The notes beneath the pieces were generated by a model. The model was given only the letters and a program-made list of their open reading frames with translations. It had not been told where the DNA came from and ran no database searches. A stretch of 36,674 bases of DNA from an uncultured Lachnospiraceae bacterium. Its GTDB lineage: Bacteria > Bacillota > Clostridia > Lachnospirales > Lachnospiraceae. The position numbers and the translations under genes are program-made. Positions 1 through 36,674 of the stretch are shown here, piece after piece (within the stretch, counting starts at the first letter, position 1; the number at the start of each line of letters is the position of its first letter). Location of the stretch: assembly GCA_902776305.1 (NCBI GenBank), contig CACYPS010000051.1:1-36674 (forward strand), given 5' to 3'.

Positions 1-411
1 TCCGGCCGGACATCCTGCACGAACTGCTCAGATCATTTCCGGACAGCTCCTAAACTGACTAAAAAGTTAGTTTCTGTCCCGTTTCCTTACATTACTGTTC
101 TGGTTTGTTCCGTTTTACGAAACTGTAAAGAATTTTCGAGTCTTGATGTGTTACGCTGTTCAGTTATCAATGAGCTTTTTGTTTGCGCCTCTTTTGCGGC
201 GCGAATAGAATAATAACAAACATCCCAATGTTTGGCAAGTGTTTTTTTCTATTTTTTTTTGGATTTTCTTATTTTTTTCTCGTTTTTTGCCTTTGTCAGC
301 TAAAAATCCGGGATAATGTTTAAACATGTATCATTAAAAACACTATCCCGCGTTAGCTTCATAAAGTAAATTCTGTAAACATTTTTACAGACCGTCTAAT
401 GTCAGACCGTT
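1..411. other. Intergenic region downstream of radA, with a possible gene tail at the left edge
   Basis: No complete gene is visible. On the plus strand one frame (bases 3-53) is open from the left edge to a TAA and would end a protein with [16 protein letters not shown]; this could be the tail of a gene that starts outside the window, but nothing identifies it. A weak hairpin (about 45-90, GGACAG/CTGTCC outer arms) follows it. The rest is very AT-rich with several T runs (about 240-290). The radA terminator at 302-350 is listed separately. Confidence 0.35.
302..350 (-). terminator. Rho-independent terminator after radA
   Basis: Inverted arms at 309-321 and 338-350 pair over 13 bp with one mismatch. 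Read on the minus strand, the hairpin is followed by ATTTTT (302-307). It lies about 60 bp beyond the radA stop codon and probably ends the gntR-clpC-radA transcript. Confidence 0.75.
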
Positions 412-1788
412 TTACCGGCTTCTGATCTGCAAAATAGCCTCCTGCACTGTCTCGACCGGTATAATGCGAATTCCTTCAACCTTTTTGCAGGCGTTATAGT
501 TCGGACGCGGGAGAATCACGTCGGTAAAGCCCAGTCTCTTTGCCTCCATCACCCGAATATCAGCCTGACTTACGGCTCTTATCTCCCCGGAGAGTCCCAC
601 TTCGCCGAATGCGATCAGGCTGTCCGGTACCGAAATGTCTTTGTAACTTGTAAATAAAGCCAAAAGTATAGCCAGATCTAACGCAGGTTCATTGATCCTT
701 ATTCCTCCGGCCACATTGACGTATGCGTCACAGGATCCCAGGTCCACGCCGCACCGTTTTTCCAGAACCGCTATAAGGAGATTAACTCTGTTATAATCTG
801 TTCCGGCAGATGTTCTGCGTGGCATTCCGAAATTCGTTCTCGCCACAAGCGCCTGAATTTCAAGAAGTAGAGGTCTGCTTCCTTCCACACAGCATGTCAC
901 GATCGATCCCGATGAATCTTCCGGTCTTCCGCTAAGCATATACTCCGAAGGATTCGGGACTTCAACAAGTCCGCTTCCTCTCATCTCGAATACGCCTATC
1001 TCATTTGTGGATCCGAATCTGTTTTTCACCGCTCTCAGAATCCGATAGGAAGCATGACGGTCGCCTTCAAAATAGAGTACCGTATCTACCATGTGTTCAA
1101 GGACACGCGGACCGGCAACAGCACCCTCCTTTGTGACATGTCCGACTACAAATATCGTGATGCCTAATCCCTTTGCAAGCATCATGAGTACGCCGGTCGA
1201 TTCTCTGACCTGCGAGACAGACCCCGGCGCGCTGGCCACTTCCTCGTTATACATTGTCTGAATGGAGTCAATGACGCAGATGTCCGGTCTCATCTCCTCG
1301 ATAACTTCCCGAATGTCCCCGAGATTCGTTTCACAGAGAAGATACATATTATCATCAGCACCGCCTATCCGGAGAGCCCTCATTTTTATCTGTGCGAGAC
1401 TCTCCTCCCCGGATATATAAAGCACCTTTTGTCCTGACAGAGCAAGATTTCTGCAGGACTGTAACAGTATAGTCGACTTTCCGATTCCCGGGTCACCGCC
1501 GATCAATACCATTGAGCCCTTGACAATGCCGCCTCCGAGAACACGGTCAAATTCAGGCATACCTGTTGACGCGCGTTCGTTTTCCTCCATGGAAACATCT
1601 TTAATAAGAACAGGGCGTCCTGACGCCCTGTTCCCCGTTTTGCTGCTTCTGCCACGGCCGATCTTTCCCGCAGGTTCCTCCACGAACGTATTCCATTCGT
1701 GACACCCCGGACACTGACCCATCCATTTGGATGACTCATAACCGCAGTTCTGACAGAAGTACACTGTTTTCTTTTTACCTGTTGCCAT
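412..1788 (-). CDS. radA: DNA repair protein RadA
   Basis: This is RadA/Sms, a RecA-related ATPase that works with RecA in recombination intermediate processing and branch migration. The 458-residue length is normal. An N-terminal four-cysteine zinc finger (C12, C15, C26, C29) is followed by a RecA-like core with Walker A GGDPGIGKST near residue 97-106, the RadA-specific KNRFG motif near residue 255, and a C-terminal Lon-like domain. The ATG lies 18 bp after the preceding small gene on the same strand, so the two are probably cotranscribed. clpC just upstream with radA downstream is a common Firmicute linkage. The ribosome binding site is weak (GGAAAG). Confidence 0.98.
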   Translation of the reverse strand: MATGKKKTVYFCQNCGYESSKWMGQCPGCHEWNTFVEEPAGKIGRGRSSKTGNRASGRPVLIKDVSMEENERASTGMPEFDRVLGGGIVKGSMVLIGGDPGIGKSTILLQSCRNLALSGQKVLYISGEESLAQIKMRALRIGGADDNMYLLCETNLGDIREVIEEMRPDICVIDSIQTMYNEEVASAPGSVSQVRESTGVLMMLAKGLGITIFVVGHVTKEGAVAGPRVLEHMVDTVLYFEGDRHASYRILRAVKNRFGSTNEIGVFEMRGSGLVEVPNPSEYMLSGRPEDSSGSIVTCCVEGSRPLLLEIQALVARTNFGMPRRTSAGTDYNRVNLLIAVLEKRCGVDLGSCDAYVNVAGGIRINEPALDLAILLALFTSYKDISVPDSLIAFGEVGLSGEIRAVSQADIRVMEAKRLGFTDVILPRPNYNACKKVEGIRIIPVETVQEAILQIRSR

Positions 1789-1806
1789 ATATCACTTTCC
1801 ACACTG

Positions 1807-2220
1807 TCATGCTTTTTCAATGCGGACATTTACCGCTCCTGCATTTGCGAGTTCAACACTGAAGGACAGCTTACCGCCGAGATTTGTCTTCTGCGATGCC
1901 CTTTCCACATTATTCAGGTAAACATTGTAATACGTTCCGCTCTCACCTTCGACGGTTATCTGAGCATCCTTCGGTCCTTCGACAGTGAACTCCATTCCGT
2001 TATCCAGGTATCTGAGATGGCTTACAGCTGTGCCCGGCACAGATTCATAGACAAACATTTCGTTTCTCTCAAGTCTGGTAATCTCAGAATAGGTCTTCAC
2101 CTTATAGATATCACCTTGATGCTCAAAATCAGCGAGTTTCTTCTTTGCCGGAAGCTCGTAATCTCCAAAACTGATGCTACCGTCTGTTTCTGTCTGAATC
2201 AGATTCTTGATTGTCGCCAT
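1807..2220 (-). CDS. Conserved small protein between clpC and radA (endosialidase-like name in some annotations)
   Basis: This 137-residue soluble protein has no signal peptide or membrane segment. It begins MATIKNLIQTETDGSISFGDY and looks beta-rich. I recall similar Clostridia proteins carrying the label 'endosialidase', but I see no sialidase Asp-boxes or catalytic residues, so I assign no function. A good Shine-Dalgarno sequence (AGAGGTGA) precedes the ATG. It sits between clpC (131 bp upstream) and radA (18 bp downstream), so it may share a stress-response transcript. The 131-bp gap holds a GTGCTT/AAGCAC hairpin and could contain its own promoter. Confidence 0.8.
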   Translation of the reverse strand: MATIKNLIQTETDGSISFGDYELPAKKKLADFEHQGDIYKVKTYSEITRLERNEMFVYESVPGTAVSHLRYLDNGMEFTVEGPKDAQITVEGESGTYYNVYLNNVERASQKTNLGGKLSFSVELANAGAVNVRIEKA

Positions 2221-2351
2221 AATTTCACCTCTTGTTAAACGTAACGCTCACGCGCCATAAAGTGCTTAAAGCACAGATACACAATATTTATCTCAGTTGA
2301 CACTGACCGAATCCTTCAACAAATCCCGTGAACGAGATATGAATGCTGCAT

Positions 2352-4826
2352 TCAATCTGCCGCTTTTTCGGGAAGCTCCTCCTCCCCTGTTATGCGAATC
2401 TCATTCCTCACAAGTCGGACCGTCACTTTGCCGCCCCTTATGACATCTCCGCTAAGTACAAGATCTGTCAAAGGATTCTCGATTCTTTCCTGAATTGCAC
2501 GTCTGAGAGGTCTCGCCCCGTATTTCTCTGAAAATCCCACTCTGGCAATCTCTTTCTTCACTGCAGGAGTAATCTTCAGATCAATATCAAGCTCCTTTTT
2601 TGCCCGATTAACAAGTTCCTTTGTCATGAGACCCACGATTTTTATGACCTCTTCCTGATTGAGCGGATGGAATACAATGATTTCATCAATTCGATTCAGG
2701 AATTCGGGCTTAAAGATACGTCTAACCTCATTCATGACCCCGCTTTTCATGCGCTCGTAATCCTGAGCCGCATCATTTCTCGCTCCGAAACCGAGCTTCT
2801 TCGGATCTACGATTGCCTGCGCTCCCGCATTGGATGTCATGATTATACAGGTATTCTTAAAATCACACCTTTTGCCGTGCGCATCGGTAATGTGTCCTTC
2901 GTCGAGCACCTGCAGTAAAATGTTGAATACATCGGGATGTGCTTTTTCAATCTCGTCGAAAAGAACCACGCTGTACGGATGTCTTCTGACCTGCTCGGAA
3001 AGCTGACCTCCCTCATCATAACCGACATACCCCGGCGGAGATCCGATCAGTTTGGATACGCTGTACTTTTCCATATACTCCGACATATCCACTCTGATCA
3101 TATTCTCTTCCGATCCGAACACAGCCTCAGCAAGAGCCTTGGACAGCTCCGTCTTACCGACGCCGGTCGGGCCGAGGAACAGGAAGGATCCAGTCGGCCG
3201 CATGGGGTCCTTTAATCCTACTCGTCCACGCTTTACCGCGGATGCGACCGCATGGACCGCCTCCTCCTGGCCGATAACTCTCCTGTGGAGTTTGTCCTCA
3301 AGTTTAACGAGCCTCTTCGATTCGGCTTCCGCAAGTCTCGATACCGGAATCTTAGTCCAGTCCGAAACAACATCCGCTATATCATTTTCGCTGACAGAAA
3401 GAATCCGAGCAGCTTCGGATCTGCTTATTCTTTTGCGGGCATCCGCATTTTTCTCTCTGAGTCTTTCCTGCTCCTGCTGTATTTCGCGCGCTTTCTCAAT
3501 ATTGCCGGCAATAACAGCTTTTTCCTTCTCTTCGGCCAAAGTGCGCAGCTTCTGCTCTTCAGCCATCATCTTCTGCAGACTTCTGACATCTCCCAGTCTG
3601 GCCTTGGCTGCAGCCTCATCAATCAGATCAATTGCTTTATCCGGAAGACATCTGTCATTGATATAGCGTTCCGAAAGATTTACGGCCGCCCTCAAGGCGT
3701 CGTCTTCTATCACAACTCCGTGATGTCTCTCATAGTACGGTCTTAAGCCCTTCAGTATGGCAAAAGTTTCCTCCTTAGTCGGCTCCTCTACCATGACAGG
3801 CTGAAATCTTCTCTCAAGCGCTGCATCCTTTTCGATATGCTTCCGATACTCATCAATCGTCGTAGCTCCGATCATCTGTATCTCGCCGCGGCTCAGTGAA
3901 GGCTTCAGTATATTGGAGGCATCCAAAGCGCCTTCCGCTCCGCCGGCACCGATGATCGTGTGCAATTCATCTATAAAAAGAAGGATATTACGATTCTGAG
4001 ACACTTCGCTGACAACATTTTTGATTCTCTCTTCAAATTCGCCCCTGTATTTCGTCCCCGCTACCATGCCGGAAAGGTCCAGCATTACAACTCTCATATT
4101 TCGGACAGATTCAGGAACAATACCCAGAGCAATTCTCTGTGCCAGCCCTTCCACGATGGCCGTCTTCCCTACGCCCGGTTCCCCAATAAGGCAGGGGTTA
4201 TTCTTCGTACGCCGGCTCAGGATCTGAATGACCCGCGTGATCTCCGTCTCTCTGCCCACGACCGGATCAAGTCCGTTCTCGGAAGCGATCTTAGTCAGAT
4301 CCCGGCTGTAAGCATCCAGTGTCGGCGTTCCGCGTTCATTATCCGGGCCGATCTTCCCGCTGAATATATCCTGTTCTCCGAGCTTGTTTTCGCTCCCCAT
4401 AGCGACGAGTGTGTCTGCGTAGAGCTTGCGCAGATCGATCCCCATGGTGTGAAGAAGTCTTGCCGCAACACAATCCGGGTCACCGAGCAGAGCGAGCAAT
4501 ATGTGCTCTGTCCCCGCTTCATCCGAATCAAATTCTCCTGCAATGCGCTGTGATTCATCAAGAATCTCCTGAGCACGGGGCGAGAACTCGCGGTCATCTA
4601 TGACCGCGACATTGCCCTGTGGCGCAATCAGGCGGTCGATCAGTTTCATAAGCTTTTCGGGAACTACACCTGCCTCAGACAATACTATGGAAGCGGTTCC
4701 CTCAACAGTATTCAGCAGACCTGCCAACAGATGTTCTGTACCTACGTAATTCTGCCTGCAATAGCCTGCCGTCTTTTTTGACTTTTCGATTGCAGACAAT
4801 GCCTCGTTGGTAAATCCCTGTTTCAT
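2352..4826 (-). CDS. clpC: ATP-dependent Clp protease ATP-binding subunit ClpC
   Basis: This is a Hsp100 AAA+ unfoldase that feeds substrates to ClpP. Its 824 residues show two N-terminal Clp repeats (about 1-145), a first AAA module with Walker A GEPGVGKT (215-222) and Walker B around FIDEL (285-288), a coiled middle region (about 415-475, the M-domain position of ClpC), and a second AAA module with Walker A GPTGVGKT (552-559). A ClpP-docking loop LGF is visible near 678-680. Its ATG overlaps the stop of the upstream GntR-type gene (ATGA), implying translational coupling. In many Firmicutes clpC follows ctsR-mcsA-mcsB; here neither McsA nor McsB is next to it. Confidence 0.97.
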
Positions 4827-5191
4827 TTATATTCCTCGCAAATCTCATCGATCAGCGCATGCACCTCATCGATGGTTATATTTTTACAATTCGCCCTGGC
4901 AAGCGCGATTGTAAGATCGTTTCGTAAATCCTGAAGCGCTCTCATTTTCTCCTTATCCACCAGGACAATGGCTCCACGCCTTCTGTCCACAGCAAGAAAC
5001 CCCTCATTTTTCAGAACAGTATAGGCCTTGTTGACAGTGTGCATATTGACTCCGACCTCTTCAGCCAGAGCTCTGACAGACGGAAGACTGTCGCCTTCTC
5101 TCAGATGCGAAGTGGCAATCTCCAAAATGATCTGATTGCACAGCTGCTGATAAATTGCCTCATCACTATTAAAGTCAATCTCAATAATCAT
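4823..5191 (-). CDS. GntR-family transcriptional regulator, YtrA-like, coupled to clpC
   Basis: This roughly 122-residue protein carries an N-terminal winged helix-turn-helix of the GntR family (IYQQLCNQIILEIATSHL, then LPSVRALAEEVGVNMHTVN) and a short C-terminal tail of about 45 residues, as in the YtrA subfamily. I chose the ATG at 5191 because MIIEIDFNSDEAIYQQ is the usual family start and AAGGGG precedes it; an upstream start at 5245 would add 18 atypical residues. Its TGA overlaps the clpC ATG by four bases. YtrA-type regulators usually repress their own operon, so it probably controls clpC. Two dyads lie upstream at 5244-5257 and 5279-5299. Confidence 0.9.
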   Translation of the reverse strand: MIIEIDFNSDEAIYQQLCNQIILEIATSHLREGDSLPSVRALAEEVGVNMHTVNKAYTVLKNEGFLAVDRRRGAIVLVDKEKMRALQDLRNDLTIALARANCKNITIDEVHALIDEICEEYK

Positions 5192-5243
5192 AAGGAGCCC
5201 CTTTCCGTCACAACTGAAATCCGCGGTTCTGTAGACCTGTAAC

Positions 5244-5257
5244 ACAGGACATCCTGT
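5244..5257. promoter_or_regulatory. Short palindrome upstream of gntR-clpC
   Basis: The sequence is ACAGGA-CA-TCCTGT, two perfect 6-bp arms. It lies in the leader region of the gntR-clpC operon and may be part of an operator. No functional evidence is available. Confidence 0.4.
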
Positions 5258-5278
5258 ACGTGTCTAATACGTTATCAT

Positions 5279-5299
5279 TGTTATACAGTAACTATAACA
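5279..5299. promoter_or_regulatory. Candidate operator of the GntR-clpC operon
   Basis: TGTTATA and TATAACA arms (7 bp each, perfect) are separated by 7 bases. The dyad lies about 90 bp upstream of the gntR ATG in the AT-rich segment where the promoter should be. GntR/YtrA proteins bind such spaced dyads as dimers; autoregulation is inference. Confidence 0.5.
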
Positions 5300-5315
5300 G
5301 TTATGATTGCAGATT

Positions 5316-6050
5316 TCAACCGACCCCCGCAGAACTGATAGTATAATAATACTGTTGTCCCAATAAATTATTGACGGAGGATTTCGGTGTCAGATGAAAG
5401 CTGTGGTTTATAAGAATTTTCCCGTGCACATCCGTCAACTGAGCAATCGCCTCGTAACTTCCGTCGTCATTCTTAACAGCGCTGACGAATTCGGGATAAC
5501 AGTCAGGTCTCGGATCATTTTTGACATAATAATTTCCGTCATCGTGCAGTGAAATTCTCGCAATCGTATCCGGAATCGGCGGCATAGCGACAGTCTCACC
5601 GTAAAGAACTCTTCCCACTTCACGAACGACATCCGCCCCGACGATAAGATATGCCTCATTCTTGTCATACGATGTTCCCGAAGCACGTGGTCCGTAAAGG
5701 CACAGATAATAATACATGGTTGTCCAGTAAACGACCGGGTCTGCCGGATTATAGCCGTAACTCGTGACGAATTCGACGACCATGATCGAATCAAGCGGTT
5801 TCAACATGCTTGTCAGGGTCTCATCAACGATTGTGGACTGCATCTGCTCGGTGCTTGTTTCCGAAACACTCTTATCGCTTACCGAATCATCCGCAGGTTT
5901 CTCTAATTTTTCGGTAACAGCTGCAGTCGTTTGCGGAGTCGTCTCTGCAGATGATTCCGCATGCGATTCGTCAGACGGTGATTTCCCGGAGGCACAGCCT
6001 GTAAGAGAAAGCACCAGAGCCATTATAAGTATTATAGCTTTCTTTTTCAT
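5316..6050 (-). CDS. Putative lipoprotein of unknown function
   Basis: The 244-residue protein starts with a lipoprotein signal peptide (charged MKKK, hydrophobic core, lipobox LTGC with C19). A Ser/Thr/Glu-rich linker covers about residues 20-75. A globular C-terminal part (about 80-244) has many aromatic residues (for example VYWTTMYYYLCLYGP). I do not recognise the C-terminal domain. AAGGAGAG precedes the ATG. It lies between rubredoxin and the gntR-clpC operon on the same strand, but with gaps of 205 and 125 bp, so it is probably its own unit. It should be exported and anchored on the outer face of the membrane. Confidence 0.85.
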   Translation of the reverse strand: MKKKAIILIMALVLSLTGCASGKSPSDESHAESSAETTPQTTAAVTEKLEKPADDSVSDKSVSETSTEQMQSTIVDETLTSMLKPLDSIMVVEFVTSYGYNPADPVVYWTTMYYYLCLYGPRASGTSYDKNEAYLIVGADVVREVGRVLYGETVAMPPIPDTIARISLHDDGNYYVKNDPRPDCYPEFVSAVKNDDGSYEAIAQLTDVHGKILINHSFHLTPKSSVNNLLGQQYYYTISSAGVG

Positions 6051-6255
6051 ACCGTCCGTCTCTCCTTCAAAGTAATCTTCATTAAGCCTCCACTACAATC
6101 CTGTCCGATTACCGGCGTTGATATCGAAATGGCTGCTATCTATGCAAATTTGTGATTTATTCAGCCTAAATGCATAAGAAGGCTGAATGCAGTTCCCTAC
6201 CGCCCATCCGGTAAGACCTGCTTTCAGCCCCCTGTTCTGTTCACAGTTCAAAGAT

Positions 6256-6414
6256 TCATTCTACTTCCGAGAATTCGTCTTTTCCTACGCCACAGAACGG
6301 ACATACCCAATCTTCCGGTACATCTTCCCATGCTGTTCCCGGTTCGATGCCGTTATCCGGATCACCGATTTCAGGATCATACTCATAGCCGCATACATCA
6401 CATACATACTTCAT
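6256..6414 (-). CDS. Rubredoxin
   Basis: This 52-residue protein reads [20 protein letters not shown], then the usual [18 protein letters not shown] and a short acidic tail. The two CxxCG motifs (C5, C8, C38, C41) form the single-iron site of rubredoxin, a soluble one-electron carrier used by anaerobes in oxygen and peroxide detoxification. A strong GGAGGT precedes the ATG. It is divergently placed from the gpx gene, which fits an oxidative-stress role, although shared regulation is only inferred. Confidence 0.95.
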
Positions 6415-6631
6415 AAATGCACCTCCATACTTTAAGTAATGGCATAGTCACTCTTATCTCCCGACCTTCGGAAGCAGAGATTTACCTGTTAGAATTATAC
6501 ACTATCATGCTCCAAAAAGACACCTGAAATAAAACTTTTATATTTTGCAACTACTCAGCACCGCATATAAGAGAATCGAGAAGTAATCCGAATTCCGGAT
6601 ACAGAATAGTTAGGATAATTTTAAAAAGCAC
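6415..6631. promoter_or_regulatory. Divergent intergenic region between rubredoxin and gpx
   Basis: This region carries the 5' leader of rubredoxin and, further right, the gpx promoter (listed separately). On the minus strand a TATAAT box at 6494-6499 lies about 80 bp before the rubredoxin ATG; no convincing -35 box is present at 17 bp. No other gene is seen. Confidence 0.4.
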
Positions 6632-6664
6632 TTGACACGATATTTATATCGTGTAAAATATAAT
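6632..6664 (+). promoter_or_regulatory. gpx promoter with palindromic operator in its spacer
   Basis: A consensus -35 TTGACA (6632-6637) is followed, 16 bp later, by TAAAAT (6654-6659). The bases from 6635 to 6654 form a perfect dyad, ACACGATAT-TT-ATATCGTGT, covering the whole spacer and touching both boxes. A dimeric repressor there would block RNA polymerase. The OhrR/MarR-like regulator encoded just downstream is the obvious candidate. The dyad differs from the TACAATT/AATTGTA box known for Bacillus subtilis OhrR, so the pairing is inference. Confidence 0.8.
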
Positions 6665-6704
6665 TGTAAAAAACAATAATCTATCCATATTCAAGGAGGA
6701 AATT

Positions 6705-7247
6705 ATGGGATTTTATGATTATACAGTACCTGCGCCAAAGGGTGCCGAAGTAAAAATGAGTGAGTATGAAGGCAAAGTCGTCATGGTCGTCAATACAGCG
6801 ACAGGCTGCGGTTTCACTCCGCAGTACAAGGATATTGAATCCATGTATGAAAAGTACCACGACAGAGGTCTTGAAATAGTTGACATTCCCTGCAATCAGT
6901 TCAGAGATCAAGCGCCCGGAACAGACGAAGAAATTCACACATTCTGCCAGCTGCACTACAATACGATGTTCCCGCAGATGAAGAAGTCGGACGTCAACGG
7001 TGAAAATGAGCTCCCGCTCTATACCTACCTTAAGAGCCAGCAGGGATTTAAGGGATTCGGCAAAGGTCCTAAAGCTCTTATGATGAGCGCTATGCTGAAA
7101 ACTATTGATAAGGACTACAAGAACAACCCGGATATTAAATGGAACTTCACGAAGTTCATAGTTGACAAAAATGGTAATGTTGTTGCACGATTCGAGCCGA
7201 CTGAGAACATGAAAGATGTTGAAGCGTGTGTGGAGAAACTGTTATAA
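6705..7247 (+). CDS. gpx: Glutathione peroxidase-family thiol peroxidase (Cys form)
   Basis: The 180-residue protein belongs to the GPx family, which reduces hydrogen and lipid peroxides. The peroxidatic residue is Cys35 in NTATGCGFTPQY, not selenocysteine. The family Gln (Q65 in PCNQF) and Trp (W146 in WNFTKF) are present, and C81 in TFCQLHY is at the position of the resolving Cys of thioredoxin-dependent GPx enzymes. It is thus more likely thioredoxin- than glutathione-linked. AAGGAGGA precedes the ATG. An operator-bearing promoter lies immediately upstream and an OhrR-like regulator downstream, indicating peroxide-induced expression. Confidence 0.95.
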   Translation: MGFYDYTVPAPKGAEVKMSEYEGKVVMVVNTATGCGFTPQYKDIESMYEKYHDRGLEIVDIPCNQFRDQAPGTDEEIHTFCQLHYNTMFPQMKKSDVNGENELPLYTYLKSQQGFKGFGKGPKALMMSAMLKTIDKDYKNNPDIKWNFTKFIVDKNGNVVARFEPTENMKDVEACVEKLL

Positions 7248-7371
7248 TTATATTTACAGTATTTTCAGAATGCGCTGAGACATACCTTTCGGCAGACTGC
7301 TCTGTTGCAAGTGACCGTTCTTGTCACTCTCCGGAATCGGTATGATCACATGCCTTGCCAGGGAGAACATT

Positions 7372-7815
7372 ATGACAAAAATCGATGAATATGAGGCATT
7401 ACAGCTGGAGAATCAACTGTGTTTTCCGTTGTATGCCTGTGCCAGAAATGTAATCAACCTCTATACACCTTTTTTTAAACCGTTAGGTATAACCTATACG
7501 CAGTACATTGTTTTTCTGGTCCTTTGGAATCAGGATTCAATCAGCGTAGGTGAGCTCGGAAAAAAATTGTATCTGGACAACGGTACTCTCACTCCGCTGC
7601 TCAAGAAGATGCAGGAGAAAGGTTATCTGACCAGGCAGCGAAGCCGCAATGATGAAAGAATAGTGCTCGTCTCCCTCACAGAAAAAGGCTGGGCACTGCG
7701 TGATAAAGTAAAGAATATTCCGACAGAGCTCGGGGCATGCGTACCCCTTACGGAAGAAGAATCGCGTACACTTTATACACTTCTTTATAAAGTCATAAAT
7801 AGTCTGGAAAAGTAA
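7372..7815 (+). CDS. MarR-family regulator, OhrR-like peroxide sensor
   Basis: The 147-residue protein is a MarR-type winged-helix repressor. Its N-terminus (LENQLCFPLYACARNV) matches the OhrR subgroup, in which a single reactive Cys near residue 15 senses organic peroxides; here it is Cys17. The DNA-binding helix region is VGELGKKLYLDNGTLTPLLKKM and the wing includes RSRNDERIVLVSLTEKG. I chose the ATG at 7372, preceded by GGGAGA, over a TTG at 7321. It follows gpx by 124 bp on the same strand, and a strong terminator follows it. Confidence 0.93.
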   Translation: MTKIDEYEALQLENQLCFPLYACARNVINLYTPFFKPLGITYTQYIVFLVLWNQDSISVGELGKKLYLDNGTLTPLLKKMQEKGYLTRQRSRNDERIVLVSLTEKGWALRDKVKNIPTELGACVPLTEEESRTLYTLLYKVINSLEK

Positions 7816-7823
7816 TATAAAAT

Positions 7824-7877
7824 ACGGCACTGTACATGAGTAGATATATGATTCCGCTCATTACAGTGCCGTTTTTC
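7824..7877 (+). terminator. Terminator after the ohrR-like gene
   Basis: Perfect 11-bp arms ACGGCACTGTA (7824-7834) and TACAGTGCCGT (7862-7872) are followed by TTTT. The 27-nt loop is large, but position and T tract fit a Rho-independent terminator. Confidence 0.8.
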
Positions 7878-7889
7878 TGCCGTTTTATT

Positions 7890-7977
7890 CCTCATCGCGC
7901 AATACTCGTGACGTGAGTCTATGATGCGAGCGCAACGTGACACTAATTTTCATCGTGAGTACGATCTCGCGATGAGG
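7890..7977. repeat. MITE-like dispersed repeat, copy 1
   Basis: The 88-bp element has perfect 10-bp terminal inverted repeats, CCTCATCGCG and CGCGATGAGG, with further imperfect pairing inside (AATACTCGTGA against TCGTGAGTAC). Its right two-thirds align closely with 18369-18430 in the other copy. It encodes nothing. It lies between the ohrR terminator and the end of purD, so it could also act as a terminator-like hairpin for the purD transcript. Confidence 0.7.
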
Positions 7978-7988
7978 ATCAGCCGTTA

Positions 7989-9263
7989 TCATGCCTCGTC
8001 GATTGCTTTTCCGATGTCATGACGCATATACTTATTGTCGAACTGAACAAGTTCTGTAGCCTTGTAGGCATTTGCACGCGCCTCAACGAGCGTCTTGCCC
8101 TTGGCAGTCACACCGAGAACTCGTCCGCCGTTCGTCACATAATTTCCTTCAGCATCGAATTTTGTGCCGGCATGGAATACGAACTTATCGTCACAGCCCT
8201 TGAAATTCTCAAGTCCGCGAATCGGGTAGCCCTTCTGGTAGCTGACCGGATAGCCCTCGGACGCCAGTACGACGCATACGCACGCATTATCCTCGAATGA
8301 CAGCTCGACCTCATCAAGCTTCCCGTCCACACACGCTTCCATGACCTCAATCATATCATTCTTCATTCTGGGGATTACAACCTGTGCTTCCGGATCGCCG
8401 AATCTGCAATTGTACTCGAGCACCTTCGGTCCGTCAGCTGTGATCATAAGACCGAAGAAAATGATACCGACAAACGGTCTTCCTTCCGCTCTCATCGCAT
8501 CAACAGTCTTCTGATAAATGTGTTCCCTGCAGAAAGCGTCCACTTCCTCCGTATAGAACGGACTCGGAGAAAATGTGCCCATGCCGCCTGTGTTAAGTCC
8601 CGTGTCGCCGTCACCCGCACGTTTGTGATCCTGAGCGCTCGTCATAGGTCTGATTGTCTTGCCATCACAGAATGAGAGGACAGAAACCTCACGGCCTGTC
8701 ATGAACTCTTCGATGACCATCTGATCTCCCGCCGAACCAAACTTCTTGTCCTCCATGATTTCTACAACACCGGCCTCTGCCTCTTCCGGCGTATTGCAGA
8801 TCAGAACGCCCTTGCCGAGTGCAAGACCGTCCGCTTTGAGAACGACCGGGAAAGAAGTTGTCTTGAGCGCTTCTCTGGCTTCTTCTGCGGAATGAACCGT
8901 CTTATATCCGGCAGTCGGAATGCCATACTTCTGCATCAGCTCCTTGGAAAACGCCTTTGATCCTTCCAGGATCGCCGCATTTTTTCTCGGACCGAAGACC
9001 CTGAGGCCCTTGCTTTCAAATACATCGACAATGCCTCCGACAAGCGGATCGTCCATGCCGATAATTGTGAGGTCGATTCCTTTTTCCTCAGCAAATTCAG
9101 CAAGTCTGTCGAATTCCATCGCACCGATGGAGACACACTCGGCATACTCGGAGATGCCCGCATTTCCCGGTGCACAGTAAATCTTATCCACCTTCGGGCT
9201 TCTTGCGACAGCCCAGGCAATGGCATGCTCTCTTCCGCCGGAACCTACAATTAAAACCTTCAT
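7989..9263 (-). CDS. purD: Phosphoribosylamine--glycine ligase
   Basis: This is GAR synthetase, the ATP-grasp ligase joining 5-phosphoribosylamine and glycine in de novo purine synthesis. The 424-residue length is standard. The N-terminal GSGGREHAIAW, the ATP-grasp segment with VLKADGLALGKGV, the MGTFSPSPFYT stretch and EYNCRFGDPEAQ are all family hallmarks. AGGAGGAG precedes the ATG. It is the last gene of the pyr-pur cluster and follows purN by 18 bp; a hairpin-forming repeat lies just after it. Confidence 0.98.
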   Translation of the reverse strand: MKVLIVGSGGREHAIAWAVARSPKVDKIYCAPGNAGISEYAECVSIGAMEFDRLAEFAEEKGIDLTIIGMDDPLVGGIVDVFESKGLRVFGPRKNAAILEGSKAFSKELMQKYGIPTAGYKTVHSAEEAREALKTTSFPVVLKADGLALGKGVLICNTPEEAEAGVVEIMEDKKFGSAGDQMVIEEFMTGREVSVLSFCDGKTIRPMTSAQDHKRAGDGDTGLNTGGMGTFSPSPFYTEEVDAFCREHIYQKTVDAMRAEGRPFVGIIFFGLMITADGPKVLEYNCRFGDPEAQVVIPRMKNDMIEVMEACVDGKLDEVELSFEDNACVCVVLASEGYPVSYQKGYPIRGLENFKGCDDKFVFHAGTKFDAEGNYVTNGGRVLGVTAKGKTLVEARANAYKATELVQFDNKYMRHDIGKAIDEA

Positions 9264-9281
9264 AATAACTCCTCCTGCCTG

Positions 9282-9917
9282 TCAATTCTTGAAACGAACT
9301 TTCCCGTCAACAACCTCAATTTTATCATTCGCGATCAGATCGATCGCCTCAGGCATGATCTTCCATTCAGCCTGTTCCATTATTCTCTGCTGCAGAATCT
9401 TCGGGGTATCTCCGTCTTCCACTGCCACTGCCTTCTGAAGAATGATCGGTCCCTCATCCAGATCCTTGTTAACAAAATGAACCGTTGCGCCGGACAGCTT
9501 GACTCCTCTCGCGAGGGCAGCCTCATGAACCTTCAATCCGTAATAGCCCAGTCCGCAGAAAGACGGAATGAGCGCAGGATGGATATTGATGATTTTGTTG
9601 GGATACGCATCGATCAGGATCTCCGGGATCTTCACTAAACATCCTGCGAGTACAATAAGATCCACACCGAGTTCATCGATTTTTTCTTTCAGAGCGACAT
9701 TGAATGCATCACGCGTGTCATAACTCTTCGGTGAAACGACAAAGGCGGGAATACCTGCCTTCGCAGCGCGTTCAAGAGAATAAACGCCGGGGTTGTTACT
9801 GATCACGCCTACGATTTCTGCATTTGTTATGCTTCCGTCTGCTATGCTGTCAATGATAGCCTGAAGATTCGTTCCGCCGCCCGAGACGAGTACGGCCATG
9901 CGAAGTGTTTTTGCCAT
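9282..9917 (-). CDS. purN: Phosphoribosylglycinamide formyltransferase (10-formyl-THF dependent)
   Basis: The 211-residue GAR transformylase shows the N-terminal LVSGGGTNLQAIID, the catalytic region with NIHPALIPSFCGLGYYG (the His of the IHP motif), and SGATVHFVNKDLDEGPII with the catalytic Asp. It transfers a formyl group to GAR. GGAGGG precedes the ATG, and a perfect 19-bp palindrome (9930-9948) lies immediately upstream of that site. purM and purN are separated by about 218 bp of repeats, although both remain on the same strand. Confidence 0.98.
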   Translation of the reverse strand: MAKTLRMAVLVSGGGTNLQAIIDSIADGSITNAEIVGVISNNPGVYSLERAAKAGIPAFVVSPKSYDTRDAFNVALKEKIDELGVDLIVLAGCLVKIPEILIDAYPNKIINIHPALIPSFCGLGYYGLKVHEAALARGVKLSGATVHFVNKDLDEGPIILQKAVAVEDGDTPKILQQRIMEQAEWKIMPEAIDLIANDKIEVVDGKVRFKN

Positions 9918-9929
9918 TTTTCCCTCCGG

Positions 9930-9948
9930 GAAAGCATCTGATGCTTTC
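9930..9948. promoter_or_regulatory. Perfect palindrome next to the purN ribosome binding site
   Basis: GAAAGCATC-T-GATGCTTTC pairs over 9 bp around one central base and abuts the purN Shine-Dalgarno (9921-9927). As RNA it would form a tight hairpin beside the ribosome site; as DNA it could be an operator. It is not followed by a T run, so it is not a classical terminator. Confidence 0.5.
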
Positions 9949-9960
9949 GTTATATGCTAA

Positions 9961-10144
9961 ATCTTCCCTGTGAAAACCTTTTCTGTATCTGCTCATGCAG
10001 CAGACATATGGTCAGACCAGATCTTCCCTGTGAAAACCTGTTCTCTGTATCTGCTCATGCGGCAGACATATGGTCAGACCAGATCTTCCCTGCGAAAACC
10101 TGTTCTCTTTATCTGCTCACGCAGCAGGCATTTGATCAGACCAG
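9961..10144. repeat. 62-bp tandem repeat (3 copies) at the purM/purN junction
   Basis: Three head-to-tail copies, 9961-10020 (60 nt), 10021-10082 (62 nt) and 10083-10144 (62 nt), differ at a few positions. Each contains the hairpin CTGCT/AGCAG and the sequence read on the minus strand as GATCTGGTCTGA. In copy 3 that sequence is the real 3' end of purM (last codons and the TGA), so the repeat arose by duplicating the purM tail and its downstream spacer. Confidence 0.9.
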
Positions 10145-11161
10145 ATCAACGCCCTTATCTCCGGCGACGATCCTGCCGATTTCATAAGCTTTTTCACCGG
10201 CTGCCTCAATAGCCGCCATCGTCTTTTCCTTATCCTGCGGCTTCACAGCAAGGACCATACCGATGCCCATATTGTATGTGTTATACATCATATGGTCTTC
10301 GATGGAACCGGTCTTCTGAAGGAGTTTGAAAATTGCCGGAATCTCATAGCTGTCCTTACTGATAACAGCGCGCGTTCCCTCTTTCAGCATACGCGGAACA
10401 TTTTCATAGAAACCGCCGCCTGTAATATGACTGCATGCCTTGATCGTCACGCCGGATTCCTTCACACTGCGAAGGGCCTTCACATAAATCTTAGTCGGAG
10501 CGATAAGTGCTTCACCCAGAGTCTTACCCAATTCATCATAATATGTATTCAGCGCTTCCTGTGTCATCGGGAATACTTTTCTGACGAGGGAGAAACCGTT
10601 GCTGTGCACGCCTGAAGAGGCAATTCCGATAAGAACATCACCTTCCGCAAGATCCTTTCCGGATATAATATCCTTTTCATCTACCACGCCGACCGCGAAG
10701 CCTGCCAGATCATACTCATCTTCCGGATAGAAACCCGGCATCTCTGCCGTTTCGCCGCCGATCAGGGCCGCATCAGACTGAATACAGCCTTCAGCGACGC
10801 CGCTTACGATTTCTGCGATCTTTTCCGGATAGTTCTTACCGCATGCAATGTAATCGAGGAAGAACAGCGGCTCCCCACCCGCGCATGCGATATCATTTAC
10901 ACACATTGCAACACAGTCAATTCCGACAGTATTATGCTTATCCAGCAGAAAAGCCAGTTTCAGTTTTGTGCCGACGCCGTCTGTTCCCGAAACGAGCGTA
11001 GGCTTCTCCATGTCCTTGAATTTCTCCATGGAAAATGCTCCCGAGAAACCTCCGAGGTTCGTGAGAACTTCCGGACGCATTGTCTTTCTGACATGCTCTT
11101 TCATGAGCTCTACCGACTTGTAACCTGCCTCAATATCTACTCCTGCACTTTTATAATCCAT
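10136..11161 (-). CDS. purM: Phosphoribosylformylglycinamidine cyclo-ligase (AIR synthetase)
   Basis: This enzyme closes the imidazole ring to give AIR. About 341 residues from the chosen ATG ([14 protein letters not shown], the normal family start, preceded by AAAGGA) show [13 protein letters not shown], the Gly-rich [11 protein letters not shown] and [15 protein letters not shown]. An upstream in-frame start at 11206 would add 15 atypical residues. The last three codons and the stop lie in the rightmost copy of the 62-bp tandem repeat. Confidence 0.98.
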
Positions 11162-11268
11162 ATAAGTCCTTTCTATCTGCTTCAAACACTCAAGTTTCGC
11201 CCGCAAGAAACGGCGCGGGACTCAGGTTCAGTGTCAGCTGACAAATTCCTAATCGAAGCACCGCTGCC

Positions 11269-11775
11269 TTATTTTGTATAGTTCTTATATCCGACTTTCT
11301 GAAGCTTTGCATCCTTCGCCATAACGCCGGCCTTCTGAGTAGCAGAATAAGCCTTCAGTTTCTCAAGCAGCTCTGCGTCCGATGTTGCAAGGATCTTTGC
11401 CGCGAGCAGAGCGGCATTTGCCCCGCCGTTGATTGCAACCGTTGCGACCGGGATTCCGCTCGGCATCTGCACTATGGAGTAAAGGCTGTCGCGGCCTCCC
11501 AGAGAAGTCGTATGCATCGGGATTCCGATGACCGGAAGCGGGAAGATTGCCGCGCACATTCCCGGCAGATGCGCCGCCATTCCGGCTCCGGCGATAATTA
11601 CCTTAAGACCTCTCTCCTCCGCCGTCTTCGCGTATTCGAAAAATTCATCCACCTCACGGTGTGCAGAGATAATATGCATCTCGTAAGAAATACCGAGCTC
11701 GTCAAGAACTGCTGCCGCTTTGGCCATGACCGGCATATCCGAGTCAGACCCCATCAAAATTCCTATTTTTGCCAT
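11269..11775 (-). CDS. purE: N5-carboxyaminoimidazole ribonucleotide mutase (class I PurE-like)
   Basis: The 168-residue protein is the PurE carboxylase/mutase of the purine pathway. It shows GILMGSDSDMPVM, a SAHR motif and HLPGM. The start at 11775 has AAAGAGGA before it; an upstream start at 11838 would add 21 atypical residues. Two variations stand out: the usual SAHRTP reads SAHREV, and the usual AGAGGAAHLPG reads AGAGMAAHLPG. No purK is seen in the window. It precedes purM by about 107 bp. Confidence 0.95.
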   Translation of the reverse strand: MAKIGILMGSDSDMPVMAKAAAVLDELGISYEMHIISAHREVDEFFEYAKTAEERGLKVIIAGAGMAAHLPGMCAAIFPLPVIGIPMHTTSLGGRDSLYSIVQMPSGIPVATVAINGGANAALLAAKILATSDAELLEKLKAYSATQKAGVMAKDAKLQKVGYKNYTK

Positions 11776-11856
11776 GTAATCCTCTTTCCGCACTGATTTC
11801 GGGCTCGCGGCCCTTAAACAGCGCTTTGTTTCCTTCAATCAGCAACCCTCATTTTC

Positions 11857-13851
11857 CTATACTTTGCTGAAATTATCAAGCGGGATATTCAACTCTTCCG
11901 TGCCCGGAAGAACAAATCGTCCGTTTTCTATGAGCGGAATCTCATCTCCGCCCGGAATCAGCACCTTTATGCTGTCAAGCTCTTCGTAGGGAATCGTGAT
12001 ATCCGTATGACAACCGAAATAGGCCTTTCCCGGATCCGTCCGCCTGAGGCATGACACCGAATTCTCCCTCGCAATGATTTCCTTGCCGTCGGGATTATAA
12101 ACAGGGTTGTCCTCCTCCCAACTGTAGCAGGTATCTCCCATCGCGAAATGCGGTCCGGTCTTCTCGGCGATCAATATCGGAAGCAGGCCCTCAACTCCGT
12201 ACTTCCTGCCCATGACATAGGCATATGTGTTCGTGCCGATCGCGAACTCCCCGATAGGAAGCGTTTTGTTGTGGAACAGGATATTGCTCTCTATGTACTC
12301 CCGCCCCTTTTCCGGGTCATCAAAATTCCCGCACGAATAATCTGTGATCATGCCGTCTTTCAGCGTGATTGACAGATCTTTGAATTCATATCCGTTCAGA
12401 AAGACCCGCGACACGAAGAGGGTTCCGTCTGTCCCCTCGAGCTGCGGCGAGGTAAAGACTTCCCCGACGGGAATGTTCACATCCGCCACGCAGTTTTCAA
12501 ATCCCGTCTGCGTACCCCCATCTTCAAGAGGGTGAAAACGCACTATGAGATCCGTAACATTTGCACCGCTCCCCTTCACATGGGCTGCATAACCCCTGTC
12601 GAGCGCATCGATCAAGCACTGCTGAATTCTTTCGTATTTTGCATTTTCAAGCGTGTTGATTCGAATCACCTCATCGAAAATCTCACGGAAGTCCTTTCCA
12701 ATCGAAGGTACCGGGAAGGATATGATCGTAAAGGACCGTTCATCCTGCTTAATATAGCGCTGCGTGATCTGAATGCCTTCATTCCTCATGCGCACACTTT
12801 TCTCCTTCTGAGAAGGACTGAGTGTTATGCGGGCAGGGCAGTCTTCCGGCATGAAAGGCTCCTCTCCGAACGTCTCAAGAACAGCCGGACCTGCATGTCC
12901 GTGAGCAAGCTCTTTGACTTCCTCGTAACCTTCACGGAGGGCTCTGAGACGTCTCGTCACGTATTCATCATCCATGATAAGCCCCAGATCATCCTGATGA
13001 TCGTAGTCGAACTGCATATTCGGAATCGCTCCGGTGTATCCGTTTTTGCGGTTGGCTGTTTTCGTGACCAGCCGATAAGGCGCTCGCACGATTGTAGTCG
13101 AGAGACCCATCTTTTCAAAGTTCTCGATGGCATAACGCATCATGCGCTCAAATCCGAGACAGTACACAATCTGGACAGTCTTTTTATTCTTGAGACTCTT
13201 GCGCGCATGTTCAAAACCGATCCGGTAACCTTCCGTGAACGTATCGGCCATACTTTTGATCTTCGTTTCCGGCAGGGAATTCTGGTATGCGGCGCACGCG
13301 ATCACATCATCTGTTATGTACTCTCCGAACGCATACAGGTAATCCGTGCTTGAGAAGTCTGCATTTTTAATGATTTCCCTGCAGAAGTCCGTCTCGGGAT
13401 CTACCTGGCGCCTGATTCTGTCGGCAATAAAATCCGGCATGTAGTCTTCCAGATAAGATCTGAAAATGGACTTCACGCCCTCATATTCAGGAAGCTCATC
13501 ATCCTGAAAATCGCCGTAAATCTCAAGGAAAAGTTCGTACAGGACACATATTCCTTCTTCATCATCCTCAAATACAGCGGGTATGACGCCCCTGAGTTCG
13601 GCGTAAACCGCCGAGAGCAGCTGTCCCATGGGACTTCCCATCTTCCTGACCGCATAGTCGGGGTTGGCATAGGATGTGCCGTAGTTCTCAGGCAGAATAT
13701 CTCTGTATAAATCATAGTTGTCGGTTTCTTTCCTTACCGAGAGCAGAAATTCTGCGACGCGGCGGAAATACTCCCTGTACGGCTCCGGCACGCAGGTCTC
13801 ACCGGGTATCTCGGCAATTCTGCCCAGAGCCAGTTCCATTCTTTCATTCAT
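11857..13851 (-). CDS. M29-family (AmpS-like) aminopeptidase with a large N-terminal extension
   Basis: The C-terminal half matches peptidase family M29, dimetal aminopeptidases usually about 410 residues long. Counting from the ATG at 13851 (664 residues), the likely metal and catalytic residues are Glu464 (VGEVFTSPQLEG), Glu535 (IGEFAIGTN), His568 and Tyr576 (GPHFAMGDTCYSW), and His615/Asp617 (FGCHTD). Roughly the first 330 residues form an acidic, mostly helical extension I do not recognise. The ATG overlaps the stop of the small membrane gene (TGATG) with GAGAGGG upstream; a TTG at 13884 is an alternative start. It sits between pyrE and purE, suggesting cotranscription with nucleotide genes, but its role there is unclear. 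Confidence 0.88.
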   Translation of the reverse strand: MNERMELALGRIAEIPGETCVPEPYREYFRRVAEFLLSVRKETDNYDLYRDILPENYGTSYANPDYAVRKMGSPMGQLLSAVYAELRGVIPAVFEDDEEGICVLYELFLEIYGDFQDDELPEYEGVKSIFRSYLEDYMPDFIADRIRRQVDPETDFCREIIKNADFSSTDYLYAFGEYITDDVIACAAYQNSLPETKIKSMADTFTEGYRIGFEHARKSLKNKKTVQIVYCLGFERMMRYAIENFEKMGLSTTIVRAPYRLVTKTANRKNGYTGAIPNMQFDYDHQDDLGLIMDDEYVTRRLRALREGYEEVKELAHGHAGPAVLETFGEEPFMPEDCPARITLSPSQKEKSVRMRNEGIQITQRYIKQDERSFTIISFPVPSIGKDFREIFDEVIRINTLENAKYERIQQCLIDALDRGYAAHVKGSGANVTDLIVRFHPLEDGGTQTGFENCVADVNIPVGEVFTSPQLEGTDGTLFVSRVFLNGYEFKDLSITLKDGMITDYSCGNFDDPEKGREYIESNILFHNKTLPIGEFAIGTNTYAYVMGRKYGVEGLLPILIAEKTGPHFAMGDTCYSWEEDNPVYNPDGKEIIARENSVSCLRRTDPGKAYFGCHTDITIPYEELDSIKVLIPGGDEIPLIENGRFVLPGTEELNIPLDNFSKV

Positions 13852-14168
13852 CAGCGAAGCCCTCTCAGAAGCAGTGTAAGCCAACCGATCATAATAACTC
13901 CGCAGCTGATAGATCCGATAACAGACAGTTTCTGCGAAACATCCTTATCGGCAAATGATTTCATGCCTACATAAAAGCCGTAGACCGAAAGCAAAGTAGC
14001 TCCAATCGCGATCAGACCGACAATACTCCCTGCGTTTCCTTCCGCTGCAAATGATATGATGGCATCTACGAGAAACAGGGCAAATGATATGGCCGCCATA
14101 ATTACAGACGCGCGGCCGCCTTCCGAGTAGTCCTTGCCCACAAAACGGTATTTTCTGTTATCTGCCAT
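13851..14168 (-). CDS. Small membrane protein (DUF6142-like)
   Basis: The 105-residue protein has a short basic N-terminus (MADNRKYRFVGKDYSEGGRA) and three predicted membrane helices (about 22-42, 48-68 and 82-102). It resembles small Lachnospiraceae membrane proteins I associate with DUF6142; that family name is from memory. AGAGGT precedes the ATG. It lies 10 bp after pyrE and its TGA overlaps the start of the aminopeptidase, so the two are translationally coupled. Function unknown. Confidence 0.8.
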   Translation of the reverse strand: MADNRKYRFVGKDYSEGGRASVIMAAISFALFLVDAIISFAAEGNAGSIVGLIAIGATLLSVYGFYVGMKSFADKDVSQKLSVIGSISCGVIMIGWLTLLLRGLR

Positions 14169-14178
14169 ACTCTACCTC

Positions 14179-14856
14179 TTATGCCTCGGCACCGTACTGT
14201 TCATAGTAGGCGTCAATCGCTGCCTTGATCGTATCGTCTATCACAACACGACCTTTATATTCTTTATTGTAAAGATGCTCGATGACTTCAGCCATTGTGA
14301 CGATCGCACAGGTCTTAAGACCGAAGCTCTCCTCGATCTCCCTGAGTGCGCTCTTTGTACCTGTGCCTCTCTCCATTCTGTCAACGGAGACGACCAGACC
14401 GATCACATCCACATCTCCCTGCGCGCGAAGAATCGGGACAGTTTCACGGATAGATGTTCCGGCTGTCGTCACATCCTCGATGATGACGACCTTGTCGCCG
14501 TCACTGATCGGGCTTCCGAGCAGGATACCCTTATCGCCGTGGTCCTTGACTTCCTTGCGGTTCGAGCAGTATCTGATATCTTTTCCGAATTCTCTGCTGA
14601 TTTCCATGGTAGCTGCTACCGTGAGAGGAATTCCCTTATAGGCCGGTCCGAAAAGGACGTCAAAGTCCAGACCGAAATTCTGCTCGATCGCTTTGGCATA
14701 GTAGCCGCCGAGGCGGGACATCTGACCGCCATCACGGTAAAAACCGGTATTAATGAAGAACGGTGTCTTGCGTCCGCTCTTTGTGACGAAATCGCCGAAC
14801 TTCAGGACGCCGCAGTCCACCATGAACTCAATGAACTCTTCTTTATATCTCTCCAT
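14179..14856 (-). CDS. pyrE: Orotate phosphoribosyltransferase
   Basis: The 225-residue enzyme attaches PRPP ribose phosphate to orotate to form OMP. The PRPP-binding signature VVIIEDVTTAGTS is clear, as is the FFINTGFYRDGGQ region and the flexible-loop segment RKEVKDHGDKG. AAGGAGAA precedes the ATG. It follows pyrD by 28 bp in the minus-strand pyr cluster, and a small membrane protein gene starts 10 bp downstream. Confidence 0.98.
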   Translation of the reverse strand: MERYKEEFIEFMVDCGVLKFGDFVTKSGRKTPFFINTGFYRDGGQMSRLGGYYAKAIEQNFGLDFDVLFGPAYKGIPLTVAATMEISREFGKDIRYCSNRKEVKDHGDKGILLGSPISDGDKVVIIEDVTTAGTSIRETVPILRAQGDVDVIGLVVSVDRMERGTGTKSALREIEESFGLKTCAIVTMAEVIEHLYNKEYKGRVVIDDTIKAAIDAYYEQYGAEA

Positions 14857-14884
14857 GCTGTTCTCCTTCCATTGAACCGCTGCA

Positions 14885-15790
14885 TTACTCTACGCAGCCG
14901 ATTATATCGTGTATGTCTGAAATGCCGTGACTCTCAAGGAACTCACGGATACCGTTCGCAATCTCTACAGACGCATACGGGTTATGAAAATTGGCGGTTC
15001 CGACCGAAACTGCCGACGCCCCTGCCATCAGGAACTCTATTGCGTCTGACGCACAGGCAATCCCACCCATTCCTATGACCGGGATCCTGACAGCATGCGC
15101 CGCTTCGTAGACCATTCGGAGCGCTACAGGTTTGATGGCGGGACCTGAGAGGCCACCGGTCCTATTTGCAAGTGCAAATGTTCTTCTCTCAATATCAATT
15201 TTCATGCCCGTAAGCGTATTGATAAGAGAAATCACGTCCGCGCCTCCGCTCTCGGCAGCCTTAGCGCACTCCTTTATATCCGTGACATTCGGCGAAAGCT
15301 TCATAATGACGGGCTGCTTCGCGTGTTTTTTCACCTCAGATGTGATCTTCTCAATCGATCCCGGATTCGTTCCGAACGCAATGCCGCCCTCTTTCACGTT
15401 CGGGCAGGAAATATTGATTTCCAGCATATCGACCTTTTCCTCTGCGAGACGATCCACCACATTCAGATATTCCTCTGTAGAGTGTCCGCAGACGTTGACG
15501 ATAATCTTCGTATCATATTTCTGAAGGAAGGGAAGATCCCGACTTGTAAAGACATCTATTCCGGGATTCTGGAGCCCGATCGCATTCATCATTCCGGACG
15601 CGGTCTCGACAATACGCGGCGTAGGATTTCCGGGCCATGGGCGGTCCGCAACTCCCTTGGTGACTACAGCACCGAGCGCGGAAAGGTCAACGAACTCCCC
15701 GTACTCCATGCCGGACCCGAATGTCCCGGAAGCTGTCATGACCGGGTTTTTAAGGGTGACTCCCGCAAGTGTTACTTCTGTATGAGTCAT
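14885..15790 (-). CDS. pyrD: Dihydroorotate dehydrogenase, class 1B catalytic subunit
   Basis: This FMN-containing subunit (about 301 residues from the ATG at 15790) oxidises dihydroorotate to orotate with PyrK. The family start KNPVMTASGTFGSGMEYGEF, the catalytic-loop Cys in ISCPNVKEGG and the FMN-site VIGMGGIACASDAIEF are visible. Class 1B is inferred from the adjacent pyrK. GAGGAGGT precedes the start, whose ATG overlaps the pyrK TGA by 4 bp. An upstream in-frame start at 15946 would only read into pyrK. Confidence 0.97.
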   Translation of the reverse strand: MTHTEVTLAGVTLKNPVMTASGTFGSGMEYGEFVDLSALGAVVTKGVADRPWPGNPTPRIVETASGMMNAIGLQNPGIDVFTSRDLPFLQKYDTKIIVNVCGHSTEEYLNVVDRLAEEKVDMLEINISCPNVKEGGIAFGTNPGSIEKITSEVKKHAKQPVIMKLSPNVTDIKECAKAAESGGADVISLINTLTGMKIDIERRTFALANRTGGLSGPAIKPVALRMVYEAAHAVRIPVIGMGGIACASDAIEFLMAGASAVSVGTANFHNPYASVEIANGIREFLESHGISDIHDIIGCVE

Positions 15791-16551
15791 GTGAGATCCA
15801 CCTCCTCGGCAAGAAAGACCGGTCCGTCTTTGCATATTCTTGTATTGTGGACATGTGAGTGTCCGTCGATTCCCGTTGTCTTGCACACGCAGGCAAGGCA
15901 CGCACCGATTCCGCAGGCCATGCGCTCCTCCATGGAAACATAACACGGGATTCCGACCTCAGCCGCGTACGCCTTGAGCGCTCTCAGCATAGGCTTTGGG
16001 CCGCAGGAAAATATCACATCGGCCTTCACACCATCCGCCTTTATGGCATCCAGAACATTGCCCGGCGTCCCGAGCGAACCGTCCTCTGTCGCAACATGAA
16101 CAGTCGCCTCCGATTCAAGGTCCGCGAGCAGGTACGTCTCCGATCTGTAACCCACCGCAAATGTTTTTTCAGTCAGTTTCCGTGCACACGAAAGGAGCGG
16201 TGGAATGCCGATTCCGCCGCCCACGAGAAGGACACGGCTTTCTGCATATTCCTTCACGGGAAAACCGTTCCCGAGCGGTCCGAGCACTTCGATCTTCTCG
16301 CCGGCGATAAGCTTTGAGAACTCCGACGTGCCTGCTCCTGCGATCCGGTAAACCAGACGAATGGTTCCTTCCTCCGCAGACGATTCGCAGATCGAGATCG
16401 GTCTCGGAAGAAGTCTTGAAGCATCTTTCGAATAGAGTGAGACGAATTGCCCCGGGATAACGTCTTCCGCAAAGGAAACTTTCAGCACCAGACTGTAAAT
16501 GCCTGCCGCAATGCTCTCCTGAGAAAGCACAGTAGCCAATTCCTTTATCAT
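15787..16551 (-). CDS. pyrK: Dihydroorotate dehydrogenase electron transfer subunit
   Basis: The 254-residue PyrK carries FAD and a [2Fe-2S] cluster and passes electrons from PyrD to NAD. The N-terminal FAD domain shows RLLPRPISICE, the NAD-binding segment is LLVGGGIGIPPLL, and the C-terminal cluster motif is C213, C218, C221 and C240 (CGIGACLAC, then RICKDGPVF). It is coupled to pyrD by a 4-bp overlap. AAAGGAA precedes its ATG. Confidence 0.97.
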   Translation of the reverse strand: MIKELATVLSQESIAAGIYSLVLKVSFAEDVIPGQFVSLYSKDASRLLPRPISICESSAEEGTIRLVYRIAGAGTSEFSKLIAGEKIEVLGPLGNGFPVKEYAESRVLLVGGGIGIPPLLSCARKLTEKTFAVGYRSETYLLADLESEATVHVATEDGSLGTPGNVLDAIKADGVKADVIFSCGPKPMLRALKAYAAEVGIPCYVSMEERMACGIGACLACVCKTTGIDGHSHVHNTRICKDGPVFLAEEVDLT

Positions 16552-16601
16552 TTAAGTTCCTTTCTTTCGGGTATCTGCCCGTTTATTTAAAGTTGTCGAC
16601 T

Positions 16602-17537
16602 TCAGCCAAGAGCCTCAGCTATATCTGCCTTCATGTCAAGGACAGCCTCTCTGGCAGCATCTGCGTATCCGGTCTCACCGTAGGAAGCATATTTTTCCTG
16701 TTTCCATGCAGCAATGATGCCTCTGGAAGAATTGACGATGGCTCCGAGTCCGTCATCGTTAAAGAAGTGGACAAGGTCCTTGCCCTTACCTCCCTGTGCG
16801 CCGTAACCCGGCACCAGTATATATGACTTCGGCATAATTGTTCTGAGTCTCTTTCCCATCTCCGGGTATGTCGCGCCGACGACCGCACCGACTTCTGAAT
16901 ATCCGCAGGCTTCCTCGGATGCATCCATGCAGGACTCAGCCCATTCGTTTACCTTCTCACCGACGATCTCGTACATTGGCTTGCCATCTGATTCCTTATC
17001 CTGGAACTCTCCGCTGGATGGGTTGGAAGTCTTGACCAGTACAAAAATTCCTCGGTCATTTGCCCTGCACACATCAAGGAAAGGATTTACACCGTCGCTT
17101 CCCAGGTAGGGATTAACAGTCGCGAAATCCTCATCGAACGGAGCGATCTCTGTGTCCCCGATTTTTATTTTGCCGAGATGCGCAGTAGCATAGGCTGCCG
17201 ATGTGGAACCGATATCTCCGCGCTTCACATCACCGATTACGACCAGCCCTTTGGCTCTGCAGAGATCCACTGTCCGCTTAAAAGCGATAAGACCCGGAAT
17301 ACCGAACTGTTCATACATTGCTATCTGTGGTTTTACAGCGGGGATAAGATCGCTGACCGCCTCCACAATTCCTTCATTGAAACGATATATGATTTCTCCG
17401 GCTGCCTCCAGTGTTTCACCCTGTTCCCTTATCACTGCTTTCCGGATGTACTCCGGAACAAATCCGAGCATCGGATCCAAGCCGACTACTATGGGCGCCT
17501 GTGTCTTTTTAATGTTTGTGATCAGTTTTCCTATCAT
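16602..17537 (-). CDS. pyrF: Orotidine 5'-phosphate decarboxylase, subfamily 2
   Basis: The 311-residue protein catalyses the last step of UMP synthesis. It is of the long subfamily 2 type, with GLDPMLGFVPEYIRK at the start, the catalytic GDVKRGDIGSTSAAYA and VGATYPEMGKRLR. I placed the start at 17537, where GGGAGAA precedes the ATG; an open frame continues upstream to 17768 but encodes no family sequence. It is the first gene of the pyr-pur cluster. Confidence 0.97.
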   Translation of the reverse strand: MIGKLITNIKKTQAPIVVGLDPMLGFVPEYIRKAVIREQGETLEAAGEIIYRFNEGIVEAVSDLIPAVKPQIAMYEQFGIPGLIAFKRTVDLCRAKGLVVIGDVKRGDIGSTSAAYATAHLGKIKIGDTEIAPFDEDFATVNPYLGSDGVNPFLDVCRANDRGIFVLVKTSNPSSGEFQDKESDGKPMYEIVGEKVNEWAESCMDASEEACGYSEVGAVVGATYPEMGKRLRTIMPKSYILVPGYGAQGGKGKDLVHFFNDDGLGAIVNSSRGIIAAWKQEKYASYGETGYADAAREAVLDMKADIAEALG

Positions 17538-17811
17538 ATTGTTCTCCCGATATTCTGCTGGTATCATAGTCGCAGCATGCAGTCTGCAAAGCCGCAGGCC
17601 GCTAAGATGCTTTTTCATATAATACACGAAAGGTTCCGCTAATTCAAGGGGACCGGCTGCTCGCGCATGCCGAATCGGGACAAATGAGCAGTCTCCTATC
17701 ACTCTTTCAGGAGCTGTCTTACTGATATTTGAGATATCGGTGAAAAGACATTTGAACAAGCATCCCAAAATGCCGAAAATGCCGATAAATTAAATAAAAA
17801 TCGGCATTTTC
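17538..17811 (-). promoter_or_regulatory. Leader region of the pyr-pur cluster
   Basis: About 270 bp upstream of pyrF hold no convincing gene. A dyad (ACTGATAT, 5 bases, ATATCGGT; 17721-17741) could be an operator. I see no clear sigma-A promoter and no recognisable PyrR-type attenuator, so control of the cluster is unresolved. A 12-bp hairpin (17775-17811) separates it from the divergent csp gene. Confidence 0.45.
17775..17811. terminator. Strong hairpin between the divergent pyr and csp promoter regions
   Basis: Perfect 12-bp arms GAAAATGCCGAT (17775-17786) and ATCGGCATTTTC (17800-17811) flank a 13-base AT-rich loop. It looks like a terminator in either direction, but no gene ends here, so it may instead be an insulator or operator between divergent promoters. 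Confidence 0.5.
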
Positions 17812-17813
17812 CC

Positions 17814-17842
17814 TTGACGTTTAAGTTGCTCAAGTTTATAAT
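17814..17842 (+). promoter_or_regulatory. Promoter of the cold-shock gene
   Basis: -35 TTGACG (17814-17819), a 17-bp spacer and a consensus -10 TATAAT (17837-17842). Transcription should start near 17850, giving a 5' leader of about 140 nt. Confidence 0.85.
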
Positions 17843-17849
17843 GCATTTT

Positions 17850-17990
17850 GGTTAAGATATATGGAATAAACGATGAGTTCACTGACAAGCCGAGCTTATA
17901 TGGCAGCCATATAAATCCGGTGGTCGGTGAATTTTGTTTTTCATAAAATCTGATCTGCAATTTTATTATTTATAAATGGAGGGAATACTG
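17850..17990 (+). promoter_or_regulatory. Structured 5' leader of the cold-shock mRNA
   Basis: The leader contains an outer stem TTCACTGAC (17878-17886) with GTCGGTGAA (17923-17931, one G-U pair) enclosing a perfect 8-bp hairpin TTATATGG-CAG-CCATATAA (17896-17914). Long folded leaders of cspA-type mRNAs act as temperature switches. Whether this one does is inference. Confidence 0.5.
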
Positions 17991-18191
17991 ATGAACAAGG
18001 GTACTGTGAAATGGTTCAATGCTGAAAAGGGCTATGGATTCATTACAGGAGAAGACGGAAAAGATGTGTTCGTACATTTTTCCGCAATTCAGGCAGAAGG
18101 ATTCAAGTCACTTGATGAAGGCCAGGCAGTAACATTTGATCTTCAGCAGGGCAATCGTGGATTGCAGGCTGCAAACGTAGTGAAGTTATAA
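17991..18191 (+). CDS. Cold-shock protein, CspA family
   Basis: The 66-residue single cold-shock domain binds single-stranded RNA. RNP1 (KGYGFIT) and RNP2 (VFVHFSAI) are both intact. The start at 17991 follows GGAGGG; an in-frame ATG at 17976 lies upstream of that site and is less likely. A strong promoter and structured leader precede it, and a terminator follows 12 bp after the stop. It is a monocistronic unit. Confidence 0.97.
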
Positions 18192-18203
18192 TCGGATGTT
18201 TCA

Positions 18204-18231
18204 GGAATCGCCATATGGCGGTTCCTTTTTT
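18204..18231 (+). terminator. Terminator after the cold-shock gene
   Basis: GGAATCGCC and GGCGGTTCC arms (9 bp with one G-U pair) close an ATAT loop and are followed by a run of T. This is a classical Rho-independent terminator. Confidence 0.92.
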
Positions 18232-18430
18232 ATTCTTCATCGCGTAATACTCGTGACTTCAGTCGTGAGTACAATCTCGCGATGAAGAATAAAAGCCTCC
18301 GGCGGATCGCAGACATGCGCAGTGGAAGGCGCTTACGCGCCGCGCATGTCGCGTCAAGAACGCCGACGAGAGTATATGATACGCGTGCAAAGTGAAATCT
18401 GCTTTCATCGTGAGCACAATCTCGCGATGA
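18228..18430. repeat. MITE-like dispersed repeat, composite copy 2
   Basis: A first unit (about 18228-18292) has very long perfect inverted arms, TTTTATTCTTCATCGCG against CGCGATGAAGAATAAAA. It shares AATACTCGTGAC and TCGTGAGTAC-ATCTCGCGATGA with copy 1 at 7890-7977. After about 75 bp, which include a GACATGCGC/GCGCATGTC hairpin, a second right-end unit (18369-18430) again aligns with copy 1. So this copy looks like a nested or partly duplicated element. It fills most of the 310-bp gap between csp and the next gene. Confidence 0.65.
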
Positions 18431-18431
18431 A

Positions 18432-18483
18432 GAAAAAGAAGACCGTTACATTCAGTCAGGTCTGAGTGCAGCGGTCTTCTTTT
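18432..18483. terminator. Bidirectional hairpin after the small membrane gene
   Basis: AAGAAGACCG (about 18434-18443) pairs with CGGTCTTCTT (about 18471-18480), with A and T runs on either side. It ends the minus-strand gene at 18502 and could also stop plus-strand transcription. Confidence 0.65.
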
Positions 18484-18501
18484 CAATTCATATTCAATTC
18501 A

Positions 18502-18759
18502 TTAATATCCGTAGGAGAGTCCGTTGACGTAATCTATATAGTCAGTCATATTGACCTCTGTAGTAGTCACAGCTGTCTCTTCGCCTTCCTTCGGTCTCGT
18601 TGCCGTCTGATACGCCGAAACACCGAACCAGGCGATAAAAACAACGAGGATGGCTGCGACAATACCTTTTTCAATCTTCGCAACTCTCTTCTCTTTCTTC
18701 AGGATCTCTTTTTTGTTCTTCTTATAGTCTTTATATGCGTCGACCTTTTTCTGGCTCAT
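18502..18759 (-). CDS. Small single-pass membrane protein of unknown function
   Basis: The 85-residue protein has a very basic N-terminus (about residues 1-32, Lys-rich, possibly helical), one membrane helix (about 33-52) and a short Thr/Glu-rich exterior tail ending YIDYVNGLSYGY. AAGGAAGGT precedes the ATG and a terminator follows the stop. It lies about 100 bp after degV on the same strand. I recognise no family. Confidence 0.75.
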   Translation of the reverse strand: MSQKKVDAYKDYKKNKKEILKKEKRVAKIEKGIVAAILVVFIAWFGVSAYQTATRPKEGEETAVTTTEVNMTDYIDYVNGLSYGY

Positions 18760-18858
18760 GGATCTGACCTTCCTTTACAATAGTACAGTTCTGTGTTCCA
18801 CCCTTGCGGAACAGATGCGGCGCGAATTGCCACAAGCCCTACTATACCACGAAGAAAT

Positions 18859-19698
18859 TCAAATGACAACAATGATTCCGCCATCATTTGCATAAACCGT
18901 TGAAAGCCCGCCCGTCTCCTGAAGGATGACCTCCTTAACATGCATTCGTTTCAGGATGGCATCGCGCACCATGACAGCCCGCTCATAGCAGTTACAGTGG
19001 CTTATTCCGAGGAGTTTTTTCTCCGGATTGGCAGTTCCCTCGACGATATGATCCACCATCTTTATGAGCGCCTTGTTGGATCCGCGAGCCTGATCGATCT
19101 GTTCAATAATACCTTCGTGATTCCCGATGCAGATAGGCTTGATCTTAAGCACAGTTGCGGCTAACGCCTTCAATCTGCTGAGACGGCCGTTCTTGCGAAG
19201 GGTCTCAAGATTATCGAGCGTAAAATAAGTGAGTTTCTCATCGTTCCACGCTTCAATTGTCTCGACAATCTCCTCGAACGGTACGCCCTCTGCTTCCATC
19301 TGAGTGATCATGTGAACAATCATTGTCTCACCGACGGATGTCGATCTGGAGTTGAATACATGGATCTTTGCATCCGGATATTTATCAAGATACATATCTC
19401 TGGCAATCACAGCACTCTGAAAGGAGCCGGACAGTTCTGCCGAAATTGTGACTCCGTATACATGCTCCGCCCCGCAGTCGTACTCTCTGAAATATGCTTC
19501 AGGTGACGGACATGCAGTCTTTGCACACGTCGGAGAATCGGCAATCTTCTTTATGAGTACTTTCTGGTCGATTGTTCCGTCATCAATGATTTCCTCATCG
19601 CCGATCATAAGCGTAAGAGGTACTATCCTGTATTCATCTTTTCCTTTGAATGCTTCCTGCAGTTCACCTGCACTGTCCATAGCGACTCTGAACTTCAT
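18859..19698 (-). CDS. DegV-family fatty-acid-binding protein
   Basis: The 279-residue DegV fold protein (FakB-type) binds a fatty acid and presents it for phosphorylation by FakA kinases. Family landmarks include VAMDSAGEL at the N-terminus, TACPSPEAYF, the ligand-pocket SAELSGSFQSA, VFNSRSTSVGE and the C-terminal GGLSTVYANDGG. GGAGAAA precedes the ATG. No fakA is nearby. Its own promoter lies upstream (19816-19844). Confidence 0.94.
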   Translation of the reverse strand: MKFRVAMDSAGELQEAFKGKDEYRIVPLTLMIGDEEIIDDGTIDQKVLIKKIADSPTCAKTACPSPEAYFREYDCGAEHVYGVTISAELSGSFQSAVIARDMYLDKYPDAKIHVFNSRSTSVGETMIVHMITQMEAEGVPFEEIVETIEAWNDEKLTYFTLDNLETLRKNGRLSRLKALAATVLKIKPICIGNHEGIIEQIDQARGSNKALIKMVDHIVEGTANPEKKLLGISHCNCYERAVMVRDAILKRMHVKEVILQETGGLSTVYANDGGIIVVI

Positions 19699-19815
19699 AC
19701 TATTTCTCCACGTACTTTATTGTCAAACAGTAACACATTCGTTGTTCTGAATCTGTCTTTCTCGAACTACACAATCTGCACAAAATGCATCTATATAGTT
19801 TTTAAAACCATTCCA

Positions 19816-19844
19816 ATTGTAGCATAACTGCATTCTATTCACAA
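19816..19844 (-). promoter_or_regulatory. Promoter of the degV gene
   Basis: On the minus strand a -35 TTGTGA (19844-19839) and a -10 TACAAT (19821-19816) are 17 bp apart, with a TGN extended -10 element. Confidence 0.7.
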
Positions 19845-19881
19845 GCAGAACCTATTTGTGCACAATTAAGCGGCAAACAAC

Positions 19882-21195
19882 TTATTTTTCGCAGTATTCT
19901 ATCATCTCAGCGGCGTTTCCGGCAGTAATCTTAGTAGGGTTGGTGTAGAACACCGTTTCTGTATCGTCGCCGTCCAGCATAGATGCTGCCCGGTTACCTG
20001 CCCACTCGGCCTGTGCTTTATAATCATCGAAGACTGTTCCGGTTATTTTTCCGTCCAGAATAGCGCGCATTGCCTCCACGCTTCCGACAGCACCCACAAT
20101 GAAAATATCCTTACCGCACTTACGTCCTGCCTGCTCGACTGCCTCAGCTGCTCCGAGCGCCATCTCATCATTGCCGCAGAAGATCACTTCCGCATCATCA
20201 CCGAATTTTTCAAGGGCGTCAGAAATCACCTTCTTTGCCTTTTTGCGTTCCCAGTCAGCTTTCTGCAGCAAAAGCATTTCTGTTTTTACGCCGTTTTCAT
20301 TGAGCGAACGTACGGAATATTCCGATCTGGCACAACCCGTAGGATCATTCGGATCTCCCTGGAGCATAATGTATTTTACAACGCCATCCTCGTTAATGTC
20401 TCCTTTATTATGCAGTGTCGCTACAATAGCACCCTGATCCGAACCGGATCGTATACCGTCCGGTCCGGCATAGCAGGCACGGATCTTCTCGGACTTCCAT
20501 CGTATCTCTTCCGCCTCATCGGGCTCACTCATGATATACACGACCGGAACGCCTTTTTTGCTGCACATATCCGTGATTTCCGAAACATTGTTGACATCAC
20601 AGGGGGCTACAATAATGACATCGGGTTTATTGCCGAGAAGAACTTCAATCTGTTCTATCTGCACATCCGGATCGAGGCCGCAGTCGTTCATGTGGATATT
20701 TTCTGCCGCAAACCCCTGCGTGCCGACCATGTACGATACCATCGACCGATACATGACGCCGACTCGGGAATCCATTCTCTCCGCAAGAGAGACCGCCACC
20801 TTGGAATTTCGATAAGGCGACAACTCTACCGGACTGAGAGAGCCCAGGTACGTTCCGTCACCGGTCACCATCGCATTATCTTCCCGCCGGATTACACCGA
20901 AGTTCTCTCCGTTTTCCGAAACGACCGAATCATCGGCCATGATATATACGAACGAAACGCTTCCGTCCTCGCGGGTCAGGTTCGCACCGGATACTGCATT
21001 GCGGCTGACTCTTTCTTTTGTCGGAATAGACTCCGTTTCGCTTTCATCTGTCTCTCGCTTATCGATACCTTTGTTTTGTACTGCTTCTGCGGCCACACTC
21101 TCATCGCTCTTTGGAGATTGAGTTCCTTTTCCTTTTCCGCAGCCCGCGAGTACCAGGACACACGCAAGCACCGCGATCATCAGTGTCTTTTTCAT
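19882..21195 (-). CDS. MglB-like sugar-binding lipoprotein without transporter partners
   Basis: The 437-residue protein starts with a lipoprotein signal (lipobox LAGC, C19), a charged linker, and then a type I periplasmic binding fold. The segment DINEDGVVKYIMLQGDPNDP, followed by an ARSEYSVRSLNENGVKTE-like stretch, resembles the calcium-loop region of the galactose/glucose-binding protein MglB. GNDEMALGAAEA and FDDYKAQAEWAGN fit the C-terminal lobe. An extra segment of about 85 residues (VSFVYIMADDSVV to PVELSPYRNS) precedes the usual first strand. No ABC ATPase or permease gene is nearby, so it may be a sensor, a chemotaxis ligand receptor, or may work with a distant transporter. AGAGGT precedes the ATG. 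Confidence 0.9.
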   Translation of the reverse strand: MKKTLMIAVLACVLVLAGCGKGKGTQSPKSDESVAAEAVQNKGIDKRETDESETESIPTKERVSRNAVSGANLTREDGSVSFVYIMADDSVVSENGENFGVIRREDNAMVTGDGTYLGSLSPVELSPYRNSKVAVSLAERMDSRVGVMYRSMVSYMVGTQGFAAENIHMNDCGLDPDVQIEQIEVLLGNKPDVIIVAPCDVNNVSEITDMCSKKGVPVVYIMSEPDEAEEIRWKSEKIRACYAGPDGIRSGSDQGAIVATLHNKGDINEDGVVKYIMLQGDPNDPTGCARSEYSVRSLNENGVKTEMLLLQKADWERKKAKKVISDALEKFGDDAEVIFCGNDEMALGAAEAVEQAGRKCGKDIFIVGAVGSVEAMRAILDGKITGTVFDDYKAQAEWAGNRAASMLDGDDTETVFYTNPTKITAGNAAEMIEYCEK

Positions 21196-21258
21196 ATTTT
21201 CATACCTCTTTTTGTATGCTAAACTATATCTTAGCATGCAGTTCGGGAGGAAACAAGA

Positions 21259-21759
21259 ATGATAGCCCTTCACATCCTCGATACGAAGGAATTTATGAAG
21301 CATTTTCTGCTCTCAAAAACATTTGACCGATTCAATCTTTCGGAAGGTTCCGTCACGACCTTTTGTACGTTCAGCATCGATGGCACCTGGCAGCGCGACT
21401 TTTACGATCCCGACGCAGAGAATGTTCTCTATGACAAGAACCTAACGCCGTGGAGCCTTCTCCGCGAGCATTGTTTCTCTATCATCAGAGGAAAGCACAC
21501 GCCTCTGGCCTTCAAATTCGTTTTTGTCCTTCCCGATGAAATGCTGCCCGAATTCCTCAGTTCGAACGGTCTCACAACAGATCCCGATGAAATCGGCGGG
21601 CTTTTTCTCAACATACAGTTCCGAAATAAAAAGCTCCTTCTGACCACCGGCACAGCGCTCCGAACATTCACACTGGATCGCTCGGTCGACACCGCCTGGG
21701 ACGTCTACGTTCAGGGCTTCCTGAGAAAATGCGGCGTCGCTGCGGAGACGGCGGAGTGA
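21259..21759 (+). CDS. DUF5721-like protein
   Basis: The 166-residue soluble protein begins MIALHILDTKEFMKHFLLSK and contains FCTFSIDGTWQRDF and TGTALRTFTLDRSVDTAWD. I associate this pattern with DUF5721 of Lachnospiraceae from memory; no function is known to me. GGGAGGAA precedes the ATG. It is transcribed divergently from the binding lipoprotein with a 63-bp gap, and a very long terminator hairpin follows. Confidence 0.82.
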   Translation: MIALHILDTKEFMKHFLLSKTFDRFNLSEGSVTTFCTFSIDGTWQRDFYDPDAENVLYDKNLTPWSLLREHCFSIIRGKHTPLAFKFVFVLPDEMLPEFLSSNGLTTDPDEIGGLFLNIQFRNKKLLLTTGTALRTFTLDRSVDTAWDVYVQGFLRKCGVAAETAE

Positions 21760-21788
21760 AACACTGTAAACGAACGCGATTAAAAACA

Positions 21789-21893
21789 CACGGGCTGTCG
21801 CAATAAGGTATACGGCCGCAATATAGCAGACAGCATCAGACAATATCTGCTATATTGCGGCGGCATAACCTGTTGCGGCAGCCCCGTTTTTAC
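21789..21893. terminator. Long composite hairpin between converging genes
   Basis: A perfect 16-bp inner inverted repeat (21815-21830 with 21846-21861, GCCGCAATATAGCAGA and its complement) is nested within outer, imperfect arms (CGGGCTGTCGCAA against TTGCGGCAGCCCCG). TTTTT follows on the plus strand and GTTTTTAA on the minus strand. It sits between the converging DUF5721-like gene and htpG and should terminate both. Confidence 0.8.
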
Positions 21894-21991
21894 TCTGTTC
21901 CTTGCATATTCATATATCCGCTGTCAAAACGTTGTCACATATGTACCGACTTTTTTTCGAGCGGATATCTCTCTGTACGCCAAGTCTCAAA

Positions 21992-24052
21992 TCACTTCGT
22001 AAGAAGCATCATGATGTCGTTGGATCTCTTTACAAATGCAGTCATCTCATCCTGTGTAAGCGGCTTATGCGAGATCATTGCAAGATCATAAAGCTGCTTG
22101 CAGATGACCGGTACGCTCTGTGCCTTCTTATGCTCAAGGACGAACTTCACCAGCGGATGATTTGCATTCAGTACCAGCGTCTCCTGGCTTCCGAACATGG
22201 ACGGATCATTACCCATACCGTACATCTTCATCATATCCTGCATACGGCGGTTCTCCTCGGACAGCGTCATAACAGCTGCCACATCGTCATCCTTCATGTT
22301 CTGAACTTTGATGTCAAGCTTATCATTTCCGAGATGTTTGCGGAATGTTGCAGTCAGAGAATCAACATCCTCCTTCTTTACCTCTTCATCATCGATGAAA
22401 TCATCTGCCACTTCGGAATCGATACGGGCAAATTTCAGCTTCTCGTTCCTCTGCTCGAGCTGTGTAATGAACGGCTGATCAATATTGTGCTTCAGAATAA
22501 CAGCATCCTTACCGTTCTTTCTGAACATACCGATATACTGTGCCTGCTGCACTTCATCCGTGACATAGAAGACGGTAGATTTCTCCGGCTCTTCCGGTTC
22601 TTTCTCGTCAATCTTCTCTCCGGTCGCCGTATCGACAACATCCTGTTCAGTCTCTTCTGCAGTCTCTGCAGTGTTCTCCTCACCGGTCTTCTCCTCTTCG
22701 GACTTCTCCTCGGCGGCAAGCTTATTCTTCTCGACATACTCTTTGAGAGTTAAATATTTATCGTCAAGATCTTTAAAGAGCATGTAGTCCATCATCTTGT
22801 CGGCAAATTTCACGTCTCTCACGCAGCCGTACTTGATGAACGGGGAAATATCATCCCAGTACTTCTCGTACTCTTCTCTCTGTGTCTTGCACATACCCGC
22901 AAGCTTGTCAGCGACCTTTTTGCTGATGTAGTCACAGATTTTCTTAACGGTACCATCGTTCTGCAGTGCGGAGCGGGATACATTAAGCGGAAGATCCGGG
23001 CAGTCAATTACGCCCTTCAGCGTCATCAGGAACTCCGGAATAACTTCCTTAATGTTGTCGGCGATAAAGACCTGATTATTGTAAAGTTTGATCTGAGACT
23101 CAAGAGCGTCATACTCCGTGTTGATCTTCGGGAAGTAAAGAATACCGCGAAGATTGAACGGATACTCTGTTCTCAGATGTATCCAGAATAACGGCTCCTT
23201 GTAATCATTGAAAACTTTGCGGTAGAACTCCTTATATTCCTCATCCTTGCACTCGCTGGCCATCTTCGTCCACAGCGGATTGGTGTCGTTGATCGGAGAT
23301 TTCTCAGGTTTCACTTCCGGAACAGGAGCTTCCTCGCCTTTTTCCTCGGCCTCGGCTTTGGCCTTGGCATTTCTCTCCTCACGTCTTGCGTCCTCGTCCG
23401 CCTCACGCTTTCTGGCACCCTCGCTCACATCCTCAAGGAAGATCGGAATAGGCATAAAGGAGCAGTATTTCTGCAGAATCTCACGAACACGGAATTCATT
23501 GCAGAACTCATAGGAATCTTCATTCAGATAAAGGGTGATTTCCGTACCGATTCCGGACTTTGTGCCTTCCTCGATCGTGTAATCGGACTGGCCGTCACTC
23601 TCCCAGTGAACAGGTTTCTCACCGTCAAGATAGCTCAGCGTGTCGATATGAACCTCGTCGGCAACCATGAACGCGGAATAAAAACCGAGGCCGAAATGTC
23701 CGATTATCTGATCCTGATCGGTCTTGCCCTCATATTTCTTCAGGAATTCACTGGCACCCGAGAAAGCAATCTGTGTGATGTACTTCTCCACCTCGTCATA
23801 TGTCATACCGATACCGTTGTCGATGAACTTCAATGTCTTGTCGTCCGGATTGACTTCAACATGTACCTGATACTCGTACTCGCCTTCCGGTCTGAATTCT
23901 CCGACGCCTTCAAGCTTTTTCAGTTTTGTGATGGCATCACATGCATTTGCCACCTGCTCACGTACAAATATATCGTGGTCTGAATAAAGCCATTTCTTGA
24001 TAATCGGCAGCATATTTTCACTGTTGATTGATAATTTGCCTGTCTTTGCCAT
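21992..24052 (-). CDS. htpG: Hsp90-family molecular chaperone HtpG
   Basis: The protein is 686 residues from the chosen ATG (MAKTGKLSINSENMLPI; AGAGGTGA before it), longer than the 624 of the E. coli protein. The GHKL ATPase motifs are clear: REQVANACDA (N-box Glu changed to Gln-Val-Ala-Asn context), IDNGIGM and GHFGLGFYSAFMVAD. The middle domain has LPLNVSRSALQ. Extra length comes from a charged insert near 212-256 (READEDARREERN onward) and an acidic linker near 445-491. It lies under a sigma-A promoter with a CIRCE element just upstream, so it is probably in the HrcA heat-shock regulon. Confidence 0.97.
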   Translation of the reverse strand: MAKTGKLSINSENMLPIIKKWLYSDHDIFVREQVANACDAITKLKKLEGVGEFRPEGEYEYQVHVEVNPDDKTLKFIDNGIGMTYDEVEKYITQIAFSGASEFLKKYEGKTDQDQIIGHFGLGFYSAFMVADEVHIDTLSYLDGEKPVHWESDGQSDYTIEEGTKSGIGTEITLYLNEDSYEFCNEFRVREILQKYCSFMPIPIFLEDVSEGARKREADEDARREERNAKAKAEAEEKGEEAPVPEVKPEKSPINDTNPLWTKMASECKDEEYKEFYRKVFNDYKEPLFWIHLRTEYPFNLRGILYFPKINTEYDALESQIKLYNNQVFIADNIKEVIPEFLMTLKGVIDCPDLPLNVSRSALQNDGTVKKICDYISKKVADKLAGMCKTQREEYEKYWDDISPFIKYGCVRDVKFADKMMDYMLFKDLDDKYLTLKEYVEKNKLAAEEKSEEEKTGEENTAETAEETEQDVVDTATGEKIDEKEPEEPEKSTVFYVTDEVQQAQYIGMFRKNGKDAVILKHNIDQPFITQLEQRNEKLKFARIDSEVADDFIDDEEVKKEDVDSLTATFRKHLGNDKLDIKVQNMKDDDVAAVMTLSEENRRMQDMMKMYGMGNDPSMFGSQETLVLNANHPLVKFVLEHKKAQSVPVICKQLYDLAMISHKPLTQDEMTAFVKRSNDIMMLLTK

Positions 24053-24156
24053 AAGTGTCACCTCTTCTAAATAGATTACATATTCCCGCAGGAAAATAAC
24101 TTCTCCGCAGGAATGGCTTTGCACTGGAATCTGATATTCTTTCTCATGCAATAGAC

Positions 24157-24185
24157 ATAATAAGTCTATCGGACAGAATTGTCAA
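24157..24185 (-). promoter_or_regulatory. htpG: htpG promoter
   Basis: On the minus strand a consensus -35 TTGACA (24185-24180) and a -10 TATTAT (24162-24157) are 17 bp apart. The start would lie about 100 bp before the htpG ATG. Confidence 0.85.
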
Positions 24186-24192
24186 GAAAAAA

Positions 24193-24219
24193 TTAGCACT
24201 CACCTTTAGTGAGTGCTAT
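24193..24219. promoter_or_regulatory. CIRCE element (HrcA operator) that also forms a terminator
   Basis: TTAGCACTC-N9-GAGTGCTAT matches the CIRCE consensus TTAGCACTC-N9-GAGTGCTAA at 17 of 18 positions. It lies 7 bp upstream of the htpG -35 box. Read on the minus strand, the same bases form a 10-bp stem (TAGCACTCAC/GTGAGTGCTA) with a 5-base loop followed by ATTTTTT, an apparent terminator for the lysozyme-like gene whose stop is 6 bp away. Confidence 0.9.
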
Positions 24220-24224
24220 CATAT

Positions 24225-24890
24225 CTACTTCTTTTCCGATTGTACTATTCTGTTCACAAGCTCGGCATAAAACATATTTCCGTACTTGTATCGGTAGCCG
24301 CCGTTATATTCCCTTGCTATCCTGTTGCTGTAAGAGACTGTCTCGCCGTTAGATCTCGCCGCTGCGAATTCCTCTGCTATTTCGATCGTCTCGACGCCTC
24401 CCCGGACTGCAACGAAGTCTACATAGTCCACACCGTAATTGTAAGCCTGGACTGCAGTGAGTGTGTCACACCCCTGTCTTTGGCAGCTTTCAAGGCACTC
24501 CGCAAGATAAGCACAGCCCTGCTGTATGGATTCTTCCGTATCGAGTGTGTTCCTCGGCAGGCCCAGGGATTCAGAGGACTGCATCACATCTTTTCCCCGT
24601 CCTCCGGATTCGACCTGCATGATCGCCATAAGATAATCCACATACTCCGGAATTCCGGCTTCTTCTGCATATTGTTCAATTAACGGCTTATAGTTCTTCA
24701 CCATGGAAGAATACTTCTTCGGACTCCTCTTGTTGGAAATTCCGATATGCACAATAACAGCTGCGCACAGAATAAGAGCTGCAGCCGCTCCGAGGAACCA
24801 GAGTGTTCTGTTTCTCTTCGCAAGCGCAGCCCGCGATTTTTTTCGTGTTCTAAGGCGGGATGTCTGCCTTTGTCTTTTTAAACTTGCCAT
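24225..24890 (-). CDS. Membrane-anchored lysozyme-like protein
   Basis: The 221-residue protein has a very basic cytoplasmic tail (about 1-30), one membrane helix (about 31-50) and an exterior domain of the lysozyme-like type seen in CwlT-related proteins (PF13702 type). The catalytic Glu is probably E94 in IMQVESGGRGKDVMQSSES; QGCAYLA and VQAYNYGVDYVDFV also fit. It should cleave peptidoglycan glycan strands near the membrane. The ATG at 24890 is preferred, with GGGG upstream; a TTG at 24899 is possible. It begins 11 bp after the ALDH-like gene stop, so they form an operon. Confidence 0.9.
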   Translation of the reverse strand: MASLKRQRQTSRLRTRKKSRAALAKRNRTLWFLGAAAALILCAAVIVHIGISNKRSPKKYSSMVKNYKPLIEQYAEEAGIPEYVDYLMAIMQVESGGRGKDVMQSSESLGLPRNTLDTEESIQQGCAYLAECLESCQRQGCDTLTAVQAYNYGVDYVDFVAVRGGVETIEIAEEFAAARSNGETVSYSNRIAREYNGGYRYKYGNMFYAELVNRIVQSEKK

Positions 24891-24901
24891 ATACCCCAAC
24901 T

Positions 24902-25891
24902 TTATTTCATTGTAAGTGTTTTTTCTTTTAAAAGATTAGCCTTCATGATCCTCAGATCCGGAGGTCTGAGAGATGTCCCGTTGATACAGCCTGTAAGGAA
25001 CGGAATATCGGATATGAGCCTTTCCTTCATAATGGCGTCCTTAGAGAAAATATATAGCGCTGCGGGATTCTTTTCCCTGCCAAGGAGACGTTTCAGTTCC
25101 TCATCATCATTATATGCAATGACAGGGAGCTTTTCGGGCGCTTCCATACCGTTCTTCCGTCTGTGCCACTTATTAAAATATTTGACAAACGAATCTCTGA
25201 GGCATGCAGGAACCAGGACAAGCTCCGGCGCTATTTCCGTGAGATCCGCCCTGAGTTTCCACGCCTTGACCACCTTTTCCGCATTCTTGTCAAGCTCCGC
25301 TGTAGCATCGAACACCGCTACGGCTCTACCCGTTGTCATTCCGGCCGATTCTGCCGTAAAATCCATTCCTCCTATTACAAGATCGGGATCCGTCATACGG
25401 CACTCTTCTCCTGCAAATATGATTTCCCCGAAGCCTTCCGGCACACATTTATTGATTATGTCTGTCAGAAAAGATGCTGTGGACGTTTCACGTCCTCTGA
25501 ACCGAAGTACCGTGCAATTGCCGAGCGCCAGAGAAAGGACATATACCCCGAATGAATGCAGATAGGGCATATGCCTGTCCGGATCGATCAGCACCAGTCC
25601 GTGCGGTTCATGATACGTGCGTCCCATCGAGAGGATGTAAGGTGCTTTCGGAACTTCCCAGGATGGCCTGAGCGTAGATCCCGCCATCCCCGCCGCGATA
25701 TTGAGCGGCCGCTCAATCAGAGAGCAATAGTACAATAAGCATTCCGGTTTTCTTTCTTTCAGGTCAAGAGCCAGATAGGAAAGTATATCTTCCTTATTCT
25801 CTGTGACCGCGTTCAGACATGCATGCAGTACTTCATGCCTCAGTTCTCCGTCCCGGCTCTGTCCGGTATCATAAAATTCTCGAAATTCCAT
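24902..25891 (-). CDS. Aldehyde-dehydrogenase-like pseudoenzyme
   Basis: The 329-residue protein resembles short class-3-type aldehyde dehydrogenases, usually about 455 residues. Recognisable parts are EPHGLVLIDPDRHMPY (family: EPLGVVLIISPWNYP), LALGNCTVLRFRGRETS (AAGNCVVLKPSE), VAVFDATAELDKNAEKVVKA (the region before the nucleophile) and a C-terminal AALYIFSKD. The nucleophile context QTCVAP reads LTEIAP here, so Cys is replaced by Glu219, and the FTGS/LGGKSP segment is shortened. It is therefore probably not an active dehydrogenase. The frame is intact with a good GGGAGGTG site, so it seems selected rather than decaying. A member of a related acyl-reductase fold is the main alternative. Confidence 0.75.
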   Translation of the reverse strand: MEFREFYDTGQSRDGELRHEVLHACLNAVTENKEDILSYLALDLKERKPECLLYYCSLIERPLNIAAGMAGSTLRPSWEVPKAPYILSMGRTYHEPHGLVLIDPDRHMPYLHSFGVYVLSLALGNCTVLRFRGRETSTASFLTDIINKCVPEGFGEIIFAGEECRMTDPDLVIGGMDFTAESAGMTTGRAVAVFDATAELDKNAEKVVKAWKLRADLTEIAPELVLVPACLRDSFVKYFNKWHRRKNGMEAPEKLPVIAYNDDEELKRLLGREKNPAALYIFSKDAIMKERLISDIPFLTGCINGTSLRPPDLRIMKANLLKEKTLTMK

Positions 25892-25924
25892 ACTCGCACC
25901 TCCCGCACTTCCTGTGAAAGCGTG

Positions 25925-26188
25925 TCATGCACTGACAATCAGATATTTTCCGGACGGAAGCGGGAATATCTCCGATGCATTTTCAAGTTCCTCATCGGTC
26001 ATTCCATGCGTATCCATCCCCATATCCTCGAGATAATCGCGCACATCGTCTATCGTATCGACGACGTCCGCCATACATTCTTCAAGAAAATCCTCCGCTT
26101 CATCCAAGGTCTCTGCCACCGGAGAATCAAAAAGTTTCTCCTGCAGATCAAGGAAAGTATTCAGGCACTCTTCCGAGTATTCTGCCAT
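25925..26188 (-). CDS. Small acidic conserved protein
   Basis: The 87-residue protein is very acidic and likely helical (MAEYSEECLNTFLDLQEKLF, then EEAEDFLEECMADVVDTIDD), ending in PLPSGKYLIVSA. Similar Clostridia proteins exist in my memory with unreliable names (for example 'glyoxalase'), and I see no glyoxalase motif. AAAGGAG precedes the ATG. It lies between the HAD phosphatase and the ALDH-like gene with short gaps, so it is probably in the same transcript. Function unknown. Confidence 0.8.
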   Translation of the reverse strand: MAEYSEECLNTFLDLQEKLFDSPVAETLDEAEDFLEECMADVVDTIDDVRDYLEDMGMDTHGMTDEELENASEIFPLPSGKYLIVSA

Positions 26189-26207
26189 AATCGGCTCCTT
26201 TCCGCTG

Positions 26208-26870
26208 TCAGTTCAGCTTTTCGTACAGATCGATAAATTCATCGGGATGTTCGATGATATACTGCGCACCGTTTTCCTCAAGTTCTTTTCTGTCCCTGAA
26301 TCCCCAGAGTACACCCACAGTGACCATGCCTGCATTATTGCCGGTCTGCATGTCTGTCCAGGTATCGCCGAAATAGAGACATTCATCCGGTTCGGCCCCA
26401 AGTTCCCTTGCGACTTCGATTGCTCCCGCAGGATCCGGCTTCAGAGGATATCCTTTTCTCTGACCGCGTATGCAGTCAAAAAATCCTTTCCCGAAAGCCC
26501 CCTCAACGGCTGATACGCACGCCTCATCGGGCTTATTGGAGAACACGGCGCATTTTACGCCATCCTGTTTCAGGATCATAATACTGCGTGTGATTCCGGC
26601 ATACGGTCTGACCTTATATGACGGATCCTTCGCAAGAAATTTTCTGTTCAGCATGCAGCCTGTCTCATAGTTCTCTCTTGTGTAACCACCGACTTTGATC
26701 AGAGTCCTCTCGACAAGCTTGTTGGCACCGTCACCGCAATAATAGCGATAATCACTCACCGGCTGAGCCGGAAAACCCAGTTCAGTCAACATCTGATTGC
26801 CGGCCTTTGCGACCGATTCCAATGTGTCCAGGATTGTTCCGTCAAGATCAAAAATACACGCTTTTATCAT
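26208..26870 (-). CDS. HAD-superfamily hydrolase, phosphoglycolate phosphatase-like
   Basis: The 220-residue protein has the HAD motif I FDLDGTILDT (nucleophile D9, acid D11), a helical cap (about 15-80) and motif III/IV LKPDPAGAIEVA with CLYFGDTWTDMQTG. It is of the Gph/PGP type; the true substrate cannot be read from sequence. GGGGGAT precedes the ATG. It follows glnS by 15 bp and is probably cotranscribed with it. Confidence 0.92.
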   Translation of the reverse strand: MIKACIFDLDGTILDTLESVAKAGNQMLTELGFPAQPVSDYRYYCGDGANKLVERTLIKVGGYTRENYETGCMLNRKFLAKDPSYKVRPYAGITRSIMILKQDGVKCAVFSNKPDEACVSAVEGAFGKGFFDCIRGQRKGYPLKPDPAGAIEVARELGAEPDECLYFGDTWTDMQTGNNAGMVTVGVLWGFRDRKELEENGAQYIIEHPDEFIDLYEKLN

Positions 26871-26885
26871 AACATCCCCCGCTTT

Positions 26886-28583
26886 TTACTTCTTCGGAAG
26901 TTTGAACGAACTCTTCAGGCTCACGATACGGTTAAATACCGGAGCGCCCTCTTTCGAGTCATGCGAATCGACGGTAAAATATCCCGAGCGGACAAACTGG
27001 AAGCTGTCGTACGGTTTCACATGAAGGAGTGCCGGCTCAAGCTTCGCATGCTCAATCACTGTGAGGGAATTCGGATTCAGGTTGAGGGAACCGTCTTCCT
27101 TATTATAAACGCCCTTTTCCTCGTCAACGAGATTCTCATACAGACGGACGGTAGCTGTTACAGCCTCATTGGCCGGTACCCAGTGGATCGTCCCCTTGAC
27201 TTTTCTTCCTGTAAAGCCGCTGCCGACCTTCGTCTCCGGATCATACGTGCAGTGTACAACCGTGACTTTTCCGTCCTCATCCTTCTCGCAGCTCACAGCT
27301 TTTACAAAGTAAGCATGCATAAGACGCACTTCGTTGCCCGGATACAATCTCTTGTACTTCGGAACCGGCGTCTCCATAAAGTCATCTCGCTCAATATAAA
27401 GTTCTCGCCCGAACGGGATCTGCCTCTTGCCGAGTTCCGGGTTCTCAAGGTTATTATCCGCATCGAGAAGTTCCGTCTGTCCTTCCGGATAATTGTCAAT
27501 GACGAGCTTGATCGGATCAAGAATCGCCATCATGCGCGGAACTTTCATCTTCAGATCTTCGCGGATGCAATACTCGAGCATCGCATAATCCACAGAAGAA
27601 TCACCCTTGGCGACACCGACGAGCTCGACGAATTTCTGGATCGATTCCGGTGTAAAGCCACGGCGGCGCAGCGCTGCGATCGTTACCAGACGCGGGTCAT
27701 CCCAGCCGTCCACGATGCCTTCCTCAACAAGCTTTTTGATATAGCGCTTGCCGGTAACGACATTTGTCAGGTACATCTTTGCAAATTCGATCTGCTTCGG
27801 CGGATGCTCCCAGTCTGTATGCTCCACTACCCACTCATACAGAGGTCTGTGGTCTTCAAATTCAAGCGTGCAGATAGAATGCGTAATTCCCTCGATCGCA
27901 TCTTCGATCGGATGCGCAAAGTCATACATGGGATATATGCACCATTTGTCGCCCGTGTTGTGATGAGACAGTCTCGCGATTCTGTAAATGACCGGGTCCC
28001 TCATGTTGATGTTCGGGGAAGCCATATCAATCTTAGCGCGAAGAACTTTGGATCCGTCCGGGTATTTTCCTTCCCGCATTTCCTCAAAGAGTCTCAGATT
28101 CTCCTCAATACTGCGGTCCCTGTAGGGGCTGTTCTTTCCGGGCTCTTTCAAGGTGCCGCGATATTCACGGATTTCCTCCGCAGTGAGATCGCACACAAAA
28201 GCAAGTCCCTTCTTTATAAGAAGAACAGCTTTTTCATACATGATCTCAAAATAGTCCGATGCAAAATACAGGTGCTCTCCGAAATCAGCACCGAGCCACT
28301 CAACGTCAGCCTTGATGGATTCCACGAACTCCGTCTTCTCTTTCGTCGGATTGGTATCATCAAACCGGAGATTAAACTGTCCGTTATACTCTTTCGCAAG
28401 TCCGTAGTTCAAAAGGATCGACTTTGCGTGCCCGATATGCAGATATCCGTTGGGCTCAGGAGGAAATCTCGTACAGATCTTATCGTACTTCCCCTCCGCA
28501 AGGTCCTGATCAATTATATATTCAATAAAATTTCTGGAAACGACCTCTTTCTTCTCGTTGCCGTCTGTTTCGTTTACAGCCAT
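26886..28583 (-). CDS. glnS: Glutaminyl-tRNA synthetase
   Basis: The 565-residue class I synthetase charges tRNA-Gln. The signature [16 protein letters not shown] carries the HIGH motif. FRFDDTNP-type binding sequence ([13 protein letters not shown]) and [18 protein letters not shown] are GlnRS-specific. The KMSKS-equivalent loop reads [12 protein letters not shown] rather than the enterobacterial VMSKR, a change I believe is common in Clostridia. The C-terminal beta-barrel anticodon-binding domain is present. AGGAGGT precedes the ATG. The upstream region has a sigma-A promoter and no T-box. Confidence 0.97.
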
Positions 28584-28767
28584 TTCTCATAACCTCCTCT
28601 TGCGCAGATAATCTTAATCTAAACGAATTCATGATCCTGCGCTATTTCTGACTCAAGCATTATCTTACCATAGCAATAATTAAGTTGCAATTTTTTCTAC
28701 CTGTATGGTTGCCGTATAATATCGCTTTTTCATGCAATTTGCCGCAGTGTTAAGCGCTGTTATGCGC
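28584..28767 (-). promoter_or_regulatory. glnS promoter region
   Basis: On the minus strand a -35 TTGCAA (28690-28685) and a -10 TAAGAT (28667-28662) are 17 bp apart, giving a leader of about 75 nt. I find no T-box specifier or antiterminator and no gene in this stretch. Confidence 0.55.
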
Positions 28768-28935
28768 GCAGCTCCGCTGTTTATGTTCATACCCGCCTGT
28801 TTTTATATAGCAGTTCCGTTGTTTATGTCCATACTCACCTGTTTTTATATAGCAGCTCCGTTGTTTATGTCCATACACGCCTGTTTTTATATAGCAGCTC
28901 CGTTGTTTATGTCCATACCCACCTGTTTTTATATT
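28768..28935. repeat. 42-bp tandem repeat, four copies
   Basis: Copies start at 28768, 28810, 28852 and 28894. Each carries GTTTATGTCCATAC and CCTGTTTTTATATA and they differ at only a few bases. Since 42 is a multiple of three, plus-strand frame 28732-28968 would encode a 14-residue hydrophobic repeat (APLFMSIPACFYIA-like), but no ribosome binding site precedes its ATG, so I treat the repeat as noncoding. It lies just upstream of the SHOCT-gene promoter. Confidence 0.9.
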
Positions 28936-28942
28936 ATATCTC

Positions 28943-28971
28943 TTGACTTCTACGTAACAAATTTGTAATAT
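28943..28971 (+). promoter_or_regulatory. Promoter of the SHOCT-domain gene
   Basis: -35 TTGACT (28943-28948), a 17-bp spacer and -10 TAATAT (28966-28971). The promoter starts 8 bp beyond the last 42-bp repeat. Confidence 0.8.
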
Positions 28972-28995
28972 TTATCTAAGAGTAAAGGAGGTATT

Positions 28996-29982
28996 ATGGA
29001 TAGAGTACTCAGCACCCTGCTCAAAATGCCGGGGTTCATCATAGAAATGTTCACAGAGCACCTGATCGTCTCCGTTGCAGGCGTTATGATATTTTTACTT
29101 GCGCTTATCGTTCCGGGGCGGATCGGCTCATTGATTCGAAAAGTCGTGATACTTGCCAATGTATTGTTCGCCATGGCGGGCGGTTTCATGGGAAGGCTGC
29201 AGAACGGATACGAGATCATCTGTCTCAGCGCGTTTTCACTGATTATTCTGCTTGTGGTACGTATGATCGTCAGAATAAGCGGGGCCATCAAACAGCGTAA
29301 GATCGACGCCCGAATTGAAGAGAAAGCCCTTGCCAAAGCGGCAAAGCGGCGCGGGGCTTTCAAGAAACGTCAGGGTTATAGCGGAGAGTCCAGAGAAATA
29401 GATGATGAGGATTTCGTACCTCCGTCCGAGGCGCATGTGGAAATCAGGAAGGTCATTGAGAACGAGATCAACGAGGGCAAGGCCAGAGAAGAAGCTACGA
29501 TCGCGGCTTATGAATCCGGCCAGTCCGGTGCCGCAGAAGCAACTCAGGATGCGTTCGAGGACGAAGACGATTTCAAAGATGTTAATCCCTTCTATTATGA
29601 TGATACCATCGAGAGCGATGATGCCCTTGAGAACGATGATTCCTTCGAGAATGATGATGACTTCGAGAACAATGATGCTTCCGGGTCGGCCGCAGTCGAT
29701 TCTAATCAAAAGCCTGAGAAAGATGACGAGGAATCCGGTCCCTCCTACATCCCGCTCCACAACGAGAAAGAATCCTACTCGGCGGTGATGGCGGATGATC
29801 TCCCTGAAGGCGTTTTCTATGTGAGACCGAGGCTCTACTCGGATCAGACAGCTCAGAAAGTGCTTGAAAATGATGTGCACGAGGCTCTCAAAAGGTTGTC
29901 GGAGCTCAGAGATAACGGGATTCTGACGGACGAAGAGTTTGAGGTCAAGAAGGCGGAGCTGCTTGCGAGAATCAAAAAGTGA
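28996..29982 (+). CDS. Membrane protein with acidic linker and C-terminal SHOCT domain
   Basis: The 328-residue protein has hydrophobic segments at about 22-40, 47-64 and 74-95, a basic/helical stretch (about 96-130), a long acidic linker (about 185-235) with a DDALENDDSFENDDDFEN-type repeat, and a C-terminal motif of about 30 residues, LKRLSELRDNGILTDEEFEVKKAELLARIKK-like, typical of SHOCT domains, which often mediate oligomerisation. AAAGGAGGT precedes the ATG. Function unknown. Confidence 0.85.
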   Translation: MDRVLSTLLKMPGFIIEMFTEHLIVSVAGVMIFLLALIVPGRIGSLIRKVVILANVLFAMAGGFMGRLQNGYEIICLSAFSLIILLVVRMIVRISGAIKQRKIDARIEEKALAKAAKRRGAFKKRQGYSGESREIDDEDFVPPSEAHVEIRKVIENEINEGKAREEATIAAYESGQSGAAEATQDAFEDEDDFKDVNPFYYDDTIESDDALENDDSFENDDDFENNDASGSAAVDSNQKPEKDDEESGPSYIPLHNEKESYSAVMADDLPEGVFYVRPRLYSDQTAQKVLENDVHEALKRLSELRDNGILTDEEFEVKKAELLARIKK

Positions 29983-30300
29983 CTTCTCATCCACAATATG
30001 TCTCTCATCCAGAAGACAGATTTTCTTTTCGGATGAATCAACGAATTAAAGAGTACAGTAAAGAAAAAAGCCTTCAGCTTTAAATAAGGCAAGTCAGGAC
30101 CACCGGCGTAGCCGGTGGCCTGCTCCACCCCTATAAGGGGTTGATTCCCGCTTGCGCCCGGAAGGCGCACTGAGGGTCTGCCAGCTGCGTAACATTCTCA
30201 GCTACCCCTAAAGGGGCTCTATCAGTGCTTCCTTCCACCGGCAAAGCCCCATAAGGGGCTTGCTGGTTTGCTTTGATTTCCTACTACCACTCCAAGTGGT
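29983..30300. other. Spacer and hairpin-rich right end of the IS200-like element
   Basis: The first 75 bp are plain spacer. A weak minus-strand terminator (GCCTT/AAGGC with a T run, about 30064-30090) follows. From 30100 there are six separate short hairpins: 30100-30118, 30127-30141, 30153-30169, 30205-30216, 30244-30261 and 30286-30300. The first, CCACCGGC-GTA-GCCGGTGG, is probably the right-end hairpin recognised by the transposase. No coding region is seen. Confidence 0.6.
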
Positions 30301-30722
30301 TCACTTCTTGTTTTTCCTCACCGGCTCACCCGTAAACGGGTCAATATACTCTACCAATGACATCTGGTCATACTCTAAGTCTTCTTTAAGCTGGTTCTGG
30401 ATGTACTTCTTTATCGCAGCAGTGTTCTTCCCTACAGTATCAACATAATACCCTCTGCACCAGAAATGTCTGTTCCCGTACTTATACTTCAGATTTGCAT
30501 GTTTTTCGAATATCATCAGCGAACTTTTTCCCTTCAGATACCCCATTATCTCTGATACCGAATATTTAGGCGGGATCCTTACAAGCATGTGGATGTGATC
30601 TGGGCAGGCCTCTGCCTCAATAATTTCTATCCCCTTTCTACGGCATAACGTTCCAAGTATCTGGCCTACGTCTGCCTTAATCTGCTTGTATATCACCTGC
30701 CGTCTGTACTTTGGCGCAAACA
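30301..30722 (-). CDS. tnpA: IS200-like Y1 transposase TnpA, 3' exon
   Basis: This holds about the last 140 residues of the transposase, starting within VFAPKYRR. The HUH motif is HIH in CPDHIHMLV and the catalytic Tyr is probably in AAIKKYIQNQ. The protein nicks and rejoins single-stranded DNA. Joined to the 55-nt exon at 32865-32919 it gives an uninterrupted 158-residue protein, the normal length of the family. Read alone, the frame starts inside the intron and gives false N-terminal residues (MGRDVQQCPSLTRL), so no independent start is called. Confidence 0.93.
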
Positions 30723-30763
30723 GTCGGGTAAGGGATGGACATTGCTGCACATCCCTCCCCAAA

Positions 30764-30797
30764 GAACGGAACGTGCGGCTTTCACCGCATTCCGCTC
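30764..30797 (-). ncRNA. Group II intron domain V (catalytic hairpin)
   Basis: The 34-nt hairpin begins GAGCGGAATGCGG, has a GAAA loop and closes with CCGCACGTTCCGTTC, the standard length and shape of domain V. A domain VI stem (about 30725-30760) follows, then the 3' splice site. Confidence 0.92.
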
Positions 30798-30803
30798 ACG
30801 CAT

Positions 30804-32318
30804 CTATAACGCGTAGTATCGACCACACGCAGCTGCACTTCTGGCATATACCCTCTTTCGCAATTCCTTATGCTTATATCTACGTTTCAAGAAATATTCC
30901 GGGTCGATGTAAGGGTTTTTTGTTCTGTCAAGTGAGGAAATTCTGACGATGGGCATATCGCTCATCTGAAACAGCACCTGTTTATCTGTCCTGAAGATCC
31001 ACTGCCTGTTAGCTTTAGAACGCCAGTACCTCCGTTTGATCCATTTATGCGGTTTCCTAGGATGTCTTCTCTTTGCCCATTTCCAAAGCATTTCCCACAT
31101 TCTGTGGTCAATAAGTGCGAATGTGCTCTTTGCGCAGACACAATGATGGTACTCTGCCCACCCTTTGGTAATTTCGTTCAGCTTGTGTATCAGCAAATCC
31201 TGTTCAGCCTGGCAGTACGTTTTAATTGTCAGGCTCAGTTTTTGCGTGACCTTCTTCTTGGATTTTACAGATGGTTGAATTAAGAGCTTCCCTTTGAACT
31301 TTCTGAAATTCCATCCGAGGAAGTCGAATCCTGCATTTATGTTTGTAATGACCGTCTTCTCCTCAGAGAGCTTAAGACCTCTTGTTTCCATGAACGATTC
31401 TACAAGTATTTTGACTTCCCTTAACACTTCTTCACTATCGGATGTTATGATAAAATCGTCAGCATATCTGCACAGATGGACTTTGTGCTTGTTGTAATTA
31501 GCATTGTAATGACCAGTGCTACTGGTGCTGTATTCCTTCTGTAATAGGTCTTCAAGTCCATCTAAAGTAAGATTGGCATATGTTGGACTGATAAGCCCTC
31601 CCTGCGGGCTTCCTTCCTCTGTAGGGAACAGCTTTTTCCTATCGATATACCCACATTTCAGGAACTGCCTCATAATTCTTTTGTCCATAGTGATATTGTT
31701 CAACATCCATTTGTGGCTTATGTTGTCAAAGCATCCTTTGATGTCGCCCTCCAGAATCCATTGAGGAGATCTCTTCCGCGACAGAAGTTTGAAGATATAT
31801 TCCATTGCATCCTGTGCGCTTCTTCCCTTACGGAATCCGAATGAACTCTTGTCCGCTGTTGCTTCTTCAACGGGTTCCAATGCCAGAAGTTGTAACCCCT
31901 GCATCGCCCTGTCGTGCATCGTTGGTATCCCGAGGGGGCGCTTCTCCTTCTTGCCATACTTTTCAATATAGACTCTTTTCAGTGGCAGGGCATGATAAGT
32001 CAGTGTGTTTAGGTCACGGACAGCCTCCATTTTTTCCTGAGGTGTTTTCCAAATGACCCCGTCAACCCCCGGGGTCTTTTTCCCTTTGTTCGTAGTCACT
32101 CGCCTAACCGCCAGTGCCTTAGCATAGAATGAATTGCATAAAAGCGTCTGAAGTCTTTTTACCAGTCTCCATTTGCCTGCTTGTACAGCCTTCACAATCC
32201 TGACTTGTAGCCTATTAACGTAGGATTCAGCAGCTATCCAGTCGATTTCCTTCCAGCTGATTCTTCTCTTTGTCTGCATTGTCCTCGCATTACGCGCCGT
32301 TGAACCTTGTGCATTCAT
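30804..32318 (-). CDS. ltrA: Group II intron reverse transcriptase/maturase
   Basis: The protein is 504 residues from the chosen ATG. It includes the N-terminal RT0 region, TTNKGKKTPGVDG, RPLGIPTMHDRAMQ, the RT motif with SPQGGLISPTYANLTLD, the catalytic YADDF (CRYADDFIITSD) and a maturase X domain with KGWAEYHHCVCAKSTF and KWAKRRHPRKPHKW. It helps fold and splice the intron RNA and copies it into DNA. No HNH zinc-knuckle endonuclease with paired CxxC motifs is seen; the tail ends ARSAAACGRYYAL just before domain V, so endonuclease function seems absent. A TTG at 32327 is an alternative start. Confidence 0.95.
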   Translation of the reverse strand: MNAQGSTARNARTMQTKRRISWKEIDWIAAESYVNRLQVRIVKAVQAGKWRLVKRLQTLLCNSFYAKALAVRRVTTNKGKKTPGVDGVIWKTPQEKMEAVRDLNTLTYHALPLKRVYIEKYGKKEKRPLGIPTMHDRAMQGLQLLALEPVEEATADKSSFGFRKGRSAQDAMEYIFKLLSRKRSPQWILEGDIKGCFDNISHKWMLNNITMDKRIMRQFLKCGYIDRKKLFPTEEGSPQGGLISPTYANLTLDGLEDLLQKEYSTSSTGHYNANYNKHKVHLCRYADDFIITSDSEEVLREVKILVESFMETRGLKLSEEKTVITNINAGFDFLGWNFRKFKGKLLIQPSVKSKKKVTQKLSLTIKTYCQAEQDLLIHKLNEITKGWAEYHHCVCAKSTFALIDHRMWEMLWKWAKRRHPRKPHKWIKRRYWRSKANRQWIFRTDKQVLFQMSDMPIVRISSLDRTKNPYIDPEYFLKRRYKHKELRKRVYARSAAACGRYYAL

Positions 32319-32864
32319 AAGTTCCAATTCTTTCTTGTGATTAGATACGCGCCAGACGTCAGCTTTCTTTCGAACGAGACAAATCTTGAATCTCTATCTG
32401 TTGCGTTACACAACAGCCTTCGCTTTTTCTGGCATCCTTCTCCTCCTGCGCATTGTGTCTTTCTTGCGATCGACCTACCCAACCGGATTGGGAGCGCATG
32501 AGGGTTTCCCAGTTCCGTCATCTGAATCGTTACATGCATTTAGGCTCCATCTTTAGACCGGAAGTGCTATGTGTCCATTCGGCACAGCGCACATAGAAAC
32601 CGCTGTGTCCTTGCCTTCTTACCGTTTTGGTCACGGTGTATCATCCACTTTCACCGCTTAAAGTATCACGATCCTTATTATGGTTCACATTACATTAGCC
32701 CTGTGCATAGTCCCTGGCGGTTGGGTGGATGTGGCTACCACTTACCCTCGTTGTCCCACTGCTTCACACCGTTCATCGCTTACTTGGCATTTCGTGGTAG
32801 GGATGTCGCGAATGGATACGACAGCGCATAATGCGCACTTCAGATGACGACCGTCAGGTCGCAC

Positions 32865-32919
32865 CTATGTGATACTTGCATTCCCATTTTGTGTGAGCTA
32901 AACTGTTTTCTGTACCCAT
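32865..32919 (-). CDS. tnpA: IS200-like Y1 transposase TnpA, 5' exon
   Basis: From ATG at 32919 this exon reads MGTENSLAHTKWECKYHI plus one base, and joins in phase with the 3' exon to give HTKWECKYHIVFAPKYRR, the usual N-terminus of the family. The intron boundary falls after ATAG. GGGAGGTG before the ATG lies in the arm of a long inverted repeat (32926-32937 with 32973-32984), which could hide the ribosome site. Confidence 0.92.
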
Positions 32920-32925
32920 CGGTAC

Positions 32926-32984
32926 ACCTCCCGTGATTTTATTTTGTGGTTTTGCAGACCCACATATATCTTATCACGGGAGGT
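32926..32984 (-). promoter_or_regulatory. Inverted repeat hiding the tnpA ribosome binding site
   Basis: Perfect 12-bp arms, ACCTCCCGTGAT (32926-32937) and ATCACGGGAGGT (32973-32984), are separated by 35 bases. In the mRNA the right arm contains the Shine-Dalgarno GGGAGGTG. IS200 of Salmonella is known to restrict transposase translation by a similar hairpin, so a comparable role is likely. Confidence 0.75.
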
Positions 32985-33050
32985 TTCTTATATCTAAAGA
33001 TCTTCCCACCCCCTGCATAGCAGGGGGATTTATTTTGTCTGTGACACATC

Positions 33051-33083
33051 AAAAGGTCCTGTGGTTTCCTCCACAGGACCTTT
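33051..33083. terminator. Terminator hairpin at the CRISPR trailer
   Basis: Perfect 13-bp arms AAAGGTCCTGTGG and CCACAGGACCTTT enclose a 6-base loop, 8 bp beyond the last repeat. On the minus strand TTTT follows, fitting an end for the crRNA precursor transcript. Confidence 0.75.
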
Positions 33084-33090
33084 CTATAGA

Positions 33091-34033
33091 GGCTCACCCC
33101 CGCACACGCGGGGAATACAAAGGCGTCCGTATCTCAGGACCTTCCTATAGAGGCTCACCCTCGCACACGCGGGGAATACATCCCTTTGTGAGCCTTGCAG
33201 TAGCCGTACATGGGCTCACCCCCGCACACGCGGGGAATACTTATAGGCTGCCTCGTCCTTGATGGCGTTCTTAGGCTCACCCCCGCACACGCGGGGAATA
33301 CTCATCGCTTACCAGATAAACATTTGCATATCCGGGCTCACCCCCGCACACGCGGGGAATACTTCGGACGGCGTACCGTTTACGTGGCACTTGTAGGCTC
33401 ACCCCCGCACACGCGGGGAATACGAGCTCGACTTTATCCCGGATGGTGACATCGTAGGCTCACCCCCGCACACGCGGGGAATACCACACAGCTATCGCCT
33501 CCAGTTATGAAGTTGTAGGCTCACCCCCGCACACGCGGGGAATACTGTCCAAATGCCGTTCCAAGACCTTTTAATCCAGGCTCACCCCCGCACACGCGGG
33601 GAATACGCTGAGCGGGATCTTGGAGTCACTTCTGATGTGGGCTCACCCCCGCACACGCGGGGAATACTCATGGGCGAGACTTTCAAATATGTCGCTCCCG
33701 GGCTCACCCCCGCACACGCGGGGAATACGAAGGGAACTTACAAGAGTGTCGCTGATTACCAGGCTCACCCCCGCACACGCGGGGAATACCAAAGCGGGCG
33801 AAGATATCCCGGAAGGTGAGTAGGCTCACCCCCGCACACGCGGGGAATACGAATGGGTATATAGACGGTCAGCAGATCTTACAGGCTCACCCCCGCACAC
33901 GCGGGGAATACGGATGCAGCAGCTCAGCATGTTGATGGCGTCGGGGCTCACCCCCGCACACGCGGGGAATACCTTTCTCGGAGTCCGATAGTAAGCGTCG
34001 TACTGGGCTCACCCCCGCACACGCGGGGAATAC
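33091..34033 (-). CRISPR. Type I-E CRISPR array, 16 repeats and 15 spacers
   Basis: Repeats of 28 nt start at 33091 and recur every 61 bp without exception up to 34006 (ends 34033), so all 15 spacers are 33 nt. On the plus strand the repeat starts GGCTCACC and ends GCGGGGAATAC; the minus strand starts GTATTCCCCGCG, matching the type I-E pattern with stem CCCCGC/GCGGGG. Fifteen repeats are identical. The second one (33152-33179) has one C-to-T change, at the leader-distal end. The base before each repeat is always A or G. The array lies downstream of cas6e in the same direction, so transcription runs from the cas side. Confidence 0.98.
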
Positions 34034-34200
34034 AGTAAAAAAAGCCCGTAAATTCAACATTCTCTGCTTTCAAAAACACACTTTTTATTCACTTTCGTTT
34101 ACTTAGTGCCAAGATACCACATCGAAATTCTAATGCGCAATTGCACCTCCTGCACCACTAATCAGCACTAAAGCAGCATATCATCTTTATGAATCATATA
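34034..34200 (-). promoter_or_regulatory. CRISPR leader
   Basis: This AT-rich stretch of about 167 bp lies between the cas6e stop and the first repeat. On the minus strand it ends with TTTACGGGCTTTTTTTACT just before the repeat. No cas1 or cas2 gene fits here. A leader normally carries the array promoter and the integration site; I could not pick a clear promoter. Confidence 0.75.
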
Positions 34201-34836
34201 TCAGAGCATATCATTCAGTACTTTAACTGCCGTTAGAAGTCCACATCCATATGTTCTTTTCCCACCGATACCCTTTTGCATGGCATCTCTAAGTTGATCA
34301 GCATCTGTCACTTTGAAGAGTCCCGAATAGGAGACCATGAATATTGGTATCCGTCGTCCATCCTTTACAAAATACACAGTCTCATGGCTGATATCTCGAA
34401 TGTTGCAGATAGACACGCCTCTCTCTTCCAATTTCTTTTTGGTCCAGTCTTCTGCTGAGAATGGATAATTCTTAGTTCGCCTTAAGTTCAGCGGCACATC
34501 CTTTCCATTCTTGCTTCCATCACTTTTATTAATGACTGGGTTTACTGAGATGCGAAATCTCATAAGATCTCCCGCATGGATTGTGCCTAAATAAGAATCA
34601 TAGGGTTTGCAGGATGGTCTGATCCTATCATTTCCAAACTGTATCTGGATATCTCCCAGATAAGGGATCTCGTTGCTTACTGAAAGTATACTAAAGTCTG
34701 GTTCCAAACGCCAAAGAACATGTGGTCTTACTCCTTCAACACTATTTTCAAAAGCAGCGTGGAGAAGTCCTCTGTTTTGCAGTGCTCTTGCCGTCTCCCT
34801 CTTCATCGGATCTAATTGAATTTTACTAATGAACAT
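34201..34836 (-). CDS. cas6e: Type I-E CRISPR endoribonuclease Cas6e
   Basis: The 211-residue Cas6e (Cse3/CasE) cuts the crRNA precursor in the repeat and stays bound to the product as a Cascade subunit. The start MFISKIQLDPMKRETARAL is typical; the likely catalytic His lies in NRGLLHAAFEN. The C-terminal Gly-rich GIGGKRTYGCGLLTAVKV matches the family's RNA-binding loop. GGAGAAGAG precedes the ATG at 34836, which overlaps the cas5e end by 11 bp. An upstream in-frame start at 34899 lies inside cas5e. Confidence 0.95.
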   Translation of the reverse strand: MFISKIQLDPMKRETARALQNRGLLHAAFENSVEGVRPHVLWRLEPDFSILSVSNEIPYLGDIQIQFGNDRIRPSCKPYDSYLGTIHAGDLMRFRISVNPVINKSDGSKNGKDVPLNLRRTKNYPFSAEDWTKKKLEERGVSICNIRDISHETVYFVKDGRRIPIFMVSYSGLFKVTDADQLRDAMQKGIGGKRTYGCGLLTAVKVLNDML

Positions 34837-35479
34837 TCTCTTCTCCAATCTGAAGTTCCTTTTCCATACGATATGAGTACTGCCTGTTATGGAAATCATA
34901 GCTCATCGGATTATCATGACGCATTCTATCTCCAGCACCTTCTGTCTCGACACATACTCGCATGTATCCGCTGTTCCTTCGATCAGACTGATCAGGCAGC
35001 ATCGATAATACTTCCTCTAAACTTCCGTCAAAGATTCCGATGACCATTCCCGGATCAGGAACACAGCTCCTTCTTCCAAGATAAGGAGGAAAGACCGGGT
35101 GTTTTAATGCCTCTTCACATCTTTCCAAGAATTCCCTGTCTCCTTCCAGACCCACAGTAAAGCAGGCATCCTGAAGATAGTATCTGTTCCCGATATAGGA
35201 GTCTTCTCTCTTGGAATAAACTTTCCCATTTTTATCCACGCTCCATATATGGGATGTCTGATAGTCCCGCATTATACTTCCCGGAGCATCACTTCTTACC
35301 CCAAACCGAAGGGCACGCAGATCAGAGATATCAGCATTACGTCTTCTCCCAAATGCTGCTGCAACGATCCCAAGCACACCACTCTTAGATGGCATAGTAT
35401 CTGTCTCATGGTCTCTTAGCTTTAAGCTTGTTCCCCAGGACTGAAATGGACCAGAGAGCTTAAGTGCTAACACTGCCAT
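34826..35479 (-). CDS. cas5e: Type I-E Cascade subunit Cas5e
   Basis: The 217-residue protein (CasD) binds the 5' handle of the crRNA in Cascade. Its N-terminus LALKLSGPFQSWGTSLKLRDHETDTMPSKSG-like pattern, with the usual SGPFQSWG and PSKSGVLG, is diagnostic, and PPYLGRRSCVP fits the central segment. The stop overlaps cas6e by 11 bp and the start is 1 bp from the cas7e stop, so the three genes form one operon. Confidence 0.96.
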   Translation of the reverse strand: MAVLALKLSGPFQSWGTSLKLRDHETDTMPSKSGVLGIVAAAFGRRRNADISDLRALRFGVRSDAPGSIMRDYQTSHIWSVDKNGKVYSKREDSYIGNRYYLQDACFTVGLEGDREFLERCEEALKHPVFPPYLGRRSCVPDPGMVIGIFDGSLEEVLSMLPDQSDRRNSGYMRVCVETEGAGDRMRHDNPMSYDFHNRQYSYRMEKELQIGEENVH

Positions 35480-35480
35480 A

Positions 35481-36554
35481 TTACAGCCTCCTATTGATTT
35501 CTTCTTCTACCTGCGCACAAAGATCCTTTAAGGATACTTCTCCTAATGACCATTTCCGGACAGGACTTCCATAAAGACGGCTTATCTTCTCCTCGTACTG
35601 AGACATCTCATGCATTGCATCCTGACAAATGTTTTTGCCGTCAATTGCTTTTGAAAAAGCAGGCGCAAAACTGACAGGGACATCATCCCTCAGCTCAACT
35701 ACAACATTCTCCGGAAGGGTCATGTTCGCATAGGCATTTATACTTCCGGTGGGCATGGATAGTACGAACGCTTCAAGGAACTGGCTCGCGGCTTTTGCAG
35801 CATCTACATTGTATTCCTCGTTACGGAGCTCTGATCCCTTTGATAAGTTAATATCCGCAAAACGATATAAAACACCCGAATTGAATAGTTTTGTATCGAG
35901 ATAGTCACTTCCACCAAGGGCCTCTTCTTGTTTCACATCGCCTACAACTGTAAAATAGTCAGGTTCTTCGTAGACTTCATTTACTGAAAAAGAATGGGCC
36001 ATTTGGCAGGCTGCATCATAATTCAAGCTTGGATCACTGGCGAACATACGACCAAAGAGTAATTCACTGACTGACGGTCTGTCCTTGACTGCTTGCGATA
36101 CCTTATTGCTGAAAGTCCTTTCGTTTTCCAGTTTTTCTTTGTTCTCCTCCTGTTGAAAACGTTTTTTCAGGACCTCATAAAGAGAATCGATCTGTTCTTT
36201 ACTAAAGAATGCAGATGTATTCTTGGCAGTGTCCTTCTCTGAAATAATATTGGCCTGTCCTAACCATTTCTTTACGAACGCTGTTGCCTGTTGGTCATTG
36301 CAGATTTCTTCACTGACAAGTCTGTCAGAGAGCATCTTAGAAATGAACTTGGTCCTGATCCCAGTATCTCCATATCTTTCTTTCATATACATCCTGACAG
36401 CACGCTTCCAGCATTGTGAACTGACACGCATACGGGATGTCCCGCCATACATGCAGGTCTTAGGTGTCCCCGTATCATCTCTGTTAATACAGCTCACAGG
36501 AACCACCTGAAGGACGTGAATACATAAGTACATTGATGTTGAATTAGATTCCAT
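35481..36554 (-). CDS. cas7e: Type I-E Cascade backbone subunit Cas7e
   Basis: The 357-residue protein (CasC/Cse4) matches the family length of about 360. Landmarks include the N-terminal IHVLQVVPVSCINRDDTGTP and GGTSRMRVSSQCWKRAVR, the central FGRMFASDPSLNYDAACQMAHS, and FNSGVLYRFADINLS. Six copies form the crRNA-binding backbone of Cascade. AAAGGAG precedes the ATG. The gene before it should be cse2; the window ends about 120 bp upstream. Confidence 0.96.
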   Translation of the reverse strand: MESNSTSMYLCIHVLQVVPVSCINRDDTGTPKTCMYGGTSRMRVSSQCWKRAVRMYMKERYGDTGIRTKFISKMLSDRLVSEEICNDQQATAFVKKWLGQANIISEKDTAKNTSAFFSKEQIDSLYEVLKKRFQQEENKEKLENERTFSNKVSQAVKDRPSVSELLFGRMFASDPSLNYDAACQMAHSFSVNEVYEEPDYFTVVGDVKQEEALGGSDYLDTKLFNSGVLYRFADINLSKGSELRNEEYNVDAAKAASQFLEAFVLSMPTGSINAYANMTLPENVVVELRDDVPVSFAPAFSKAIDGKNICQDAMHEMSQYEEKISRLYGSPVRKWSLGEVSLKDLCAQVEEEINRRL

Positions 36555-36674
36555 TTTATTGCTCCTTTACACTATTATAGACTCTCGGAATCTCTAGGCC
36601 GCATAAATACTGGCTTCCAGAGATTCCATTTTTTAAATTCCCCCACATTTTCCTGCTGAATTTTAAAAAAACAG
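36555..36674 (-). other. Sequence upstream of cas7e, possibly the end of cse2
   Basis: On the minus strand two frames stay open from the edge, one ending at 36575-36577 (tail MRPRDSESL) and one ending in GAGCAATAA next to the cas7e ATG (tail PRVYNSVKEQ). Neither is recognisably Cse2. The 9-bp arms GGAATCTCT (36587-36595) and AGAGATTCC (36619-36627) form a hairpin. A TATAAT on the minus strand (36579-36574) could be a -10 box of an internal promoter. Confidence 0.35.

Follow-up and report, generated by a model that had tools for sequence, protein, structure and literature searches.

Group II introns nested in insertion sequences (IS) are already known. In T. elongatus, F4 group II introns sit at a conserved site of ISEL1, an element of the IS200 family; in the passages of Mohr et al. 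2010 (PMC2882425) that treat them, these introns are ORF-less, were tested with the proteins of other introns and belong to one genome. In Sinorhizobium meliloti, RmInt1 resides in ISRm2011-2, and a section of PMC4238363 proposes that its splicing limits the host IS. RmInt1 is of class IIB3/D, is endonuclease-free and prefers the lagging-strand template, according to the corresponding sections of PMC8914252. IStrons such as CdISt1 combine a splicing intron with a transposon of the IS200/IS605 family, the intron being a group I intron fused to the IS, and the element can splice out of its host gene (described in part of PMC4227781). With F4/ISEL1 and RmInt1 on record, the kind of nesting reported here is therefore not new. 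What the present locus adds is an RT-bearing intron clade at the HI|V codons of tnpA and a testable link between this target and a missing endonuclease. A report of such a clade was not recognised in the open-licence literature.

The locus lies on contig CACYPS010000051.1 of assembly GCA_902776305.1, from an uncultured Lachnospiraceae bacterium. The window, by which we mean the whole stretch of DNA that was analysed, comprises positions 1-36,674 of the forward strand (36,674 nt). A 2142-nt group II intron on the minus strand interrupts an IS200-type tnpA at HI|V and is inserted in the sense orientation relative to tnpA. As in the F4/ISEL1 system, the intron is found in an element of the IS200 family at a site that is conserved, a likeness drawn here at the level of the element. 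Unlike F4, it carries its own RT and belongs to a clade whose members occupy these codons in four genera. It shares with RmInt1 an apparent homing to an IS, a protein without an endonuclease domain and a probable lagging-strand template orientation, though the IS is a different one. The closeness of its protein to 6me0, rather than a direct comparison, suggests that its lineage is separate from that of RmInt1. Unlike in IStrons, the intron is a group II intron inserted within tnpA itself; in the window the only Rfam match at the gathering threshold was to group II, and a group I ribozyme was not found. The two nested elements had been predicted from the sequence with their coordinates and joints, and the exons, the intron ends and the restored 158-aa frame all agreed with that prediction. 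The features are as follows, all on the minus strand.

30092..33049, minus: whole IS200-type element with the intron, ends approximate, placed by eye where related copies stop matching, with hairpins at both ends
33009..33027, minus: left-end hairpin, CCCCCTGC TAT GCAGGGGG, from the DNA fold and a stem region conserved in copies
32865..32919, minus: tnpA exon 1, starting with ATG and ending TATCACATAG, encoding MGTENSLAHTKWECKYHI and the first base of V
32865..32877, minus: IBS2 AAGTAT (32872-32877) and IBS1 CACATAG (32865-32871), at the end of exon 1
30723..32864, minus: group II intron, GTGCG...GAC, running GTGCGACC...TACCCGAC, 2142 nt
32661..32666, minus: EBS2 ATACTT (intron nt 199-204), left unpaired by the consensus fold of domain I
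32590..32596, minus: EBS1 CTATGTG (intron nt 269-275), in the loop at the tip of a stem of domain I
30804..32318, minus: intron-encoded RT/maturase with RVT_N, RVT_1 with YADD, and GIIM; C-terminus not endonuclease-like
30723..30799, minus: domains V and VI of the intron, with the bulged A as the seventh base counted from the 3′ end
30301..30722, minus: tnpA exon 2, starting TGTTTGCG and ending TGA, from the rest of V to the stop
30093..30124, minus: right-end hairpin, core CCACCGGC TAC GCCGGTGG at 30100-30118, from the DNA fold and conserved in copies

Without the intron the IS is about 816 bp long. It has the subterminal hairpins of the IS200 group at both ends (left, DNA fold of -9.7 kcal/mol, z -3.45; right, -15 kcal/mol, z -3.36), and for each of them one of 200 shuffles folded equally well. 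The joined exons read MGTENSLAHTKWECKYHIVFAPKYRR... and encode a TnpA of 158 aa, while the unspliced frame ends at a stop after 21 aa. The joined protein matched the NCBIfam model NF033573 for IS200/IS605 transposases with 160.1 bits (cut-off 55). The exon 2 frame alone matched Y1_Tnp with 128.3 bits, which identifies a Y1 HUH transposase, and 2ec2, 2f4f and 2a6m were found as relatives in the PDB. We take PDHIHM in exon 2 to be the HUH motif and IKKYIQNQ to be the tyrosine helix.

A search of the host genome found a single copy of the IS, the one with the intron, and no complete intron-free sibling. Contig 41 of this genome (1501-1597) has a remnant of the left end of an IS of this lineage, 80% identical, which stops within the first tnpA codons. 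Four further pieces of tnpA, located where contigs end, are of other subfamilies. In two other genomes, matches were confined to one end of the IS (G028:C82:132326-132468, right end, 91%; G007:C44:8223-8387, left end, 80%) and are possible solitary IS ends. The host genome also contains a different group II intron on contig 121 (Rfam D1-D4-5), at the contig end and with an interrupted RT frame, which follows sequence that, judged by eye, resembles the gene of a small conjugative pilin. The IS itself lies just beyond the array of a type I-E-like CRISPR locus (window 33091-36554; 16 repeats of 28 bp and 15 spacers of 33 bp), whose genes include CRISPR_assoc, presumably of the Cas6e type, Cas5 and CT1975 (Cas7-type). 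No match within 7 mismatches was found between the 15 spacers and window positions 30001-33060.

Intron-free copies of the IS were sought in 200 genomes of the same family, 52 of which gave some match to the IS plus intron. Five intron-free copies (L013-L017), from five of these 52 genomes, were aligned. Exon 1 passed straight into exon 2 at the predicted point in all five, as expected from the original prediction. The exact letters CACATAG|TGTTTGCG were present in none of them, but the codons corresponded. In one of the copies (L014) the tnpA frame is interrupted further downstream by a stop codon.

The ends of the intron, GTGCG...GAC, agree with the group II ends (GUGYG at 5′ and AY at 3′). 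Domains V and VI matched Rfam RF00029 at 30799-30723 (63.3 bits, E 2.4e-10), and the bulged A of domain VI was unpaired in the fold. The predicted ends, domain V and RT gene were thus confirmed, the last by RVT_N, RVT_1 and GIIM. The proposed covariance search succeeded only in part: domains V-VI were detected, but the domain I model group-II-D1D4-7 reached 21.4 bits in the window, below its threshold of 34. The same model reached threshold in several more distant relatives. A domain I consensus fold was obtained from an alignment of the 5′ regions of four introns, those of the window copy (W) and of three other genomes with related introns (G184, G205 and G690). In this fold 26 of 141 predicted pairs were kept although one or more of the sequences had changed at both positions of the pair; in the alignment of domains V/VI the corresponding figure was 4 of 38. 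EBS1 lay in the terminal loop of a stem (columns 266-276), and the bases around and within EBS2 were unpaired, a domain I arrangement with EBS1 and EBS2 pairing to the 5′ exon, as in group II introns. The complements predicted for IBS1 and IBS2 hold, with 7/7 pairs between CACATAG and CTATGTG and 6/6 between AAGTAT and ATACTT. When the first 360 nt of the intron were shuffled base by base 20,000 times, both EBS words turned up in 0.085% of the shuffled sequences. EBS1 pairs with its own IBS1 at all seven positions in W and, counting G-U pairs, also in G184 and G690, but only at six of the seven in G205. For EBS2 the pairing was 6/6 in three introns and 4/6 in G184. In W and G690 the own IBS1 fits better than that of the other. 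At the sites of G184 and G690, the EBS1 of G205 would form all seven pairs (with G-U), one more than at its own site. The intron is probably of subclass IIB, an assignment that rests on the closest solved intron-encoded protein (6me0) and on the D1D4-7 matches in distant relatives; EBS3 was not located.

The RT/maturase has 504 aa from ATG, or 507 from an upstream TTG. It matched TIGR04416 with 340.9 bits (cut-off 300) and has both RT and maturase domains. The closest solved protein is 6me0 (E 2.3e-139), which we take to be the T.el4h protein of T. elongatus, a further likeness to the system in that species. A C-terminal DNA endonuclease is found in many, but not all, intron-encoded proteins of group II. 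The window protein has no HNH match in Pfam, and by eye a CxxC zinc/HNH-like C-terminus was present in none of the proteins of W, G184, G205 and G690, which end soon after the maturase region. Among 19 other RT relatives, also judged by eye, this zinc region was present in 13 and absent from five (L011, L061, L062, L063 and L077), and one (L069) was cut off. Its absence is therefore not unique to the introns in tnpA. Two of the five, L061 and L063, branch near them in the RT tree, at a weakly placed fork. Two others lie in or close to transposase genes of other types. L062 (G461, 510-2633) is a related intron that splits an IS3-type transposase at HSDQGTQ|FASREF, with rve on both sides of the intron. 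L011 (Desulfobacteraceae OB14, 3881-6451; 48% identity in the RT) lies upstream of a DDE transposase frame, which begins about 95 bases downstream of domain VI.

Relatives were collected by RT searches, in which 8 of 397 genomes of the family passed E 1e-110 and 15 of 392 genomes of the order passed E 1e-130. Only W, G184, G205 and G690 had at least 72% identity in these searches, the rest having 50-56%. All four introns lie at HI|V of tnpA, and their hosts belong to four genera; the relatives with 50-56% identity and readable flanks were in other genes or intergenic. A search of 291 genomes at class level found no further member of the clade, and beyond the own genome one genome passed E 1e-150, at 53% identity. 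Among plasmids, each of the 1489 records with a match at or below E 1e-80 had less than 60% identity, and the scan of viral_contigs for the RT gave two pattern matches, neither of which was confirmed as a relative. A pattern for the expected junction, with the tnpA codons YH[IV] directly before GTGYG, matched nine times in the 397 family genomes. Three of the matches were the introns already described, and the other six were in other sequence, with no Rfam intron match, a number in keeping with the seven matches of the reversed control pattern. Further domain V/VI matches from the search of 200 family genomes were judged by eye. In G119, the domain V/VI matches were followed by sequence like the L044-L047 sites, and in G003 a similar RT end with domains V/VI was followed by non-tnpA sequence. 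Given the flanks in G003, the intron lineage may not be tied to the tnpA site.

The RTs of the four introns formed one clade with support of 100/100 in a tree of 23 rows, two of the clade rows being fragments of interrupted frames. Identities among the four members were 74-83% for the intron DNA and 51-94% for TnpA. A TnpA protein tree of 22 rows, from which matches not spanning about residues 14-118 had been removed, was too weak to resolve and is compatible with a single origin. For a tnpA DNA tree, 13 of these rows were picked for closeness and G184 was left out. In this tree the three intron-bearing rows required three changes across well-supported branches. The tnpA of G205 grouped with that of the intron-free copy L017 (100/99), and the tnpA of G690 with those of the intron-free copies L023 and L027 (100/99). 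We set dN/dS aside because synonymous sites were saturated in most pairs. The idea of purifying selection on the intron-bearing tnpA since insertion was dropped, as insertion dates were not established.

Because the RTs form one clade while the host tnpA genes belong to different lineages, the intron probably entered this conserved tnpA motif repeatedly, repeated loss being the less economical alternative. A common site could also reflect common descent, if intron and IS were one old unit that spread together. Such co-inheritance would suit W and G205, whose TnpA proteins are closely similar (93.6% of amino acids) and whose DNA identity is comparable in tnpA (78.1%) and intron (74.3%). The unresolved protein tree allows it, and the three changes on the DNA tree could equal one gain and two losses. 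However, G205 and G690 group with intron-free copies, and a single tnpA clade of W and G205 was rejected (p-AU 3.6e-6; the pair was chosen after the identities had been seen). In addition, G184 and G690 have the closest introns (82.9% identical) yet distant TnpA proteins (52.3%). We thus regard a co-inherited composite element as quite improbable.

The strand orientation of the target was examined by GC skew in the window and 18 chosen regions (three others with the intron and 15 intron-free ones among the 200-genome matches). The skew of the tnpA sense strand was positive in all 19 regions, though only 0.007 in G205, and this strand is therefore probably the lagging-strand template. Of the frames of at least 200 codons in the same flanks, about 71% by length run in the same direction as tnpA, so that ordinary gene orientation explains part of the skew. 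Such an orientation would match the preference described for the endonuclease-free RmInt1 in the part of PMC8914252 mentioned above. More frequent transposition of IS200/605 elements into the lagging strand is cited in a passage of PMC7923331, where the authors' own element is an exception. Since no endonuclease domain is apparent in the protein, the most likely primer would be nascent DNA at the replication fork. We infer a retrohoming that is endonuclease-independent, as described for RmInt1. A more specific reading is that the clade can dispense with an endonuclease because IS200 biology delivers tnpA in single-stranded form, as the sense strand on the lagging template or as excised circles, the intron following the single-strand cycle of the transposon. 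This reading is rather unlikely, and it is weakened by the five other relatives without the zinc region, two of which (L061 and L063) branch nearby.

Taken as a whole, the locus is very probably explained by the homing of a mobile intron, probably of IIB type and with its own maturase/RT, to an IS200 tnpA, which it entered at the conserved HI|V codons and in the sense direction. Splicing of the tnpA transcript would rely on the pairing of EBS1 with IBS1 and of EBS2 with IBS2 and on help from the maturase, and would restore TnpA. The freed lariat and protein would then reverse-splice into other tnpA copies bearing the motif. Priming would come from nascent DNA at the replication fork, a route to which a sense strand on the lagging-strand template is suited. 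The anatomy, the covarying fold, the empty sites, the clade sharing one site, its incongruence with the tnpA tree, the missing endonuclease-like region and the strand orientation are read from the sequence. It is plausible that the intron splices and that TnpA depends on the maturase, and we infer retrohoming by the fork-primed route.

The state of the four copies bears on whether both elements still work, as had been suggested for the window. There the RT frame, the TnpA exons, the HUH motif, domains V/VI, the EBS and IBS sequences and both end hairpins are intact, and the early stop of the unspliced frame fits a transposase that needs splicing. The relatives fit less well. G184 has one stop codon inside the RT and a TnpA that reads PDHVRM in place of the HUH motif; the RT of G205 has frame changes, with the tnpA exons open; in G690 the RT frame is open, and TnpA, at 129 aa, is shorter than the 156-aa protein of the intron-free relative L023. 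With the RT, the HUH motif or the length of TnpA altered in each of the others, no other copy is as complete as that of the window. An intron that no longer splices or moves, leaving the IS frozen, would account for the single copy, for the interrupted RT in two of three relatives, and for the changed HUH motif and the shortened TnpA. We consider such a relic unlikely in view of the intact parts listed for the window and of the RT frame of G690, which is also open. Poor splicing that limits TnpA, a truce of the kind proposed for RmInt1 and ISRm2011-2 in the cited section of PMC4238363, is possible but on balance doubtful, and would be compatible with the homing and splicing scheme. It would agree with the stop after 21 aa and with the failure to find a complete sibling of the IS in the host genome. 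However, low copy number has many causes, and the assembly contigs end inside tnpA genes of other subfamilies.

The introns at HI|V and their relatives provide a natural comparison set, with four genera, several tnpA lineages, empty sites, and RTs with and without an endonuclease-like region. With this set one may study the adaptation of a retroelement to a transposon as its target, a possible association between a missing endonuclease and a target available in single-stranded form, and a possible control of host IS activity by splicing.
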